From Blautia coccoides (GTDB lineage: Bacteria; Bacillota; Clostridia; Lachnospirales; Lachnospiraceae), in NCBI RefSeq assembly GCF_034355335.1, contig NZ_CP136422.1:4374501-4438500 (forward strand): a DNA stretch of 64,000 nt, given 5' to 3'. Made by a program: the position numbers and the translations under genes. The notes beneath the pieces were generated by a model. It saw only the letters and a program-made list of their open reading frames with translations, made no database searches and was not told the DNA's origin. The first letter of the stretch is position 1; each line of letters starts with the position of its first letter. Of this stretch, positions 1-64,000 are shown one piece after another.

Positions 1-234
1 AACCAGCTCCACATCCCGGAAACGCGCTGGGGCCGCTATTCCCGTCACTTCACACTGAAACTGGTATTTATATGGCAGCTTTTCCCTGCTGCATCTTCTT
101 GTGTAAGCGATCTGCACTGCAGGTACTTCCCCCTTCAGGATGGATATTCTGCCCACTGTATCCATTGTCTGGGGATCAGAGTCCGGAAATATCTTTTCAA
201 GACTTCCGGTTAAATAAAATTCAAATTCCGGCAT
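1..234 (-). CDS. N-terminal fragment of an unidentified protein (cut by window edge)
   Basis: Leftward reading frame of 78 codons without a stop that runs off the left end of the window. It starts at an ATG preceded by a strong Shine-Dalgarno sequence (GGAGAAGT just before the ATG). The product begins MPEFEFYLTG and continues through GEVPAVQIAY, with no signal peptide. The early 'GE-(V)-(x)-(x)-Q-(I)-A-Y' pattern reminds me of the N-terminus of DUF4091/glycoside-hydrolase-like proteins, but the fragment is too short to assign. The rest of the gene lies outside the window. It is the only frame here with a good start and RBS; the rightward frame across the same DNA has neither. Confidence 0.6.
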   Translation of the reverse strand, partial: MPEFEFYLTGSLEKIFPDSDPQTMDTVGRISILKGEVPAVQIAYTRRCSREKLPYKYQFQCEVTGIAAPARFRDVELV

Positions 235-368
235 ACTTCTCCTTTCTTTATTTCAAAATCGATTAGTTGTCAAATAGCCTTAAGAGCCATGTATTTAATA
301 TATCTCAGAAATTTTAACACTGTCAATCCCAAACACAATGGGGATATATAACAGTTATATTTTTTCTT

Positions 369-756
369 AATAACTCAAACTTCACACATAAAAAATGGGA
401 CTTGTATCTTGAAAAATCAATACTTTAGCTCGCAAAATAATAATCGTGCAGCACATTGACCATACTCCAGGGCTTTTTGTATATATTTAGGCAGTCTCTG
501 AATAAAGCCGGTTGTAAATTCTTCCAGTTGTTGTTCCGTGATGCGGAAATACTCCCTAACAGAATCCAACAATGCATTTAAAATGATCCACATGGATTGG
601 CTGAATGTAATATCATCCATTTCATCCATCCGGCAAAAGAATGTTTCATGAAATCATGGATAATCTTAGCGGCAAGCGGTTTATGCCTTTTTATGGGCTA
701 AAGTATTGATTTTTCAAGGTTCACCACACCAAATGATATGGGAAGTTTGAGTTATT
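369..756. mobile_element. MITE-like element with terminal inverted repeats
   Basis: A 388-bp stretch bounded by a perfect 15-bp inverted repeat (AATAACTCAAACTTC at 369-383, its complement at 742-756). Immediately outside are 11-bp direct repeats TATTTTTTCTT (358-368 and 757-767), which look like a target-site duplication, although they are T-rich. A second perfect 22-bp inverted repeat lies inside (408-429 and 697-718). The element has no room for a transposase, so it would be a non-autonomous element or an internally deleted remnant. Its right end supplies the stop codon of the PIN-domain gene. The boundaries are seen directly; mobility is inferred. Confidence 0.55.
417..629 (-). CDS. Small hypothetical ORF inside the MITE-like element
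   Basis: A 70-codon leftward frame lying wholly between the terminal repeats of the 369-756 element. The product has an even mix of helix-forming residues (YFRITEQQLEEF, LPKYIQKALEYGQ) and no signal or membrane segment. There is no Shine-Dalgarno sequence ahead of the ATG. Its last three codons and stop are formed by the inner 22-bp inverted repeat. It could be a cargo peptide or a remnant of a larger transposon ORF; whether it is translated is doubtful. Confidence 0.3.
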   Translation of the reverse strand: MDEMDDITFSQSMWIILNALLDSVREYFRITEQQLEEFTTGFIQRLPKYIQKALEYGQCAARLLFCELKY

Positions 757-1237
757 TATTTTTTCTTCTGCTAACCGTTAGGTCTTCTATATAATTTTTT
801 AGATGTGTATCTGTACTCCATATCATAATTCTTCCTACTGCCGGAACAGTGGCCTTAAAATTTTCATAAAAACGGATAATACTCATATCTCCAATTCCCA
901 TACGCAACGTAAGGGCTTTTTCTGGAAACTCACCTGCCAATGCCAACAGGTCATCCTTTTTCAACTCGGTTCCATACAATGTCCATGGTGCTTCCTCCTT
1001 AGCTGTTTTTTCCAGAAACTCTTTAAACTTTATTGCCTTTTCTCTTCTGATATTTCCATTATTTATATGGGCAATATGATTTCCACTCTCAATAATAGTG
1101 GCAACGGGAAGAATCAATATCTCTCCCTCCTCAACTGCTTTTTTAAATTCTTCTTTTACTGCTTCTTTGTCCCTGCACATATCCGGTATCTCAAGCAGAT
1201 TCATAATGATAGAGGTATCTATAAATCTCACATTCAT
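752..1237 (-). CDS. PIN-like nuclease domain protein
   Basis: Predicted 161-residue PIN-fold ribonuclease-like protein. The expected acidic residues are visible: D7 in FIDTSIIMN at the N-terminus, E50 in the IIESGNH segment, D117 in GIGDMSI and D143 in STDTHL. The start used is the second ATG, two bases after the upstream ATPase stop, because a GGGGGT Shine-Dalgarno sits before it; the longer ATG at 1255 lacks one. The gene is almost certainly co-translated with the ATPase (1240-2511). No antitoxin-like gene is adjacent, so it is not a standard VapBC pair. The last few codons and the stop lie in the flanking repeat of the MITE-like element, so the C-terminus may have been altered by insertion. 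RNA or DNA as target is unknown. Confidence 0.7.
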   Translation of the reverse strand: MNVRFIDTSIIMNLLEIPDMCRDKEAVKEEFKKAVEEGEILILPVATIIESGNHIAHINNGNIRREKAIKFKEFLEKTAKEEAPWTLYGTELKKDDLLALAGEFPEKALTLRMGIGDMSIIRFYENFKATVPAVGRIMIWSTDTHLKNYIEDLTVSRRKNK

Positions 1238-1239
1238 TT

Positions 1240-2511
1240 TTATACCCCCAGCCATGAATAATCTATACTTGTATCTGTTGACTTAATACTGTCCGTCAGC
1301 GTTTCTTCTGCCATCGCATATCCCAAACCGCCAGATGCAAGTATTTTTGGTGACTGCTTCACATCAACAAAAGGAATAAATCTGCTTGTCCCTTTTTCTT
1401 TATCTCTGTAAACAACAGAAACCCCCAGAAGTTTATTCTTATCATAACTGTTTAATAAAAATGCATTATGTGTAGTAAGAATAATATCTATATTTCTTTC
1501 CCTGCCTAACATTTGCAAACTCTCTATTAGCTTCCGTACCCTGCCCGGATGAATGCCATTATCAATTTCTTCAATAACAAGAACACCATTCTCAGGCATT
1601 GTTAACATGGATGATACCAGGGCAATACAGCGCAACGTTCCATCCGAAAGCTTTTTCGCGTCCACAAGCTCAGAAGAGGAAAGATACTGCTCCTTTAAGC
1701 CAAATATAACATCCCCCAATTTTGTTACCACAAACTCTATATCTTTCACTTCATTTTCCGGAAGACTGCATACGATATCAAGCAGCCGCTTCTTTTTCTC
1801 CTTCTCTTGGCAAAGATTGTAAAGCACCGGGGATATATTTTCACAATTTGTTTTTAACTCAACATCCGTTATCCTTACATAATCCCTCATTTCAGAAGGT
1901 ATTGGGTCAAGCACAAATATCCCCCTCAAGTTTTCCAACACCAAATTAACATATTGCAGGTTCTCAGTGTCTATTTCTGTATTCTCAGGCAGCTTGCTTT
2001 TCATTTGTGATAAAATGGAAACCGTCCTGATACATACAATATCGGGATTTGTTCCTCTTTTGCCGTTTCTATATTCTACCTTGATATCACCACTTTCTTC
2101 CTGCTGTAATTTTGTTCTGAATATCTTGTCACCCTGATGAACCGTCTTTCCATTTTTCACTTTATACAAAGACTCTTCTTCTACTACATTTCTTCTTAAT
2201 GTATTGATTTTTATATCATACAGCAAATCATACTCATCATCCAAGTCCACAAGACATCCCAGACGAAATGCAGATGTTCTGAATCTGCTACACGCTTTGC
2301 TCCCCCCTCTGACGTGACTGTCATGATTCCTGGTACCATCCAGGACAACACTAATCTCAACTCCCATTGCCAGTTCTGCCAAAATACTGATTCCTTCAAT
2401 TGCATTACTTTTTCCAGAAGCATTGGTACCCACCAGGCTTGTGACAGCTTCCAAATTCAATTCTGCTTTTTCAAAACTTTTAAAGTTCTCATATATAAAG
2501 CTTTTTATCAT
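1240..2511 (-). CDS. AAA/ABC-type ATPase (OLD/RecF-like, AAA_15/21)
   Basis: 423-residue SMC/RecF-like ATPase without a fused nuclease. Walker A is GTNASGKS (28-35), following the typical IYENFKSFEKAEL start. A signature-like LSDGTLR lies at 288-294, Walker B VLVIEEID at about 310-317 with E314/E315, and the switch histidine is in TTHNA (H348). The C-terminus ends shortly after the ATPase core, with no TOPRIM domain, so it is not a full OLD nuclease. ATPases of this group power many two-gene defence systems (known for the family); here the partner is the PIN protein encoded two bases downstream. The pair is therefore a candidate defence or nucleic-acid-quality-control module, but that role is inferred from context alone. 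Confidence 0.8.
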   Translation of the reverse strand: MIKSFIYENFKSFEKAELNLEAVTSLVGTNASGKSNAIEGISILAELAMGVEISVVLDGTRNHDSHVRGGSKACSRFRTSAFRLGCLVDLDDEYDLLYDIKINTLRRNVVEEESLYKVKNGKTVHQGDKIFRTKLQQEESGDIKVEYRNGKRGTNPDIVCIRTVSILSQMKSKLPENTEIDTENLQYVNLVLENLRGIFVLDPIPSEMRDYVRITDVELKTNCENISPVLYNLCQEKEKKKRLLDIVCSLPENEVKDIEFVVTKLGDVIFGLKEQYLSSSELVDAKKLSDGTLRCIALVSSMLTMPENGVLVIEEIDNGIHPGRVRKLIESLQMLGRERNIDIILTTHNAFLLNSYDKNKLLGVSVVYRDKEKGTSRFIPFVDVKQSPKILASGGLGYAMAEETLTDSIKSTDTSIDYSWLGV

Positions 2512-2994
2512 AATTGCCTTTCCATCTCTTTCTATATATTATATAGCGATCAACAACATCTACCATTACACCTTTTCCTATTTAGTAATTATATCCTATA
2601 CTTTATATTTTGTACACCCGCACAAACAAAAAGCACCTCACACAGAGATGCCGGATGACCCATTTATGAAATACTGAAACAGTGTCAGAAACATCAAAGA
2701 ATAGATGATATCTTAGATTATTTGATTTATGTTTCAGAATTAATAATATCTCAATAAAAACTAGAGTGTGTTTGACTACTCTAAGCTATGATACAATTTT
2801 AAAGGTTAAGCCCCAGCATATGCCAAGGCTTAACCATACTAATATTTCCAGATTAAGATAATTTCGTCATATCGCCTAAATTTTATTTACTCCATAAAAA
2901 CATTAAATTCACTCCATTTTTACTCCATTTCATACGATAATTGGCGATATTTAACGGTACCTTCCCAGTACCCAAAGACCACTCAAAACAGCCT
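2512..2994. other. Intergenic region with one hairpin
   Basis: 483 bp with no convincing gene, lying between the ATPase gene's 5' end and the metA stop. It holds an AT-rich ATPase promoter region (TATATAATATATAG near 2530-2545, no clear -35) and a 9-bp inverted repeat GGTTAAGCC/GGCTTAACC (2804-2812/2827-2835) with a short T-run on the leftward side (TTTAAAATTG). The hairpin could end metA transcription, though it is about 160 bp past the stop. Nothing else was seen. Confidence 0.5.
2804..2835 (-). terminator. Possible metA terminator hairpin
   Basis: Perfect 9-bp stem (GGTTAAGCC with GGCTTAACC) and a 14-nt loop. Read leftward it is followed by TTTAAAATTG, a weak T-run. It is the only hairpin seen downstream of metA. 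Confidence 0.35.
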
Positions 2995-3915
2995 TTAAAA
3001 CGGCGTCCCATCCAAGTCATAAGGCGTGATCTGGTAAACGTAATAATTGAGCCAGTTGGTGTACAGGTTATTTGCATGTGCCCTCCAAAGCAGAAGAGGC
3101 TTGTTATCAGGGTCATTCTCAGGATAATAATTCTCAGGCAGTTTAATATCCATACCTTTCCCTTTATCCCTCTTATATTCCCCGTCCAGGGTCACCCGGT
3201 CATATTCCGGATGTCCCATCACAAAAATCTGACGCCCGTCCATTGCCATACAAAGGAACACACCGGCTTCGTCGGATTCAGCCAGAACAGTCAGCGCATC
3301 ACATGCATGGATATCCTCTGCCGCCACTTCTGTATGACGGGAGTGGGGCGCTAAAAATTCATCATCAAAGCCGCGCACAAGAGGCACCTTTCGGTTTTCC
3401 ACCCTGTGGCGGAAAAGACCGAATACTTTGTGATCCATCATTTTTTTCTCCAGGCCATAATGATAGTAAAGACCGGCCTGGGCAGCCCAGCACAGATAAA
3501 TCGTGGAGGTCACATTCGTCTTGGTCCACTCCATGATCCCTTTCAGCTCTTCCCAGTAATCCACTTCCTCAAACTCCATCTGCTCTACCGGAGCGCCTGT
3601 GATGATCATTCCGTCAAACTTATGGTCCTTTACCTGTTCAAAGGTCTCATAGAATTTATTCAGATGACTGGTGGCTGTGTTTTTCGACTCATGAGTCGCC
3701 ACCATCATAAAAGATACATCCACCTGCAGAGGTGTATTGGACAGCGAGCGAAGAAGCTGCAGTTCGGTATCCTCCTTGAGAGGCATCAGATTCAGGATCA
3801 GGATCCGGATCGGGCGGATATCCTGATGGACAGCACGCCCCTCATCCATGACGAATATATTTTCTTTTTCCAGTATTTCCTTCACAGGCAGGTCACTTTG
3901 TATTTTGATCGGCAT
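2995..3915 (-). CDS. metA: Homoserine O-acetyltransferase, MetA family
   Basis: 306-residue cytoplasmic enzyme that acylates homoserine in methionine synthesis. The catalytic cysteine is C142 (YLCWAAQAG), with H235 and E237 in GHPEYDR completing the triad. Residue 111 is glutamate ([10 protein letters not shown]), where E. coli MetA has glycine. In this family Glu111 is known to favour acetyl-CoA over succinyl-CoA, so this is predicted to be an acetyltransferase despite the usual 'succinyltransferase' label. Length and the [10 protein letters not shown] motif are typical. It is the last gene of the leftward rluF-ligA-cls-metA run, 58 bp after cls. I saw no SAM riboswitch in that gap. Confidence 0.95.
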
Positions 3916-3973
3916 ATTGTATTCCCTCTTTCTTTCTGTATTTTTTAACTATTCAGCAGGCTGCGCCTTTATT

Positions 3974-5533
3974 TTACATCAGCGGTGCAAATATACGCAG
4001 CACTTTTCCCATGATCCTTGTGAAAATACCCAGGCGTTTGTAGTCTGCCACGGAAATCTTCACACATTTATTTTTTGTATACTGAAAATCCCGCTCCACA
4101 TAGGGAATCTGGGAGTTCCGGTAAAAGAGCACACCATCCTCAAAATGGTGGTAAAAGCTTCTGTAGTCCATATTCACGGTACCTACAACAGCCTTCTCAT
4201 CATCTGATATAAAGACTTTTGCATGGACAAATCCGGGCGTGTATTCATAGATTTCCACACCCGCCTCCAACAGTTCGTTGTAGTACGTCTTGGCAAGGGC
4301 AAAGGCAGTTTTTTTATCAGGAATATGGGGCATGATAATGCAGACCTCCACACCGCGTTTTGCCGCATAGGTCAGCGTCATGATCATCTCATGGTCAAGG
4401 ATCAGATACGGCGTCATAATATGTACGTAGCGCTGCGCTGTATTCAATATGTCCAGGTATACCTGTTTCCCCATTCTCTCATACCCATAGGGCATCACAT
4501 CATAGGGAATGACATATCCGTCATTCGGTATCTGCAGATCTGCGGGAGTCCTATATGGCTCATATTCCAGATCTCCCCGCTCTGACACACCCCACATTTC
4601 CAGAAACATGAAGGTAAAGCGCTCCACTGCCTCGCCCTTCAGCATGACTGCCGTATCCTTCCAGTGTCCGAAACGTTCCTTCTTATTAATATACTCATCT
4701 GCCAGGTTCGTCCCTCCAGTAAAAGCCACTTTACCGTCGACCACAAGGATCTTTCTGTGGTCCCTGTTATTGTAATGGGGGGAGAAGAATGGCTTGATCG
4801 GAGCGAACATTTTGCACTGGATCCCCTCTCTCTCCAAAATCCTCGGATAGAAAGAGGGAAGCAGGGCCAGCACACACATACCGTCATACATGACTCTGAC
4901 CTCCACGCCTTCTTTGACTTTCTTTTTCAAAAGTTCCAGCACGGTATTCCACATATATCCCTCTTCCAGGATAAAATACTCCATGAAAATAAACTTCTCA
5001 GCCTTCTCAAGCTCTTTAAGCATGGCCGGAAACTGCTCATCTCCCAGAGGAAAATAGGTCACCAGAGTGTGCTCATAGACCGGGCAGGTGCCATATTCCA
5101 TCAGATAAGAAGCCAGATGCCCCATCTGGGGATTCTTCTGTTCTAAATCTTTTTTCACCTTTTCCTTCTGGGTCACATACTGTTTTGTAAATTTTCCAAG
5201 GTATTGAAGCCTCTGGTAAATCATTCTGGTTCCCGGCTGACTGTTGATATAGAGGTAAAATAAGGCTCCGAATACAGGAACAACAGTCAGGGGAAGCATC
5301 CAGACCAGTTTAAAGTCGGGATTTCCTCTGCTGTTGAAAAGATGCAGAAGCACAAGCACACCTAAAACTACAAATCCGGCATAAATATAAAAGCTGTAAT
5401 CCTTCAGCCAGATAAAACTGGATATGATCAGTGCAAACTGGATCAGAAAAGCAAAGACCACGATCAACGTCCTGCCGAAAATGATGGTCTTAACACCTTT
5501 CAGCCCTTTCTTTTTCATCTCTTCAGACTGCAT
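3974..5533 (-). CDS. cls: Cardiolipin synthase (phospholipase D family)
   Basis: 519-residue membrane enzyme that condenses phosphatidylglycerol into cardiolipin. Three hydrophobic segments lie near the N-terminus (about 22-42, 45-65 and 78-96). Two HKD catalytic motifs follow: H259-K261-D266 (DHRKILVVDG) and H437-K439-D444 (VHAKVFISDD). The length matches the Cls/ClsA family. Its start is 17 bp downstream of the ligA stop, so it is probably co-transcribed with ligA. Both catalytic motifs are intact. Confidence 0.93.
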   Translation of the reverse strand: MQSEEMKKKGLKGVKTIIFGRTLIVVFAFLIQFALIISSFIWLKDYSFYIYAGFVVLGVLVLLHLFNSRGNPDFKLVWMLPLTVVPVFGALFYLYINSQPGTRMIYQRLQYLGKFTKQYVTQKEKVKKDLEQKNPQMGHLASYLMEYGTCPVYEHTLVTYFPLGDEQFPAMLKELEKAEKFIFMEYFILEEGYMWNTVLELLKKKVKEGVEVRVMYDGMCVLALLPSFYPRILEREGIQCKMFAPIKPFFSPHYNNRDHRKILVVDGKVAFTGGTNLADEYINKKERFGHWKDTAVMLKGEAVERFTFMFLEMWGVSERGDLEYEPYRTPADLQIPNDGYVIPYDVMPYGYERMGKQVYLDILNTAQRYVHIMTPYLILDHEMIMTLTYAAKRGVEVCIIMPHIPDKKTAFALAKTYYNELLEAGVEIYEYTPGFVHAKVFISDDEKAVVGTVNMDYRSFYHHFEDGVLFYRNSQIPYVERDFQYTKNKCVKISVADYKRLGIFTRIMGKVLRIFAPLM

Positions 5534-5550
5534 TTCCTACCTTCTTTCTG

Positions 5551-7506
5551 TCATGCTTCCTCTGAAAGCTTCAGGAAATCCTCCTCTGACAGAATGGGGA
5601 TTCCTAAATCCTTGGCTTTCTTATTCTTTGAAGAGGAGGATGTGGTGTCATTGTTGATCAGGTAATCTGTCTTGGAAGTTACACTCGCCGTAACCTTGCC
5701 GCCCCTCTCTTCGATAAATTCTTTCAGTTGTGCCCGGTTTGCAAAATGCTCCACGCTTCCGGTGATCACAAATTGTTTTCCCTCCAGACTCTGGGTACTC
5801 TCTGTCTTAACTTCCTCAAAGGTCAGATGGGATAAGAGATGCTCCAATCTTTTAATATTTCCCTCATCTGAAAAATACTCTGTAAAAGTTCCCGCGATAA
5901 CCGGTCCGATCCCCTCCACGCTGCTGATCTCCTCGGGGGTGGCGTGTATGATCTTATCCAGGTCATACCGGAATTCTTTACAGATCACCTTTGCGTTGGC
6001 GATGCCCACATTGGAGATTCCCAGGCTGTACAGGAGTCTCGGCAATGTGGTATGGGACGCTTTTTCTATGCTGGCAGTCAGATTGTCATAGGACTTCTGT
6101 CCGAAACCATCCATGGAGACAATCTCATCTCTGTATTTTTCAATCTCAAAGATATCACCAAAATCCTTTATAAATCCTTTTAATATGAATTTCTCCAGGG
6201 TTGCCTCTGACAATCCGTCTATATTCATGGCGTCTCTGCTTACAAACAGGGTAAAGGATTTTATTTTCTTGGCCTGGCATTCCGTGTTCATGCAGTACAG
6301 GGATTCCACATCATTGGTCTTTATGACTCTGGCCTCCTGCCCGCAGACCGGACATGCATGGGGAATCTCAATGGCTCCGCTTCTCGTCAGATTCTCCGCG
6401 ATCTGCGGAATGATCATATTGGCTTTGTAGACCTGGATCTTGTCCCCGATTCCCAGCTCCAAATCCTTCAGGATACTGATATTGTGCACACTGGCCCTGC
6501 TCACTGTAGTTCCCTCCAGCTCCACCGGTTCAAAGATTGCCACAGGATTGATCAGGCCGGTCCTTGACGGACTCCATTCTATCTCTTTCAGAGTAGTTTC
6601 CCGAATCTCATCCTTCCATTTAAAAGCAAATGCATTCCGTGGGAATTTTGCGGTGCTTCCCAGAGAATCTCCGTAAGCAATATCATCATAGAGTGCAACC
6701 AGGCCATCTGACGGAAAATCATTTTTAGTGATCTTCTCAGAAAAGTAAGCGATGGCATCATCCAGGGTTTCCGCAGTCACCATCCGGTACTCCACCACAT
6801 CAAAGCCCTGTGCTTCCAGCCATTCAAACTGCTTCTGCCTGGAATTTTCAAAATCCACACCCTCGGCCCGGACCAGGGAAAATGCGTAAAACTGCACATT
6901 CCGCTTTGCCGTGATCTCATTGTTGAGCTGCCGTACAGAGCCGCTGCACAGATTTCTGGGATTTTTATAGCGGGCATCCACATCCTCGATCTGTTCATTG
7001 ATCTTCTCAAAATCAGAATAGGTGATAATGGCCTCCCCGCGCAGGATCAGCTCCCCTTTGTGGGCGATCTGAAGGGGGATATTCTTAAAGACCTTGGCGT
7101 TGTTGGTAATGACTTCCCCCACTACACCATTTCCCCTGGTAACTGCTTTCAAAAGACTGCCGTCCCGGTAAGTCAGTACAATGGTGAGTCCGTCCAGTTT
7201 CCAGGAGAGAAGGGTCTTCTGTTCCCCGATAAACTCCCGCAGGATTTCCACATCCTTTGTCTTGTCCAGGGAGAGCATGGGGCTTTCATGGGCTTCCTTC
7301 TGCAGTTCATCCAATGCTTCGTATCCCACGGAGACCGTTGGGCTGCCGGTCAGGGTGATCCCAGTCTCCCGCTCCAGCTTCGTCAGTTCATCATAGAGCT
7401 TATCATACTCAAAATTGCTCATGATCTCCCTGTCTTCCTGATAATATGCCTTTGCCGCCTCATTTAAAAGAGGAATCAGTTCTTTCATCCTCGCTGTCTT
7501 ATCCAT
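5551..7506 (-). CDS. ligA: NAD-dependent DNA ligase LigA (divergent)
   Basis: 651-residue LigA-type ligase. Domain order is normal: Ia (about 1-60), adenylation with nucleophile K103 (SWKLDGLT), OB fold, zinc finger (CPVCGQ ... CMNTECQ), helix-hairpin-helix repeats and a C-terminal BRCT domain (GKQFVITGS). The start used is the second ATG, placed by GGAGG and one base after the rluF stop. Oddities: the usual TRGDG..GED motif reads TRGNG..GEV (N126, V132), and the PMLSL segment continues DKT instead of the usual NAF. This suggests a second, diverged LigA paralogue rather than the housekeeping copy, but only a genome comparison could show that. Confidence 0.92.
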   Translation of the reverse strand: MDKTARMKELIPLLNEAAKAYYQEDREIMSNFEYDKLYDELTKLERETGITLTGSPTVSVGYEALDELQKEAHESPMLSLDKTKDVEILREFIGEQKTLLSWKLDGLTIVLTYRDGSLLKAVTRGNGVVGEVITNNAKVFKNIPLQIAHKGELILRGEAIITYSDFEKINEQIEDVDARYKNPRNLCSGSVRQLNNEITAKRNVQFYAFSLVRAEGVDFENSRQKQFEWLEAQGFDVVEYRMVTAETLDDAIAYFSEKITKNDFPSDGLVALYDDIAYGDSLGSTAKFPRNAFAFKWKDEIRETTLKEIEWSPSRTGLINPVAIFEPVELEGTTVSRASVHNISILKDLELGIGDKIQVYKANMIIPQIAENLTRSGAIEIPHACPVCGQEARVIKTNDVESLYCMNTECQAKKIKSFTLFVSRDAMNIDGLSEATLEKFILKGFIKDFGDIFEIEKYRDEIVSMDGFGQKSYDNLTASIEKASHTTLPRLLYSLGISNVGIANAKVICKEFRYDLDKIIHATPEEISSVEGIGPVIAGTFTEYFSDEGNIKRLEHLLSHLTFEEVKTESTQSLEGKQFVITGSVEHFANRAQLKEFIEERGGKVTASVTSKTDYLINNDTTSSSSKNKKAKDLGIPILSEEDFLKLSEEA

Positions 7507-7507
7507 G

Positions 7508-8245
7508 TTACCTTTTCCTCCGTTCATTTTTCCTTATGACAGTCGTCTCTGAAGAATCCTGAATGAGACTTTTTAAATTCTCCAGTTCCTTTTCCGCAGC
7601 CTCCCGGTACTGTCCGACCGGCAGGTCACCCAGCTCCAGATTCATAACACGAACCCGCACAAGCCGTTCCACTCTATATCCCAGATATTCACACATCCGC
7701 CGGATCTGACGGTTCAGACCCTGGGTAAGGATAATGCGAAAGGTTTTCTTCCCTGTCTTTTCCACCTGGCACTTTCTCGTCACCGTGCCCAGAATAGGGA
7801 CACCGGATGACATTTTTTTGATAAAATCATCTGTCACAGGCTTATCCACAGTCACCAGATACTCTTTTTCATGGCAGTTGCCGGCCCGCATCATCTTATT
7901 CACAAGTTCACCCTGATTGGTCAGAAGCAAAAGTCCTTCCGAATCTTTGTCAAGCCTTCCTATATAATATATCCGAATTGGGTAATCTATATAAGAGATC
8001 ACATTCTTTTTTATTTTGGGATTGGCTGTACACTCAATTCCTCTTGGTTTGTGAAAGAGCAGAAGCACTTTTTTTTCTTCGCGGCGGACTTTTTTTCCGT
8101 TCACTAAAATCTCCTGCCCCTCTTGGATCTGCATGCCCAGAACGGCAGTTTTACCGTCCACCATAACTCTTCCGTCCTGTACAAGACGGTCCGCCTCCCG
8201 CCTGGAACAGACGCCGGCGTCACTCAGATATTTATTTAAACGCAT
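7508..8245 (-). CDS. rluF: 23S rRNA pseudouridine synthase, RluF-like
   Basis: 245-residue pseudouridine synthase of the RsuA/RluB/E/F family. It has an N-terminal S4 RNA-binding domain (MRLNKYLSDAGVCSRREADR), then the catalytic GRLDKDSEGLLLLTN motif with the active-site aspartate. The HEKEYLVTVDKPVT and QGLNRQIRRMCEYLGY segments match E. coli RluF closely, so U2604 of 23S rRNA is the likely target, although RluB-type specificity cannot be excluded. It heads the leftward run leading to ligA, cls and metA. The C-terminus is short and basic, without the long tail of E. coli RluF. Confidence 0.88.
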   Translation of the reverse strand: MRLNKYLSDAGVCSRREADRLVQDGRVMVDGKTAVLGMQIQEGQEILVNGKKVRREEKKVLLLFHKPRGIECTANPKIKKNVISYIDYPIRIYYIGRLDKDSEGLLLLTNQGELVNKMMRAGNCHEKEYLVTVDKPVTDDFIKKMSSGVPILGTVTRKCQVEKTGKKTFRIILTQGLNRQIRRMCEYLGYRVERLVRVRVMNLELGDLPVGQYREAAEKELENLKSLIQDSSETTVIRKNERRKR

Positions 8246-8373
8246 GTTCTGTGCGCTCCTTTATGTATTATGATAAAGAGTATATCACAGGTTCTGCCCG
8301 CAAGTAAAGCGCTCGCTTTTCCTGCCTTTAAGATATCTTAAGCAGTTATTTCGACATTTTTTCGCTTTGCGCC

Positions 8374-8403
8374 TTGCCAATACTTCCAATGCGATAGTAT
8401 AAT
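8374..8403 (+). promoter_or_regulatory. Sigma-A-type promoter for the deacetylase gene
   Basis: TTGCCA (8374-8379), an 18-bp spacer, then TATAAT (8398-8403). It lies about 70 bp upstream of the chosen start codon at 8475 and points rightward. Confidence 0.65.
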
Positions 8404-8474
8404 GATAACGTGTACTTATGAATGTGCCCGATCAGACCATGATCGGACATATGAATTACAAAGGGGTTAATGTA

Positions 8475-10103
8475 ATGAAAAACAAAAAGAAAACCGCGGG
8501 CATCCTTCTGCTGACCTGCATCCTGGGAGCCGTGCTGATTTTTGTGCCAAAGTATATTTTTTCTGCGGTAAAAGCCAGCATGGACACCTACAACAACAAG
8601 AAGGAAGCCCTGAAGGAAGACCACTGGGTCTATAATGACTCCGGCAGGAAATTCGTCTATCACGACGGTGTTGTCATTGAGAACACCTGGCGTGAAGTGG
8701 ACGGGACCCGCTACTATTTCGACGATGAAGGGTATGTTAAAACCGGATGGGTTACCGATAAGGGTAAGCGGTATTACCTGAAGGAAAACGGCACTCCCGC
8801 ATCCGGCTGGGTACAGCCCGAAGGAGAATCCTGGTATTATCTGGATGAAAGCGGAGTTCCCAAGACCGGCTGGGTCAAAAATGACGAAAAGTGGTACTAT
8901 CTGAAGGATGACGGAACCATGGCTACCGGATGGATAGACGTGGACGGCAAGAGCTATTATCTGCAGGATGACGGCTCAATGGCCTCGGGATGGGTAGAGC
9001 GTGACGGCAACCGCTACTATCTGGACAGCAGTGGGTCCATAAGTACCGGCTGGAAAGAGATCGAGGATTCCTGGTATTACTTCCGTGATGAAGACGGTGC
9101 TATGATGATCGGATGGGTCACCTCTGACGGCACCAATTTCTTCCTGGACAGTGAAGGCAAGATGGTCACGAACTCCTGGGAAGAAAAAGACGGAAAGAAA
9201 TATTATCTCGGTGAAGACGGCAAGCCTCAGACCGGCTGGGTGACAATGGATGGTAAGAAATACTATCTGAAGGAAGACGGTACCCTGGCAGGAAAAGGCT
9301 GGATAGAGGACAACGGTAAATGGTACTACCTGAAGAGTAACGGTACTGCTAATACCGGATGGCTCCAGATCGGAAAAGACTGGTACTATCTGAACAAAGA
9401 CGGCAGTATGGCAACAGGATGGATCACAGTTGACGGCAAAGCGTATTTCCTGAAAGACAATGGTGTCTGGGACAGCAAAGCAGCGGCAAAAACTGCCGCT
9501 GCGGGTTCCGGCCCAATGGTTGCCCTCACATTCGATGACGGTCCCGGAAAATACACGGAAAGAATTCTTGATACACTGCAGGCAAACGGGGCAAAAGCAA
9601 CCTTTTTCATGCTTGGCAAGAATGTTTCAAATTATCCTGACGCAGTCAAAAAAATGGACAGTATGGGCTGTGAGCTGGCTAACCACACATATGATCACGT
9701 TAGCCTGGATTCCCTGGATGCCTCAGGTGTACAGGACGAGGTAGGTTCCACCAACAGCAGCATAGCAGCTATCACGGGACATGGAGCTACCCTGGTACGT
9801 CCACCCTACGGCGCCTATAATTCCACCACCAAGTCCAATGTGGGGCTTCCCATGATCCTCTGGTCTGTGGATACACTGGACTGGAAAACCAGAGACGCGC
9901 AGAGCACTTACGACGCGGTCATGGCTGCCCAGGATGGAGATGTGATCCTCATGCATGATATCCACGGTCCCACTGCAGATGCAGTAGATATGATCGTACC
10001 GGCGCTTAAAGCCAAAGGCTTCCAAATGGTCACTGTCAGTGAACTGGCTGCTGCCAAAGGAATCTCTCTGGGCGAAGGCATTGCATACGGCGCTCTCAGA
10101 TAA
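8475..10103 (+). CDS. Membrane-anchored polysaccharide deacetylase with wall-binding repeats
   Basis: 542-residue extracellular protein. The start is the ATG after AAGGGG, not the earlier in-frame ATG at 8418. An N-terminal uncleaved-looking anchor (KKKTAGILLLTCILGAVLIF) is followed by about 13 tandem repeats of roughly 20 residues of the choline/glucan-binding type (W...DGK.YYL..DG.M.TGW), then a C-terminal NodB deacetylase domain. Catalytic and zinc residues are present: TFDDGP, NHTYDHVS, RPPYGAYN, LWSVDTLDW and LMHDIHG. Predicted to remove acetyl groups from wall peptidoglycan or another surface polysaccharide while held to the envelope by the repeats. The repeats come before the enzyme domain. 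A strong terminator follows. Confidence 0.9.
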   Translation: MKNKKKTAGILLLTCILGAVLIFVPKYIFSAVKASMDTYNNKKEALKEDHWVYNDSGRKFVYHDGVVIENTWREVDGTRYYFDDEGYVKTGWVTDKGKRYYLKENGTPASGWVQPEGESWYYLDESGVPKTGWVKNDEKWYYLKDDGTMATGWIDVDGKSYYLQDDGSMASGWVERDGNRYYLDSSGSISTGWKEIEDSWYYFRDEDGAMMIGWVTSDGTNFFLDSEGKMVTNSWEEKDGKKYYLGEDGKPQTGWVTMDGKKYYLKEDGTLAGKGWIEDNGKWYYLKSNGTANTGWLQIGKDWYYLNKDGSMATGWITVDGKAYFLKDNGVWDSKAAAKTAAAGSGPMVALTFDDGPGKYTERILDTLQANGAKATFFMLGKNVSNYPDAVKKMDSMGCELANHTYDHVSLDSLDASGVQDEVGSTNSSIAAITGHGATLVRPPYGAYNSTTKSNVGLPMILWSVDTLDWKTRDAQSTYDAVMAAQDGDVILMHDIHGPTADAVDMIVPALKAKGFQMVTVSELAAAKGISLGEGIAYGALR

Positions 10104-10108
10104 AGCAA

Positions 10109-10150
10109 AAAACTGCTGTACAGCGAATTTCATCACTGTACAGCAGTTTT
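10109..10150. terminator. Bidirectional rho-independent terminator
   Basis: Perfect 15-bp stem (AAAACTGCTGTACAG / its complement) with a 12-nt loop and T-runs on both sides. It separates the rightward deacetylase gene from the converging SH3 protein gene. Confidence 0.9.
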
Positions 10151-10162
10151 ATTTTACTGTAA

Positions 10163-11083
10163 TTACTGTAATAAATCTCCGAAAATATAACCGGTCTGAC
10201 CGTTATATTCTACTTGGATCCAATTGTTCTCTGCATTGTCAACCTTTGTCACTTTTGTTCCCGCCTGCAGTTCCTGAAGGATTTCTCCGTCTGTTCCCGC
10301 CTCAGAACGCATATTGCAGACATCCTGTGTTGTCAATGTTGAACCGTTGTCTGCCATGGACGCCATACTGGTCTCCTGTCCCAGCTGTTCCTCAAATGCT
10401 TTCAGATCAGCATCCGATTCCATAGCTTTATTCAGGTTGGTCTCCACCTCGCTGATCAGCTTCTTTACATCCTCATCCTGATTGGTCTTGTCAATATATT
10501 CATTGACCTCTGTATCACTCTTGTCATTGTGGATCGTATATTTATCATCCTTTTTGACCACATAAAGCTGCGCAAGTCCCGGAGCTGGTGTAGCTACATC
10601 CGTAAACTTCAGATCATAGGACACAAATACTACATAGCTGTCATCCGTGAGACCTTTTTTTGTATATACATTGATATTACTGTAACTTTCAATATAAGTA
10701 GCATTCAATACTTTCGCTTCATCTGTGGCGTCAAAACTGTCCGTAAGCTCCTTCATACGGTCAACATTTTTATCGCCCCAGGCTGTATAAAATGCATCAA
10801 TCAAAGAATTTACTTCAGGGTATGCATTTTTCTCCAAAGAGTTTTCATCCTCTTTTTTCTCGTCCTGTGCTTTTGCATCAGCATCAGAATCTTTCGATTT
10901 CTTGGTATCGTCAGACCCTTTCTGCTGCTCTGTCTGCGCATCCGGCTTCTTATCTTTATCAGAAGCTCCACCCGTCAGGGCTTTAATGCCGAAAAACAGA
11001 ACCACCAGAACGACCAAAATAGCCAGACCCAGAAGAATATACCTCAGATTGTCTGAAAGCCATTCTCTGAAATTGTCTAACAT
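10163..11083 (-). CDS. Membrane protein with C-terminal bacterial SH3 domain
   Basis: 306-residue protein. One membrane helix near the N-terminus (about 14-36, YILLGLAILVVLVVLFFGIK) is followed by a charged, low-complexity K/D/E linker (about 40-85), a folded central region, and a C-terminal SH3_3 domain (NMRSEAGTDGEIL ... VEYNGQTGYIFGDLL). SH3 domains of this kind bind wall peptides in related proteins. The topology suggests a cytoplasmic N-terminus and an extracellular domain. The AAGGAGG Shine-Dalgarno supports the start. Substrate and exact role are not recognisable. It lies directly downstream of the tRNA-Arg gene on the same strand. Confidence 0.8.
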   Translation of the reverse strand: MLDNFREWLSDNLRYILLGLAILVVLVVLFFGIKALTGGASDKDKKPDAQTEQQKGSDDTKKSKDSDADAKAQDEKKEDENSLEKNAYPEVNSLIDAFYTAWGDKNVDRMKELTDSFDATDEAKVLNATYIESYSNINVYTKKGLTDDSYVVFVSYDLKFTDVATPAPGLAQLYVVKKDDKYTIHNDKSDTEVNEYIDKTNQDEDVKKLISEVETNLNKAMESDADLKAFEEQLGQETSMASMADNGSTLTTQDVCNMRSEAGTDGEILQELQAGTKVTKVDNAENNWIQVEYNGQTGYIFGDLLQ

Positions 11084-11150
11084 CCTTGTCCTCCTTCAAG
11101 ACTGTTACCCTTCATTCCCTTATTCCAATGCTTTTCCCCAAAGCACCAAA

Positions 11151-11223
11151 CACACCCGGAGGGATTCGAACCCCCGACACGTGGTACCGGAAACCACTGC
11201 TCTATCCCCTGAGCTACGAGTGC
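11151..11223 (-). tRNA. tRNA-Arg (anticodon CCG)
   Basis: A 73-nt cloverleaf on the minus strand: acceptor GCACTCG/CGGGTGT, D-arm with GCTCAGGGGATAGAGC, a 5-bp anticodon stem GTGGT/ACCAC with loop TTCCGGT (anticodon CCG, decoding CGG), and a T-arm with GGTTCGAATCC. The 3' CCA is not encoded. It stands alone, 67 bp upstream of the SH3 protein gene on the same strand. Confidence 0.95.
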
Positions 11224-11348
11224 ATATGTCTTCTTAGAAATGACATCCCTAGTATATTACCACATATTTTTGAAATTGTAAAGCCTTACGCAGAAATTTG
11301 GGCATACGCCGCCGAAAACCAGCAGATTTCGGCGGCTATCCCCCACTT

Positions 11349-12239
11349 TTACAGGATTAGCGCCTCCTTTTTGCTGTCATAATAGTAAACATTTTGGGAC
11401 AGGACCTCCTCGTCCTCCACCTGGGTCTCATTGACCTCCCTGACCATAGTCTCCAATTCTTTTTTGGTAAACTGCCCGGAATCAGGCACAAGAATACATT
11501 CATGAATGCTGCTGGGCAGCACGAAGAAATTGCTGTGCAGAAGTCTGCTAATGTGGGACAGTACATGGGGATAGAGGATCACCGCAGCACCGTAATATTT
11601 CTCTTCATTGGTAAGGATATACATCTGCTCCTTTTTCTGAAGACCAAAAGACAAAAAATCATCTTCTCCTGTCATCTGCCGGATCAGTGCCTCCATTCCC
11701 TGAAAGGTAAAAGGCAGTCGGCGGCTTGTATTTTTATGGGCGTCATCATATATTTCCTGAAGCGTTATCCCCCAGGATTCCAGATTACAGTTATGAACCA
11801 GAAAATTTGCCCCGTTCAGGATTTCCTCATCAAGCCGGTAATAAAATACAACAGCCAGATCAAGATAGGGGATATAGGGTACATTTTTCAGAAGTTTCCT
11901 GTTCATTTCAAAGTTGATCAGTTTGTAGCAGATATGGCTTCTCGCCCTCTTGTAATCTTCAAATCCAGCATTTTGAAACTCTCCCTCCTCCAACTGCCTC
12001 TCTGTGTTAAGCTCCAAGATTTTAAGTGCCACCTCCTCCAAAGACATGCCGTGTTTGAAAAAGTCATAAAAATCTGCCAGATAAATGGTAGGCGCGATGT
12101 TTGCCCCTCTCTCCATGATCGTGACAGCGTCCAGAATCTTTCCATTGTTTTTCTCGATCCTGTGTAGAGTGACTGTCTTTTCTCCGGCTTTTTTCCTCAG
12201 GCTGCTGAGTATCTCCTGTGTAAATGTTTTGTAGTCCAT
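11349..12239 (-). CDS. DUF5688 family protein
   Basis: 296-residue soluble protein that I recognise as the DUF5688 family, common in Lachnospiraceae and often present in many copies. Features are MDYKTFTQEI at the N-terminus, a NNGKILDAVTIM strand region, AGxNIAPTIYL-like text (GANIAPTIYLADFY) and a C-terminal segment after NEEKYYGAAVILYP. No signal peptide, membrane helix or catalytic motif was seen. The function is unknown. It is monocistronic, with no close neighbour on its strand. Confidence 0.75.
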   Translation of the reverse strand: MDYKTFTQEILSSLRKKAGEKTVTLHRIEKNNGKILDAVTIMERGANIAPTIYLADFYDFFKHGMSLEEVALKILELNTERQLEEGEFQNAGFEDYKRARSHICYKLINFEMNRKLLKNVPYIPYLDLAVVFYYRLDEEILNGANFLVHNCNLESWGITLQEIYDDAHKNTSRRLPFTFQGMEALIRQMTGEDDFLSFGLQKKEQMYILTNEEKYYGAAVILYPHVLSHISRLLHSNFFVLPSSIHECILVPDSGQFTKKELETMVREVNETQVEDEEVLSQNVYYYDSKKEALIL

Positions 12240-12650
12240 CTGTGAACCTCTCTTTCTTTTATTCTGCCTTCCGGCATTTTGCCGTATAGGTGCATAGACA
12301 GTAAAAAATACTGCCTCTTCTATTTAAGGGCTGCAAATGGACATACTTTTCCCTTTGACAGTCCATAAATATTCTGTTCTGCTGTAATTGGAAAATACTG
12401 CACGAATGTGCAAGAATACTGATCTATACCTGACTGGTATACGCAATAAAAATGTAAATATTATTATACAGGAGTATAAATGTTTTTTCAAGTAGATATT
12501 AAAATATTTTCATGTTTTCTTTTTGATTTATGATTTATTTTTTTCACAATTCTTTTAAATTTTCACCACAGATTTTTCACATTTATCCTCTATAGTAATA
12601 ACCATCAAAGGACAAAACCTTTTTCATATATATCTTTTCTTTTTCATACT

Positions 12651-12683
12651 GCCGGGTCATTGCGTACCCGGCCCTCCTTTTTT
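12651..12683 (+). terminator. Orphan rightward terminator
   Basis: Stem GCCGGGT/ACCCGGC with an 8-nt loop followed by CCTCCTTTTTT. It points rightward but no gene of that strand lies upstream for more than 2 kb, so it may end a small untranslated or short-peptide transcript. Confidence 0.65.
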
Positions 12684-12714
12684 ATGGCCCTTTGCCGAGA
12701 AGTGAAAATAAAAG

Positions 12715-12744
12715 AAAGCCTGGAGATTCAACTTTCCAGGCTTT
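12715..12744. terminator. efp terminator
   Basis: 10-bp perfect stem AAAGCCTGGA/TCCAGGCTTT with T-runs on both sides (leftward: CTTTCTTTTATTTT). It lies 38 bp past the efp stop. Confidence 0.8.
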
Positions 12745-12782
12745 TTTACACTTTTTTACAGGCTTTTCTTTTAACTGTCATA

Positions 12783-13340
12783 TCAAACTCTTGACAGATA
12801 TTCTCCTGTTCTTGTATCGATTTTAATTTTATCACCCTGATCTACGAATAACGGAACATATACAACTGCACCGGTCTCAACAGTAGCAGGTTTTGTAGCT
12901 CCCTGAGCTGTGTCACCTTTGAATCCCGGTTCTGTATCAATAATATCCAGTTCAACGAATAACGGAGCTTCGATAGCGAATACATTCCCGTTGTAGGAAC
13001 ATACCTTTACAGTTTCATTCTCTTTTACGAACTTCAGCGCATCGCCCACAGTCTGATCGTCAATGGCAATCTGATCATATGTCTCATTGTTCATAAAGTA
13101 ATATAAATCACCATCATTGTATAAATACTGCATGTCCACACGGTCAATACGTGCCTGCGGGAATTTCTCAGTAGGTCTGAAAGTCTTCTCCACAACACCG
13201 CCATTGATAACATTTTTTAATTTTGTTCTTACGAAAGCAGCACCCTTTCCAGGTTTTACGTGCTGGAATTCCATAATCTGCACTACATTGCCATCAATTT
13301 CCAGAGTGAGACCATTTTTAAAATCTCCTGCTGATATCAT
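12783..13340 (-). CDS. efp: Elongation factor P
   Basis: 185-residue EF-P, which relieves ribosome stalling at polyproline stretches. The three-barrel architecture is complete, and the conserved tip lysine is K32 in VKPGKGAAF. In Firmicutes this lysine is often modified differently from the beta-lysyl form of E. coli; no modification gene is adjacent here. AAGGAGG precedes the start at slightly long spacing. It lies 85 bp downstream of the YqeG-family gene, a neighbourhood seen in other Firmicutes. Confidence 0.97.
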
Positions 13341-13425
13341 AATGAATATTCCTCCTTAAATTCTTCCATTGGAAAAGCATCTCTTTTTCCACTGTACTCC
13401 ATTGTATAATACCTCTTCCGATTTT

Positions 13426-13938
13426 TCAACTGTTTTTTCGCTTTCTTTGGTCATTCCTGTAAAAATAAAGGACGATTTTTTCCAATTTCCGCTTTAAAAC
13501 AATCTGAATCTCCTCTTTCGGATGAATCGGTTTTACCAAAATATTGTGCATACCGGTCCTCTTTGCCCCATACACATCTGTAAAGAGCTGATCCCCCACA
13601 AACACAGTAGTCTCCAAATCTGTTCCCATCAGCTCCATAGCTCTTCTGTAATTTTTCCGGGAAGGCTTATGGGCATTCTCTATAAAATGCACCTGAACAT
13701 CCTTATTAAAGGAAGAGACCCTTTCATACTGGTTATTAGACAAGAGGCAGCACTGAAACCCAATTTTCTTCAGCCTTTTAAAAAGGGCCTTTGCCCGCTT
13801 ATCCGCAGGCGCACCATGAGGCACCAGGGTATTGTCAATGTCAAATATCAGCCCTCTATATCCCTGGGCATACAACTTTTCAAAATCGATTACATATGTG
13901 GAATCCAAATATTCGTCCGGAAAAAAAGTGCGAAACAT
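13426..13938 (-). CDS. YqeG family HAD phosphatase
   Basis: 170-residue HAD-superfamily protein of the YqeG type. The start chosen (MFRTFFPDEYLDSTY) matches the family N-terminus and has AGGAGAGAG upstream; a frame open to 14088 adds 50 residues with no family similarity. HAD motif I is FDIDNTLVPHG, motif II LLSNN, and motif IV VFVGDQLFTDV. The fold suggests a phosphatase; the physiological substrate is not known to me. It probably shares a transcript with efp. Confidence 0.85.
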   Translation of the reverse strand: MFRTFFPDEYLDSTYVIDFEKLYAQGYRGLIFDIDNTLVPHGAPADKRAKALFKRLKKIGFQCCLLSNNQYERVSSFNKDVQVHFIENAHKPSRKNYRRAMELMGTDLETTVFVGDQLFTDVYGAKRTGMHNILVKPIHPKEEIQIVLKRKLEKIVLYFYRNDQRKRKNS

Positions 13939-14099
13939 GACTAGCTCTCTCCTATCTGTATGCATAATAAAACGCGGCATGGCTCTATCCCTGCCGCGTT
14001 TCTTGAAAACATATATTCTCCACGGCATCCGCACATCAGATGTGCTTGGTATACCGTGATGGTAACAGTTTTCCCAGGTGTTTGTCAATTCTTTTCGTA

Positions 14100-15458
14100 T
14101 TATCTTTCTCCCAGAACTGTATACCGCTGTGTCTCCAATACATTTTTATAAGCCGGACGAATGATCTTATCTGTGTTGATCAGCTCTTCCATGCGGTGCG
14201 CGCTCCAACCCACGATCCTGGCAATGGCGAACATGGGGGTATATAATTCAAGAGGAAGCTCCAACATACTGTACACAAAACCGCTGTAGAAGTCCACATT
14301 GGCACTTACACCTTTGTAAATGTGACGCTCCTGTCCGATGATCTCCGGTGCCAGACGCTCTACCATCTCGTAGAGCTGGTAATCCTTCTGTCTGCCCTTT
14401 TCTTCTGCTAGCTGCTTAACAAATTTTTTGAATATCTGGGCACGCGGGTCGGATATGGAATATACCGCATGGCCCATACCATAGATCAGGCCTCTCTTAT
14501 CAAACGCTTCCTTGTGGAGCAGTTTTCTGAGATAATCTGACACTTCCTCCTCGTCCTTCCAATCCTTTACATGCTTCTTCAGATCGTCGAACATGCGGAC
14601 AACCTTGATGTTGGCACCACCGTGCTTGGGGCCTTTTAGGGAACCGAGAGCTGCTGCTATGGCAGAATAGGTATCTGTTCCTGAGGAAGAAACCACGTGT
14701 GTGGTAAATGTCGAGTTGTTACCACCGCCGTGCTCCATATGCAGTACCAGTGCCAAATCTAGAATGGTTGCCTCAAATGGCGTATACTTTTTATCCGGCC
14801 GCAGCATTAACAGAATGTTCTCAGCCGTGGACAGTTCCTTTTTCGGATTATGTATGTATAAGCTTTTATTCTGGTTATAGTGGCGGTGTGCCTGATATCC
14901 GTAAACGGACAGCATCGGGAAAATACTGATCAGATTGATGCATTGGCGGAGTACATTCGGAAGAGATATGTCCTCCGGATTCGTATCATAGGAATATAAG
15001 GTAAGAACACTTCTGGAAAGAGTATTCATCATGTCCCTGCTGGGAGCTTTCATAATGACATCACGGACAAAGTTCCGCGGCAGACATCTCTGCTCGCCAA
15101 GTATCTTGCAGAAATCATCTAACTGCTCCTGTGTGGGCAGTGTTCCGAACAACAACAGGTAGGTTGCTTCTTCAAATCCAAAACGCTTCTCTTGAAGAAA
15201 GCCTTTTGTCAATTCCTCAATGTTGATTCCTCTGTAGTACAGCTCTCCTTCACAGGGAACGGATTTTCCGTCTTCTTCTTTACTTGAGACTATGTTGGAT
15301 ATCTGGGTCAGTCCGGCAAGAACGCCTTTTCCGTTAATATCACGCAGGCCTCGTTTTACATCATACTTCCCATAGAGGGACACGTCCATCTTGCTGTGAT
15401 CCTCGCAAATCTTTGTAAGGGCTTCGATTTCAGGTGTTACTTTCATATTAAATCCCAT
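14100..15458 (-). CDS. gltA: Citrate synthase
   Basis: 452-residue citrate/2-methylcitrate synthase, condensing acetyl-CoA with oxaloacetate. Catalytic regions are visible as LVLHMEHGGGNNSTFTTHVV (first histidine), GMGHAVYSISDPRAQ (second histidine) and NVDFYSGFVYSMLELP (aspartate). It carries an N-terminal extension typical of Clostridia-type enzymes. The start is supported by AAGGGGGAA. No aconitase or isocitrate dehydrogenase is adjacent, so in this window it stands alone; in such anaerobes it normally feeds glutamate synthesis. Confidence 0.93.
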   Translation of the reverse strand: MGFNMKVTPEIEALTKICEDHSKMDVSLYGKYDVKRGLRDINGKGVLAGLTQISNIVSSKEEDGKSVPCEGELYYRGINIEELTKGFLQEKRFGFEEATYLLLFGTLPTQEQLDDFCKILGEQRCLPRNFVRDVIMKAPSRDMMNTLSRSVLTLYSYDTNPEDISLPNVLRQCINLISIFPMLSVYGYQAHRHYNQNKSLYIHNPKKELSTAENILLMLRPDKKYTPFEATILDLALVLHMEHGGGNNSTFTTHVVSSSGTDTYSAIAAALGSLKGPKHGGANIKVVRMFDDLKKHVKDWKDEEEVSDYLRKLLHKEAFDKRGLIYGMGHAVYSISDPRAQIFKKFVKQLAEEKGRQKDYQLYEMVERLAPEIIGQERHIYKGVSANVDFYSGFVYSMLELPLELYTPMFAIARIVGWSAHRMEELINTDKIIRPAYKNVLETQRYTVLGER

Positions 15459-15655
15459 TTTAGATTCCCCCTTGTTCTTTTATCTTCATCGCTTTAGCAT
15501 AACGATATTTTACCATAAGAAAAGGCCGGTAACAAGAAAAATTTTTCTAAACATTCTATAAATTTATCAGACATAACAATGTTTTTGCATTGGATATACT
15601 TGCAGAAAAGGATTTTTTCCTTTAAACTATAGGGAAGGAAAGGAATGATTCGCTT

Positions 15656-16009
15656 ATGAAAATGGATGAAACTGTAGAGATGTGTGATTGCGTGCATACA
15701 CATGAACATATACAAAAAAAGGTAATACCCGATGAAAATACACTATATGGACTGGCAGATTTGTTCAAGGTTTTTGGAGATCCCACCAGAATTCGGATCT
15801 TGTATGCTTTGTCAGCCGGGGAGCTGTGTGTATGTGATATCGCTTCCGTGCTGAATATGACACAGAGCGCAATTTCCCATCAGCTCAGAGTGTTGAAGCA
15901 GATCAAACTGGTAAAGTTCCGAAGAGACGGTAAGACAGTCTATTATTCTTTGGCAGATACACATGTGGAGACCATACTCAGCCAGGGGCTGGAGCATGTG
16001 CAGGAGTGA
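15656..16009 (+). CDS. ArsR/SmtB family metal-responsive repressor
   Basis: 117-residue winged-helix regulator. An N-terminal Cys/His-rich stretch (EMCDCVHTHEH) is followed by FGDPTRIRILYAL, the ELCVCDIA helix that holds metal-binding cysteines in CadC/ArsR types, and the recognition helix TQSAISHQLRVLKQ. The C-terminal helix carries DTHVETIL, like the alpha-5 site of SmtB/CzrA. Two possible metal sites suggest a response to Cd/Pb/Zn-type ions. No metal pump or transporter lies next to it, which is unusual for this family. AAAGGA precedes the start. Confidence 0.88.
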   Translation: MKMDETVEMCDCVHTHEHIQKKVIPDENTLYGLADLFKVFGDPTRIRILYALSAGELCVCDIASVLNMTQSAISHQLRVLKQIKLVKFRRDGKTVYYSLADTHVETILSQGLEHVQE

Positions 16010-16024
16010 TCAGCAGATGGCGCT

Positions 16025-16065
16025 GTCCGGCTTTCTCAACATCCGTGATATTTTGAAAGCCGGAC
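16025..16065. terminator. Convergent terminator between arsR-like gene and topB
   Basis: 11-bp perfect stem GTCCGGCTTTC/GAAAGCCGGAC with a 19-nt loop, followed rightward by AACGGCAGTTTTTAT. It sits 16 bp past the regulator's stop, facing the topB stop. Confidence 0.75.
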
Positions 16066-16079
16066 AACGGCAGTTTTTA

Positions 16080-18287
16080 TTATAGTTTCAGTTTTGCGAA
16101 GGCGTCGGCAAAGGCATTATTCAGCGGTTCGGCGGCTTCTTTTTTTTGTTTGGTGAGATATTTCTGAACATCTTTTTTAGAGACGCCGGCACCTTCCTTT
16201 TCTCTGCGTGACTGGAAGGAGGAGAGCTTTTCCTTGTATCCGCAGGGGCAGATGAAGGTCTCTTCCTTGCCTTTGACATAAAGCTCCATGCGTTTATGGC
16301 ATTTTGGACAGCGGGCGTTGGTTGTGCGGGAAATAGTCTCACGGTGGCCGCATTCGCGGTCCTGGCAGACTAAAAGCCTGCTGTTTTTGCCGTTTACCGA
16401 GAGCATGCGCTTGCCGCAGACAGGACATTTTGTATTGGTCAGGTTGTCATGGCGGAAAGTGCCGTCCCCTGTTTTAATTTCCTGTATGATATCCTGGGTG
16501 TAATCTTTAATATCAGAGAGGAATGTATCTTTTTTCAGTCTGCCCTCTGCAATCTTTGAGAGCTTCATCTCCCAGTCAGCCGTCAACTCCGGTTTTTTCA
16601 AGTCCTCAGGCACCAACTCCAGAAGCTGCTTTGCCTTGGAGGTGATGTAGATATCTTTGCCTCGTTTTTCCATCAGAAAAGTGTTGAACAGTTTATCAAT
16701 GATATCTGCGCGGGTTGCAACCGTTCCCAGTCCGCCTGTCTCCCCCAGTGTTTTAGCCGCTTTGGCATCATGGCTCTCCATAAACTTCACAGGATTCTCC
16801 ATGGCTGAGAGCAGGGTCGCCTCGTTGAAATGAGCCGGAGGTTTTGTTTTTCCTGTGGTCAGCTCAGCTTTGGAAGCCGGGAATGTGTCGCCTTTTTTGA
16901 CGGTCGGAAGTGTCTGATCCTTCAGGGCCGGCTCCTGGCTGCCGCTGTATTCCTCCTCATCATCGTCGTCGGTCCAGCCGCTCTCATAGGCTTCTTTCCA
17001 GCCCGGACTTTTTACTATTTTGCCTTTTGCCAAGAATATTTCTCCTGCTGCCTGGGCTTTTATGGTTGTCTGCTCATATTCAAAAGGCGGCATGAGAACA
17101 CTCAAAAAGCGGCGCACCACCAGATCATAGATCTTGCGCTCCTCATTTGTCATATGGTCCAACTGGACAAACTGCTCGGTGGGGATGATCGCATGGTGAT
17201 CGCTCACCTTCTTGTCATCCACAAAGGATTTGCTTGCTTTTATGGGCTTCATGGAAAGGCTGCCGGCCAGCTTCCGATAGGGTCCTACCGCACAGGCCTT
17301 CAGTCTTTCTTTCAGGGTCCCCACCACATCGCTTCCGATGTAGCGGGAATCGGTCCTCGGATACGTCAAGACTTTGTGGTTTTCATACAGACGCTGCATA
17401 ATGTTCAGCGTCTCCTTTGCGGATAAACCATACTTTTTATTTGCATCTCTCTGAAGCTCTGTCAGATCATAAAGTCCTGGTGAGAAGGTCTTTTTTGCCG
17501 TCTTCTCCACGGATTCTATGGTAAGGGAGCCTGCTTTTACCTGATTTAACAGGCTCTCCATCTTCTCCTTCTGGAAGGAACGGCAGGAACCGCTCTTTTT
17601 GTCCTGCCAGGTAAAATGTATACCCTGGGACTGCACTGTCATGCCATAGTAATCAACCGGCTTGAAGTTTCTGATCTCCTCCTCCCGCTTGGCTATCATG
17701 GCCAGTGTGGGGGTCTGGACACGCCCGCAGGAGAGCTGAGCATTGTATTTGCAGGTGAGTGCCCTTGTGGCATTGATCCCCACCAGCCAGTCAGCTTCCG
17801 CACGGGATACAGCCGCTGCGTACAGGTTATTGTAGTCTCTTCCGTCTCTCAGATTTGCAAAGCCGTCACGGATGGCCTTGTCTGTGACAGAAGAGATCCA
17901 CAGACGTTTGATGGGCTTTCGGCAGTTTGCTTTTTCCAGTATCCATCTGGCTACAAGCTCTCCCTCCCGGCCGGCGTCAGTGGCAATGATGATTTCTCCC
18001 ACGTCGTTTCTGTAAAGCTGTGTTTTCACAGCATTGTACTGCTTGGCCGTCTGTTTGATCACCACCAGCTCCATTTTCTTGGGGATCATGGGAAGATGCT
18101 CCATTTTCCACTCTCTGTACTTCTTGTCATACCCTTCCGGGTCGTCTAACGTGACAAGATGGCCCAGTGCCCAGGATACAATGTATTTATCGCCCTCCAT
18201 GGCTCCGTTTAATTTTCTGCCGCATTTTAGCACCCTGGCAATATCCCGGGCAACGGACGGTTTTTCTGCTAAAACTAATGATTTCAT
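16080..18287 (-). CDS. topB: DNA topoisomerase III
   Basis: 735-residue type IA topoisomerase. It has an N-terminal TOPRIM domain (LVLAEKPSVARDIA; IATDAGREGELVA), the active-site tyrosine Y309 in VLTYPRTDSRYI, and the SCGRVQTPTLAM motif. The C-terminus carries two zinc-ribbon-like modules (CPVCGKRM ... CQDRECG and CPKCHKRM ... CPCGYK). It relaxes and decatenates DNA. The start is four bases after the aroF stop, so it should be on the aroF transcript and downstream of the aroF attenuator. The length is normal for chromosomal Firmicute TopB. Confidence 0.95.
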   Translation of the reverse strand: MKSLVLAEKPSVARDIARVLKCGRKLNGAMEGDKYIVSWALGHLVTLDDPEGYDKKYREWKMEHLPMIPKKMELVVIKQTAKQYNAVKTQLYRNDVGEIIIATDAGREGELVARWILEKANCRKPIKRLWISSVTDKAIRDGFANLRDGRDYNNLYAAAVSRAEADWLVGINATRALTCKYNAQLSCGRVQTPTLAMIAKREEEIRNFKPVDYYGMTVQSQGIHFTWQDKKSGSCRSFQKEKMESLLNQVKAGSLTIESVEKTAKKTFSPGLYDLTELQRDANKKYGLSAKETLNIMQRLYENHKVLTYPRTDSRYIGSDVVGTLKERLKACAVGPYRKLAGSLSMKPIKASKSFVDDKKVSDHHAIIPTEQFVQLDHMTNEERKIYDLVVRRFLSVLMPPFEYEQTTIKAQAAGEIFLAKGKIVKSPGWKEAYESGWTDDDDEEEYSGSQEPALKDQTLPTVKKGDTFPASKAELTTGKTKPPAHFNEATLLSAMENPVKFMESHDAKAAKTLGETGGLGTVATRADIIDKLFNTFLMEKRGKDIYITSKAKQLLELVPEDLKKPELTADWEMKLSKIAEGRLKKDTFLSDIKDYTQDIIQEIKTGDGTFRHDNLTNTKCPVCGKRMLSVNGKNSRLLVCQDRECGHRETISRTTNARCPKCHKRMELYVKGKEETFICPCGYKEKLSSFQSRREKEGAGVSKKDVQKYLTKQKKEAAEPLNNAFADAFAKLKL

Positions 18288-18291
18288 GAAA

Positions 18292-19302
18292 TTACATTAC
18301 CTTTCCGAAAAATTCTGTTGTCTTCTTCACCTTCTGCATTATATCGTCAAACATGGCCGGTGTCAAAGACTGCATGCCGTCACACAGGGCTTTTTCCGGA
18401 TCATTGTGCACTTCTATCATTACACCGTCAGCTCCCGCCGCAATTGCCGCCATAGTAAGAGGCTCCACCATGAAACGGATGCCCGCCGCGTGGCTTGGAT
18501 CAATGATGACAGGCAGATGTGTCTTCTTCTTCAGCATAGGGATGGCTGATATATCCAGTGTATTCCTCATGGAAGTCTCAAAGGTGCGGATACCTCTCTC
18601 GCAGAGGATCACTTGTTCATTTCCGCCTGCCATAATATATTCTGCACTCATAAGCAATTCATCCAGGGTGTTTGCCATGCCGCGTTTCAGAAGAATGGGT
18701 TTTTTCAGTTTTCCCAGCTCTTTCAAAAGCTCAAAGTTCTGCATATTTCTGGTACCAACCTGTATCACATCCACATCCTCAAAGAGGTCCAGATGCCCCA
18801 GACGCATAATCTCTGTCACAATAGGAAGACCGGTCTGCTTCTTGGCCTCCAGCAGCAATTTGAGTCCTTCATCTCCCAGCCCTTGGAAGGAGTAGGGGGA
18901 GGTTCTCGGCTTAAATGCCCCGCCTCTTAAAAGTCCGGCTCCGGAGTTCTTCACATCCTCAGCCACTTTGATCATCTGTTCCCTGGTCTCCACAGAGCAA
19001 GGCCCGGCGATCACCTGAAAATTTCCGCCGCCGATCTTTCTTTGGCACACATCGACCACAGTATCCTCCGGGTGCATACTTCTGTTTGCTTTCTTATACG
19101 GCTCCTTGATCCTTTTCACAGATTCCACTATTTCCAGTGCCTGAAACTGGTCCTCCTGCAGCTCTGTGGTATCTCCGATCAATCCGATCAGCATGGTATC
19201 CAGCCCCTGTGACATATGAAGTCTCAGTCCCCGCCGGATCAGGCTTTCCTTCAGCTCCTCCACCTTTTTTTCGTCCGCGTTCTTTTTCAGTACAATGATC
19301 AT
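18292..19302 (-). CDS. aroF: 3-deoxy-7-phosphoheptulonate (DAHP) synthase
   Basis: 336-residue type I DAHP synthase, first enzyme of the shikimate pathway (phosphoenolpyruvate + erythrose 4-phosphate). An N-terminal ACT/ferredoxin-like regulatory domain (about 1-70, MIIVLKKNADEKKVEEL) is fused to the barrel. Conserved segments are VIAGPCSVE, GGAFKPRTSPYSFQG, IQVGTRNMQN, LLKRG and IDPSHAAG. The extra N-terminal domain usually brings allosteric control by aromatic amino acids. A leader peptide and terminator upstream (19334-19508) add predicted attenuation control. topB follows four bases later. Confidence 0.96.
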   Translation of the reverse strand: MIIVLKKNADEKKVEELKESLIRRGLRLHMSQGLDTMLIGLIGDTTELQEDQFQALEIVESVKRIKEPYKKANRSMHPEDTVVDVCQRKIGGGNFQVIAGPCSVETREQMIKVAEDVKNSGAGLLRGGAFKPRTSPYSFQGLGDEGLKLLLEAKKQTGLPIVTEIMRLGHLDLFEDVDVIQVGTRNMQNFELLKELGKLKKPILLKRGMANTLDELLMSAEYIMAGGNEQVILCERGIRTFETSMRNTLDISAIPMLKKKTHLPVIIDPSHAAGIRFMVEPLTMAAIAAGADGVMIEVHNDPEKALCDGMQSLTPAMFDDIMQKVKKTTEFFGKVM

Positions 19303-19333
19303 GTTCTAATTCCTCCCATTCATAAATTCAGAC

Positions 19334-19368
19334 AAAAAAAACCGATGTCTGCTACGCGCAAACACCGG
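19334..19368 (-). terminator. aroF leader attenuator (intrinsic terminator)
   Basis: Read leftward: an 11-bp stem (CCGGTGTTTGC / GCAGACATCGG, two G-U pairs), a 5-nt loop and eight T residues, ending about 30 bp before the aroF start codon. The 3' half of the loop and stem (CGTAGCA, 19356-19350) is the exact complement of TGCTACG (19430-19424) inside the leader-peptide gene, which gives a mutually exclusive antiterminator. Confidence 0.85.
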
Positions 19369-19403
19369 CCTATTTTCAGTATCTTTCAATTCTTTAAAAG
19401 ATC

Positions 19404-19508
19404 TTATGAAATAGATGTTTTACCGTAGCAAAAAGAACCCGCGTTATAAAAATAACCCAGAAAGCCAAAATAATATGCTTTTGTCCATACGTTCTTTTCT
19501 GCTGACAT
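19404..19508 (-). CDS. Aromatic-rich leader peptide for aroF attenuation
   Basis: A 34-codon ORF with a GAGG Shine-Dalgarno eight bases before its ATG. Ten of its residues are aromatic: W8, Y12, Y13, F14, F16, Y19, F20, Y21, F26 and Y28. The codons for Cys27-Tyr28 (TGCTAC) form the antiterminator strand. Predicted behaviour, as in known amino-acid operon attenuators: a ribosome stalled on aromatic codons leaves this strand free to pair with CGTAGCA and open the terminator; a fast ribosome covers it and the terminator forms. Too short for normal gene finding. Translation is inferred. Confidence 0.8.
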   Translation of the reverse strand: MSAEKNVWTKAYYFGFLGYFYNAGSFCYGKTSIS

Positions 19509-19540
19509 AATAAAACCTCAATCTCACTTTGATATTCCCA

Positions 19541-19569
19541 ATCATACTACCCTGCATCTGCTTTGTCAA
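19541..19569 (-). promoter_or_regulatory. Promoter of the aroF leader
   Basis: Read leftward: TTGACA (19569-19564), a 17-bp spacer, TATGAT (19546-19541). It lies 33 bp upstream of the leader-peptide ATG. Confidence 0.85.
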
Positions 19570-19840
19570 TCTTTTTATCTAAAATTGTTTTACCATTTTA
19601 AACCGTAACGCTTTAAACCATGAACGCGTCATATCCTGCCCGGAGAGTTTTCTATGCAAAAAAGACTCCTGCCAAAGAACAATTTCGGCGGTTTACCGAA
19701 ATACCCGGGACAAAACCACCGTTTTTACAAATTGACGACAGCAGTTCTGTCCGGTCCTTTGACCGGAGTCTCAGAACGCCGGGACCACTTCGGCACTGAC
19801 GTTCCAAATACTTTTATTTAAATAATTTCAGCCTCTAAGT
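19570..19840. other. Structured spacer upstream of the aroF promoter
   Basis: 271 bp with no gene. Two hairpins stand out: 19683-19701 (TTTCGG/CCGAAA) and 19744-19777 (outer GTTCTG/CAGAAC plus inner CCGGTC/GACCGG). Neither has a good T-run, so their job as terminator for the ABC exporter operon is uncertain. Confidence 0.45.
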
Positions 19841-21685
19841 TTACATGGCCTCTGCCTTCTCAAACTGGCTGTTATACAGGTTTGCATAAAATCCGCCGGC
19901 TTCCAGCAAGGCTTTATGAGTTCCCTGTTCAATAATATCTCCGTCTTTCATAACAAGGATCAGATCCGCATCCCGGATAGTGGACAGCCTGTGGGCGATC
20001 ACAAAACTGGTTCTACCCTTCATCAGATTATCCATGGCCTTTTGGATACGCTCTTCTGTTCTTGTATCCACAGAGGAAGTAGCTTCATCCAGGATCAGCA
20101 GCCTGTTATCCGCCAGAATTGCTCTGGCAATGGTCAGAAGCTGTTTCTGTCCCTGGGAGATATTGTTTGTCTCTTCGTTCAGCACCATCTGATAACCACC
20201 GGGCTGTGACATGATAAAGTGATGGGCATGTGCTGCCTTTGCCGCTGCAATGACCTCTTCATCTGTGGCATCCAGACGGCCATAGCGGATATTTTCCATA
20301 ATTGTTCCGTGGAACAGCCAGGTATCCTGCAAGACCATACCAAACAGCTCACGCAGCTCACTTCTGTTAAAGTCCTTGATGTTATGACCATCGATCAGGA
20401 TCTCTCCGGAATTGACATCATAGAACCGCATCAGCAGTTTGATCATGGTTGTCTTGCCGGCACCTGTGGGACCCACAATAGCCACCTTCTGCCCTGCTTT
20501 TATATCTGCGGAGAAGTCATGGATAATGATCTTATTGGGGTCATATCCAAATGATGTGTGGCGGATTTCTACATTGCCGTCAACATGGCTGACATCTGCC
20601 GGGTTTTCCACTGTCTGCTCTTCCTCCTCAACATCCAGGAATTCAAACACTCTCTCAGATGCCGCTGCCGAGGACTGCAGCATATTTGTCACCTGGGCGA
20701 TCTGTTGGATAGGCTGTGTGAAGTTTCTGATATACTGGAAAAACGCCTGCACATCACCTACTTCGATCTTGCTCTTGATCACCATGAATCCGCCCAACAG
20801 AGCAACCATCACATATCCCAGGTTACCCACAAACTGCATGATAGGCATCATCATACCGGAGAAAAACTGAGAGCGCCATGCAGAGCTGTACAGCTTTTCA
20901 TTGGTCTTCTCAAATTCGCTGATCACGGACTCTTCCTTGTTAAATGCCTTTACAACATTATGTCCGCTATAAATCTCCTCCACCTGTCCGTTTACTTCAC
21001 CCAGATACTTCTGCTGTGCCTGGAAATATTTTTGTGAATGCTTCATGACCTTGCTGATGATCGCCATTGAGATAGGAAGGATCAGCAGTGCCGCCAGTGT
21101 CATCCATACATTGATACTCAGCATCATCACAAGCACGCCTATGAGCGTGGTGCAGGACGTGATGAGCTGGGTTACACTCTGGTTGATACCCATCTGCAGG
21201 GTATCCACATCATTGGTGATCCTTGAGAGAATCTCACCGTGGGTCCTGCTCTCAAAATATTTCATGGGAATTCTGTTGATCTTCTGGGAGATGTCTTTTC
21301 TCAGGCTGTATGTGACATCATTTGATATCCCTGTCATAATAAATCCCTGGATAAAGGACAGCAGGGCGCTGACCAGGTACAGACAGAGACATGCCAAAAG
21401 GATCTGAACAATCTTGTCAAAATTGATTCCGCTGCCGCCGTTTATCTTGGATACCAGTCCGTTAAACAGTTCAGTGGTAGCCTTACCTAAAATCTTAGGC
21501 CCCACAATATTAAATACCGTACCGCCTACGGCAAACAGGACCATCAGTATCAGCCTGAACTTATACCGCTCCATATATTTCACCAGACGCATCATGGCAC
21601 CCTTAAAATCTTTTGCCTTCTCGCCCGGCATTCCTTTTCCGTGACCACCCATCGGCCCTCTCGGTCTTCTCGCTGTATCACTCAT
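19841..21685 (-). CDS. ABC exporter subunit with canonical ATPase site (heterodimer partner B)
   Basis: 614-residue half-transporter: six membrane helices, then a nucleotide-binding domain. Walker A is GPTGAGKTTM, the Walker B has the catalytic glutamate (LLILDEATSSVD) and the switch histidine is in VIAHRLSTI, but the signature reads NISQGQKQ instead of LSGGQ. The partner encoded upstream has the opposite pattern, the mark of heterodimeric multidrug exporters such as BmrCD. The start overlaps the partner's stop by eight bases (ATGAGTGA) with GGAGGAGG upstream, giving translational coupling; a longer ATG at 21739 was rejected. Confidence 0.92.
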   Translation of the reverse strand: MSDTARRPRGPMGGHGKGMPGEKAKDFKGAMMRLVKYMERYKFRLILMVLFAVGGTVFNIVGPKILGKATTELFNGLVSKINGGSGINFDKIVQILLACLCLYLVSALLSFIQGFIMTGISNDVTYSLRKDISQKINRIPMKYFESRTHGEILSRITNDVDTLQMGINQSVTQLITSCTTLIGVLVMMLSINVWMTLAALLILPISMAIISKVMKHSQKYFQAQQKYLGEVNGQVEEIYSGHNVVKAFNKEESVISEFEKTNEKLYSSAWRSQFFSGMMMPIMQFVGNLGYVMVALLGGFMVIKSKIEVGDVQAFFQYIRNFTQPIQQIAQVTNMLQSSAAASERVFEFLDVEEEEQTVENPADVSHVDGNVEIRHTSFGYDPNKIIIHDFSADIKAGQKVAIVGPTGAGKTTMIKLLMRFYDVNSGEILIDGHNIKDFNRSELRELFGMVLQDTWLFHGTIMENIRYGRLDATDEEVIAAAKAAHAHHFIMSQPGGYQMVLNEETNNISQGQKQLLTIARAILADNRLLILDEATSSVDTRTEERIQKAMDNLMKGRTSFVIAHRLSTIRDADLILVMKDGDIIEQGTHKALLEAGGFYANLYNSQFEKAEAM

Positions 21686-23843
21686 TAGCCAATTCCTCCT
21701 CCGACAGCTGTGACATGGCAATCTGACGATATACCTCACAGGATTTCAAAAGCTCTTTATGGGTTCCCTGACCGACCACACGTCCCTCATCCAGAACCAG
21801 GATCCGGTCCGCATGCAGGATCGTGCTGATACGCTGTGCAACGATCAGAGTTGTAGCATCTTTTGTCTCTTTTTTCAGTGCACGGCGGAGCACCACATCT
21901 GTCTTATAGTCAAGAGCAGAAAAACTGTCATCAAAAATATAGATCTCCGGCCGTTTTGCAATAGCCCTGGCAATGGAGAGACGTTGTTTCTGCCCGCCGG
22001 ATACATTGGTACCTCCCTGGGCTATCTCAGAATCCACCTTCTCCTCTTTTTCCTGTATGAAGTCCCATGCCTGAGCCACTTCAGCCGCCCGCTGAACTTC
22101 TGCGTCTGTTGCGTCCTCTTTTCCGTAGCGGATATTGGAGTCAATAGTTCCTGAGAAAAGAACACCCTTCTGCGGAACATAACCGATGCGGTCACGCAGA
22201 TCTGTAAGCTTCATATCCCGGACATCCACACCGTCCACCAGAATCCGTCCTGATGACACATCGAAGAATCTCGGTATCAGGTTCACCAGCGTACTCTTTC
22301 CGCTGCCTGTACTTCCGATAAATGCCACAGTCTCTCCTTTATGGGCTGAGAAGTCAATATCTGTAAGCGTCTCCTCATCTGCACCCGGATATGAGAATCC
22401 CACATGTTCAAAGCGAACCTCACCTTTTGCTCCTTTGTCCGGCAGCGCATGGGCTTCGCCGTCCAGAATGGAAACCTTTGTACCCATAACTTCATTGATA
22501 CGTTTTGCCGCAACGCTTGCCCTTGGAAGCATAATTGACATCATGGTGATCATCAGGAAGGACATAATGATCTGCATTGCATACTGCATAAACGCCATCA
22601 TATTTCCAACCTGCATGGTTCCGTTATCCACTGCATGTGCTCCGTTGTAGACGATCAGAATTGTAATACCGTTCATGATCAGCATCATGGCAGGCATCAT
22701 AAATGTCATGCAGCGATTGACAAACAGGTTTGTTTTGGTCAGCCTCTCATTGGCATCCTCAAAACGTGCCTCCTCGTGTTTCTCACGGCTGAACGCGCGG
22801 ATAACAGGAATACCTGTCAGGATTTCCCTGGAAACCAGATTCAGCTCATCGATCAAATACTGCAGTTTTGTAAATTTGGGCATTGCGATTGAAAACAAAA
22901 GCCCTACTAAAATAATGATCGCCGCAACAGCCACGCCCAGGATCCAGGTCATGGATGCATCTGTCTGCAGCACTTTTAAGACTCCGCCAATACCCAGGAT
23001 CGGTGCATAGAGCACAATTCTGAAGATCATGGCAAACACCTGCTGTACCTGCTGGATATCATTGGTACTTCTGGTGATAAGAGAAGCCGTTGAAAAATGG
23101 TTCAGCTCTTCACCGGAAAAAGATATAACCTTCCGGTACACGCCATTTCTCAGGTTTCTTCCCAGAATAGCCGCTACCCTTGCAGACAAAAATGTAACGG
23201 AAATGGCAGCTACCATTATGACAAGTGCAAGTCCCAGCATTTTAAGACCTGACATAAGAATGTACCGGATCTGCATCTGGTCCACATCTATTCCCTGTCC
23301 TTCGTACTCCTGCTGTACATACTGCACAGCCGCCTGTGTTACAATGGAGTCCGGCATATCTTTCATATTCGAGGTCATAGCATCCATCATTTTCAGAAGC
23401 TGCTCTTTTGGCATCTGTGAAAATACCTGGAACAGATCCGCGTCCTCGGGAAGCTGCATCTTTTCTTTGATCTGCTTCACCTGGTCGCCGTCCTCTTCAA
23501 AGCTTTCCACAGCCATCATGGGCATACCGAAAATACTGTTCAGCTTTTCCCTCTCATCCTTGTTGATCTCTTTTAATTTGTAAATATCACCCTTTAATGT
23601 ATAGGCGTCTTTTACCGTATCCACGTCTTTGTCTTCCATAAACAGAAACAATTTTTCCATGGACTCCTCCCGGATCTTTTCCGGAACTCCGTCCTCGATA
23701 CCCTTCTGCTGGATTCCTATGTTGACGATTTTGGATGTGTAATCAGGCAAAGCCAGATCGCAGTTCGCCTGGAGGAATAAAAGAGCAATGATCAGCACAA
23801 TATAGTACCAGCGCTCTTTCATGTAATGAAACATTTTTATCAT
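21678..23843 (-). CDS. ABC exporter subunit with degenerate ATPase site and large ectodomain (partner A)
   Basis: 721-residue half-transporter. A first membrane helix (about 12-28) is followed by an insertion of about 160 charged residues before the second helix (about 205), predicted to be extracellular. The nucleotide-binding domain has Walker A GSTGSGKSTL and a good signature VSGGQKQR, but Walker B ends in aspartate (YIFDDSFSALD) and the switch histidine is glutamine (VAQRISTI). It should pair with the next gene to form one active ATPase site. An extracellular domain of this kind is known in some heterodimeric exporters. The MarR gene 18 bp upstream probably controls it. Confidence 0.92.
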   Translation of the reverse strand: MIKMFHYMKERWYYIVLIIALLFLQANCDLALPDYTSKIVNIGIQQKGIEDGVPEKIREESMEKLFLFMEDKDVDTVKDAYTLKGDIYKLKEINKDEREKLNSIFGMPMMAVESFEEDGDQVKQIKEKMQLPEDADLFQVFSQMPKEQLLKMMDAMTSNMKDMPDSIVTQAAVQYVQQEYEGQGIDVDQMQIRYILMSGLKMLGLALVIMVAAISVTFLSARVAAILGRNLRNGVYRKVISFSGEELNHFSTASLITRSTNDIQQVQQVFAMIFRIVLYAPILGIGGVLKVLQTDASMTWILGVAVAAIIILVGLLFSIAMPKFTKLQYLIDELNLVSREILTGIPVIRAFSREKHEEARFEDANERLTKTNLFVNRCMTFMMPAMMLIMNGITILIVYNGAHAVDNGTMQVGNMMAFMQYAMQIIMSFLMITMMSIMLPRASVAAKRINEVMGTKVSILDGEAHALPDKGAKGEVRFEHVGFSYPGADEETLTDIDFSAHKGETVAFIGSTGSGKSTLVNLIPRFFDVSSGRILVDGVDVRDMKLTDLRDRIGYVPQKGVLFSGTIDSNIRYGKEDATDAEVQRAAEVAQAWDFIQEKEEKVDSEIAQGGTNVSGGQKQRLSIARAIAKRPEIYIFDDSFSALDYKTDVVLRRALKKETKDATTLIVAQRISTILHADRILVLDEGRVVGQGTHKELLKSCEVYRQIAMSQLSEEELANE

Positions 23844-23861
23844 GGTGTCACTCCTTTTAGT

Positions 23862-24296
23862 TTATTTAGTCTGTTCCAGATTCTCGATCATCTGTTTAAA
23901 AAACCGTTTCATAAGACAGATCTCACTCTCCGAAAAGCCATGAAAAATAGCCTTTTCACTGTCTTCAACCATTTTCTGGACGTTTTTACTGAGTTCACGT
24001 CCTTTGGGACTCAGATATATACGGCTCATGCGCTGATCTTTCTCATCCGCCTTGCGGATGATCAGCCCTGACTTCTCCATCCTTTTAATGGAGACCGCTA
24101 CTGTTGGAGGGGTGATCTTCATCTCTTCCGAGATCTGCCGCTGGCTCAGTCCCTCTTGTCTCGCCAGCAAATGAAGCATCGGCACCTGTCTGGGATGCAC
24201 ATCCATCTCCCGCAGCGCAGCGTAGGCCCTGCCAAAATACATATGGGTTGTTTTCATAAACAGACTTTGCAGACTGTCTTCATTTCCACACATCAT
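23862..24296 (-). CDS. MarR family repressor of the ABC exporter
   Basis: 144-residue MarR-type winged helix protein. Recognition elements are LSQRQISEEMKITPPTVAVS (wing-helix region) and RMEKSGLIIRKADEKDQRM (wing). The start chosen has AAGGGAGG eight bases upstream; an ATG at 24317 lies before that Shine-Dalgarno and is rejected. It is the first gene of an operon with the two exporter subunits. A perfect 16-bp palindrome sits at its transcription start, a natural autoregulatory operator. The ligand is unknown. Confidence 0.9.
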   Translation of the reverse strand: MMCGNEDSLQSLFMKTTHMYFGRAYAALREMDVHPRQVPMLHLLARQEGLSQRQISEEMKITPPTVAVSIKRMEKSGLIIRKADEKDQRMSRIYLSPKGRELSKNVQKMVEDSEKAIFHGFSESEICLMKRFFKQMIENLEQTK

Positions 24297-24318
24297 TTCT
24301 TCCGCCTCCCTTCTCATT

Positions 24319-24334
24319 AGTTAGTCGACTAACT
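24319..24334. promoter_or_regulatory. MarR operator palindrome
   Basis: Perfect 16-bp palindrome AGTTAGTCGACTAACT, starting one base downstream of the predicted -10 box, where a bound MarR dimer would block transcription. Confidence 0.75.
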
Positions 24335-24335
24335 T

Positions 24336-24364
24336 AGTTTATCCCAAGATTTATGATTTTTCAA
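24336..24364 (-). promoter_or_regulatory. Promoter of the marR-ABC exporter operon
   Basis: Read leftward: TTGAAA (24364-24359), a 17-bp spacer, TAAACT (24341-24336). The palindromic operator follows directly. Confidence 0.6.
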
Positions 24365-24472
24365 TACAAAGCTTTATATTTTATCCTTTTTTTATAATTT
24401 ATTAATCTTATTTTATTAGCCGCCTAATCTTTTTGTTACATGAACCAATAAATTACCTAAGAAAAAAAGACG

Positions 24473-24517
24473 AAAAAAAGCATCGTGCCGACGATATTTT
24501 CGTCAATCGCACGATGC
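24473..24517 (-). terminator. Terminator of the aminotransferase-DMT-MATE operon
   Basis: Read leftward: outer stem GCATCGTGC/GCACGATGC, an inner GACGA/TCGTC stem, then TTTTTTTCG. It ends 28 bp past the MATE gene stop. Confidence 0.9.
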
Positions 24518-24545
24518 GCGTCCGTCAATACTGTTTTCTCTTTCG

Positions 24546-25934
24546 TCATGCTTTTTCTTTTGAGAGTGCAGGCCACATAATACACAGCATAGTAACAAAA
24601 CATGCGGTCCCCCCGATAAAATTTGAGATAGGCTCTGCTAAAAATACGCCGTTTACTCCAAGGTCTGCAATATGCGGCAGAATGAGGGTGAGCGGTACCA
24701 CGATCACTGCCTTCCTGAGCAGGGAAAAGAAAATTGCCTGCTTCGCCTTGCCAAGGCCTGTAAAGACCGTCTGCCCGGAAAACTGCAGGGACATAAAACA
24801 GAATCCAAAGAAATAAATCCTCATAGCATGAACACCTGCTTCCATCAGCTCCCCGCTGCCGTTGAAAATGGCGATAAAAGCCCCCGGCACCAGCATGGTA
24901 AGAACCCATACCACAGTGGTATATCCTATGCAGACCGCGGACATGAATTTGATTCCCTGCTTTACTCTCCCATATTTTCCCGCCCCGTAATTAAAACCTA
25001 TGACAGGCTGAGCACCCTGGGTAAACCCGTTGACAGGGACACTCAAAACTTCCCGCACGGAGTTGATGATGGTCATAACCCCTACATATATATCCCCGCC
25101 AAAGCTCTGCAGGGTAACATTGCAGACGATCTGTACCATACAATTGGTGGCCTGCATGATAAATCCTGAAAGTCCAAGTGACAGAATATCTTTTACATAG
25201 GACAATCTCAGCTTCATACATCCTGCCCTGAGTCTCAAAAGCGTACGCCTGCCTGTCAAAAAACGAACGATCCACAGTGCCGACACAGCCTGGGATATGA
25301 CCGTGGCAATGGCCGCCCCCCGTACTCCCATGTGGAACAGAAAGATAAACACAGGGTCCAGCACAATGTTGATCACAGCGCCTATGAGCACAGTCATCAT
25401 ACCGATCCCGGCAAATCCCTGACAGTTTATAAACCCGTTCATCCCCATACTGATCATGACAAATACACTGCCCAGCAGATAAATACTGATATAATCATCC
25501 GCATAAGGAAATGTGGCTTCGCTGGCTCCAAGGGCGTACAACAGAGGCCGCTTCACCGCCAGACCCAGGATAATGATCAGAACGCCTGTGATCAGCACCA
25601 TGGCAAAGGCATTGCCCATAACGGCTTCCGCCTTCTCATCCTCCTGTCTGCCTCTTGCAATGGAACAAAGAGGCGGTCCCCCGGTTCCTATCAGAAAAGC
25701 AAATGCCATGACAACGGTAATGATGGGAAATGAGACGCCCACACCGGTGAGCGCCGCAGAATCTGCCCCCGGAATACGTCCTATATACATTCTGTCCACA
25801 ATACTATAAAGTACATTGATAAACTGCCCGGCCATAAGAGGCAGGGACAGCTTTAAGATATTCCCCGGAACACTACCCCGGGAAAAATCATGCTCCTGGT
25901 CACTGGCCTCATGCAGTTTTTTTATCCATTGCAT
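24546..25934 (-). CDS. MATE family efflux transporter
   Basis: 462-residue membrane protein with about 12 predicted helices in two six-helix halves. Typical first-helix text SLPLMAGQFINVLYSIVDRMYIG and the mid-protein GFTQGAQPVIGFNYGAGKYGRVKQ motif place it in the MATE (DinF/NorM-like) group, which export drugs or metabolites in exchange for sodium or protons. It is 18 bp after the DMT transporter gene and ends the operon at a strong terminator. The substrate cannot be read from sequence. Confidence 0.92.
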   Translation of the reverse strand: MQWIKKLHEASDQEHDFSRGSVPGNILKLSLPLMAGQFINVLYSIVDRMYIGRIPGADSAALTGVGVSFPIITVVMAFAFLIGTGGPPLCSIARGRQEDEKAEAVMGNAFAMVLITGVLIIILGLAVKRPLLYALGASEATFPYADDYISIYLLGSVFVMISMGMNGFINCQGFAGIGMMTVLIGAVINIVLDPVFIFLFHMGVRGAAIATVISQAVSALWIVRFLTGRRTLLRLRAGCMKLRLSYVKDILSLGLSGFIMQATNCMVQIVCNVTLQSFGGDIYVGVMTIINSVREVLSVPVNGFTQGAQPVIGFNYGAGKYGRVKQGIKFMSAVCIGYTTVVWVLTMLVPGAFIAIFNGSGELMEAGVHAMRIYFFGFCFMSLQFSGQTVFTGLGKAKQAIFFSLLRKAVIVVPLTLILPHIADLGVNGVFLAEPISNFIGGTACFVTMLCIMWPALSKEKA

Positions 25935-25952
25935 TCTTTCCTACACTTCCTT

Positions 25953-26840
25953 TCAGCGGGACCGGCCCAAAACATTCCCATGTCCCAGCTTTCCCATATT
26001 ATACAGATACATCAAGACCGCCATGGCGCAGATGATCACATACCCCAGAATGCTGAGTGCATCCGGCATCTGCGAAAACAGAAAAAAGCCAAGAACAGCC
26101 GAAAAGATGACCTGGGAGTAATCATAAACAGAAATTTCCTTGGCAGGGGCAAAGCAATAGGCCGCCGTGATGGAAAATTGTCCCCCGGCCGCTGCCGCTC
26201 CGGCCAAAAGCAGATATAATAGCTGCATATGACTCATAGGGTGATAATCAAAGATCAGATACGGAAGGGTAACCAGACAGGAAAAGCAGGAGAAAAAGAA
26301 CACAATAAACGGTCCTTTCTCTCCCCTGCCTCCCAGCACACGCACCATGGTATAGGCAAGTCCTGCTGCCATCCCACCTGCAAGGCCAATAAGCGCAGGA
26401 AGAAAACTCATGCCTGTACCTGTGGGTTTAACGATCATAAGACTGCCTGCAAAGGCCAGGATCACGGCCCCTGTCTGCAGTTTATTCGGTTTTTCTTTCA
26501 GCAGGAACAGACTGAAGATTATAGCAAAAAACGGGGACATTTTATTGAGCATGGAGGCATCTGCCAGCACCAGATGATCAACGGCGTAAAAATTGCATAA
26601 AATACCTGCTGTGCCGAAAACTGCACGGCACAGCAGATATTTCATATTTCCTTTTCTGCCTGAATACCAGGCTTTATTTTTAATGAGTATGAACCCGGCA
26701 AAACCAGCTGCCACCAGATTCCTGAAAAAACTCTTCTGCACAGCAGGCAAATCTCCCGACAGACGGACAAAAGTGTTCATCAGTGCAAAACAAAAAGCTG
26801 CTATGAGAATACAAAGAATTCCTTTTTGTCTCTGTTTCAT
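25953..26840 (-). CDS. DMT superfamily (EamA) transporter
   Basis: 295-residue protein with ten predicted membrane helices and two EamA halves (AAFCFALMNTFVRLSGDLPA near the start; a second half beginning near residue 150). Members export amino acids and other metabolites. It begins 14 bp after the aminotransferase gene, so an amino-acid-related substrate is plausible but inferred only from position. Confidence 0.88.
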   Translation of the reverse strand: MKQRQKGILCILIAAFCFALMNTFVRLSGDLPAVQKSFFRNLVAAGFAGFILIKNKAWYSGRKGNMKYLLCRAVFGTAGILCNFYAVDHLVLADASMLNKMSPFFAIIFSLFLLKEKPNKLQTGAVILAFAGSLMIVKPTGTGMSFLPALIGLAGGMAAGLAYTMVRVLGGRGEKGPFIVFFFSCFSCLVTLPYLIFDYHPMSHMQLLYLLLAGAAAAGGQFSITAAYCFAPAKEISVYDYSQVIFSAVLGFFLFSQMPDALSILGYVIICAMAVLMYLYNMGKLGHGNVLGRSR

Positions 26841-26854
26841 GATATCTGCCGCTT

Positions 26855-28075
26855 TCAGAGCTTCTGCTGATAATCACTCAGGAAATCAGCCAGCTTATCT
26901 GCCGCGCTTTTAAGCTGTTCCAGATTCGGCAGATACACAATGCGGAAGTGATCCGGCTCTCCCCAGTTAAATCCTTTTCCATGGGTCAGAAGCACCTTCT
27001 TCTCCTTCAGAAAATCCAGGACAAATTTCTCATCATCTAGAATATTGAAGCGTTTTGTATCTAATTTCGGGAAAATATAGAAAGCTGCTTTTGGCTTCAC
27101 AGCCGACAGACCCGGGATGTCATTGATGGCCTTGTAGATATATTCCCTCTGTTCATAAATACGTCCCCCCGGCTGCAGGTATTCCTGGACACTCTGGAAT
27201 CCACCGAGAGCAGTCTGTACAATGGACTGTGCCGGGACATTGGAGCAGAGACGCATGTTGGACAGCATGTTCAATCCCTCAATATATCCCTTTGCCCTCT
27301 CTTTCGGTCCGCTTAAGACCATCCAGCCGCAGCGGAATCCAGCCACCATGTGGGATTTTGAAAGTCCGTTCATGGTAACGCAGAACACATCCGGTGCCAG
27401 GGCAGCGATGGAATGATGCACTACGCCGTCCATGGTCAGGCGGTCATAAATCTCATCCGAGAAGATCATCAGGTCATGTTCCCTTGCAAGGGCAGCGATT
27501 TCCTCCAGCACTTCTTTCGGATAGACCGCACCTGTGGGATTGTTGGGATTGATGATGACAATGGCTTTTGTCTTATCTGTGATCTTGCTGCGCATATCCT
27601 CTATATCCGGATACCAGTCCGCCTGCTCATCGCAGATATAATGCACAGCCTTGCCGCCTGCCAGCGTCACACAGCCGGTCCACAGAGGATAGTCCGGGGA
27701 TGGAACCAGAATTTCGTCTCCATCGTCGATCAGTCCCTGTGTCACCATATTGATAAGCTCACTGACGCCATTGCCTGTATAGATATCCTCCAGCGCAACA
27801 TCCTTTATATTCTTGATCTGGCAATACTGCATGATCGCTTTTCTGGCGGCAAATATCCCATGGGAGTCGGAATATCCCTGGGAGTCCCGAAGTGTGTAGA
27901 TCATATCCAGGATCACTTCCTCCGGCGCACTGAAACCGAAGGGTGCCGGATTTCCTATGTTCAGTTTTAAAACGTCAATGCCGCTCTCCTGCATGCGGTT
28001 TGCCTCATCCAGCACCGGTCCACGGACATCATAGCAGACGTTGTCCAATTTTGAAGATTTATCAAAGGTTCTCAT
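26855..28075 (-). CDS. alaA: Alanine-type pyridoxal-phosphate aminotransferase
   Basis: 406-residue class I/II aminotransferase resembling E. coli AlaA (alanine:2-oxoglutarate). The start at MRTFDKSSKL has AGGAG upstream; the frame is open a further 37 codons without support. Key regions: LNIGNPAPFGF, YTGNGVSELINM, VPSPDYPLWTG, INPNNPTGAVYPKEVL, SDEIYDRL, and the PLP lysine in NGLSKSHMVAGFRCGW. It leads an operon with DMT and MATE transporters, suggesting amino-acid overflow handling. Confidence 0.88.
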   Translation of the reverse strand: MRTFDKSSKLDNVCYDVRGPVLDEANRMQESGIDVLKLNIGNPAPFGFSAPEEVILDMIYTLRDSQGYSDSHGIFAARKAIMQYCQIKNIKDVALEDIYTGNGVSELINMVTQGLIDDGDEILVPSPDYPLWTGCVTLAGGKAVHYICDEQADWYPDIEDMRSKITDKTKAIVIINPNNPTGAVYPKEVLEEIAALAREHDLMIFSDEIYDRLTMDGVVHHSIAALAPDVFCVTMNGLSKSHMVAGFRCGWMVLSGPKERAKGYIEGLNMLSNMRLCSNVPAQSIVQTALGGFQSVQEYLQPGGRIYEQREYIYKAINDIPGLSAVKPKAAFYIFPKLDTKRFNILDDEKFVLDFLKEKKVLLTHGKGFNWGEPDHFRIVYLPNLEQLKSAADKLADFLSDYQQKL

Positions 28076-28176
28076 GTTAGCTCTCCTCTCCATTTTCCCA
28101 ATATATTCCTGCGAAATAATAATATGCCATTCAAAACACTGCGTGGGCAGCTGTATGAAGGTTGTTATTGTTGAAA

Positions 28177-28205
28177 ATTTTATCACTTCGCCGTGGAAAA
28201 CGCAA
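28177..28205 (-). promoter_or_regulatory. Promoter of the aminotransferase operon
   Basis: Read leftward: TTGCGT (28205-28200), a 17-bp spacer, TAAAAT (28182-28177), about 100 bp upstream of the aminotransferase start. Confidence 0.6.
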
Positions 28206-28277
28206 GCGGGATGATGCTTTTTATGTGGTAAAAAGTGCTATGTTGGTGGCAAAATGTGGGGGAGGGTATACAGGGAC

Positions 28278-28460
28278 GCCGAACCTGGCCACAGGCATCC
28301 CCCCACGGGCGGGAGCAGAGAACTTGCAAGCTAATGCGTAAGCCGCACTAAGTTCATCGCCTTAGGGCTCTTCACTAAGTGCTTGCTAACGCATGGATCT
28401 TGCAAGATTCTCTAGACGCTCCTAAACGCCCGTGGGGGGATGCCTGTGGCCAGGTTCGGC
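28278..28460 (+). repeat. Long-hairpin element, copy 1
   Basis: A 183-bp element with perfect 34-bp inverted arms (28278-28311 and 28427-28460) around a 115-bp centre. The centre folds further (GGAGC/GCTCC, AGAGAA/TTCTCT, ATGCGT/ACGCAT) and holds CTAA, CACTAAGTTCATCG and GGATCT, which recur in copies 2 and 3. No protein is encoded. It lies between the aminotransferase promoter and the end of the opp operon. Confidence 0.85.
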
Positions 28461-28561
28461 TGACTTTGTATGTGGAACGATTAAAAATCTATAAACGGTA
28501 GATAGTGGATAAATCCAGATGAAAAAAATTGGTTTTGATTCCTCTGCCTCTTTGAAATACA

Positions 28562-28744
28562 GGCGGGTCTGGCCGTAAGCCTCCCTGTACGGGCGTTTAG
28601 GAGCGCATAGAGAAGCTTACGAGATACACACGCTAGTAAGCACTTAGTGAAGAGCCCTAAGGCGATGAACTTAGTGCGGGTTGCGTGTTAGCTCGGAAGT
28701 TCTCTGCTCCCGTCCGTACAGGGAGGCTTATGGCCAGACCCGGC
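28562..28744 (-). repeat. Long-hairpin element, copy 2 (inverted)
   Basis: Same element as copy 1 on the opposite strand, also exactly 183 bp with 34-nt arms and a 115-bp centre. The core around GCACTAAGTTCATCG...CACTAAGTGC is nearly identical, while many arm positions differ but stay paired (for example AACC/GGTT in copy 1 is GGTC/GACC here). Two mismatched positions were noted in the inner 31 bases of the arms. It ends 15 bp before the oppF stop codon. Confidence 0.85.
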
Positions 28745-28759
28745 GTCCGCCAAATGCCA

Positions 28760-29485
28760 CTATTCCTCCACATCCAAGGTTGCTGCCATCAACTCTTTTG
28801 TATAAACAGCTTGGGGATTGGCAAATACCTCTTCCACTTCCCCTTCTTCTACAATTCTTCCGTTACTCATCACCATGACTCTGTCACACATCTGATAGAT
28901 CACATTCAAGTCGTGTGAGATGAAAAGGACGGAGAACTTCATCTCCTCTTGGAGTTTTATGATCAGTTCCATGATCTGTCTTTGAATGGTGACATCCAGC
29001 GCTGATACCGGTTCATCGGCAATGATGAAGCGTGAACCCTGGAGAAGGGATACCGCGATACTTACCCTTTGGCGCTGGCCCCCGGACAGTTCTCTGGGAC
29101 GTCGTTTCAGATGTTCTTTTGTAAGCCCTGTTTTTTCTGCCATAGCCAAAACTTTCCTGCGCCGCTCTTCCTTTGGTATCTTCTGCATGCGCAGCGGCTC
29201 CTCCAGGATCCATCCCACGCGCTTTCCCGGATTGAGGGATGAGTATGGATCCTGGAAGATCATTTGGGGTTTACCCGTGTGATGTATAATCTGGCCTTCC
29301 TGTACTTTTACAAATCCCAGGATCGCCTTGGAGAGGGTGGTTTTACCACAGCCGCTCTCCCCCACCAGACCCAGGATCTCATTCTCCCGGACCGTAAAAT
29401 CAATATCCTTTAACACCTGCTGTTCTTTTCTGCCCTCCCGGTAAGATGCGCTTACATGTTTTACTTCCAGTACAGGTTCCATCAT
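28760..29485 (-). CDS. oppF: Peptide-type ABC importer ATPase, OppF/DppF-like
   Basis: 241-residue ATP-binding subunit. Walker A is [10 protein letters not shown]-loop [10 protein letters not shown], signature [14 protein letters not shown], Walker [13 protein letters not shown], and the switch histidine is in FISHDLNVI. It lacks the long C-terminal oligopeptide extension of many OppF proteins. It overlaps the oppD stop by four bases and is the last gene of the five-gene importer operon. Nickel or another small substrate remains possible because ATPases of this family look alike. Confidence 0.88.
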
Positions 29486-30315
29486 CCCTCACCCCTTTCC
29501 TGATCTGCTGCGGTTCGTCTTCTCAGGGAAGTTCTTCTGTTTGGTATTGCCGCCAGAAGCTTTCTCGTATATTCCATGGAAGGGTGCCGGAAAATCTCCT
29601 GCACATCTCCCTGTTCTACGGCTTTTCCCTGATTCATGACAATGACACGGCTGCAGAGATGGCGAATAACACCCAGATCATGGGAAATAAACAAAACCGC
29701 GGTCCCCTGTTCCCTGTTGATCTTCTGAAGAAGCTTTAAAATCTGTACCTGTATGGTCACATCCAGCGCTGTGGTCGGCTCATCCGCAATCAAAAGCTTT
29801 GGTTCCATCACAAGCGCCGCGGCGATCATGACACGTTGGCGCATACCGCCTGAGAGCTGATGGGGATATTTTTCATACAGCAGTTGGGGATTTGGAAGCT
29901 CCACATTTTGCATCATCTGCAGTGCCCTCTCCTTTCGCTCCCGGGCATTGAAACGGCTGTGTATCTTCATGGCTTCCTCCACCTGCGCCCCAATGGTCAT
30001 CACCGGATTCAGGGAAGTCATGGGTTCCTGAAAGATCATACCGATCTCCCTGCCCCGAATATTCCACAGTTCCTCTCTCGGCATCTGCAGGATATCCCTG
30101 CCCTGGAACAAGATCTCTCCTTTTGGCATTCTTGCGTACTCTCCCAAAAGCCCCATGACAGACAGGGCAGTCTGGGTTTTTCCTGACCCGGATTCTCCCA
30201 CGATTCCCAGTATTTCTCCTTCCTCCATGGAAAAAGAAATATCCTCCACGATTTTTGTGGACGGTACGGTATCGTGAAATTCAATTGTCAGATTTTTAAT
30301 TTTCAATAATGCCAT
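29482..30315 (-). CDS. oppD: Peptide-type ABC importer ATPase, OppD/DppD-like
   Basis: 277-residue ATPase starting at [10 protein letters not shown], one base after the oppC stop; a longer frame to 30348 overlaps oppC and lacks support. Walker [12 protein letters not shown]-loop [12 protein letters not shown], signature [14 protein letters not shown], Walker [13 protein letters not shown] and [12 protein letters not shown] are all intact. The C-terminus is shorter than typical OppD. It should form a heterodimer with OppF on the cytoplasmic face of the OppBC permease. Confidence 0.88.
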
Positions 30316-30316
30316 A

Positions 30317-31129
30317 TCACTTCCCGCCTTTCTTCTGCAGTCCGTCACTTAACAGGGAAAATCCCAGTGCCAGGAGGATAACGGCTGCCCCGGGAAACAG
30401 GGCACACCAGGGAGCTGTTGCCAGGTACGCCTGGGACTCTGACAGCATTCTTCCCAGGCTGGCGTCCGGCGGCTGTACACCGATTCCCAGATAACTCATA
30501 CCTGCCTCAGCCAGAACTGCATTGTTAAACCCAATGGCAGCAGTCGCGAGAACTGTGGGAAGTGTATTTGGAAGAATATGCACAAAAATGATGCGCAGAT
30601 GGGATACGCCCATAAGCCTTGCACTTTTCACATAATCCATTTCCCTCTGGGAGATAAATTCACTTCTCGTCATTCTGGCAAAGCTGGGAATGAACACCAC
30701 TCCAAGGGCCAGGATCACATTGTATTTTCCGGGCCCTAAAATACTGATAAATACCAGGGCCAGCAAAATGCTCGGAAAAGAAACCACTGCATCATTAAAG
30801 CGCATAAGCACTTCATCCAGCCAGCCTCCGAAATATCCGGTAAAAGCGCCCACTAAAAGCCCGACTCCGCCGCCGATCAGGACCGTTGCCGCCCCCACAA
30901 AAAAAGTGGTTCCTGTGCCTTTCATGACCCGGCTCAAAATGTCCCGTCCAAACTGGTCACATCCAAACAGATGTGCCAGAGAAGGCGCTGCGAATTTCGC
31001 GCCGCCGCTCATGGCATCCGGATCATAGGGGGTATACAGCAGTCCGATCAGCAAAAATAGCAGCATACATCCTGCAAGGGAGGCACCGATGATCAAATTG
31101 CCCGACTTAATTTTTCTGTCTTTTCTCAT
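30317..31129 (-). CDS. oppC: Peptide-type ABC importer permease, OppC/DppC-like
   Basis: 270-residue permease with about six membrane helices. The periplasm-facing segment SLAHLFGCDQFGRDILSRV and the EAA coupling loop (RMTRSEFISQREMDYVKSAR ... GVSHLRIIFVHILPN) are typical of DppC/OppC/NikC. It lies 15 bp after oppB and one base before oppD. Confidence 0.9.
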   Translation of the reverse strand: MRKDRKIKSGNLIIGASLAGCMLLFLLIGLLYTPYDPDAMSGGAKFAAPSLAHLFGCDQFGRDILSRVMKGTGTTFFVGAATVLIGGGVGLLVGAFTGYFGGWLDEVLMRFNDAVVSFPSILLALVFISILGPGKYNVILALGVVFIPSFARMTRSEFISQREMDYVKSARLMGVSHLRIIFVHILPNTLPTVLATAAIGFNNAVLAEAGMSYLGIGVQPPDASLGRMLSESQAYLATAPWCALFPGAAVILLALGFSLLSDGLQKKGGK

Positions 31130-31144
31130 CTTCTCTCCTCCTGC

Positions 31145-32089
31145 CTATGCGTCCATGCGGATACGCGGGTCGATTTTTCCGTATAAAATATCCACTGCAA
31201 AATTAATGATGACCACCATAGCCGCGATCAGTACAATGATCCCCTGGACCACAGGGTAATCTCTGTTGGAAATAGACGTGATCAGCAGGCTTCCCATACC
31301 GGGAATGGTAAACACCTGTTCCAAAATAATGCTGTTGGCCATAATATCTGCAATGGTCATAGCCCAGAAAGTGAGCACCGGTATCAGAGCGTTCTTCAGT
31401 ACATGCCGGTAGAGCACACGCCCTGCCCTGTTTCCCCGACTGTAGGCAGTTCGCACATAATCCATGCGAAGCTGGGTGATCACGGAGCTTCGCAGCATTT
31501 TTACCGCCATGGCACTTTTGGGCAGCGCGATGGCTATACTTGGCGCTGCGAGGTAGGCCAGAAACCCTCCGAAATTTTCCCTGGGGGATACGTAGGCTCC
31601 CGGCGTAAACCATTTGAGCACCAATCCAAAGATATATGTGATCAAGATACCCAGGAAAAATCCCGGGACTGACATGATCACCTGATTACAGATCATTAAA
31701 AAACGGTCAAGTTTTCCGCCCTCATGCTGTGCCGTAAAAATTCCTAGAGGTATGGAGAACAGCAGGATGATGAAAAATCCCATAAGCACCATAGTGATAT
31801 TGACAGGTATTTTATCCCCTATCATCTCCTGTACCGGCATGGAATAACTGTAGGACTCACCCATGTCACCGGTGACAAAATCCTTCAGCCACAGACCGTA
31901 GCGCACCAGAACCGGTTTATCAAGTCCCATCTCATGCTGCAGTGCCTCTACCTGTTCCTTTGTAGCCTCTGTTCCCAGCTTTGACTTTGCCGCGTCACCT
32001 GGAATCACGGAGAAGGCCATAAAAGAAAGAAAAGAGACAATTAACAATGTTATAATGAGAGTTCCCGTTTTTTTCACAATATATTTCAT
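31145..32089 (-). CDS. oppB: Peptide-type ABC importer permease, OppB/DppB-like
   Basis: 314-residue permease with about six helices. The N-terminal LLIVSFLSFMAFSVIPGDAA segment and the coupling loop QLRMDYVRTAYSRGNRAGRV with VLKNALIPVLT are diagnostic for OppB/DppB/NikB. It follows the substrate-binding protein gene by about 58 bp. The name follows the usual operon order and does not prove oligopeptide specificity. Confidence 0.9.
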   Translation of the reverse strand: MKYIVKKTGTLIITLLIVSFLSFMAFSVIPGDAAKSKLGTEATKEQVEALQHEMGLDKPVLVRYGLWLKDFVTGDMGESYSYSMPVQEMIGDKIPVNITMVLMGFFIILLFSIPLGIFTAQHEGGKLDRFLMICNQVIMSVPGFFLGILITYIFGLVLKWFTPGAYVSPRENFGGFLAYLAAPSIAIALPKSAMAVKMLRSSVITQLRMDYVRTAYSRGNRAGRVLYRHVLKNALIPVLTFWAMTIADIMANSIILEQVFTIPGMGSLLITSISNRDYPVVQGIIVLIAAMVVIINFAVDILYGKIDPRIRMDA

Positions 32090-32147
32090 TCTGTCTTTCT
32101 CCTTCTCCGTGTATGGTTCCCGGTACAGCTTTCCTTATTGCCGGGCT

Positions 32148-33719
32148 TTATTTTACTTTGTAGATTTTTGCCATGTCCAGCACATACAGGGGATAAAATT
32201 CAAACCCGCTGTAAGACTTTCTCAGCGCAACCTCTGAGGCCATATCCTGAATATAGACATTTGCCGCGTCATCAGCCAAAATGGTTTCCATTTTCTTGTA
32301 AAGCTCTGTCTGTTCTGCGTCGTCTGTGCTTTTCTTCACCTGCTGATAGAGTTTATCATACTCTTCATTGCTGAAGTTGATGAAGTTTTTGGAAGAATCT
32401 GAGGTAAAACGCTCCAGTAGTGCGCGGCCGCTTAAATAAGCTGCGTCCACACCCACTACTGTAGACTGGAATTTTCTGTCACCGTATACGTCACTGAGCC
32501 AGCTATCCCATTCCACAAGCTGGATTTTTGCGTTGACTCCGATCTGTTTTAACTGCTCCACCAGTATCTGGGCTGTGTCCACATGTTGCTGATAGTTGGA
32601 AGGAACCGTGATGGTCATGTCAAATCCATCCGGGTATCCGGCTTCTGCCAGCAGTTCTTTGGCTTTGTTTACATCCTGGGGGTATTTGTCTGCCAGTTCA
32701 GGCATGTAATATTTGTCAAAGGCCGGGAACATACTGCTTCCGATGATGGTTCCTTTTCCGTCTGCGATCATATCCAGAACATCCTGGCGGTTCACAGCAT
32801 ATGAGAGCGCCTGGCGTACCTTTATGTCATCAAAAGGGGCTTCGGCATTGTTCAGATAGAGTGCCTGTACCAGATTCATGCCGCCTTCATAAATGGTGAA
32901 GTCCCCGCCTTCCAACTGAGCAGACTGGTTGGAATCAATACGTGCCACCATATCCAGAGAACCGCCTTTTAACCCGGTCACGATCGCATTGCTGTCGCTC
33001 ACCACCTTGAAGGTGACTTCATCCAGATATGCCGGATTCTCTGTATCCCAGTAGTCTGCAAACTTTTTGATCTTAATATTCTCCTGGGGAGAGCGGGATT
33101 CGTACATAAAGGGACCGGTGCCCACCGGATTCGTTTCCAGATCCTGCACATCCTTGGGGACAACTGCCACGATCAGATATGCCAGGAATTCTGTATCGGC
33201 TTCTTTTAAGTTGATGACAATGGTTTTGTCATCGGGAGTTTCCACGTTTTCCACATTAGAAAACGCCGCTATCAACGGTTCTGTTCCTTCCGTGATACCG
33301 GCGCATCGCTCGATCGAATATTTCACATCGTCTACGGTAACGTCCGCTCCATTGTGGAATTTTACGCCCTCACGAAGTGTAAAGGTGTAAGTCCTGCCAT
33401 CCTCTGATATGGTGTGCGACTGGGCTACTGCATCGATGTAATTGCCTTTTTCATCAGGCTTTACTAAGCCTTCATAAATATTGAATAGGACTTCTTTTGT
33501 TCCTGCCGCTACCGATTTGTGTGGGTCAAGACTATCCTCTATATCCTGAGGAATTCCTACTACAATGGAACCTCCCATGGTTGGTTCCGCTTTTGTTTCT
33601 GTGGAACTTTCGTTGTTTTTGGACTCTTTACCGCTTTCCTTTTTGTCTTGGCAGCCGCCGAGTACAATAGTCAGGGTAAGTGCAAAGAGAAGTGTTGGTA
33701 TTAATCTTGCTCTTTTCAT
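32148..33719 (-). CDS. oppA: Peptide-type ABC importer substrate-binding lipoprotein
   Basis: 523-residue SBP_bac_5 protein. The start (MKRARLIPTL) has AAAGGAGAG upstream. The signal peptide ends in a lipobox, IVLGGC, so it is anchored by lipid to the outer face of the membrane. The mature protein begins with a charged linker, then SIVVGIPQDIEDSLDPHKS, YTFTLREGVKFHNGADVTVDDVKYS-type text and the C-terminal lobe. Similarity favours peptides; di- or oligopeptide versus other ligand is undetermined. First gene of the operon. Confidence 0.88.
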   Translation of the reverse strand: MKRARLIPTLLFALTLTIVLGGCQDKKESGKESKNNESSTETKAEPTMGGSIVVGIPQDIEDSLDPHKSVAAGTKEVLFNIYEGLVKPDEKGNYIDAVAQSHTISEDGRTYTFTLREGVKFHNGADVTVDDVKYSIERCAGITEGTEPLIAAFSNVENVETPDDKTIVINLKEADTEFLAYLIVAVVPKDVQDLETNPVGTGPFMYESRSPQENIKIKKFADYWDTENPAYLDEVTFKVVSDSNAIVTGLKGGSLDMVARIDSNQSAQLEGGDFTIYEGGMNLVQALYLNNAEAPFDDIKVRQALSYAVNRQDVLDMIADGKGTIIGSSMFPAFDKYYMPELADKYPQDVNKAKELLAEAGYPDGFDMTITVPSNYQQHVDTAQILVEQLKQIGVNAKIQLVEWDSWLSDVYGDRKFQSTVVGVDAAYLSGRALLERFTSDSSKNFINFSNEEYDKLYQQVKKSTDDAEQTELYKKMETILADDAANVYIQDMASEVALRKSYSGFEFYPLYVLDMAKIYKVK

Positions 33720-33769
33720 GATCTCTCCTTTAAACATAGAAGTTCCCTCATTATTTAATTGTCAAGTTC

Positions 33770-33798
33770 ATTGTAGCGAAATGGGGGGGAGATTGCAA
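33770..33798 (-). promoter_or_regulatory. Promoter of the opp operon
   Basis: Read leftward: TTGCAA (33798-33793), a 17-bp spacer, TACAAT (33775-33770), about 50 bp before the oppA start. A long-hairpin element lies just upstream. Confidence 0.65.
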
Positions 33799-33858
33799 GT
33801 ATTATTTGGGGTACATGGGAATAGATGAGATGTTTGGAGGGGTTGTGAGGGGTTGTGA

Positions 33859-34056
33859 GATTTGGAGGGGATGGGGGCAGGGCAGCAGAGGGAAATTCAT
33901 CCGACGTTTCGCTGGCGGGCAGCTAACCTGCTGGCATTCACTAAATTCGTCGGCAATGGCCTCCTCATTAAGTGTCTGCCGCAGGTGGATCTGCCCGCCG
34001 CTCCACTTAGCCTCCTGAATTTCCCTCTGCTGCCCTGCCCCCATCCCCTCCAAATC
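33859..34056 (+). repeat. Long-hairpin element, copy 3
   Basis: A 198-bp element with perfect 41-bp inverted arms (33859-33899 and 34016-34056) unrelated in sequence to the arms of copies 1 and 2. Inner stems are GGCGGGCAG/CTGCCCGCC and ACCTGC/GCAGGT. The loop text is shared with the other copies: CTAA, CACTAAATTCGTCG, TTAAGTG and GGATCT in the same order. It lies between the opp promoter and the nrdR stop, so copies flank the opp operon on both sides. Confidence 0.8.
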
Positions 34057-34142
34057 CTGTAGGTTACGGCTAAAAAACAAAAAATGATGTTTTGTTTGTT
34101 CAGGTTCATATCATGTTTACTGTAGAATGTTTGCTGTGGTGT

Positions 34143-34592
34143 CTAGTTCAGAATTTTTTTCAGTTCGTCCATGAAGGTGTTTACATCCTTGAATTCACGG
34201 TAGACAGAGGCAAAGCGTACATAGGTTACAGCGTCCAGGTCTTTGAGTTTGTCCATGACGATTTCACCGATTTCGGTGCTTGGTATTTCACGATCTTCTT
34301 TGTTGAAGATTTCGGTTTCGATCTCGTCCAGGATCTTTTCAATCTGCTCTACGGAAATCGGACGTTTGTAGCAGGCACGCATGATGCCGTCCTGGATTTT
34401 GGTGCGGTCGTATTGTTCGCGGCTTTGGTCTTTTTTGATAACAACAAGTGGAATTGTCTCTATTTTCTCGTAAGTGGTGAACCGCTTGCCGCACTCGTCA
34501 CACTGTCTTCTCCTTCGGATGGAATTATTGTCCGGAACCGGTCTGGAATCGATGACGCGTGTGTTGTCTTGATTACAAAATGGACATTTCAT
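34143..34592 (-). CDS. nrdR: Ribonucleotide reductase regulator NrdR
   Basis: 149-residue repressor of ribonucleotide reductase genes. The N-terminal zinc ribbon (MKCPFCNQDNTRVIDSR ... RQCDECGKRFTTYE) is followed by the ATP-cone domain (VIKKDQSREQYDRTKIQDGI), which senses dATP/ATP. The length is typical. AGGAGG lies ahead of the start. No nrd gene is adjacent, which is common for NrdR. Confidence 0.97.
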   Translation of the reverse strand: MKCPFCNQDNTRVIDSRPVPDNNSIRRRRQCDECGKRFTTYEKIETIPLVVIKKDQSREQYDRTKIQDGIMRACYKRPISVEQIEKILDEIETEIFNKEDREIPSTEIGEIVMDKLKDLDAVTYVRFASVYREFKDVNTFMDELKKILN

Positions 34593-34673
34593 GTAAAGGT
34601 CCTCCTTGATCTATGTTATATAAGGCTGCCTGCGGTAAATATAGGTTACCGGGCACAGAGTGAATCAACAGGC

Positions 34674-34856
34674 CCGTGAACAGTAACAGTATAGTGTTAC
34701 TATTTAAAGTCTACTTAAAGTGTAGTTTTTTGTATAGTAACACGCTTCGCGATGCACACAAAATGCAATAAATTGCATTTTGGCGCTGGCTAACTCGGGA
34801 TTTTGCTTTGCAAAATGCCTCCCGGGATAACGGTCCGTGAACAGTAACAGTATAGT
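34674..34856. repeat. 22-bp direct repeats enclosing small hairpins
   Basis: A 22-bp sequence starting CCGTGAACAGTAACAG occurs at 34674-34695 and again at 34835-34856 in the same orientation. Between them are the hairpin GTGTTACTAT/ATAGTAACAC (34694-34743) and the palindrome AAAATGCAATAAATTGCATTTT-like text near 34759-34780. This looks like a compound intergenic repeat. Confidence 0.65.
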
Positions 34857-34887
34857 ACATATAGACGTCTTACGTCAATCATTTCCC

Positions 34888-34916
34888 TTGTATTTTTTGG
34901 GGTTTTCTGCTAGAAT
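34888..34916 (+). promoter_or_regulatory. Promoter of the queL-yhhQ operon
   Basis: TTGTAT (34888-34893), a 17-bp spacer, TAGAAT (34911-34916), giving a leader of about 210 nt that contains a REP-like palindrome, a 12-bp hairpin and a preQ1-I riboswitch. Confidence 0.65.
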
Positions 34917-34937
34917 GTTGTAGCAGTTCAGACAGGT

Positions 34938-34956
34938 CTGCGCATTTATTGCGCTG
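34938..34956 (-). repeat. REP-like palindrome, copy 1
   Basis: CTGCGCATTTATTGCGCTG; on the minus strand CAGCGCA-N5-TGCGCAG. The same pattern recurs at 39281-39300 and 53966-53984, always between genes. Confidence 0.6.
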
Positions 34957-35085
34957 CCCGTATGAACAGGTAGTTCCAGCAGGCATCCGGCCCATCGCGA
35001 AGCGATTTTTAATGGCCGGATGTGTAACAGTTCAGCCTGCCTGAACTGTTACAGAATGTTACCGTTTAGGGAGTCTCTTCCTGAA

Positions 35086-35127
35086 AGACAGTTCGTAACC
35101 ATCCTGTCTATAAATAAAACTAAGGAG
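35086..35127 (+). promoter_or_regulatory. preQ1-I riboswitch
   Basis: P1 stem AGACAG/CTGTCT (35086-35091/35104-35109) with loop TTCGTAACCATC, followed by the A-rich tail ATAAATAAAACTAAGGAG. The GTAACC loop text and the A-rich tail ending in the Shine-Dalgarno match class I preQ1 riboswitches. Because the tail includes the AAGGAG of queL, ligand binding should hide the ribosome-binding site (translational control). The genes downstream fit queuosine salvage. Confidence 0.85.
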
Positions 35128-35135
35128 TGAAAAAA

Positions 35136-35867
35136 ATGAGTATTGAACAACCAACGAACCGTTATAGTGTGATACGGGAAAAAAATCCCCGGGAGATCTT
35201 GCTTCTTCGGGGCAGCGGGTGCAAATGGCGCCGCTGTACATTCTGCGACTATCATCTGGATTTTTCCAGAGATGAGGACGCCAATTTTCTTCTGAATCAA
35301 AAGGAACTGACCAAAGTCACCGGCTGTTTCCACCGATTGGAAGTGATCAATTCCGGGAGTTTTTGTGACCTGGATGACAAGACTTTGCATTTGATACGCC
35401 AGGTCTGCGAAGAAAAAGAAATCCGGGAACTGCATTTTGAGTGTCACTGGATGCATAGGGATGAGATCAAGGCCGCGAAGGATTTTTTTGCCGAGAAAGA
35501 TATTTGCCTAAAGATTAAGATGGGTGTGGAAACCTTTGATCCTCAATTCCGTGAAACTGTTCTCCGGAAGGGCTTTACCGCTGACTCTCCCCAGGAAATT
35601 GCCGAATATGCCCATGAGGTGTGTCTGTTGTTCGGGCTTACAGGGCAGACCCTTGCTTCAATGAAAAGGGATATTGAGACCGGACTTGCCTTTTTTGAGA
35701 GGATCTGTATCAATATCATGGTGGCAAATTCCACCAAAATGAAACCTGACAGAGATGTGATCCGGATCTTTGCAGAAAATCTTTATCCCCTTTATATAGG
35801 TAATGAACGGGTTGATATCCTGATGGAAAACACGGAATTTGGGGTGGGTGACAAATATGAGCAATGA
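35136..35867 (+). CDS. queL: Radical SAM protein, queuine lyase (QueL)-like
   Basis: 243-residue radical SAM protein. The likely iron-sulfur cysteines are C29, C34 and C37 (GCKWRRCTFCDYH), a CX4CX2C spacing rather than the usual CX3CX2C. The start is ATG 35136 (AAGGAG upstream); a GTG at 35127 lies within that Shine-Dalgarno. It is preceded by a preQ1-I riboswitch and overlaps a queuosine-precursor transporter gene. That combination matches the queuine-salvage arrangement in gut Clostridia, where QueL releases preQ1 from queuine. The name rests on context plus the radical SAM motif, not on alignment. Confidence 0.7.
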   Translation: MSIEQPTNRYSVIREKNPREILLLRGSGCKWRRCTFCDYHLDFSRDEDANFLLNQKELTKVTGCFHRLEVINSGSFCDLDDKTLHLIRQVCEEKEIRELHFECHWMHRDEIKAAKDFFAEKDICLKIKMGVETFDPQFRETVLRKGFTADSPQEIAEYAHEVCLLFGLTGQTLASMKRDIETGLAFFERICINIMVANSTKMKPDRDVIRIFAENLYPLYIGNERVDILMENTEFGVGDKYEQ

Positions 35868-36573
35868 AATTTTGTTACTTATATCTCTTGTTCTGATATA
35901 CAGCTTCGTCCTGCTTGCTTATAACTTTTTTGACCTGTCCGGTCTGTATGCGTGGACTGTCTTTTGTACCATCACTGCCAATATTGAGGTTTTGCTCATG
36001 GTGCGGGCTTTTGGTATGGAGCAGACACTTGGAAATGTACTGTTTGCCTCGTCTTTTCTTGTGACGGATATCATCAGTGAAGTGGGCGGCAAAAAACAGG
36101 CGCAGAAAGCGGTCAACCTGGGAATCTGTACTTCCTTCTGTTTTATATTGATCTCCCAGATGTGGCTTTTATATACCCCTTCTGCCAGCGACTGGGCAAG
36201 TCCTGCGTTCCATACGATTTTTTCAAATACACCGAGACTGCTGTTTGCCAGTCTTCTGGTCTATGCGGTATCTCAGAAATTTGACGTCTGGGCCTATCAT
36301 AAATGGTGGGCGTTTACGACAAAACGTTTTGGGGACGCGGAAGGTTTTTTATGGCTTCGCAACAACGGCTCCACTTTAGTATCGCAGCTTTTAAATACGA
36401 TCCTGTATACGTTTGGGGCATTTTGGGGAATGTATTCCCTGCCGGTACTTCTGCATATCTGCATATCGAGTTATGTGATTTTTGTATTTACCAGCCTGCT
36501 TGACACTCCCTTTGTCTATATAGCACGGCGGATCAAACATAGAAAAGATGGAAATATAGCAGCTGTATCTTAA
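35857..36573 (+). CDS. yhhQ: Queuosine precursor transporter (YhhQ/QPTR family)
   Basis: 238-residue membrane protein with about six helices, of the VUT/YhhQ family that imports queuosine precursors. Family features include VLFASSFLVTDIISEVGGKKQAQKA and the RNNGSTLVSQLLNTILYT segment. The start overlaps the queL stop by 11 bases, with GGGGTGGGTG upstream, so the two are translationally linked. Which precursor (preQ0, preQ1, queuine or queuosine) it carries cannot be told from sequence; with QueL present, queuine is plausible. Confidence 0.9.
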   Translation: MSNEILLLISLVLIYSFVLLAYNFFDLSGLYAWTVFCTITANIEVLLMVRAFGMEQTLGNVLFASSFLVTDIISEVGGKKQAQKAVNLGICTSFCFILISQMWLLYTPSASDWASPAFHTIFSNTPRLLFASLLVYAVSQKFDVWAYHKWWAFTTKRFGDAEGFLWLRNNGSTLVSQLLNTILYTFGAFWGMYSLPVLLHICISSYVIFVFTSLLDTPFVYIARRIKHRKDGNIAAVS

Positions 36574-36625
36574 CTATATATTATATTGGCAATAACAGTT
36601 ACAAAATCATAAAAGGAAAAGGGCT

Positions 36626-37663
36626 ATGATCATGGACAAATATCTGGATTATATTCTGGAACAAATGAAAACGCTTCTGGCAATAGACAGCCCGTCAGGG
36701 TACACACAAAAGGTTACAGACTACCTGATGGCTGAATACCAGCGCCTGGGATACCATCCTTTAAAAACCGTCAAGGGCGGTGTGCTTACGGACTTGGAAA
36801 GCGGTGATGCCGGGCAGGGTGTTCTCCTGGAGGCACACGTGGACACTCTTGGAGCTATGGTTTCAGAGATCAAGGGAAACGGGCGGCTGAAAGTCACACC
36901 GATCGGCGGAATGAATGCAAATAATGCAGAGGGGGAGAATTGCAGGATCGTCACACGATTTGGCGGTATATACGAAGGAACCTGTCAGCTTATCAACGCT
37001 TCTGTTCATGTAAATGGGGATTATGATAAGACCGGACGAACTTTCGACACTGTGGAAATCGTGCCGGATGAACCGGCCGCAGATAAAGAGGCAGTGGCTG
37101 CACTGGGAATTTCCCCAGGGGATTATGTGTGTTTTGCCCCCAGGACTGTGATAACAAGATCAGGATACATCAAAAGCCGTTTTCTGGATGATAAACTCAG
37201 CGCCGCCATTTTACTGGGTTATGCAAAATATGTGAGGGAGGAAGGCATATCTCTGAAAAAGAGGGTCTATCAGCACATGACTGTATTTGAGGAAGTCGGC
37301 CACGGCGGGGCATCTTCTATTCCGGATGGCGTGAAGGATGTTATTTCTGTGGATATGGGATGTGTAGGAGAAGGCCTTTGCTGTACCGAGCAGCAGGTAT
37401 CCATCTGTGCCAAGGACAGCAGAGGGCCTTATCACTATGATCTGGTTACTTCTCTTGTAAAGACAGCCCGGGATATGGGGCTTGCATACGCAGTGGATGT
37501 ATATCCCCACTACGGGTCAGATGCGGATGTGGCTCTTACAGCAGGATATGATGTGCGTCATGGGCTGATCGGCCCAGGCGTGTACGCTTCCCACGGATAT
37601 GAAAGAAGCCATGTGGAGGGAGTGAAAAATACCTTCCTGCTGATCAAAGGATTACTTGGATAG
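36626..37663 (+). CDS. M42 family metallopeptidase
   Basis: 345-residue cytoplasmic aminopeptidase-like protein of the M42 (glutamyl aminopeptidase/'cellulase M') family. Metal ligands are visible in EAHVDTLGAM, RFLDDKLSAA, TVFEEVGHGG (catalytic glutamates), ISVDMGCVG and SHGYERSHVEG. It lies 52 bp after yhhQ and may be on the same transcript, though no functional link to queuosine is evident. Its 3' end overlaps the converging acetyltransferase gene by 20 bases. Confidence 0.9.
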   Translation: MIMDKYLDYILEQMKTLLAIDSPSGYTQKVTDYLMAEYQRLGYHPLKTVKGGVLTDLESGDAGQGVLLEAHVDTLGAMVSEIKGNGRLKVTPIGGMNANNAEGENCRIVTRFGGIYEGTCQLINASVHVNGDYDKTGRTFDTVEIVPDEPAADKEAVAALGISPGDYVCFAPRTVITRSGYIKSRFLDDKLSAAILLGYAKYVREEGISLKKRVYQHMTVFEEVGHGGASSIPDGVKDVISVDMGCVGEGLCCTEQQVSICAKDSRGPYHYDLVTSLVKTARDMGLAYAVDVYPHYGSDADVALTAGYDVRHGLIGPGVYASHGYERSHVEGVKNTFLLIKGLLG

Positions 37664-38624
37664 GTGCCTTAAGAATACGTTCGTCAATACGGCGGACAAG
37701 ACCATGGGTATACACTGAAAAAAATTTTTGCCAGAAGGCATATGCTGTTGGATTCAGACTTTCATAGTCTACGCCCAAATACGCATAGCCTTCTTTTTTT
37801 AGAATATTTACGGCATAGTTCAGAGGATTTTGGATCACACCTTTTCCCCGATGTTCCGTAAGACAGTAGGCTGCTGTAATGTGCAGATATTCCCGGTTTT
37901 CTGTGATACAGGTTTCACCGGACTCTGAAATTTTCAGATATGCGCATGGCTGTCCTTTGTATCTTGTTATAAAGCATCTTTCTTTTTCTGCTGTAAATGT
38001 GCTGCAGAAGTCTTGGCATGTGGTTACGGTACGGTTCATGAAAAACGGACTGCTTTCATAATGGCGGTTCAGCATAACCTCCAGAGGATATGCCTGAGCG
38101 ATGGTTTCCGGATCAAGCTCCTCATTTTCAAAGCTGTGCTTTTCATATTTTTCATTTTGGATGCAGGATATGGGTTCCATGGCTCGAACGGCGTCTGCAC
38201 ACCGCTGGCCAAAACCATACCGGAAGAACTGCTGCTGTGCTGCTTCATCATGAGCATAGAGACAAACACCATGGCTGACAGCCCCGGCTCTCACCCATTT
38301 CTGAGCGGCATACTGGTACATGGCTGCATATATATCTGCTCTGTTTTGTGCCGCTGCAGCATTGGCACCCATAGGAGAAAATATCCCCTTGGCATCAGTT
38401 GAACCAAATGCATGGTCAAAAGGCTCCGTACCGCAGAGAAAACCTATCATGGTTTTCCCCTCGTATGCGGCTGCTCCAAATCCATTATCCGCAAAATATG
38501 TTAAGTCAAGAAGTTCTTCTGCTTTCGGAAGAACAGGCACCTTGCTTTGCTCCTCTTTGTAGCATGACAAAGCAAGTTCCTTTGCGTTTGTAATATGTTC
38601 ACGTGTAAAATCAATAATGTGCAT
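37644..38624 (-). CDS. GNAT family N-acetyltransferase
   Basis: 326-residue protein with two GNAT-like halves: an N-terminal part (MHIIDFTREHITNAKELALS ... GKTMIGFLCG) and a C-terminal acetyl-CoA-binding part with LTEHRGKGVIQNPLNYAVNILKKEGY and YESLNPTAYAFWQKFF. The substrate is unknown. It starts 30 bp after the ATC-hydrolase-like gene, probably as one operon, and converges on the M42 gene. Confidence 0.82.
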   Translation of the reverse strand: MHIIDFTREHITNAKELALSCYKEEQSKVPVLPKAEELLDLTYFADNGFGAAAYEGKTMIGFLCGTEPFDHAFGSTDAKGIFSPMGANAAAAQNRADIYAAMYQYAAQKWVRAGAVSHGVCLYAHDEAAQQQFFRYGFGQRCADAVRAMEPISCIQNEKYEKHSFENEELDPETIAQAYPLEVMLNRHYESSPFFMNRTVTTCQDFCSTFTAEKERCFITRYKGQPCAYLKISESGETCITENREYLHITAAYCLTEHRGKGVIQNPLNYAVNILKKEGYAYLGVDYESLNPTAYAFWQKFFSVYTHGLVRRIDERILKAPIQVIL

Positions 38625-38654
38625 TTCGTCTCCTCGTAAGATCTCCGTGCGGCA

Positions 38655-39164
38655 TTACTTTTTATGATAATATAAACGGCATACCTCATCCCCCTTGGCG
38701 ATGGATTTCAAAAGTTTCAGACGGCCGCCGTAAGCCTCTCCTATGCCATGGTCGCCGCACATTGCTATGTCACAGAGTTTCCCTATCTCCTCGTCCGTAC
38801 AGCCGGCTTTCTGCCAGGCCTTTACTAACGGACAATAGTGAAAATCAATTGCCAGCTCTTTGTCTGTGCTTTTTCTGATTTTCATCTCAAATACCCACTG
38901 GGCCGGTTTGGTAAAAAGCTGTTTTCTGAGACCGGTCAGACTGTTGGTCCCACCTTGTTTTACCAACTCTGCCCCCTGTCCCAGACCGCAGCGACGGATC
39001 GCGGCGCTTCCGAAGTCCTCCCAGTCAAGTCCTCTTTTTCCGGCTTCATCACATAGAAGATACAGCCAGGCCGCACGCTGTTCCAACTGTCCTCTGACAG
39101 CCTGAATCAGTTTATTTTTAATCTTTGGTTCGTTTTTGATCTTAGATGTACAATTGTTTGGCAT
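38655..39164 (-). CDS. L-2-amino-thiazoline-4-carboxylic acid hydrolase-like protein
   Basis: 169-residue soluble protein that I recognise as the ATC_hydrolase family (Pfam ATC_hydrolase). Family text includes KAWQKAGCTDEEIGKLCDIA, MCGDHGIGEAYGG and FHYCPLVKAW. ATC hydrolases in pseudomonads help convert ATC to cysteine, but members in gut Clostridia are widespread and uncharacterised, so the reaction here is uncertain. It is followed by a GNAT acetyltransferase gene. Confidence 0.75.
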   Translation of the reverse strand: MPNNCTSKIKNEPKIKNKLIQAVRGQLEQRAAWLYLLCDEAGKRGLDWEDFGSAAIRRCGLGQGAELVKQGGTNSLTGLRKQLFTKPAQWVFEMKIRKSTDKELAIDFHYCPLVKAWQKAGCTDEEIGKLCDIAMCGDHGIGEAYGGRLKLLKSIAKGDEVCRLYYHKK

Positions 39165-39280
39165 ATTAAAACCCCCTCTGCATTTTTCTTACGATCATGA
39201 TTCCCGGTCACTATAGCCTTGTGGTATAATGATACATGTCCGGCTACTTTCTGTTATCCCTAAGAAGACATTCTTACGGC

Positions 39281-39300
39281 CAGCGCAGTAAATTGCGCAG
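39281..39300 (+). repeat. REP-like palindrome, copy 2
   Basis: CAGCGCAGTAAATTGCGCAG: arms CAGCGCA and TGCGCAG with a 6-nt loop, in the 271-bp spacer upstream of the HIT gene. Apart from this palindrome I see nothing notable in that spacer. Confidence 0.6.
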
Positions 39301-39435
39301 CCCTGAGCCCTGTCAAGTAATTAGGTATCATGCCGCTGTATAAATTATAGCATGGGAGACATCCGGGCACAATCAGGAACTCTTTTATGATTCCATCTAT
39401 CTAATACTCTGAACAATAACAGGAGGATCACACAT

Positions 39436-39843
39436 ATGAAATGTATTTTTTGCAGTTGCATTGAAACTTCACAAATACTGGCTGAAACAGATCACTTTAT
39501 TCTGGTTTACGATATAAATCCCATTCAAAAAGGGCATTTACTGATTATTTCCAAACAGCATTATGAAAATATCCGGGAGGTTCCAAAGCAGGTTTTGGTT
39601 GAATTGATCCTGCTTGAACAGCAGGTGACTGAGATCATAGAAACAAATTTTGATGTGCTGGGAGTTACTGTCATGCAAAATAACGGCCGAGTCATGGATG
39701 AAGGAACACATTTTCATGTGCACATCATTCCCCGGTATACCGATGACTGTTTCTGGGCAAACCAGAAAGTAAAACAGCATGAGCTTTTACAGGAACAGCT
39801 TTCCCACTGCTTGAAAGAACAGCTTCACCCGGGCTTTCAATGA
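39436..39843 (+). CDS. HIT family nucleotide-binding protein
   Basis: 135-residue HIT protein. The histidine triad is THFHVHIIPR near residue 95, preceded by NNGRVMDEGTH. An N-terminal CIFCSCIET motif suggests a zinc site as in Hint-type hydrolases. Predicted to hydrolyse nucleoside phosphoramidates or dinucleotides. AGGAGG lies upstream. It is single, converging on the response regulator gene across a shared terminator. Confidence 0.93.
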   Translation: MKCIFCSCIETSQILAETDHFILVYDINPIQKGHLLIISKQHYENIREVPKQVLVELILLEQQVTEIIETNFDVLGVTVMQNNGRVMDEGTHFHVHIIPRYTDDCFWANQKVKQHELLQEQLSHCLKEQLHPGFQ

Positions 39844-39850
39844 CCGTATG

Positions 39851-39899
39851 CCGCCTATTTTTACTATCCGCAGCACCGAAGACAGTAAAAAATAGGCGG
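39851..39899. terminator. Bidirectional terminator between HIT and yesN-like genes
   Basis: Stem CCGCCTATTTTTACT / AGTAAAAAATAGGCGG (one bulged A) with an 18-nt loop, between converging stop codons. Confidence 0.8.
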
Positions 39900-39903
39900 A
39901 AAC

Positions 39904-41397
39904 TCATTTTCTATTCACTCGCTCTCTCCGGAACGTATCCGGCGATATTTCTGTGTATTTTTTAAATACCTTAGAAAAATATGTACAGTTCTCAAATCCC
40001 AATATTTCAGAAACTTCGTATACGAGAAGTCCCTCCTCCAGCATTTCCTTTGCCAGTCCCACCTTCCTCATATTCACATAATCAATAAAATTCTGACCCA
40101 TCTCTTTTTTGAACACGGTACTCAGATAAGCGCTGGAAACGCCGATTTCTCTGGCTGCGTCTGCCTGGTGTATCTGTGTCTTCAGATGCGTGTCAATGTA
40201 GTGGAAGGCGCTGTTTAGAATCTCTGAGCGGCTGCATTTGTAATCGATCAGAAAACGTTCATAGAAGGCATCTGTGAATTCCAGAAACCACTCCTCTATC
40301 TCTGACAGACTGCTGCTCGTCATCAAAGACTGGTAATGACAGTTATCACCCCGCACCTCAATTTCCTCAATAGCCCCATTCAGGCTCTGTGCCGTCATGG
40401 AAAAGACACCCAGCATGTCCATAAAAATACGCCGCAGCACATTAATGCTTGTATACCTTTCATCGCGGACAGCCGCAAAAATATGTGCTATGGACTTTTT
40501 CGTATCCTCCTTTGCGAACTCGCCCACTGCCTTTTTCAGAGCTGCCTGCATGTGGGTCATTCCTTTTGGACTGTGCTCCCCTGCCGGTATCCTCTCTGTA
40601 AAATAATGTATCCTCTGTTCTTCATCATAATAGCTCACCATGTGGATCTGCTCCGCAAGTGCAATGGCCCGGTTGATATCCGTCTCTTCTTTCATGACTT
40701 CCTCACAGATTCCCAGATACAGCTTTACAGCGCAGCGCTGGGCCAGTCTCTCATAAAGTTCTTTATAAAATTCTCCGGAAAACCGCCTGTCAAACAGAAA
40801 ATAACAGCACTGCACCCCTTTGTGGATCTGCAGAAATTCCTGCCCCCGCTTTTGAAACCACGCCCGGCACTGTTCCATGACGGAAAAAATTCCCTCCTGT
40901 TTTTCTTTATGGGGCAGGATACACAGAAGCGTCCGGTAAGTGCCCACGTCCTGAAAGATATCTTTCCCTGTATGGCTGATGATCTCCTCATAACGTATTT
41001 CCCTGACACGAAAAGACGGGTGCTTCTCCCCCCTGCATTTTTGAAGAATCTCCTGCAGAGACTCAGAGGAGAGATTCAGTTTTCTAAGATAATCATAAGC
41101 TCCCAGCTTCATGGCTTCCTTTACCATCTCAAATTCCTCATTGCAGCTTATGACGATCACCTTGCAGTCCAGATGGTTCTCCCTTAAATATTCCAGGATC
41201 TGCAGCCCGTTTATTTTCGGTATGTTCAGGTCAAGGAGCAGAATGTCCGGGTGCTCATTCTCTATGGAGCGGATTGCTTCCTGTCCGTCCTTCGCATCAT
41301 CCAGCAGAGTGAACCCCAGAGCGTTCCAGTCGAGAAGCTGGTGCAGACCCACTCTGGCCAATATTTCGTCCTCTATGATCAATACCTTATTTTTCAT
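39904..41397 (-). CDS. YesN-type response regulator (receiver + AraC)
   Basis: 497-residue response regulator. The N-terminal receiver starts VLIIEDE with phospho-acceptor D56 (DILLLDLNIP); a long central region follows, then a C-terminal AraC/XylS DNA-binding domain (EIGVSSAYLSTVFKKEMGQNF; FENCTYFSKVFKKY). The start is the ATG of an ATGA overlap with the kinase stop; a frame open to 41460 is inside the kinase gene. It should activate the neighbouring sugar ABC genes in response to the paired kinase. Confidence 0.92.
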   Translation of the reverse strand: MKNKVLIIEDEILARVGLHQLLDWNALGFTLLDDAKDGQEAIRSIENEHPDILLLDLNIPKINGLQILEYLRENHLDCKVIVISCNEEFEMVKEAMKLGAYDYLRKLNLSSESLQEILQKCRGEKHPSFRVREIRYEEIISHTGKDIFQDVGTYRTLLCILPHKEKQEGIFSVMEQCRAWFQKRGQEFLQIHKGVQCCYFLFDRRFSGEFYKELYERLAQRCAVKLYLGICEEVMKEETDINRAIALAEQIHMVSYYDEEQRIHYFTERIPAGEHSPKGMTHMQAALKKAVGEFAKEDTKKSIAHIFAAVRDERYTSINVLRRIFMDMLGVFSMTAQSLNGAIEEIEVRGDNCHYQSLMTSSSLSEIEEWFLEFTDAFYERFLIDYKCSRSEILNSAFHYIDTHLKTQIHQADAAREIGVSSAYLSTVFKKEMGQNFIDYVNMRKVGLAKEMLEEGLLVYEVSEILGFENCTYFSKVFKKYTEISPDTFRRERVNRK

Positions 41398-43232
41398 TCC
41401 CTTTCCTTTCTGCCGGCGGAATGTGCCTGAAAATCTGTTCTTTTTGGAACCCTTATCCATATTTCAAATCCCGCTTTTACCTGTTCCTTAAATATCAGCC
41501 CGTAGCTGTCACCGTACAGCATTTTTAATCTGGAATTTACATTGTATAACCCCATCCCGGTAAATGTCCTTCGGTTCCTGTGAGGACTTTTCAGCATCTC
41601 CTCCACCATATCCCTGTCAGCAGAGTTGCCGTTGTTGAATATGGAGATCAGAAAATCCTGCTCATATTCCACTGCGGATACGATTATCTGGCCTGCCGTG
41701 ACATCCTTAACCCCGTGCAGAATAGCGTTTTCCACAATGGGCTGCATGGTAAATGCCGGAATCTCATAGAAATACAGATCTGTGGGGATCACATTATAAT
41801 ACTGAAAGGAATTTCCAAACCTGAGTTTCATAATATCCACATAGGCTTCCAGAAGTGCGGTCTCCTGTCCTACTGTTGTCATGCCGTTTCTATTGTCATA
41901 GACACCGTGCAGAATTTCCCCAAGGGATTCCAGGGCATGTGATGTCCTTTCGTCATGTTCTTCTCTTGCCATGATCCGGATTGAATTTACAGTATTAAAA
42001 ATAAAATGCGGAGAAATCTGGGACATCAGCATCTCATAATGGGCCTTCTCTTTCAGGTGGCTTTCTGTTTTTACCTTTTCTATCAGCTCTTCGATCCTGT
42101 GACCCGCCCTGTTGTAGCTGGAAATAAATTTATGTATCTCCAGGAAGGACAGCTCCGGTTCCTGAAGGGTCAGAATACCGCTTTCAGAGTTCTCCAGCTT
42201 TTCCACCAGATCTGTAAGGGGTTTTGACAGTTTCTTAGAAAAATAAACCATGGTGATTATGGTGGCCGCGATCAATAGCAGAACCATTCCCAGAATATTT
42301 CTTGATATCCTCAGGTTCCCCTCCAGATAGACACGCCCGGGAACCGCATATACTAAAGTATTTCCGCCATGTTCCAGGGAAACCGCCATGTACTTATAAC
42401 CGTTTTTCAGCGTCCCCTGGATAATGGAATCCGTGCCCTCCCAAAAGGCCGCGTCCTCTTCTGCCAGGGACTCTGCCAACGCCTCTTTTTCCCCGTTGTA
42501 TTCCATCTGCATCTTTCTGCCGCTGTCAAAAATATAGAGTGTACCCTCATCTGCCGGCACCATGGCCTGCGTAAATTTCCCCCATATTTTTGTACCGGAA
42601 AGCTGGATCAAAAGGATACCAAGATTCTCCCCGGAATAGTCCAGCACGCTTCTTCCGATATAAAGATAACGGTGATCATGTATCGGAGAGGAGGTCATTT
42701 CCGCGAAAAACTCCTGCAGTTCTGCTGAAAAAGTTGTTTTTCGCCCATTGGATCTGATCTGCTGATACCAGTTCTCTCCTTCATACTCCACAGAAGTTCG
42801 GCTTAGATTGTGGGCACCTATCAAATATCCCGAGTCTGTCAAAATGGCTATTTTACCGCCCACAGCATTCAAGACAGAGCTTTCCATCTCCGAAAGCCTT
42901 GCAGAAAGCTGGGTTTTTGCCTGGTACAGATCGTAGCTGTCCTCAGAGCGTGCCATGGTGCGCAGGTTCTCCAGCACGCTTTTGCTGGTCATCATCATGC
43001 TGGTGGAATAATTGGTCACCTCGATCATCTGATCCGCGTTTGCCTTGATCTGGGACAAAAGTGTTGTATCGTAACCGGTCTTATTTTCTGTGGTGACCCT
43101 CTGTAAATAAATGTTCAAAACCATAAGTGCCAGACACAGCGGCAAAACCACAAAACACCCCATGTACACAATGAGCTGTGTCCTGATACTTTTATGTTTC
43201 AGACTAAAATGTATACCTTTTTCCTTCCCCAT
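41394..43232 (-). CDS. YesM-type sensor histidine kinase
   Basis: 612-residue membrane kinase. There is a membrane helix at about 20-40, a large extracellular Cache-like sensor (about 45-295), a second helix (about 300-330), a HAMP region, then a His_kinase domain with the phospho-acceptor histidine in SQISPHFIFNTVNSI and an ATPase domain with QPIVENAILHG and GMGLYNVNSRL. It works with the overlapping response regulator. In this family the signal is often an oligosaccharide, sometimes via the binding protein (known for related systems). Confidence 0.92.
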   Translation of the reverse strand: MGKEKGIHFSLKHKSIRTQLIVYMGCFVVLPLCLALMVLNIYLQRVTTENKTGYDTTLLSQIKANADQMIEVTNYSTSMMMTSKSVLENLRTMARSEDSYDLYQAKTQLSARLSEMESSVLNAVGGKIAILTDSGYLIGAHNLSRTSVEYEGENWYQQIRSNGRKTTFSAELQEFFAEMTSSPIHDHRYLYIGRSVLDYSGENLGILLIQLSGTKIWGKFTQAMVPADEGTLYIFDSGRKMQMEYNGEKEALAESLAEEDAAFWEGTDSIIQGTLKNGYKYMAVSLEHGGNTLVYAVPGRVYLEGNLRISRNILGMVLLLIAATIITMVYFSKKLSKPLTDLVEKLENSESGILTLQEPELSFLEIHKFISSYNRAGHRIEELIEKVKTESHLKEKAHYEMLMSQISPHFIFNTVNSIRIMAREEHDERTSHALESLGEILHGVYDNRNGMTTVGQETALLEAYVDIMKLRFGNSFQYYNVIPTDLYFYEIPAFTMQPIVENAILHGVKDVTAGQIIVSAVEYEQDFLISIFNNGNSADRDMVEEMLKSPHRNRRTFTGMGLYNVNSRLKMLYGDSYGLIFKEQVKAGFEIWIRVPKRTDFQAHSAGRKERE

Positions 43233-43343
43233 TCTATTTCCGCCCTCTTTATATTATCCATCTATTCTAATATACTGAATCTTTTTGTCAACTTCCCTTA
43301 TGAAGTTTACATTATTTCCCAACCTATATCAAACAGGCAAAAC

Positions 43344-43376
43344 AGGGCTGGCGCACTTTAAACATGCGCCAACCCT
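43344..43376 (-). terminator. Terminator of the sugar ABC operon
   Basis: Stem AGGGTTGGCGCA / TGCGCCAGCCCT read leftward, then GTTTTGCCTG. It starts 5 bp after the last permease gene and separates it from the kinase-regulator pair. Confidence 0.75.
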
Positions 43377-43381
43377 AAAGT

Positions 43382-44221
43382 CTATCCTTTTACAGCTCCG
43401 GCAGACAGCCCCTCCACAAGGTTCTTCTGTACCAGGGCAAAAAATAACAGTATAGGAATCAGACTGATGACCACCGCTGACATTAAAAGCCCCCAGTCCA
43501 CGGAATACTGCCCGATAAAATCCTGCATTCCCACCTGAATCGTCTTTTTTAACGTTGTATTGATAAAAATAGACGCGTACATATATTCATCCCAGGATGA
43601 CATGAAGCAGAAAAGCGCTGTCACAAACAGTCCCGGCTTCGCCACATAAAATATAACGGAAAAGAATGACCGCAACCTGCTGCACCCGTCGATCATAGCC
43701 GACTCCTCCAGCTCCCATGGGATCGTGGAAAAAAATGCGCAGGTATTCCAGATGGCAAACGGCAGAGTAAAGGAGCAGTACATAAGTATCAGCCCCACAT
43801 AGCTGTCAATGAGCTGAAAATGTTTCATGATAATATAATACGGAATACACAGCAGGATTCCCGGAAACATCCGCGTCATCAGCACTGCCATCTTAATCTT
43901 CCCCGCCCCCAAAATACGGTACCTTGTCAGTCCGTATGCTGCCATAACAGACAGCACCATACAGATAGCAGTTGTCACAACCGTGATAAAAATACTGTTC
44001 ATAAAATATCTGACAAAATTGGATTCAAAAATCACATGGCGGAAGTTTTCAAAGGTCACATAGGTAGGGATGATCTGCTTAGGATCATAAATCTGTTCCT
44101 GTGTCTTCAGAGCAGTCAGCACAACATACACAAACGGCGCCACAGCGGCAAATACCATCAGAACCGTAAAGACATAAGCAACTGCCATTCTGATATTCTT
44201 TTTCTGTCTTTTATTCAGCAT
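43382..44221 (-). CDS. Sugar ABC importer permease (MalG/UgpE-like)
   Basis: 279-residue CUT1-type permease with about six helices. The coupling loop reads PWELEESAMIDGCSRLRSFF, and the N-terminus LTALKTQEQIYDPKQIIP is typical of MalG-like subunits. It is the second permease of the operon, 12 bp after the first. No ATPase gene is present, so it must share a generic MsmK-type ATPase encoded elsewhere, as is usual for CUT1 systems of Clostridia. Confidence 0.92.
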   Translation of the reverse strand: MLNKRQKKNIRMAVAYVFTVLMVFAAVAPFVYVVLTALKTQEQIYDPKQIIPTYVTFENFRHVIFESNFVRYFMNSIFITVVTTAICMVLSVMAAYGLTRYRILGAGKIKMAVLMTRMFPGILLCIPYYIIMKHFQLIDSYVGLILMYCSFTLPFAIWNTCAFFSTIPWELEESAMIDGCSRLRSFFSVIFYVAKPGLFVTALFCFMSSWDEYMYASIFINTTLKKTIQVGMQDFIGQYSVDWGLLMSAVVISLIPILLFFALVQKNLVEGLSAGAVKG

Positions 44222-44233
44222 CTTGCTCCTCCT

Positions 44234-45142
44234 CTACTCTTTCTCACTTACCATGCGCAGATATATCCCGGAGAATACTGCCATGAAAATAAATAATATC
44301 ACAGACGCCGCTGCTGCCGTCCCGAAATTATGGTTGATGAAAGCCTCACGATAGGCAAAGGTATAAAGTATCTCCGTGCTGTACAGAGGCCCGCCTCCCG
44401 TCATCAGCCAGATGGTGTTAAAGCAGGATACAATACCTATCAGATTTAAGATCGTGGCAATTGCCAACGGCTCCTTAATAATGGGCAGGGTTATTCTCCA
44501 AAAACTTTGGAAGCGCCCGGCGCCGTCGATTTCAGCGCTCTCATAGACGTCCTGGGGTATTCCCTGCAGGGCCGCCAGGATAAATATCATTTGGAAAGGA
44601 ATGCCCTTCCAGATTGCCACCAGTACCACACACCAGAAAGCAGAGCCAATATTTCCCAGCCAGGAGACCGATTCCGTGATAGCTCCCAGCTTGACTGCCA
44701 GTATGTTGATGATCCCCACATTCGCGTTATATAAAAAGGTAAATGTCATTGCCGCGATGGCATGGGGGACAGCCCAGGGCACCAGGATCAGTGTGCGGTA
44801 TAATGACCTTCCTCTCAGTTTCATATTCAGCGCCAGCGCCAGCAGCATGGCTGCCACAAGCTGTACGATAAGGTTCACCAATGTCCATTTCACGGTGTTT
44901 CCAATGGACTGCAGAAAAACCTTGTTCGCAAATATATTCTTATAATTTTCCAGTCCCGCAAATGTATTAAAAATGCTGTCCTTTGGACGTACCAGATTGT
45001 AATTGACAAAACTAAGATAAATTCCGCGGCACAGCGGATAAATGGAGAGGGCCAGGACAGCTATGACCGCAGGTGCCAGAAGCAGATATCCGGGCCAGTT
45101 TTTCTTCAGTTCCAGTCCCGCCCCTTTTTGTTTTCTTCCCAT
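44234..45142 (-). CDS. Sugar ABC importer permease (MalF/UgpA-like)
   Basis: 302-residue CUT1-type permease with about six helices, the MalF-like partner. The N-terminal LLLAPAVIAVLALSIYPLCRG helix and coupling loop PQDVYESAEIDGAGRFQSFW are typical. It lies between the solute-binding lipoprotein gene and the second permease gene. Confidence 0.92.
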   Translation of the reverse strand: MGRKQKGAGLELKKNWPGYLLLAPAVIAVLALSIYPLCRGIYLSFVNYNLVRPKDSIFNTFAGLENYKNIFANKVFLQSIGNTVKWTLVNLIVQLVAAMLLALALNMKLRGRSLYRTLILVPWAVPHAIAAMTFTFLYNANVGIINILAVKLGAITESVSWLGNIGSAFWCVVLVAIWKGIPFQMIFILAALQGIPQDVYESAEIDGAGRFQSFWRITLPIIKEPLAIATILNLIGIVSCFNTIWLMTGGGPLYSTEILYTFAYREAFINHNFGTAAAASVILFIFMAVFSGIYLRMVSEKE

Positions 45143-45214
45143 ATTCCCACCTCAGGACGGGCAGCTTTCCCCGGCATTGCTATTTTGCCGGAGAAAGGAT
45201 AACCCGTTTCTTCA

Positions 45215-46546
45215 TTACTTATAATTAGATGCAATATTCTCATTCAGCTTCTGTGTGAGAGATTCCAGTGCCTCCTCTGCTGTGGCCTTTCCATAGTCCA
45301 CCTCCAGGATGGCATTGGTGATCAATTCATCAATGGCCTTTTCATTGATAACAGCCGGACGGGCACAGGTATATGGGAATTCATCGGTAAATACTTTCAG
45401 CCGTTCTTTCCCCTCCAGCGCTTTCCCATAATCAAAATCTTTTCGAGCAGAGATCTTTCCCTCCACTGCCAGGATGGGATCTCCCTTTTCTGAATTGATG
45501 TACTGGATCAGATCATATGCTGCTTGGGGATTTTTGCTGTTGGCATTGATATTCCAGGTCCATCCGCCCAGTACGGTTGCCTGGGTCTTTCCCTCCACCA
45601 TGGTAGTGATACCGTAATCCAGATCAGGATTGATGCCGTCAATACCGGTTGCGCACCAGTCTCCGCCCAGGAGGAATGTGGCCTCTCCATTGGCAAAGCT
45701 TTCATAAACCTTATCCCATGTGGTAGCCTCTTTAAAGGATTCTACCAGGCCTCCTTTTTCTATCACGTCGCAGATATAATTCCAGGCCTCTTTTCCCTGT
45801 TCATTGTCGATCACCACAGACGGCGTCTCACCGCTGGTATCAATGACCGGGCATTCATTCTGATAGAAAAAAGAATAAAATGCATATGCGCTCTGATATG
45901 TGATGATCCCTCCGTATCCGGCCTCCTTTACTTTCTCAAGGGCACCGGAAAGCTCCTCCCAGTTTGTGGGAACTGAAAGGCCCAGTTCATCCAGACGTTC
46001 CTTGTTATAATACAGGCCGCAGCAGTCCATATACCAGGGAACAGAATAGTATTCTCCCTGGAACTTACCGGAATTAAGAGGTCCTTCCTGATACTGAGAT
46101 ACCAGATCCTCTGCTGTGGACAGCTCGCTCAGCGGATATAAAAGTCCCATTGCCGCTAGATCAATGGCATGTCCGGAATTGTCCATGATCACCACATCCG
46201 CTCCGCCTCCTGCCAGTGCTGCCGTCTGGAAAGACTCCTTGATATCCTGCTGTGAGGCTCCCTGAACCGTGATCTTCGTTCCGGGATGTTCCTCCTCGTA
46301 CTGTCTGATGGTTTTTGTGAATTCCGCGCCCAATTCCGTGGATTCGTCAACCCAGTCATTTGTCATAAGAAGTGTGATCTCTGCCGCGTCTCCCTCTGCA
46401 CTGTTCTCCTGACTGCTCTCCTTTTTGTCAGGTGTATTGTCTTCTTCGGTCTTATCCTCCCGGCCGCTCTGGGAATTTCCACATGCTGTAGTTCCCAGGA
46501 TCATTGCTGCCGCCATCAGAAGGGCTGTCACTTTTTTTCTCTTCAT
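45215..46546 (-). CDS. Sugar ABC importer solute-binding lipoprotein
   Basis: 443-residue extracellular binding protein. The signal peptide ends in lipobox LGTTAC, then comes a D/E/S-rich linker, then a two-lobe SBP_bac_1 fold (TLLMTNDWVD..., YYSVPWYMDCCGLYYNKE, LLGGDWCATGIDG, VLGGWTWNINANSK). The ligand is probably an oligosaccharide or glycoside. First gene of the importer operon, divergent from the Gfo/Idh/MocA gene. Confidence 0.9.
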   Translation of the reverse strand: MKRKKVTALLMAAAMILGTTACGNSQSGREDKTEEDNTPDKKESSQENSAEGDAAEITLLMTNDWVDESTELGAEFTKTIRQYEEEHPGTKITVQGASQQDIKESFQTAALAGGGADVVIMDNSGHAIDLAAMGLLYPLSELSTAEDLVSQYQEGPLNSGKFQGEYYSVPWYMDCCGLYYNKERLDELGLSVPTNWEELSGALEKVKEAGYGGIITYQSAYAFYSFFYQNECPVIDTSGETPSVVIDNEQGKEAWNYICDVIEKGGLVESFKEATTWDKVYESFANGEATFLLGGDWCATGIDGINPDLDYGITTMVEGKTQATVLGGWTWNINANSKNPQAAYDLIQYINSEKGDPILAVEGKISARKDFDYGKALEGKERLKVFTDEFPYTCARPAVINEKAIDELITNAILEVDYGKATAEEALESLTQKLNENIASNYK

Positions 46547-46676
46547 ATTTTCTTACCCTCTTTTCCCTGTGTTTCTTTTCTGGTTTCCATAGTATTCAGG
46601 CAGAAAAGATTCCTGCCCCGCTCTGCATCTTCATCACGCCGGCTGTTCTGAATTGCTATAAACACATTAAACCATA

Positions 46677-46819
46677 TCCCTGTTATTTTTAGAATAAATA
46701 TATTATTTGACTTTTTGCTATTCCATCTTAAAAAATTTTCAGATTCCCTGTTATTTTTCCATCTGCGGATTTTTTATATTTTTACTGGTCTCCAAATAAA
46801 ATATGTGCAGATCCGCAGA
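46677..46819. promoter_or_regulatory. Divergent control region with repeated motifs
   Basis: Within the 386-bp spacer between the divergent binding-protein and oxidoreductase genes, TCCCTGTTATTTTT occurs twice in the same direction (46677-46690 and 46745-46758, 68 bp apart). TCTGCGGAT (46762-46770) and its complement ATCCGCAGA (46811-46819) form an inverted repeat. Direct repeats suit an AraC-type regulator such as the YesN-like protein encoded nearby. No clear -35/-10 pair was found. Confidence 0.5.
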
Positions 46820-46932
46820 AAAACCTGTCTGTTTTTTCGGTGATCCTGCGCCAATCAGAAAGTTTTCTTCATTCCCTTAAGAAGATATCTGGTCTAAAAT
46901 CTTATGTACAGAAGAAAAGGAGGACTTTGAAT

Positions 46933-48108
46933 ATGAAAAAATTAAATGTAGCCTTAGTTGGACTCAGCTTCGGATTGGAGTTTGCCGCCATCTACTGCAA
47001 GCATCCCGATGTGGACAAGGTCTATGTTGTGGACAAAAATGAAAAGCTTCTGAACATTGCCAGAGAGAGGTACAGCATTCCCCCAAGCCAGTGTTTCACC
47101 GATTTACAGAGTGTACTTGACATCCCTGAGATCGACGCTGTCCATCTGGTGACACCGCCTTCCACACACGCGCCGTTTTCTGTGCGGGTACTGAATGCGG
47201 GAAAGCACTGCGGCTGCACCATCCCTATGGGCATGAGCCTGGACGAACTAAAGCAGGTCATTGAAGCGAGAAAGGCTTCAAAAAAGAATTATATGTTTAT
47301 GGAGACCACTATTTTCCAGCGGGAATTTCTCTATATGAAGGAACTGTATGAAAAAGGGGAACTGGGGCGCCTGCAGTATATGACATGCGCACATTATCAG
47401 GATATGGAAGGCTGGCCTGATTACTGGAAGGGGTTCCCGCCTCTTATGCATCCCACTCATGCCGTTGCACCGTGCCTGATGCTGGCAGGGCATCTGCCGG
47501 AAAAGGTGTATGCCAGAGGTTCCGGTAAAGTCCGTAAAGAACTGGAGGAAACATATGGGTGCCCTTACGCTTTTGAAGCCGCGTTTATTACCCTTCAGGA
47601 CAGTGATATCACCATTGAGATGGAACGTTTTCTGTACGGTGTGGCCAGAAGTTATTCTGAGTGTTTCCGTGTATACGGTGAGAATAAGAGCTTTGAGTGG
47701 CAGCAGCTAGCAGACGAGGACCCTGTCCTTTATACCAGAACAGGAGAATTACAGAGAGTAGATATACTCAATGAAGAGAAAGAAGAATCCAGCAGAGGGG
47801 GAGAGATCCTGGAAAAGCGGATCAAGATTCCGGATTATGCATACCTTCTGCCTGATGAGATCGCATCCTTCACCACCAACACGGTATATAACAACGAAAA
47901 CACCCATCTCTCATTCAAGCAGGGCGGCGGACACGGTGGTTCCCATCCCCACCTGGTACATGAATTCATCCGTTCTATCTTGGAGGAACGGAAGCCGGCC
48001 ATTGATGACATCATGGGAGCTTACTGGACAGGAACCGGGATCTGTGCCCATGAATCCGCCATGAAGGGCGGGGAAGTGATCACCATACCGCGGTTTGAAG
48101 AGCTTTAG
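46933..48108 (+). CDS. Gfo/Idh/MocA family oxidoreductase
   Basis: 391-residue NAD(P)-dependent oxidoreductase. The start (MKKLNVALVGLSFG) has AGGAGG nine bases upstream; a longer frame to 46840 lacks support. The N-terminal Rossmann fold is followed by VDKVYVVDKNEK, DAVHLVTPPSTHAPF and the lysine region AGKHCGCTIPM, where the usual EKP is replaced by CTIPM, so the catalytic lysine is not at its normal place. C-terminal text includes GGGHGGSHPHLVHEF. It probably acts on the sugar or glycoside imported by the divergent transporter. Confidence 0.87.
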   Translation: MKKLNVALVGLSFGLEFAAIYCKHPDVDKVYVVDKNEKLLNIARERYSIPPSQCFTDLQSVLDIPEIDAVHLVTPPSTHAPFSVRVLNAGKHCGCTIPMGMSLDELKQVIEARKASKKNYMFMETTIFQREFLYMKELYEKGELGRLQYMTCAHYQDMEGWPDYWKGFPPLMHPTHAVAPCLMLAGHLPEKVYARGSGKVRKELEETYGCPYAFEAAFITLQDSDITIEMERFLYGVARSYSECFRVYGENKSFEWQQLADEDPVLYTRTGELQRVDILNEEKEESSRGGEILEKRIKIPDYAYLLPDEIASFTTNTVYNNENTHLSFKQGGGHGGSHPHLVHEFIRSILEERKPAIDDIMGAYWTGTGICAHESAMKGGEVITIPRFEEL

Positions 48109-48117
48109 ATGAAGTCA

Positions 48118-48163
48118 AAAACCCTTGTTTTTAACACTTTTTTGTTGAAAACAAGGGTTTTTT
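48118..48163 (+). terminator. Terminator after the oxidoreductase gene
   Basis: Stem AAAACCCTTGTTTT / GAAAACAAGGGTTTT with a T-run (TTTTTTCT), about 10 bp past the stop codon. Confidence 0.85.
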
Positions 48164-48319
48164 CTATTGATATCAACTCCTGTTTTTTCATTTATCCCAT
48201 CTGTTTTTCCGAATTGTCAAGGGCTAAAACTTTATTAAATTTTCCGGGTTGTCGTATATTGTCCGCACCAGGTGAGAATCATTTTACTAGACATTAAAAT
48301 TTCCAGGAGGATTCTTGCA

Positions 48320-49099
48320 ATGGCACTTAATAAAGTTGAAATATGTGGTGTGAACACTTCCAAACTCCCTGTCCTTACCAACGAAGAGAAGGATATTCTC
48401 TTCGAGCGGATCAAAAAGGGAGACACGGAAGCCAGAGAATTATATATCAAGGGAAATTTAAGACTGGTGCTCAGTATCATCAAACGCTTTTCCGCCAGCA
48501 ATGAAAATGTGGATGATTTATTCCAGATTGGCTGCATCGGGCTTATGAAAGCCATTGACAATTTCGATACGACTCTGAACGTGAAATTTTCTACTTATGC
48601 GGTTCCCATGATCATCGGTGAGATCCGCAGGTATCTGCGCGACAACAACTCTATCCGTGTCAGCCGTTCTCTCCGCGATACGGCATACAAAGCCATCTAC
48701 GCCAAAGAAAATTACGTAAAGAAAAATCTCAAAGAGCCAACCATCAATGAAATCGCCGAGGAGATCGGCATTGAAAAAGAAGACATTGTCTATGCCCTGG
48801 ATGCCATCCAAAGTCCGGTCAGCCTCTACGACCCTGTATACACAGAAGGCGGAGATACCCTGTATGTCATGGATCAGATCAGTGATAAAAAGAACAGGGA
48901 GGAAAATTGGATTGAAGATCTCTCCCTGAAAGAAGCCATGAAACGCCTGGATGACAGGGAAAAACACATTATTGAAATGCGATTCTACGAAGGAAAAACT
49001 CAGATGGAGGTTGCCCAGGAAATCGGCATCTCCCAGGCTCAGGTCAGCCGCCTGGAAAAACACGCACTGAAAAATATGAAGAGCTATCTGCGCCCCTGA
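48320..49099 (+). CDS. sigG: Sporulation sigma factor SigG
   Basis: 259-residue forespore-specific sigma factor. The start MALNKVEICG fits the family, with AGGAGG upstream; a longer frame to 48272 is rejected. The conserved N-terminal KVEICGVNTSKLPVL is diagnostic of SigG. Region 2 (VDDLFQIGCIGLMKAIDNFD), region 3 and region 4 (QMEVAQEIGISQAQVSRLE) are intact. In most clostridia sigG follows spoIIGA-sigE directly; here those genes are about 12 kb away and on the other strand. It probably drives late forespore genes. Confidence 0.95.
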   Translation: MALNKVEICGVNTSKLPVLTNEEKDILFERIKKGDTEARELYIKGNLRLVLSIIKRFSASNENVDDLFQIGCIGLMKAIDNFDTTLNVKFSTYAVPMIIGEIRRYLRDNNSIRVSRSLRDTAYKAIYAKENYVKKNLKEPTINEIAEEIGIEKEDIVYALDAIQSPVSLYDPVYTEGGDTLYVMDQISDKKNREENWIEDLSLKEAMKRLDDREKHIIEMRFYEGKTQMEVAQEIGISQAQVSRLEKHALKNMKSYLRP

Positions 49100-49117
49100 A
49101 AATCCTGCACTCCCGGC

Positions 49118-49146
49118 TTGACATTCTCTCCCATAAATGATATGCT
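49118..49146 (+). promoter_or_regulatory. Promoter of the thrS T-box leader
   Basis: TTGACA (49118-49123), a 17-bp spacer, TATGCT (49141-49146), just past the sigG stop and 300 bp before thrS. Confidence 0.75.
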
Positions 49147-49152
49147 AACACC

Positions 49153-49432
49153 GATTCAGAGTGTTTCTGCAGACTGTCGGACAGATCACAGATATACTCT
49201 GTCATATAGACCAACGCGTAGACAGGAAGAGTAAAATGTCTATCCATGCAGAGAGGAATGCATTTGGTGTGAGCATTCTATGGGGAAGCATTTGAAGACC
49301 ACCCTGGAGCGGCTTTAATAAAGTCCGGCCGACACCGTTATCGTCTGAATGAGTGGTATTTACAAAAAGGGTGGAACCGCGGTATCTTGTTTATCGTCCC
49401 TGAACAGTCTAAGGATTGTTCAGGGTTTTTTT
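49153..49432 (+). promoter_or_regulatory. T-box leader sensing tRNA-Thr
   Basis: About 280-nt leader with the conserved T-box AGGGTGGAACCGCGG at 49368-49382, which pairs with the uncharged tRNA acceptor end. Stem I ends TTTGAAGACCACC; the specifier codon is read as ACC (49298-49300), threonine. The intrinsic terminator is CCCTGAAC/GTTCAGGG (49398-49425) followed by seven T. Uncharged tRNA-Thr should stabilise the antiterminator and switch thrS on. The 5' end is estimated from the promoter. Confidence 0.93.
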
Positions 49433-49447
49433 ATGGAGGAAAAAAGA

Positions 49448-51409
49448 ATGAAAATCACATTAAAAGACGGTTCAGTAAAAGAATATGCTGAATCCAAATC
49501 TATCATTGACGTTGCTTTTGACATAAGCGAAGGACTGGCAAGGGCCGCCTGCGCCGGCGAGGTGGACGGCCGGGTGGTGGACCTGCGCACTGTTCTTGAC
49601 AGGGACTGTACGCTGAACATCCTCACTGCCAGAGATCAGGAAGGACTCCGAGTTGTCCGCCATACCTGTTCCCATATCCTGGCGGAAGCCGTTAAAAATC
49701 TGTATCCCAACGCCAAACTTGCCATCGGACCAGCCATTGACACTGGTTTCTACTATGACTTTGAGGCAGAACCTTTTTCAAGAGAAGATCTTGACAAGCT
49801 GGAAAAAGAGATGAAACGGATCATCAAAAAGGGAAATAAACTTGAGCGCTTCACACTTCCAAGGGAGGAAGCGATTCAGTTCATGACAGAAAAAGATGAG
49901 CCTTACAAAGTGGAATTGATCACAGATCTTCCCCAGGATGCCGAGATTTCCTTTTACTCCCAGGGGGATTTCGTTGATCTGTGCGCAGGCCCTCATCTCA
50001 TGAATACAAAGGGGATCAAAGCCTTTAAGCTGACCTCCTCCTCAGGCGCCTACTGGAGAGGCGACTCAAACAAAACCATGCTCCAGAGAATTTACGGAAG
50101 CGCATTTGCAACAAAGGATGAGCTGAACGAATATCTTCAGCATCTGGAGGACATAAAAAAACGCGACCACAACAAACTGGGACGTGAAATGGAATTATTT
50201 ACAACTGTCGATGTGATCGGACAGGGACTTCCCCTGCTGATGCCCAAAGGCGCCAAGATCATCCAGACACTCCAGAGATGGATCGAGGATGAGGAGGATA
50301 ACAACTGGGGATACATCCGTACCAAAACTCCTCTTATGGCAAAGAGTGACTTATATAAGATTTCCGGACACTGGGATCACTATAAAGACGGCATGTTCGT
50401 ACTGGGAGATGAGGAGGCGGACAAAGAGGTGTTCGCCCTGCGTCCCATGACCTGTCCCTTCCAGTATTATGTATATAAGTCCAAACAGCGCTCCTACCGC
50501 GATCTTCCCCTTCGCTACAGTGAGACCTCCACACTTTTTAGAAATGAGGACTCCGGAGAAATGCACGGTCTGACACGTGTCCGCCAGTTCACCATTTCAG
50601 AGGGACATTTGATCGTCCGCCCGGATCAGATGGTGGAAGAATTCAAAGGCTGCCTGGCGCTTGCCAAGAAATGCCTGACCACTCTGGGACTTCAGGATGA
50701 TGTGACCTTCCATTTATCAAAATGGGATCCTGAAAACACAGAAAAATACATTGGGGATGCCCAGGTCTGGGAAGAGACTGAGCAGCACATCCGCAGTATT
50801 TTAGAGGAACTGGATGTTCCGTTTGTGGAGGATGTGGGAGAAGCCGCCTTCTATGGCCCCAAGGTTGACATCAATGCCAAAAATGTATACGGCAAAGAGG
50901 ACACCATGATCACCATACAGTGGGACGCGCTGCTGGCTGAACAGTTTGATATGTACTATATTGACCAGAACGGAGAAAAAGTCCGCCCGTACATTATACA
51001 CAGAACTTCAATCGGCTGCTATGAGAGAACCCTTGCATGGCTCATTGAAAAATACGCCGGTATGTTCCCCACCTGGCTCTGCCCGGAACAGGTCCGCATC
51101 CTTCCTATCTCAGAAAAATACCAGGATTATGCAGTCAGGGTAGAGGCTGAATTAAGGAAAAACGGAATCCTCTGCACCATTGATGAGCGCTCTGAAAAAA
51201 TCGGCTATAAGATCCGTGAGGCGCGGCTTTCAAAGGTTCCTTACATGATCGTTGTGGGAGAAAAAGAAGAAGCGGAAGAAAAAGTGGCAGTCAGAAGCCG
51301 TTTCCTGGGCGATGAGGGTCAGAAGTCTCTGCAGGATTTCATTGAGGATATCTGTAAGGAGATCCGAACAAAAGAAATCCGCAAAATTGAGATACAGAAC
51401 GACAAATAA
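49448..51409 (+). CDS. thrS: Threonyl-tRNA synthetase
   Basis: 653-residue class II synthetase. The start MKITLKDGSV has GGAGG upstream. Domains: TGS (about 1-60), editing domain (HTCSHILAEAVKNLYP; DLCAGPHL), catalytic core with motif 2 (FRNEDSGEMHGLTRVRQF) and motif 3 (IGCYERTLAWLIEKY), and the anticodon-binding domain from about 550. It charges tRNA-Thr and corrects serine. Controlled by its T-box; uppP follows by 44 bp. Confidence 0.97.
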   Translation: MKITLKDGSVKEYAESKSIIDVAFDISEGLARAACAGEVDGRVVDLRTVLDRDCTLNILTARDQEGLRVVRHTCSHILAEAVKNLYPNAKLAIGPAIDTGFYYDFEAEPFSREDLDKLEKEMKRIIKKGNKLERFTLPREEAIQFMTEKDEPYKVELITDLPQDAEISFYSQGDFVDLCAGPHLMNTKGIKAFKLTSSSGAYWRGDSNKTMLQRIYGSAFATKDELNEYLQHLEDIKKRDHNKLGREMELFTTVDVIGQGLPLLMPKGAKIIQTLQRWIEDEEDNNWGYIRTKTPLMAKSDLYKISGHWDHYKDGMFVLGDEEADKEVFALRPMTCPFQYYVYKSKQRSYRDLPLRYSETSTLFRNEDSGEMHGLTRVRQFTISEGHLIVRPDQMVEEFKGCLALAKKCLTTLGLQDDVTFHLSKWDPENTEKYIGDAQVWEETEQHIRSILEELDVPFVEDVGEAAFYGPKVDINAKNVYGKEDTMITIQWDALLAEQFDMYYIDQNGEKVRPYIIHRTSIGCYERTLAWLIEKYAGMFPTWLCPEQVRILPISEKYQDYAVRVEAELRKNGILCTIDERSEKIGYKIREARLSKVPYMIVVGEKEEAEEKVAVRSRFLGDEGQKSLQDFIEDICKEIRTKEIRKIEIQNDK

Positions 51410-51453
51410 AGCTGCCCCACTAAGGATTTCACTACAGAAAGGAAAAGCTATTT

Positions 51454-52281
51454 ATGGATTTGATTGAAATCTTAAAGGCAGTCATTCTGGGCATCATCCA
51501 GGGTATCACAGAATGGCTGCCAATAAGCAGCACAGGGCATTTGATCTTGTTTGACAATATCTGGCCCATGACCTCCACACCGGAATTTTTTGAGGTTTTC
51601 AAAGTGGTGATCCAGTTCGGCTCCATACTGGCTGTTCTGGTCCTGTTTTTCCACAAGCTCAACCCCTTTTCTCCAAAGAAAAGCGCCTCCGAAAAACAGG
51701 AGACCTTTGCGCTGTGGAAAAAAGTTGTTGTGGGATGTATTCCCATTGTGATCGCCGGCCTGCCTCTTGACATGATCCTGGAGGACTACCTGTCCAGTGT
51801 ATATGTGATCGCTGCCACTTTGATCCTGTACGGTATCGCTTTTCTTGTCATTGAAAACAGAAAAAGACAGCCGAAAATGGAAACTTTAGAGGCCCTTACC
51901 TATCAGACAGCTTTTTTCATAGGCTGTTTTCAGGTATTGGCAGCAATTCCCGGGACTTCCAGAAGCGGCGCCACTATCCTGGGCGCTGTCATCCTGGGCT
52001 GCTCTCGGTATGTGGCAAGTGAATTTTCCTTTTTCCTGGCTATTCCGGTCATGGCAGGCGCCAGCGGACTGAAGCTGCTGAAATATTTTTTAAAAACCGG
52101 AATGTTTTCCGGGTCGGATTGGATTCTTCTGATAATTGGAACACTGGTGTCCTTCGTTGTATCGGTGTTTGCCATCCGTATGCTCCTCAGTTATATCAGA
52201 AAACATGATTTTAAAATATTCGGCGTTTACCGTATTATATTGGGTCTTATTGTAATTGTATATTTCAGCCTACTGGCCTGA
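51454..52281 (+). CDS. uppP: Undecaprenyl-diphosphatase UppP (BacA)
   Basis: 275-residue membrane protein with about eight helices that recycles undecaprenyl diphosphate for wall synthesis and gives bacitracin tolerance. Catalytic motifs are QGITEWLPISSTGHL (about 16-30) and IPGTSRSGATI (about 165). AGAAAGGAAAAG precedes the start. It is probably co-transcribed with thrS. The bidirectional hairpin at 52316 follows. Confidence 0.95.
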   Translation: MDLIEILKAVILGIIQGITEWLPISSTGHLILFDNIWPMTSTPEFFEVFKVVIQFGSILAVLVLFFHKLNPFSPKKSASEKQETFALWKKVVVGCIPIVIAGLPLDMILEDYLSSVYVIAATLILYGIAFLVIENRKRQPKMETLEALTYQTAFFIGCFQVLAAIPGTSRSGATILGAVILGCSRYVASEFSFFLAIPVMAGASGLKLLKYFLKTGMFSGSDWILLIIGTLVSFVVSVFAIRMLLSYIRKHDFKIFGVYRIILGLIVIVYFSLLA

Positions 52282-52315
52282 AAAAGAAACGCAGGATGAT
52301 TTCCGGGGCTGACAA

Positions 52316-52354
52316 AAAGCCGGGCTGTCGGCGGTAAGCTGACAGTCCGGCTTT
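52316..52354. terminator. Terminator between uppP and the arabinofuranosidase gene
   Basis: Stem AAAGCCGG.CTGTC / GACAG.CCGGCTTT with an 11-nt loop. Read leftward it is followed by TTGTC after a T-run (GGCTTTTTGTC), making it strongest for the leftward abfA gene. Confidence 0.8.
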
Positions 52355-52405
52355 GATCATTGGCCGGCTCGGCTGGTTTTTTTGTTTCCCCAGCTTTGCA
52401 GGTAT

Positions 52406-53908
52406 TTATTTCACTGCCAGATGCAGTACACTGCACGCAGGTACAGTAAATGCAATTCCTTTGTCTGTGATCTTCACATTCTTAAATTCCTTCACCTTTA
52501 CATTTTCCGGCTCATCGAAGGTATTCATGGCATGCATCTCTTCTGCCAGGATTTCTCCTTTTACCTCTGTCACAGGTTTTTCCAGGATCAGCGCATCCAC
52601 CTCATACGCTTCTTCCAGGGAAAGATTCGTGATGGTGATGTGCATCACACCTTCAGCGTCTACTGATACAGATTCCGTCAGGTTCGGCACCTGATACTCC
52701 TCATCCACACCGATTCTCTCTGTGTCCATATGGCTGTCCAGAAGTTCTGCGTCCTGATGGTATTTGTACATATTAAATACATGGTAAGTGGGTGTCAACA
52801 GCATCTTCTCCCCTTCTGTGAGGATGACGGACTGAAGGACATTTACCAACTGGGCCAGATTGGCCATGTGGACACGGTCGCTGTGTTTGTTGAAGATGTT
52901 CAGGTTGATTCCGGCTACCAACGCATCCCTCATGGTGTTCTGCTGATAGAGGAAGCCCGGATTTGTACCGGGTTCAACTGTAAACCAGGTGCCCCACTCA
53001 TCCACGATCATACCGATTTTCTTTTCCGGGTCGTACTTGTCCATAATGGCTCCGTGGCGGTTGATCAGCTCTTCCATATAAAGAGTCTTGCTCAGTGTCT
53101 TATACCAGGCCTTATCGTCAAAATCCGTAGCGCTTCCCTTGATGTCCCATCCCTCCGGATGTGTATAATAATGCAGAGAAAGACCATCCATAAATCCATG
53201 CTGGAAAGGCTGGCTGTGGCGGAAGCAGGTGTGCATAACGCCCTCTGTCCACTCATAATCATCCACATTGGCACCGCAGGCAATTTTGTAGATCTTTTTG
53301 TCTGACTTATAATCCCTTACGTAAGTCTGGTAACGGCGGTACTCATTGCCGTAGTATTCCGGTGTCATATTTCCCCCGCATCCCCAGTTTTCATTTCCCA
53401 CACCAAAGAAGGCCACATCCCAGGAATCCTCGTGCCCGTTTTCCTTCCTCAGATCAGCCATAGGAGAAACGCCGTCAAAGGTCATATATTCCACCCACTC
53501 TGACATTTCCTGTACAGTTCCGCTCCCCACATTTCCGTTTACATAGGCCTCACAGCCAAGCTGACGGCACAGTTCAAAAAACTCATGGGTTCCAAAGCTG
53601 TTATCCTCCACAACACCACCCCAATGGGTGTTGATGATCTTCTTCCGGCTCTCTTTCGGGCCGATCCCATCTTTCCAGTGATACTCATCCGCAAAACATC
53701 CGCCCGGCCAGCGCAGAACCGGAATCTTCATTTCCTTCAGGGCTTCCACCACATCTGTACGCATGCCGTTTACATTGGGGATCGGAGAATCCTCTCCCAC
53801 GTAAAGCCCCTCATAAATACATCTTCCCAGATGCTCGGAGAAATGCCCGTAAATCTCCTTATGTATTTTGCTCTTCTTTACATTTGGGTTAATTACCAGT
53901 TTTGTCAT
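52406..53908 (-). CDS. abfA: GH51 alpha-L-arabinofuranosidase
   Basis: 500-residue intracellular glycoside hydrolase (no signal peptide) that releases arabinose from arabino-oligosaccharides. The catalytic acid/base is E173 in [10 protein letters not shown] and the nucleophile E304 in [27 protein letters not shown] is the family N-terminal signature. The start [10 protein letters not shown] has AGGAG upstream; a frame open to 54001 runs into a REP-like palindrome and is rejected. Monocistronic; no arabinose operon is adjacent. Confidence 0.95.
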
Positions 53909-53965
53909 TACCGATACTCCTTTTCTCTTTACTTCGTAATTGTTCAGTGGCCTCACCGCTTCGGA

Positions 53966-53984
53966 CAGCGCAGGAAGTGCGCAG
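53966..53984 (+). repeat. REP-like palindrome, copy 3
   Basis: CAGCGCAGGAAGTGCGCAG: the same CAGCGCA/TGCGCAG arms with a 5-nt loop as at 34938 and 39281, between abfA and its upstream neighbour. Confidence 0.6.
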
Positions 53985-54109
53985 ACCCGCTTCGCCGTCA
54001 CGATACCTCTTAACTATAGAATATCACTTGTATGCACTTCAATACAATTTGTTTTTTTATAATTTGGTTTCATATTTGTATATAAAAATGTCCGCTTTAT
54101 ATATGAAAT

Positions 54110-54142
54110 GACCGCAGTGCGTTTTCCTTTCACACTGCGGTC
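54110..54142 (-). terminator. Terminator of the glucosyltransferase-like gene
   Basis: Perfect 10-bp stem GACCGCAGTG/CACTGCGGTC with a 13-nt loop, 8 bp past the stop; the leftward T-run is weak (ATTTCATATAT). Confidence 0.65.
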
Positions 54143-54149
54143 ATCTGTA

Positions 54150-55682
54150 CTATTCTGTCACCACATTATTTACGGCATACCATTTTTTTGTAGGCTGTGA
54201 GAACTTCACAATGATCATGTCATCCAGTTCCCGGATACTTCCCTCCTGGGGCCATGATGTCATGGATTCGGCCTCTGCGGCGGCTCTTCCGATCATCTCC
54301 GCAGATGCCGCTGTCACTGCATATCCCTGCGTTCTCAGAAAGTCCTTCATCCTGGAAACATTCCCCTCATCCCACGCAAAAATGGAACCTCCCAGCGTAT
54401 CTGACTTCTGGATCGGCAGCTCGTCCGGCTGCACCATCCCTACAAACGCTATGGGCTTTGCATGATAATCCATGCCTGCTCTCCCAATATCGTACATGAG
54501 CTGGGACGCTGTGGTCACATCTCTCTCATAAGCAATACTTCCATAATAATATATCATATTCATATTCCTGGCATTCAGAAACAGCAGATACGATACAAAC
54601 ACGATCATTGCCGTCTTTACTGTCTTTCTCCTGAGTGCACCGAATATAAGATAGAGCTGTACAGCCCCTAAAAGCGGAATCGCCAAAAGCATCCTGCCGT
54701 GGGTCCTGTAGGTTGCCAGCATCACATACATGATAAACGGCGCTATACAAAGAGCGGTGGTATAAAAAAATACACCAAGCTTCTCCTTAACGCCTCTGCG
54801 CCTAAAAAACAGCCACAAAGCATAGATCACAAAGAGCACAGTAACACAGCGGATGACTTCCCCGCCGTATATATACTCTCCCTCATAGGGGATCGCAAAA
54901 GATACCCTTCCCACATTGAGAACCGAGGCTGCAAACATGGCTTTCCAGTTCTCGCTGAACCAGCCGATATAATTCTCCTCCAGATATCCGGCAGTCCCTG
55001 AAAAATGCCAGATGACCATATCAATGCCGTAATATACAGCCGCCGCTGCCGCGCAGAGCACAGCACAGGTCACAATAAAGCGAAGCAGTCCTCTCTTTTC
55101 CATCTTCACAAATCTGAGGAGGCAATAGGCAACCACACCTGTCACATACACACAGATCAGAGCCTGATACACAGCAAACCCATACAACAGGAGCAAAAAT
55201 GCATAACCGGCATCTCTTTTTCTCTTATCCTCCACAAACCTGACACTGGATACAAACCCAAAAGCCACGGCCGCCATGGCTGTACATACCTGGAGATTGA
55301 ACATGGAGAAGGAAAGTATTTCCCCCACCACAAACGGCAGTGACGCGTAGTATGCGGTAAAGAAAAACATCTGCCATTCTTTGACTTTTTCTTTCCCTAA
55401 CAGTGCATAGGCAAAGATAACCCCTGAAAAATGCCAGCACACCACTGACAAAAAATCCCAGAGAAACGGCGCAAAATTCCCCTCCCTGGTAAAAATAAGG
55501 TCAAACAGCCACACTGAAAATCTCCCCTGTAAAAGCCACAAAAGTGACGGCTGGTTGGCCAGAATCCATGTCTCCTCATCAATTGTTATGGTAAAATGCG
55601 TCAGCATAAATCCAAAACAAACGAGAGAAAACAACAGCGAGAACAAAAATGCCCTCTTATACTTCACCAAAAATCCCTTCAT
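54150..55682 (-). CDS. Polytopic membrane glucosyltransferase-domain protein
   Basis: 510-residue membrane protein with about ten to eleven predicted helices, then a soluble C-terminal segment of about 110 residues. I recognise the Glucos_trans_II family (glucosyltransferase with an early extracellular acidic motif, here ITIDEETWI). The start MKGFLVKYK has AAAAGGAGGGG upstream. Family members transfer sugars from lipid-linked donors to surface polymers; acceptor unknown. It is single, with no glycan cluster around it. Confidence 0.8.
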   Translation of the reverse strand: MKGFLVKYKRAFLFSLLFSLVCFGFMLTHFTITIDEETWILANQPSLLWLLQGRFSVWLFDLIFTREGNFAPFLWDFLSVVCWHFSGVIFAYALLGKEKVKEWQMFFFTAYYASLPFVVGEILSFSMFNLQVCTAMAAVAFGFVSSVRFVEDKRKRDAGYAFLLLLYGFAVYQALICVYVTGVVAYCLLRFVKMEKRGLLRFIVTCAVLCAAAAAVYYGIDMVIWHFSGTAGYLEENYIGWFSENWKAMFAASVLNVGRVSFAIPYEGEYIYGGEVIRCVTVLFVIYALWLFFRRRGVKEKLGVFFYTTALCIAPFIMYVMLATYRTHGRMLLAIPLLGAVQLYLIFGALRRKTVKTAMIVFVSYLLFLNARNMNMIYYYGSIAYERDVTTASQLMYDIGRAGMDYHAKPIAFVGMVQPDELPIQKSDTLGGSIFAWDEGNVSRMKDFLRTQGYAVTAASAEMIGRAAAEAESMTSWPQEGSIRELDDMIIVKFSQPTKKWYAVNNVVTE

Positions 55683-55758
55683 TGGTTCCCCTCCTTTTAC
55701 GCCTTTTATCATACTTCACCGAAAAAAGCGTGTCAAGGAACCACCCCTGTGTTCTTTC

Positions 55759-56013
55759 TTATTCTTTCTTTAGAAACTTATCTTCCTTGATCTCTACCAG
55801 AATAATATCCTCCCCGATCTGCTTAATACACTGCCAGGGTATCACATACTCACTGGCCGGCCCAAACAGCCCGCAGAGCTTGCCCGGAACCGGCACAATG
55901 ATCGCCGTCAGACACCCTGTCTTAGGATCAAACTCCACATCTAAAGGACACCCCAGACTTTTACAGGTACAAATATTGATAACTTCCTTCTGTCTCAGAT
56001 CACAAACCCGCAT
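55759..56013 (-). CDS. ylmC: YlmC/YmxH family sporulation-associated PRC-barrel protein
   Basis: 84-residue PRC-barrel protein. Typical text is MRVCDLRQKEVINI and GCPLDVEFDPKTGCL. The start at MRVCDL is favoured because family members begin this way; an ATG six codons earlier is possible. In many clostridia this gene follows sigG; here it lies about 7 kb away on the other strand. The function is not established. Confidence 0.8.
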   Translation of the reverse strand: MRVCDLRQKEVINICTCKSLGCPLDVEFDPKTGCLTAIIVPVPGKLCGLFGPASEYVIPWQCIKQIGEDIILVEIKEDKFLKKE

Positions 56014-56199
56014 AATCCCACCAAAACACACCCTTATTACCTATCTTATGCTCCCCATCACGTCCAATTTCCATGAAATTTCACTGTGGTATAGTTATTC
56101 TTTCCTTACTATTAATCACACAGAATCTATTTTGGGGGTTCCCTGTCATTTATCACACAGAGTCTATTGGGGGCTATATTTTTACTTCTCTATGATCCC

Positions 56200-57222
56200 T
56201 TATCTGTCCATTTCTGCCTGCATTCCTGTATCCTTATGGTTCCGTATGATCCGGTTGATCTCTTTCAGGTCACAGGAGGGCAGATCCCCCGGAATGGTAT
56301 TTTTCACCGAACTGGTGGCATTCCCATACTCCAGTGCCTTCTGACAGTCAAATTCATGTGCCAGAAGCCCGTAAAGTGCCCCTGAGATATAAGCGTCCCC
56401 GCTTCCGATCCTGTCCACCACCTCTATATCCCGGTATGGCTCCTCCTCATAATACCTGTCCTCTTTAGCGTTATAGATCACAGACCCAAATGTATGCACC
56501 TTAGGACTGTGCACGATCCTCTGGGTAGAAGCCACGATCGATATGGGATATTCCTCCGTAAAGCTCTTCATTATGGACTTTACATCCCCGTCCTTCAAAA
56601 ATGTCAGCCGTGCCGTATCCTCAGAGCAGAAGAAAATATCCACATAGGGCAGGATTTTCTCAATACATTCCTTTGCCTGCGCCCCGGTCCAGAGATTACC
56701 GCGGAAATTTACGTCAAAAGAGATGAGTGCCCCGTTCTCCTTAAACTTCCTGATCATCTCAACGGCTGTATTCCTGGTATTCTCCGCCAGAGCCAAGGTG
56801 ATCCCGCTGGTATGAAAACACCTGGTGCTGGCAAACATCTCCCTGGGCAGCTCCTCCACCTTGATCTTACAGAAGGAAGCGTGCCTCCTGTCATAAACCA
56901 CACTGGGTTTCCTGGGGTACGCTCCGTTTTCATAGTAATAAATCCCCAGCCTTGCATCTGGCTCCTCATCATACACCAGATAGTCATCGCTGACTCCGCA
57001 GAACCGGACCCTGTTCTTCGCGTAAACCCCCAGGGCGTTATCCGGCAGCTTGGATATGATGCCTGTTCTGAGTCCCAGAAGGGACGCGCCTGACACCACA
57101 TTAAGCTCCGCGCCGCCCACCTGCTTCTGGAATGTCTCACCGCGCACGATCCTCTCATTATCCGGCGGTGACAGCCTCAGTAAAATTTCTCCCAATGAAA
57201 GCAAATCAAAATCTTTTTTCAT
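56200..57222 (-). CDS. PfkB family sugar kinase (KdgK-like)
   Basis: 340-residue carbohydrate kinase. The PfkB N-terminal motif is GGAELNVVSGASLLGLRTG, and the C-terminal anion hole and catalytic base are in DRIGSGDAYISGALYG. YYYENGAYPRKPSVVYDR resembles KDG kinases and is paralogous to the kinase encoded upstream (57418-58443). A second KDG kinase or a kinase for a related 2-keto-3-deoxy acid is likely. It is separated from kdgK by a hairpin, so readthrough may be partial. Confidence 0.85.
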   Translation of the reverse strand: MKKDFDLLSLGEILLRLSPPDNERIVRGETFQKQVGGAELNVVSGASLLGLRTGIISKLPDNALGVYAKNRVRFCGVSDDYLVYDEEPDARLGIYYYENGAYPRKPSVVYDRRHASFCKIKVEELPREMFASTRCFHTSGITLALAENTRNTAVEMIRKFKENGALISFDVNFRGNLWTGAQAKECIEKILPYVDIFFCSEDTARLTFLKDGDVKSIMKSFTEEYPISIVASTQRIVHSPKVHTFGSVIYNAKEDRYYEEEPYRDIEVVDRIGSGDAYISGALYGLLAHEFDCQKALEYGNATSSVKNTIPGDLPSCDLKEINRIIRNHKDTGMQAEMDR

Positions 57223-57327
57223 TCTAAAACCCTCCCTGTTCCTCTAATTTATCAATAAGCACAAAAGCTGCTGTCCAAACCATTTGATCCGGCAGATAGC
57301 TCTCTGGGGATCATCTGTTGTTATAAA

Positions 57328-57361
57328 CAATGGGATGCTGTTTTCACAACATCCCATTTTT
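57328..57361 (-). terminator. Hairpin between kdgK and the second kinase gene
   Basis: Stem of about 11 bp (TGGGATGTTGT / ACAGCATCCCA, with G-T pairs) and a GAAA-type loop, followed leftward by TTGTTTATAA. It could end or damp transcription after kdgK. Confidence 0.6.
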
Positions 57362-57417
57362 ATTTAAATGTTCACCCATGGCAAAAGGGCTATCATTTAT
57401 AACTATTTAATCTGTTC

Positions 57418-58443
57418 TTATCTCTGTACACGTCCTGAACCGTCTCCGCCTGCAAGTTTGGAAACCTCGTCCATGGAAACCATGTTGAAGTCACCTTCAA
57501 TGGAGTGCTTCAGGCAGGAGGCCGCTACTGCGAACTCGATGGTAGACTGTGCGTCATAGCCGTTTAAGCATGCGCAGATCAATCCGCCGCCAAAGCTGTC
57601 ACCGCCGCCTACACGGTCAACGATGTGCATTTTATATTTTTTGCTGAAGAAGTAATCTTTTCCGTCATATAACATTGCAGACCAGTTATTGTCATTTGCA
57701 GACAGGGACTCTCTCAGTGTAATGGCAACCTTTGAGAAACCAAAACGATCAGCAAGCTGTTTTGCAACATCTTTGTATCCCTCATGGTTTACAGTACCTG
57801 TGGTGACATCTGTGTTGGCTGCTTTGATGCCGAATACATCGGAAGCATCCTCTTCGTTTGCAATGCAGACATCCACATATTTGCAGATTTCACCCATGAC
57901 CTGTCCTGCTTTTTCCTTGGACCACAGTTTATTTCTGTAGTTTAAGTCACAGGAAATGGTCAGGCCTGCGTCTTTGGCCGCTTTGCAGGCTTCCAGACAG
58001 ATGGCTGCCACTTCGTCATTTAAGGCCGGTGTGATCCCAGTGAAATGGAACCAGTCAGCACCGTCAAAAATATGCTTCCAGTCGAAATCGGAAGCTTTTG
58101 CTGCTGCAATGGAGGAACCGGCACGGTCATAGATTACCTTGGAAGGTCTCTGGGATGCGCCTTTCTCAAGGAAATAAATTCCCACACGGTCACCACCGCG
58201 CACGATTTCTGTAGTATCCACACCATATTTTCTCAAAGAATTGACAGCAGCCTGTCCAATCTCATGTTTTGGCAGCTTTGTGACAAATGCTGCGTCGAAT
58301 CCGTAGTTGGCAAGGGAAACGGCTACATTCGCCTCTCCTCCGCCGTAGGTTGCGCCAAAAGTATCCGCCTGTACAAAACGGTAATATCCTTCCGGTGCCA
58401 GTCTCAACATGATTTCACCAAATGTGATCACTCTTTTTGCCAT
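57418..58443 (-). CDS. kdgK: 2-dehydro-3-deoxygluconokinase
   Basis: 341-residue PfkB kinase. Motifs: TFGEIMLRLAPEGYYRF at the N-terminus, GGGEANVAVSLANYG, IYFLEKGASQRPSKVIYDRAGS, and DRVGGGDSFGGGLICA with the catalytic aspartate. It phosphorylates KDG to KDPG, which the aldolase encoded next upstream splits. The gap to eda is 68 bp, and the pair are probably one operon under the IclR regulator. Confidence 0.93.
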   Translation of the reverse strand: MAKRVITFGEIMLRLAPEGYYRFVQADTFGATYGGGEANVAVSLANYGFDAAFVTKLPKHEIGQAAVNSLRKYGVDTTEIVRGGDRVGIYFLEKGASQRPSKVIYDRAGSSIAAAKASDFDWKHIFDGADWFHFTGITPALNDEVAAICLEACKAAKDAGLTISCDLNYRNKLWSKEKAGQVMGEICKYVDVCIANEEDASDVFGIKAANTDVTTGTVNHEGYKDVAKQLADRFGFSKVAITLRESLSANDNNWSAMLYDGKDYFFSKKYKMHIVDRVGGGDSFGGGLICACLNGYDAQSTIEFAVAASCLKHSIEGDFNMVSMDEVSKLAGGDGSGRVQR

Positions 58444-58511
58444 TTTTAAAATTCTCCTTTGCCATAAATCCTATATTATTTTCACTATAATAACTCTTAT
58501 CAGCTTACAGC

Positions 58512-59147
58512 CTATCTTACTTCTTTCACCAGAGCTACCGCTTCCTCTGTCAGGGATTTGATCTTATCAAACTCTCCTGCTGCAATCATATCTCCTTTTA
58601 CCATCCAGCTTCCGCCGCATGCGAAGATTTTATCGCAGGTCAGATAGTCTTTTACATTCTTGGGACTGATACCGCCTGTGGGCATGAATTTGATCCCCAC
58701 ATAGGCTGCTGCCATAGCTTTAATGGTGGATACTCCGCCGTACTGCTCAGCCGGGAAGAATTTGAGAACCTTCAGGCCGCGTTTTACACCCTGTGCCACT
58801 TCAGAGGGGGTTACGCATCCCGGCAGGACCAGAATCTCTTTGCTCAGACAGTAGTCAACGATCTCCGGATCGAATCCCGGGCTTACAATGAATTTCGCAC
58901 CTGCTGCAACTGCACGGTCAACCTGCTCTGTGGTCAGAACAGTTCCGGCACCTACCAGCATCTCAGGGAATTTCTCTGTCATGGTACGGATAGATTCCTC
59001 GGCTGCCGCAGTACGGAATGTCACCTCTGCACAGGGGAGACCACCCTCACATAATGCCTTTGCCAAAGGCTCTGCATCCTTCACTTCATTTAATACGACG
59101 ACAGGAACTACACCGAATTTTGAAAGCTGTTCTAAAATTGCACTCAT
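58512..59147 (-). CDS. eda: KDPG/KHG aldolase
   Basis: 211-residue bifunctional 2-keto-3-deoxy-6-phosphogluconate / 4-hydroxy-2-oxoglutarate aldolase. Key residues sit in AEVTFRTAAAEES (glutamate), GAGTVLTTEQ, and KFFPAEQYGG (Schiff-base lysine). It makes pyruvate and glyceraldehyde 3-phosphate. First gene of the leftward operon eda-kdgK. No uronate isomerase or dehydratase genes occur in the window, so the source of KDG is unseen. Confidence 0.95.
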   Translation of the reverse strand: MSAILEQLSKFGVVPVVVLNEVKDAEPLAKALCEGGLPCAEVTFRTAAAEESIRTMTEKFPEMLVGAGTVLTTEQVDRAVAAGAKFIVSPGFDPEIVDYCLSKEILVLPGCVTPSEVAQGVKRGLKVLKFFPAEQYGGVSTIKAMAAAYVGIKFMPTGGISPKNVKDYLTCDKIFACGGSWMVKGDMIAAGEFDKIKSLTEEAVALVKEVR

Positions 59148-59240
59148 AACTTCCTCCTTAAAATGGTTGATGATTTTTTGTTTTATGGGCCTTGCTGTAA
59201 AGTTTAATTTCGCCTATTCGCTTTATTCATTCCACATTAT

Positions 59241-59304
59241 GAAACTTCGTTTCGTATTGTGGTATCTTTATCTTGAATTATACTCTTCTCGCCTGGATTG
59301 TCAA
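59241..59304 (-). promoter_or_regulatory. eda-kdgK promoter with candidate IclR operator
   Basis: Read leftward: TTGACA (59304-59299), a 16-bp spacer, TATAAT (59282-59277). Downstream of the start point lies the palindrome GAAACTTCGTTTC (59241-59253), a plausible site for the divergent IclR-type repressor. Confidence 0.7.
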
Positions 59305-59328
59305 GAGAAAATCGAAAAAAAATTCCGG

Positions 59329-59357
59329 TTGTTTCCTGAATGGGAAAGTGTTACAAT
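59329..59357 (+). promoter_or_regulatory. Promoter of the IclR-type regulator gene
   Basis: TTGTTT (59329-59334), a 17-bp spacer, TACAAT (59352-59357), about 48 bp before the start codon. Confidence 0.65.
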
Positions 59358-59404
59358 AACGCCAAAGCCTATTCGTGAAAAATAACCAAAGGCAGGAATA
59401 AATT

Positions 59405-60160
59405 ATGGAAGAAAAGAATCCCATCCAAGTGGCTGACAGGCTCTTTCTGGTCCTGGAAACCCTGGCATCTGACGGTCCCATTGCGCTGGCGGACTTGAGC
59501 CGGCAGCTTGCGCTGAACAAAAGCACGGTACACCGTCTGCTCTGCTCCCTTATCTACATGGGATATGTGAAACAGGACACAGACACACAGAAATATGATC
59601 TGTCCCTAAAAATATTAAGTCTCTCCAACCGGCTGTTGAGCCGCATGGACATTTTGGAGATCGTACGCCCTCACTTAAAAAAGCTCTCCGAAAAAACAGG
59701 GGAAACCGTACATTTTGTCCAGCTTGACGGTGCGGAGGCCGTATATATCTATAAAGAAGAATCCTACCAGAACTCTGTGCGCATGGTCTCCAAGGTGGGC
59801 AACCGGATTCCCCTTTACTGCTCCGGTGTGGGGAAAGCCATGGCCGCAGATATGGACGAGGAACAGATACGGCGTTTCTGGGAGGCAAGCAGGATCATAC
59901 GCCTGACCCCCCATACCATCACGGACTTTCCCCGTTTCCGGGAAAAAATAGAGGAAGTAAGAAAAAAAGGCTACGCACTGGATGATGAAGAAAATGAGTT
60001 GGGAGTGAGATGCATTGCTGTCAGCCTCCCGGACTATAAGGGACGTGCCCGTTACGCTTTCTCCATCTCCGCCCCCGCCGCCAGAATGTCCGATGAGCGG
60101 ATTGCACAGCTTGCAGAGATCATCCTGAAGGAAAAACAGGATATACAGCAGAACATGTAA
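59405..60160 (+). CDS. kdgR: IclR family transcriptional regulator (KdgR-like)
   Basis: 251-residue IclR protein. The N-terminal winged helix (LADLSRQLALNKSTVHRLLCS) is followed by the effector-binding domain (ETVHFVQLDGAEAVYIYKEE; GVRCIAVSLPDY). It is divergent from eda-kdgK, so KDG or KDPG is a likely effector and these genes the target; this is inference from position. Confidence 0.87.
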   Translation: MEEKNPIQVADRLFLVLETLASDGPIALADLSRQLALNKSTVHRLLCSLIYMGYVKQDTDTQKYDLSLKILSLSNRLLSRMDILEIVRPHLKKLSEKTGETVHFVQLDGAEAVYIYKEESYQNSVRMVSKVGNRIPLYCSGVGKAMAADMDEEQIRRFWEASRIIRLTPHTITDFPRFREKIEEVRKKGYALDDEENELGVRCIAVSLPDYKGRARYAFSISAPAARMSDERIAQLAEIILKEKQDIQQNM

Positions 60161-60161
60161 T

Positions 60162-60235
60162 AAAAACAGCCGCCAACAACAGGAAACGAGAATCCCTATG
60201 GATTTGTGTTTCCCGCTGTTGGACGGCTGTTTTTT
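60162..60235. terminator. Bidirectional terminator between kdgR and sigE
   Basis: Stem AAAAACAGCCG / CGGCTGTTTTT with further inner pairing (AACAAC...AGGAAAC / GTTTCC...GTTGTTGG-like), between converging stop codons. Confidence 0.8.
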
Positions 60236-60256
60236 ATTACATATACTGCTATTGTG

Positions 60257-60997
60257 TTATTCGTACCTTACAATTTCTTTTTTCAGCCTCTTCATGATCC
60301 GCTTTTCCAGCCTGGATATGTAGGACTGGGATATGCCCAGAAGATCTGCCACTTCTTTCTGGGTCTTTTCTCTGCCATCCGGCATATTGATGCCAAAGCG
60401 CAGGCGCACAATGGTCTGCTCCCTTTTTGTCAGCTTTCCGATGGCTTTCCCCAGAAGGGACCGTTCTACTTCACTCTCTATTCCCCTGTAGATAACGTCC
60501 TCATCTGTTCCCAGAATGTCGGACAAAAGCAGTTCATTTCCATCCCAGTCCACATTCAGCGGCTCATCAATGGAAACCTCCATCTTTGTCTTGCTGTTTC
60601 GTCTGAGATACATGAGGATCTCATTTTCAATACATCTGGACGCGTATGTTGCCAGTTTGATCTTTTTTGTGGGGTTAAATGTATTGATGGCCTTAATGAG
60701 ACCTATTGTCCCTATGGAGATCAAATCTTCCACCCCTACCCCGGTGTTGTCAAATTTTTTGGCAATATACACGACCAGACGCAGGTTATGTTCGATCAGA
60801 CGGGATTTTGCGTCTGCATTGTCCTCTGTCTGTAATTTTCCTATCATTTCCGCCTCGGACTCAGCGTCCAAAGGCGCCGGAAGGACCTCTGCCCCTCCGA
60901 TATAATGAATTTCTTCCCCTCTTCTGAATATAATATTGGAAAACCCCGAAAAAACAGGCATCTGTACTTTTCTCTCTGCTGCTGCTTCCATATTCAT
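60257..60997 (-). CDS. sigE: Sporulation sigma factor SigE (pro-sigma E)
   Basis: 246-residue mother-cell sigma factor. The N-terminal pro-sequence ends in [12 protein letters not shown], which matches the YIGG cleavage region of B. subtilis pro-SigE, so SpoIIGA should activate it. Regions 2 to 4 are intact ([37 protein letters not shown]). GGGAGGAG precedes the start. It follows spoIIGA by 75 bp. Confidence 0.97.
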
Positions 60998-61072
60998 TTA
61001 TGCTCCTCCCTAAAACTGTCAAAGCTAATCCTGACTTTTTGCTCTGCTGTGTGCTCATGGATCCGGAACCCC

Positions 61073-61942
61073 TCACGGTTCTGCACTCACAATGCACGGA
61101 TTGACGATTATCTGAAAGTTTCCGGCAGTGGAAAGCTGGTTCCCTGCAAGCCCTAAAACCGCATGTTTCACCACACTGCCTTCTTCTCCTGCTGATACAT
61201 ATAGTTCATCTACAGTGACGGCAAGCATTAGTCCATTATCCTGCCCCACGCTGCGGTATGAAATGTAATGGGGATGAAAGGCCAGTACAGACCGGGCACA
61301 GATATCCTCTGTGCTTCCGTTTCCGTCAAGAAGCCTCTCAAAAGAAGCCTTTTGGTCCTCCCCAAGAAGCTCCTCAAACTTCCCGTATTCCACAACGCTC
61401 ACCGGTTTTCTGGTGAGTGTGTCACGCAGCCTGTTGCCAGTATCATACAGTCCTTTGACTTTCACTGATTTGCCGCCTGCGCGAATAACAACTTCGCATA
61501 TGGCGGAGCTTTTTCCTTTTAAGTATTCCAAGAGTCGCATTCCTAAGATGAGAATCCAGTAAGTGGCTGTGGTGATGAAACAAAACGTAAGTAAGCCTTC
61601 CTTTGTGCTTACCGGCAGAGCCGTAAGAATTCCTCCTGTGAGAAAAGAAAAACCGTACAACAGTAAAAGCCCTGTGACCAGTTTTCTCCATGACCTGCAC
61701 CTGCAGCCCACCCACACCATGAGGACGCCCAAAAAACCATGTGAAAGTAATACCCGTACGTAGGGGGACGATAAGGGCAGTAATGTGATCACACAGATAC
61801 CGGCAGCTCCCAGCGCCGCACCTGCCAGAGAGCTAAGAGGAGTGGCAGTCCCCTTCAGCACCCGGTTCACCAGACGCAGCAGCAAAAAATCCATTACCAG
61901 ATTGACTACGAAAAAAACGTCAATGTAAAATTCGTAGTACAC
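61073..61942 (-). CDS. spoIIGA: Sigma-E processing peptidase SpoIIGA
   Basis: 289-residue membrane aspartic protease. Five N-terminal membrane helices are followed by a cytoplasmic domain with the catalytic aspartate in VKGLYDTGNRLRD and CARSVLAFHPHYI. The start is taken as GTG at 61942 (product MYYEFYIDVFF), with GGGGGTG upstream and the family's usual N-terminus; an ATG ten codons earlier lacks a Shine-Dalgarno. It cleaves pro-SigE at the forespore septum. Confidence 0.92.
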   Translation of the reverse strand: MYYEFYIDVFFVVNLVMDFLLLRLVNRVLKGTATPLSSLAGAALGAAGICVITLLPLSSPYVRVLLSHGFLGVLMVWVGCRCRSWRKLVTGLLLLYGFSFLTGGILTALPVSTKEGLLTFCFITTATYWILILGMRLLEYLKGKSSAICEVVIRAGGKSVKVKGLYDTGNRLRDTLTRKPVSVVEYGKFEELLGEDQKASFERLLDGNGSTEDICARSVLAFHPHYISYRSVGQDNGLMLAVTVDELYVSAGEEGSVVKHAVLGLAGNQLSTAGNFQIIVNPCIVSAEP

Positions 61943-62037
61943 AAAACACCCCCTAAACCTTGTATGACTCATTCATGACAACAGAAAATCCACTGTTAGA
62001 TCTTCCGCCGCATACTTATCTGGAATAAGTAATGTTC

Positions 62038-62070
62038 ATTATAGGCGATAGGGGGTGTTTATTTTGTCAA
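62038..62070 (-). promoter_or_regulatory. spoIIG promoter with extended -35/-10 spacing
   Basis: Read leftward: TTGACA (62070-62065), a 21-bp spacer, TATAAT (62043-62038). The spacing is four bases longer than optimal. The B. subtilis spoIIG promoter has the same peculiarity (22 bp) and needs Spo0A~P to work. Confidence 0.8.
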
Positions 62071-62096
62071 AACCGCTTGGACGAATCAAAAATCTT

Positions 62097-62103
62097 TTCG
62101 ACA
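62097..62103 (-). promoter_or_regulatory. Spo0A box upstream of spoIIGA
   Basis: TGTCGAA on the minus strand, a full match to the core 0A box, about 65-72 bp upstream of the expected start point. A second, weaker match (GGACGAA, plus strand, 62079-62085) lies nearer the -35. Confidence 0.6.
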
Positions 62104-62139
62104 GTTTCGGTCCTGTTTTTTCTTGTTATGTTATCCTTT

Positions 62140-62901
62140 TTATGTAAAGCTTTCATGAAGAAGACACAGGGTTTTTCGCATCCTCTCAGCCGGGATCTGT
62201 CCCGGCGCGGAGGCCTTTATTCCCGCTGCAAATGTGACGGATGAGCCTGACATCTCTCCGCAAAGACGGCTTAAAACTCCTGTTTTTCCCATAGACATGG
62301 TAATGACCGGTTTGTCTGATCTGCTCTTCATCATGACGGTTGCTGTCAAAAGTGCCATGAGATCTTCCTCACTTTTTGGCATGACAGCCAGTTTCAGAAT
62401 ATCAGCCCCGAAACTGTCCATGGTCTCCAGCCGCTTTACCATCTCTTCTATAGAAGGGGTCCTGTCAAAATGGTGGTTGGAGGCAACCACAAAAGCGCCG
62501 CATGCCTTCAGGCTTTCCATAAGGTATTTTGTCCTGTCCGTGTCAAAAAAAGCCTCCACGTCGATCAGGTCTGCAAAGCCGGTTTTGGCGGTATTTTCCA
62601 GAAGATTTACATAATCCGCATAGGTGATGGGACAACTGCCCCCTTCTTTGTCGGTTCTGAAGGTAAAAAGAAGGGGAATCTTGTCTAATCTGTCATGAAT
62701 TGTTTTCAACATTTCCAAACGCTTTTCGCTGTTTGCTCCCTCTTCATAACAATCTGCGCGCCATTCCACCAAATCCGGTTCCATGTTTTTTACAATTTCT
62801 GCTTCTTTTATGATTTCTTCTCTTGTCTTTCCTGTAAGGGGAATGCAGATCTTCGGAATTCCCTCCCCGATTTTTACATCTTTTATCTCTACGGTTTTCA
62901 T
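62140..62901 (-). CDS. aroD: 3-dehydroquinate dehydratase, type I
   Basis: 253-residue type I enzyme of the shikimate pathway. The start MKTVEIKDV has AAGGAGA upstream. Conserved segments: LVEWRADCYE, FTFRTDKEGG, VASNHHFDRTPS (catalytic histidine) and ADILKLAVMP (Schiff-base lysine). Divergent from aroE, so both could respond to one control region. It lies upstream of spoIIGA on the same strand. Confidence 0.94.
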   Translation of the reverse strand: MKTVEIKDVKIGEGIPKICIPLTGKTREEIIKEAEIVKNMEPDLVEWRADCYEEGANSEKRLEMLKTIHDRLDKIPLLFTFRTDKEGGSCPITYADYVNLLENTAKTGFADLIDVEAFFDTDRTKYLMESLKACGAFVVASNHHFDRTPSIEEMVKRLETMDSFGADILKLAVMPKSEEDLMALLTATVMMKSRSDKPVITMSMGKTGVLSRLCGEMSGSSVTFAAGIKASAPGQIPAERMRKTLCLLHESFT

Positions 62902-62997
62902 GATTCTTTCTCCTTCCGGCAATATTACGCTGGTTTACTGTTCACTTTGTGCCAAGCGACACGCTTTGGGATGTACAGATATGCGCATTCTGCCGCT

Positions 62998-63003
62998 ATT
63001 ATA
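62998..63003 (-). promoter_or_regulatory. Extended -10 promoter for aroD
   Basis: TGCTATAAT read leftward: a full TATAAT with the TGn extension; no good -35 was seen. Confidence 0.5.
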
Positions 63004-63146
63004 GCATACTTTTTTTCTTGACACCATGAAAGTTTCCTTTTACACTTTAAATTGAAAGTAAAAGTGTCGTTGTAAAAGATCACACTTTTAAAATACTTGG
63101 AACAGTAATGCAAGGGTTACCGTTCAATACGAAAGGACAAACACTC

Positions 63147-64000
63147 ATGATACCAATCACAGGACATACACAGCTTACCGGTCTTCTGGGAAGCCCGGTG
63201 GCGCACAGCATCTCACCCATGATGCACAATACAGGATTTCAGGCTCTGGAACTGGATTATGCCTATCTCTGTTTTGATGTAAAGGAAAATAAACTGCAGG
63301 ACGCGGTAAAAGGACTGCGTGCCCTCAATGTAAAGGGCTTTAACCTGACTATGCCCAATAAAAATAAAATACTGGAATACCTGGATGACCTTTCTCCTGC
63401 CGCAAGGCTGATCGGCGCAGTCAATACAGTGGAGAACAGAGATGGACGGTTTGTGGGACACAATACAGACGGCATCGGATTCATGCGTTCCGTCAGAGAA
63501 CAGGGTCTCCACGTGAAGGGAAAGACCATCACTCTGATGGGCATCGGCGGTGCTGCCACTGCGATCTGCACCCAGGCAGCCCTTGACGGAGCCGGCAGAA
63601 TAAACGTATTTGCTCGTATGACAAGCCAGTATCTTCCAAGAATGCAAAAGCTGCTGGAACGTTTGGAAAGGGAAACCGCTTGTGAGATCCATCTATGTGA
63701 CAATGAGGATAAAGAGGCGCTGAAAAAAAGCGTAGATATGAGTGCGCTGTTTGTAAATGCTACCTCTGTGGGGATGTCCCCCCACGTGGAGGCGTGCATT
63801 TTGCCGGATGAATCTTTTCTGCATCCGGGACTAACTGTGGGAGATATTATTTACAACCCCTGGGAGACACGGTTATTAGAAATGGCCAAAAAAGCAGGAT
63901 GTAAAGCGTTTAACGGATATTCTATGCTGCTGTACCAGGGAGCTGAAGCTTTCCGGATATGGACAGGGAAAGAAATGCCCGTAGAATTGGTGCGCAGAAC
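63147..64000 (+). CDS. aroE: Shikimate dehydrogenase (3' end outside window)
   Basis: 284 codons visible, open to the window edge. N-terminal shikimate-binding motif is GSPVAHSISPMMHN, followed by the catalytic lysine region KGFNLTMPNK, GAVNTV and GHNTDGIGF, then the NADP-binding MGIGGAATAIC turn and the NGYSMLLYQGAEAF C-terminal segment. Only a few residues should be missing. AAAGGAC lies upstream of the ATG. Divergent from aroD. Confidence 0.95.
   Translation, partial: MIPITGHTQLTGLLGSPVAHSISPMMHNTGFQALELDYAYLCFDVKENKLQDAVKGLRALNVKGFNLTMPNKNKILEYLDDLSPAARLIGAVNTVENRDGRFVGHNTDGIGFMRSVREQGLHVKGKTITLMGIGGAATAICTQAALDGAGRINVFARMTSQYLPRMQKLLERLERETACEIHLCDNEDKEALKKSVDMSALFVNATSVGMSPHVEACILPDESFLHPGLTVGDIIYNPWETRLLEMAKKAGCKAFNGYSMLLYQGAEAFRIWTGKEMPVELVRR

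Follow-up and report, generated by a model that had tools for sequence, protein, structure and literature searches.

A predicted leader-peptide attenuator with phenylalanine and tyrosine codons upstream of aroF in Blautia coccoides and other Clostridia

Introduction

In attenuators of the Escherichia coli pheA and trp type, a codon-sensing leader open reading frame (ORF) is combined with alternative 1:2, 2:3 and 3:4 pairings and an intrinsic terminator. In Clostridia, amino-acid genes are usually described as controlled by the T-box, which senses uncharged tRNA. A leader controlled by TRAP carries about eleven closely spaced GAG/UAG repeats.

Leader-peptide attenuators are also described in Gram-positive bacteria. 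Excerpts of PMC9413887 and PMC2965389 predict attenuation by His leader peptides in Firmicutes, where histidine codons precede his operons, hisS and hisZ and the leaders replace T-boxes in some lineages. The ilv genes of Staphylococcus aureus, likewise a Firmicute, have a Leu-rich leader attenuator with branched-chain codons, supported by selected mutations, in which the predicted antiterminator sequesters the poly-U tail (PMC5794164, in excerpt). For aroF itself, passages of PMC8632094 present the uORFC-13-1 motif of Acholeplasma as a candidate Phe uORF attenuator, known from 24 representatives in Acholeplasma and unassigned environmental sequences only; they also note that attenuation of E. 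coli aroF was once hypothesized.

Here we analyse a stretch of 64 000 nucleotides of Blautia coccoides (the window; NZ_CP136422.1, positions 4 374 501 to 4 438 500), which carries a putative attenuator of aroF. This leader shares with the E. coli pheA and trp type the codon-sensing ORF, the alternative pairings and the intrinsic terminator; it differs in the gene, aroF, and in its antiterminator strand, which is part of the ORF as far as the stop codon and has pairing partners in both arms of the terminator. From the T-box (RF00230) it is distinguished by its translated ORF. With uORFC-13-1, compared by its description in PMC8632094 only, it has in common the gene, a possible promoter, a ribosome-binding site, a start codon, one or more Phe codons and an apparent intrinsic terminator. 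The description of that motif gives one or more Phe codons and a further base-paired element, whereas the Blautia leader has many Tyr and Phe codons, an explicit antiterminator and protector, and counterparts across the class of its host.

Among the matches listed in our literature search, which covered few subscription papers, none reported a leader peptide for aroF in a member of Clostridia; a prediction in Lopatovskaya et al. (2010), cited in PMC4833913, or Panina et al. (2003) is possible. The gene aroF is absent from the main text of the T-box survey PMC2494555, and excerpts of PMC7903761, on small proteins in a community containing Blautia producta, do not mention attenuation. The kind of device is known; judged from sequence, what appears new is its presence at aroF in Clostridia, where we found no report.

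Organization of the aroF locus

The gene aroF (18292..19302, minus strand) encodes a DAHP synthase with a ferredoxin-like N-terminal domain (PF00793, PF18152), 94 per cent identical to AroF of Blautia parvula, and has the ribosome-binding site GGGAGGA just upstream. It is preceded on the minus strand by a sigma-70-type promoter, TTGACA-17-TATGAT (19541..19569), matching the consensus at 11 of 12 positions. Transcription presumably starts near 19534, which gives a leader RNA of about 200 nt. The leader ORF (19404..19508, minus strand) has 34 codons, MSAEKNVWTKAYYFGFLGYFYNAGSFCYGKTSIS, with one Trp, five Tyr and four Phe; its Shine–Dalgarno sequence GAGG (19516..19519, minus strand) lies 7 nt 5' of the ATG, and similar ORFs occur in relatives. 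An intrinsic terminator follows (19334..19371, minus strand), made of a hairpin (19371-19339) and eight T (19341-19334). The consensus promoter, the 34-codon ORF with ten aromatic residues and the T8 terminator of an earlier, sequence-only reading were thus re-derived on the minus strand. The hairpin that it gave as 11 bp is also borne out, with 14 pairs when weak ones are counted.

Ten of the 34 leader codons are aromatic. Eight of them lie at positions 8–21, upstream of the antiterminator core described below, and the other two (26 and 28) lie inside it. A detector requiring a Shine–Dalgarno sequence and at least seven F/Y/W per 12 codons gave two matches on both strands of the whole window, one of them the leader ORF, and one match in 20 shuffles of the whole window. 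The sole other window ORF that passes the aromatic-density rule is MKCLCALMMQWFLFRAFCWPWYLSVF (30736-30816, minus strand). Taken by themselves, promoter-like matches in the region scanned are no more frequent than chance predicts (two found, 3.0 expected). Of 35 leaders, 32 have a promoter matching at 9 of 12 positions in the 120 nt that precede the ORF; among shuffles the figure is 228 of 700.

The gene topB, encoding DNA topoisomerase III (16080..18287, minus strand), begins only 4 nt 3' of aroF, and the attenuator therefore probably governs it too; a topoisomerase III may in this way be controlled by an aromatic attenuator. A topB-like ORF follows aroF in eight of 23 related loci, and all eight belong to Blautia, which contributes 10 of the 23.

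Alternative RNA structures and the proposed switch

Three segments of the minus-strand leader take part in two competing structures. Segment 1, the protector (GUUUUAUUAUGUCAGCAGAAAAGAAC, 19491..19516), holds the leader start codon and pairs with segment 2 in the minimum free energy (MFE) fold. Segment 2, the antiterminator strand (19407..19438), runs from codon 24 to the stop codon and comprises UUUGCUACG (19432-19424), AAACAU (19420-19415) and CUAUUUCA (19414-19407). Its partner, segment 3 (19348..19378), comprises UGAAAAUAG (19378-19370), GUGUUU in the 5' arm of the terminator (19365-19360) and CGUAGCAGA in its loop and 3' arm (19356-19348).

In the antiterminator, UUUGCUACG (codons 26–29) pairs with CGUAGCAGA, AAACAU (codons 30–32) pairs with GUGUUU, and the outer pairs join the last ORF codons to the bases just 5' of the terminator hairpin; the duplex energy is -22.8 kcal/mol. 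The perfect 7-bp pairing TGCTACG/CGTAGCA that the sequence-only reading had taken for the antiterminator is present (19430-19424 with 19356-19350) but forms only the core of this longer duplex, and the protector had gone unmentioned. Folded alone, the leader forms the terminator and a long hairpin between the ORF start region (19516-19491) and codons 24–31. The energy of this fold is -64.2 kcal/mol, against a shuffle mean of -39.1 (z = -5.9). Compared with dinucleotide shuffles of its own segment 2, the antiterminator pairing of the window leader has p = 0.040.

We consider it very probable that the element is a ribosome-mediated transcription attenuator of aroF, reading the supply of charged tRNA-Phe and tRNA-Tyr. 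When Phe and Tyr are plentiful, the ribosome would reach the end of the leader and cover codons 26–34, the terminator would form and aroF would be off. When either is short, the ribosome would stall at the aromatic codons 12–21; codons 26–34, left free, would pair with the emerging 5' arm, loop and 3' arm of the terminator, and RNA polymerase would read through into aroF and probably topB. If the leader is not translated, its start region would pair with codons 24–31, making termination the default. The stalling, the kinetics and the regulatory outcome are what we infer from the parts observed here and from the conservation and co-variation of both alternative pairings reported below.

Successive states of the switch were modelled by setting an assumed ribosome edge and folding the RNA 3' of it as the transcript 3' end was moved forward in steps. 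When the A site is placed at codon 12, 19 or 21, folding yields the antiterminator as MFE structure until the RNA 3' end reaches nucleotide 189 of 201, and up to that point segment 3 and the 5' arm of the terminator are both held by segment 2. A ribosome at codon 26 blocks the core pairing; only AAACAU:GUGUUU forms, until nucleotide 187, and the terminator is in place by 189. At the stop codon, the ribosome keeps both parts of the antiterminator from forming. The advancing ribosome thus masks the antiterminator in these folds, given the assumed footprint. Once the transcript is complete, the terminator exceeds the antiterminator in stability in all the ribosome states modelled, so antitermination would have to be kinetic, by order of folding.

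Co-variation of the two pairings

Both pairings were analysed in two sets of leaders. The curated set was drawn from 154 upstream regions, 32 of them read beforehand, by judged aromatic content and with species repeats omitted; it has 54 leaders, 52 of them with a terminator. Those of L022 and L067, in which none was detected, were dropped, and the rest were reduced to 36 at 80 per cent identity. The class set was assembled by an automatic rule blind to pairing and contains 51 leaders, 49 with a terminator and 48 after reduction. L133 was too short and was left out.

For the antiterminator, the last 48 nt of each ORF plus 6 nt were paired with the leader's own terminator and with every other one, and the duplex energies were compared. 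In the curated set, the mean for own pairs is -22.1 against -17.8 (sd 0.53) for permuted pairs (z = -8.0; 0 of 20 000 permutations), and all 36 leaders pair better than row and column means predict. The class set gives z = -8.4 (0 of 20 000 permutations), with 42 of 48 better than expected.

The protector was analysed in the same way, with the 54 nt before the aromatic block set against the same segment 2 region. Own pairs are again favoured over swapped ones, with z = -7.8 in the curated set (31 of 36 better than expected) and z = -8.2 in the class set (34 of 48), each with 0 of 20 000 permutations; five of the 36 curated and 14 of the 48 class leaders are not better than expected. Control segments gave z values of -1.30, 0.34 and 0.38 in the curated set and 0.09, -1.97 and -1.00 in the class set, the value of -1.97 coming from the region 5' of the ORF against the terminator (530 of 20 000 permutations).

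Taken one by one, half of the leaders (18 of 36) pair better than dinucleotide shuffles of their segment 2 at p < 0.05 and half do not; the evidence for pairing is therefore collective. Compensatory variants of the core are seen directly in TGCTACG/CGTAGCA (window), TGCTATG/CATAGCA (L019), TGCTACA/TGTAGCA (L029), TGCTGTG/CACAGCA (L003), TGCTGTA/TACAGCA (L013) and TGCTGCA/TGCAGCA. This comparison of 7-mers takes the best TGC/GCA pair per leader, which biases its permutation result upward, and it serves as illustration only.

Distribution of the leader among aroF loci

Among aroF loci from assembled genome contigs, an ORF with a Shine–Dalgarno sequence and at least 7 of 12 F/Y/W codons lies within 420 nt upstream in 27 of 65, and the rest of the same 358 kb around these loci contains four such ORFs on both strands. 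Of the first locus set, 80 of 149 were kept, 45 of the 80 figuring in the first scan and 67 in the later one. When 20 genomes of the genus were searched with the leader peptide, nine matches had E of at most 1.1e-4, at coordinates fitting sites just upstream of aroF; three further matches, with E above 0.1, are not on the contig that carries aroF in the genome concerned. The aroF leaders diverge in both length and sequence.

The family sample consists of 150 genomes, 87 with an AroF match, from which 69 upstream regions were scanned. Fifteen of them pass at a threshold of at least 6 of 12 and 14 at one of at least 7 of 12, against 0 of 69 on the reverse strand and 8 and 0, respectively, of 1380 shuffles. 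All 15 leaders belong to the 23 loci with AroF identity of at least 62 per cent, eight of which lack a leader; there are none among the 46 loci below.

The class set was taken from the best-matching part of the AroF list from 246 class genomes, some giving two loci; 89 upstream regions were taken and 88 were long enough. Among these best-matching loci, 51 of 88 pass at 6 of 12 or more and 45 of 88 at 7 of 12 or more, while the reverse strand gives 0 of 88 and shuffles give 16 and 0, respectively, of 1760. The other 37 loci lack a leader even at the lower threshold. The rate is similar along the list, with 14 leaders at the higher threshold in the best 29 loci and 31 in the next 59. A terminator lies between leader and aroF for 49 of the 51 class leaders, against 102 of 510 shuffles.

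The same rule, applied to 1500 nt upstream of 30 pheA, 30 trpE/pabB and 30 hisG domain matches (the loci with the highest scores in 59 class genomes, measured from the domain and not from the gene start), gave 0 of 90. Two of the hisG loci, L349 and L365, have short ORFs with five His codons (NKKHHHHHSD and KMHHHHHSKG) about 1.3–1.45 kb upstream of the domain match. These ORFs, upstream of his genes, resemble the published Firmicute His leader peptides.

In a tree of AroF, made by a quick method with SH-aLRT support only from 97 chosen rows (one of 98 was dropped for its odd length), the clade holding the window (SH-aLRT 98) has the leader in 28 of 31 rows. The leader label changes 23 times over the tree, against a shuffled mean of 31.6; gain and loss are indistinguishable. 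A similar ORF with a GTG start, RYFTSFGWRYFFSVGFFYRGKQ, lies upstream of aroF in L068, a metagenome-assembled genome of the Sporomusaceae, which we take to be Negativicutes and so outside the class of the host.

A leader-peptide attenuator of aroF, as the sequence-only reading had named it, is thus supported by the conservation of the ORF and by the co-variation of both alternative pairings. The check proposed with it, for the short ORF and the pairing in relatives, was carried out; both are conserved and the attenuator was not refuted.

Nature of the signal

The composition of the leaders points to the amino acids read. The curated leaders (n = 36) contain 178 F, 165 Y and 10 W among 1268 residues, and the class leaders (n = 51) 277 F, 238 Y and 21 W among 1790. 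AroF proteins themselves contain 3.0 per cent F, 1.4 per cent Y and 0.36 per cent W. The leaders were picked on F, Y and W jointly, so this choice does not by itself produce the surplus of F and Y relative to W. By this measure the conserved signal is Phe and Tyr, with Trp barely enriched. As a sign that the ORF is coding, in leaders of near relatives 71 single-base codon differences are synonymous against 45.2 expected, in pairs that are not independent.

The mix of codons in the window had suggested a sensor of all three aromatic amino acids. One Trp codon does lie at position 8, upstream of segment 2, where it could add Trp sensing in this species, and W recurs in 10 of the 36 curated and 19 of the 51 class leaders. 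The remaining 26 and 32, however, have none; W makes up about 1 per cent of leader residues, against F and Y at about 13–16 per cent each, and in the same genome a T-box on trpE already serves as a Trp sensor. The claim for all three is not supported in that form, and we regard a Trp-inclusive sensor as unlikely.

In the Eubacterium leaders L059 (FFSSFSFFSFSFF) and L067 (FFQGFGFFSFSFF), the aromatic block is almost only Phe. The gene 3' of aroF in L059 is presumably pheA, as recognized by eye; those in L032 and L034, whose leaders mix Y and F, look by eye like tyrA. The choice of leader codons may follow the branch served by the operon.

The nascent peptide could itself be the sensor, as a TnaC-like arrest peptide binding the free amino acid, in place of tRNA supply read at the codons. 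Many leaders indeed share a C-terminal pattern, GYFCCKK or GSFCC. This pattern overlaps the antiterminator strand, however, and in L019, L037 and L104 the strand (TTTTGCT..) is kept in another frame, reading FFAM, FFAV and LFAA in place of FCC/FCY, and still pairs, which argues that it is conserved as RNA and not as peptide. The aromatic block, moreover, varies between F and Y and in spacing. We therefore hold a peptide sensor to be very improbable.

Slightly less probable still is a functional role for the ORF product as a small hydrophobic peptide, with the terminator as part of the ORF's own transcript, which the Shine–Dalgarno sequence and promoter would allow. Such a peptide would leave unexplained why the ORF precedes aroF but none of the three other gene families analysed, and why its last codons co-vary with the terminator. 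A chance ORF of aromatic appearance in AT-rich DNA, beside an ordinary terminator, could draw on the chance level of promoter-like sites alone but is refuted by conservation in the class (45 of 88 loci against 0 of 1760 shuffles), by the shuffles and by the co-variation of own versus swapped pairs.

T-boxes and other regulatory elements

A cmscan of the window at gathering scores gave no match to a T-box or other Rfam element at the aroF leader. The sole T-box (RF00230) over the Rfam cut-off in the window lies at 49210-49404 on the plus strand, with the specifier ACC read by eye, before a gene that by eye looks like thrS. TRAP control was considered and rejected: the 201-nt leader has only four GAG/UAG, at 0-based positions 9, 15, 162 and 180.

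The T-box model has 16 matches in the same genome, 10 of them over the cut-off. One lies directly upstream of trpE, with the aligned specifier UGG read by eye. A match under the cut-off (82.1 bits) has the specifier UAC, also read by eye, and the gene 3' of it is one that we recognize as tyrS. The pheA gene of this genome has neither a T-box nor an aromatic leader.

T-boxes lie directly upstream of aroF in three of the 40 leaderless family loci scanned (L129, L134 and L141) and in one of the 37 leaderless class loci (L275). The one match in 20 further loci, in L036, is more than 1 kb upstream of aroF and probably belongs to a preceding gene; the scans did not take in L164–L170. With a T-box or a leader upstream of aroF in different loci, the device that senses tRNA at this gene differs between related genomes. 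Many aroF genes without a leader show no T-box either. The view that T-box control is usual for such genes fits the T-box on trpE and those on a few leaderless aroF, but attenuation by leader peptides has been published for Firmicute his and ilv genes and, as a candidate, for aroF of Acholeplasma.

Implications

We lean towards the reading that control of the entry enzyme of the shikimate pathway by a Phe/Tyr leader-peptide attenuator is ancient and common across Clostridia, with repeated loss and exchange with T-boxes. It would have escaped report because so short an ORF is not annotated and the RNA diverges too fast for covariance models.

The Blautia genome has a T-box on trpE and, by our assignment, tyrS, yet the enzyme feeding the whole aromatic pathway has a translated leader. 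Such a leader can combine the signals of Phe and Tyr within a single element, something that the one specifier codon of a T-box cannot do. The natural compensatory variants found by co-variation provide many ready test cases, and the presence of either a T-box or a leader at aroF within one family makes the exchange of sensors directly open to study. The same putative switch is carried by many related bacteria, at about half of the 88 class aroF loci, drawn from the AroF proteins most like that of the window.
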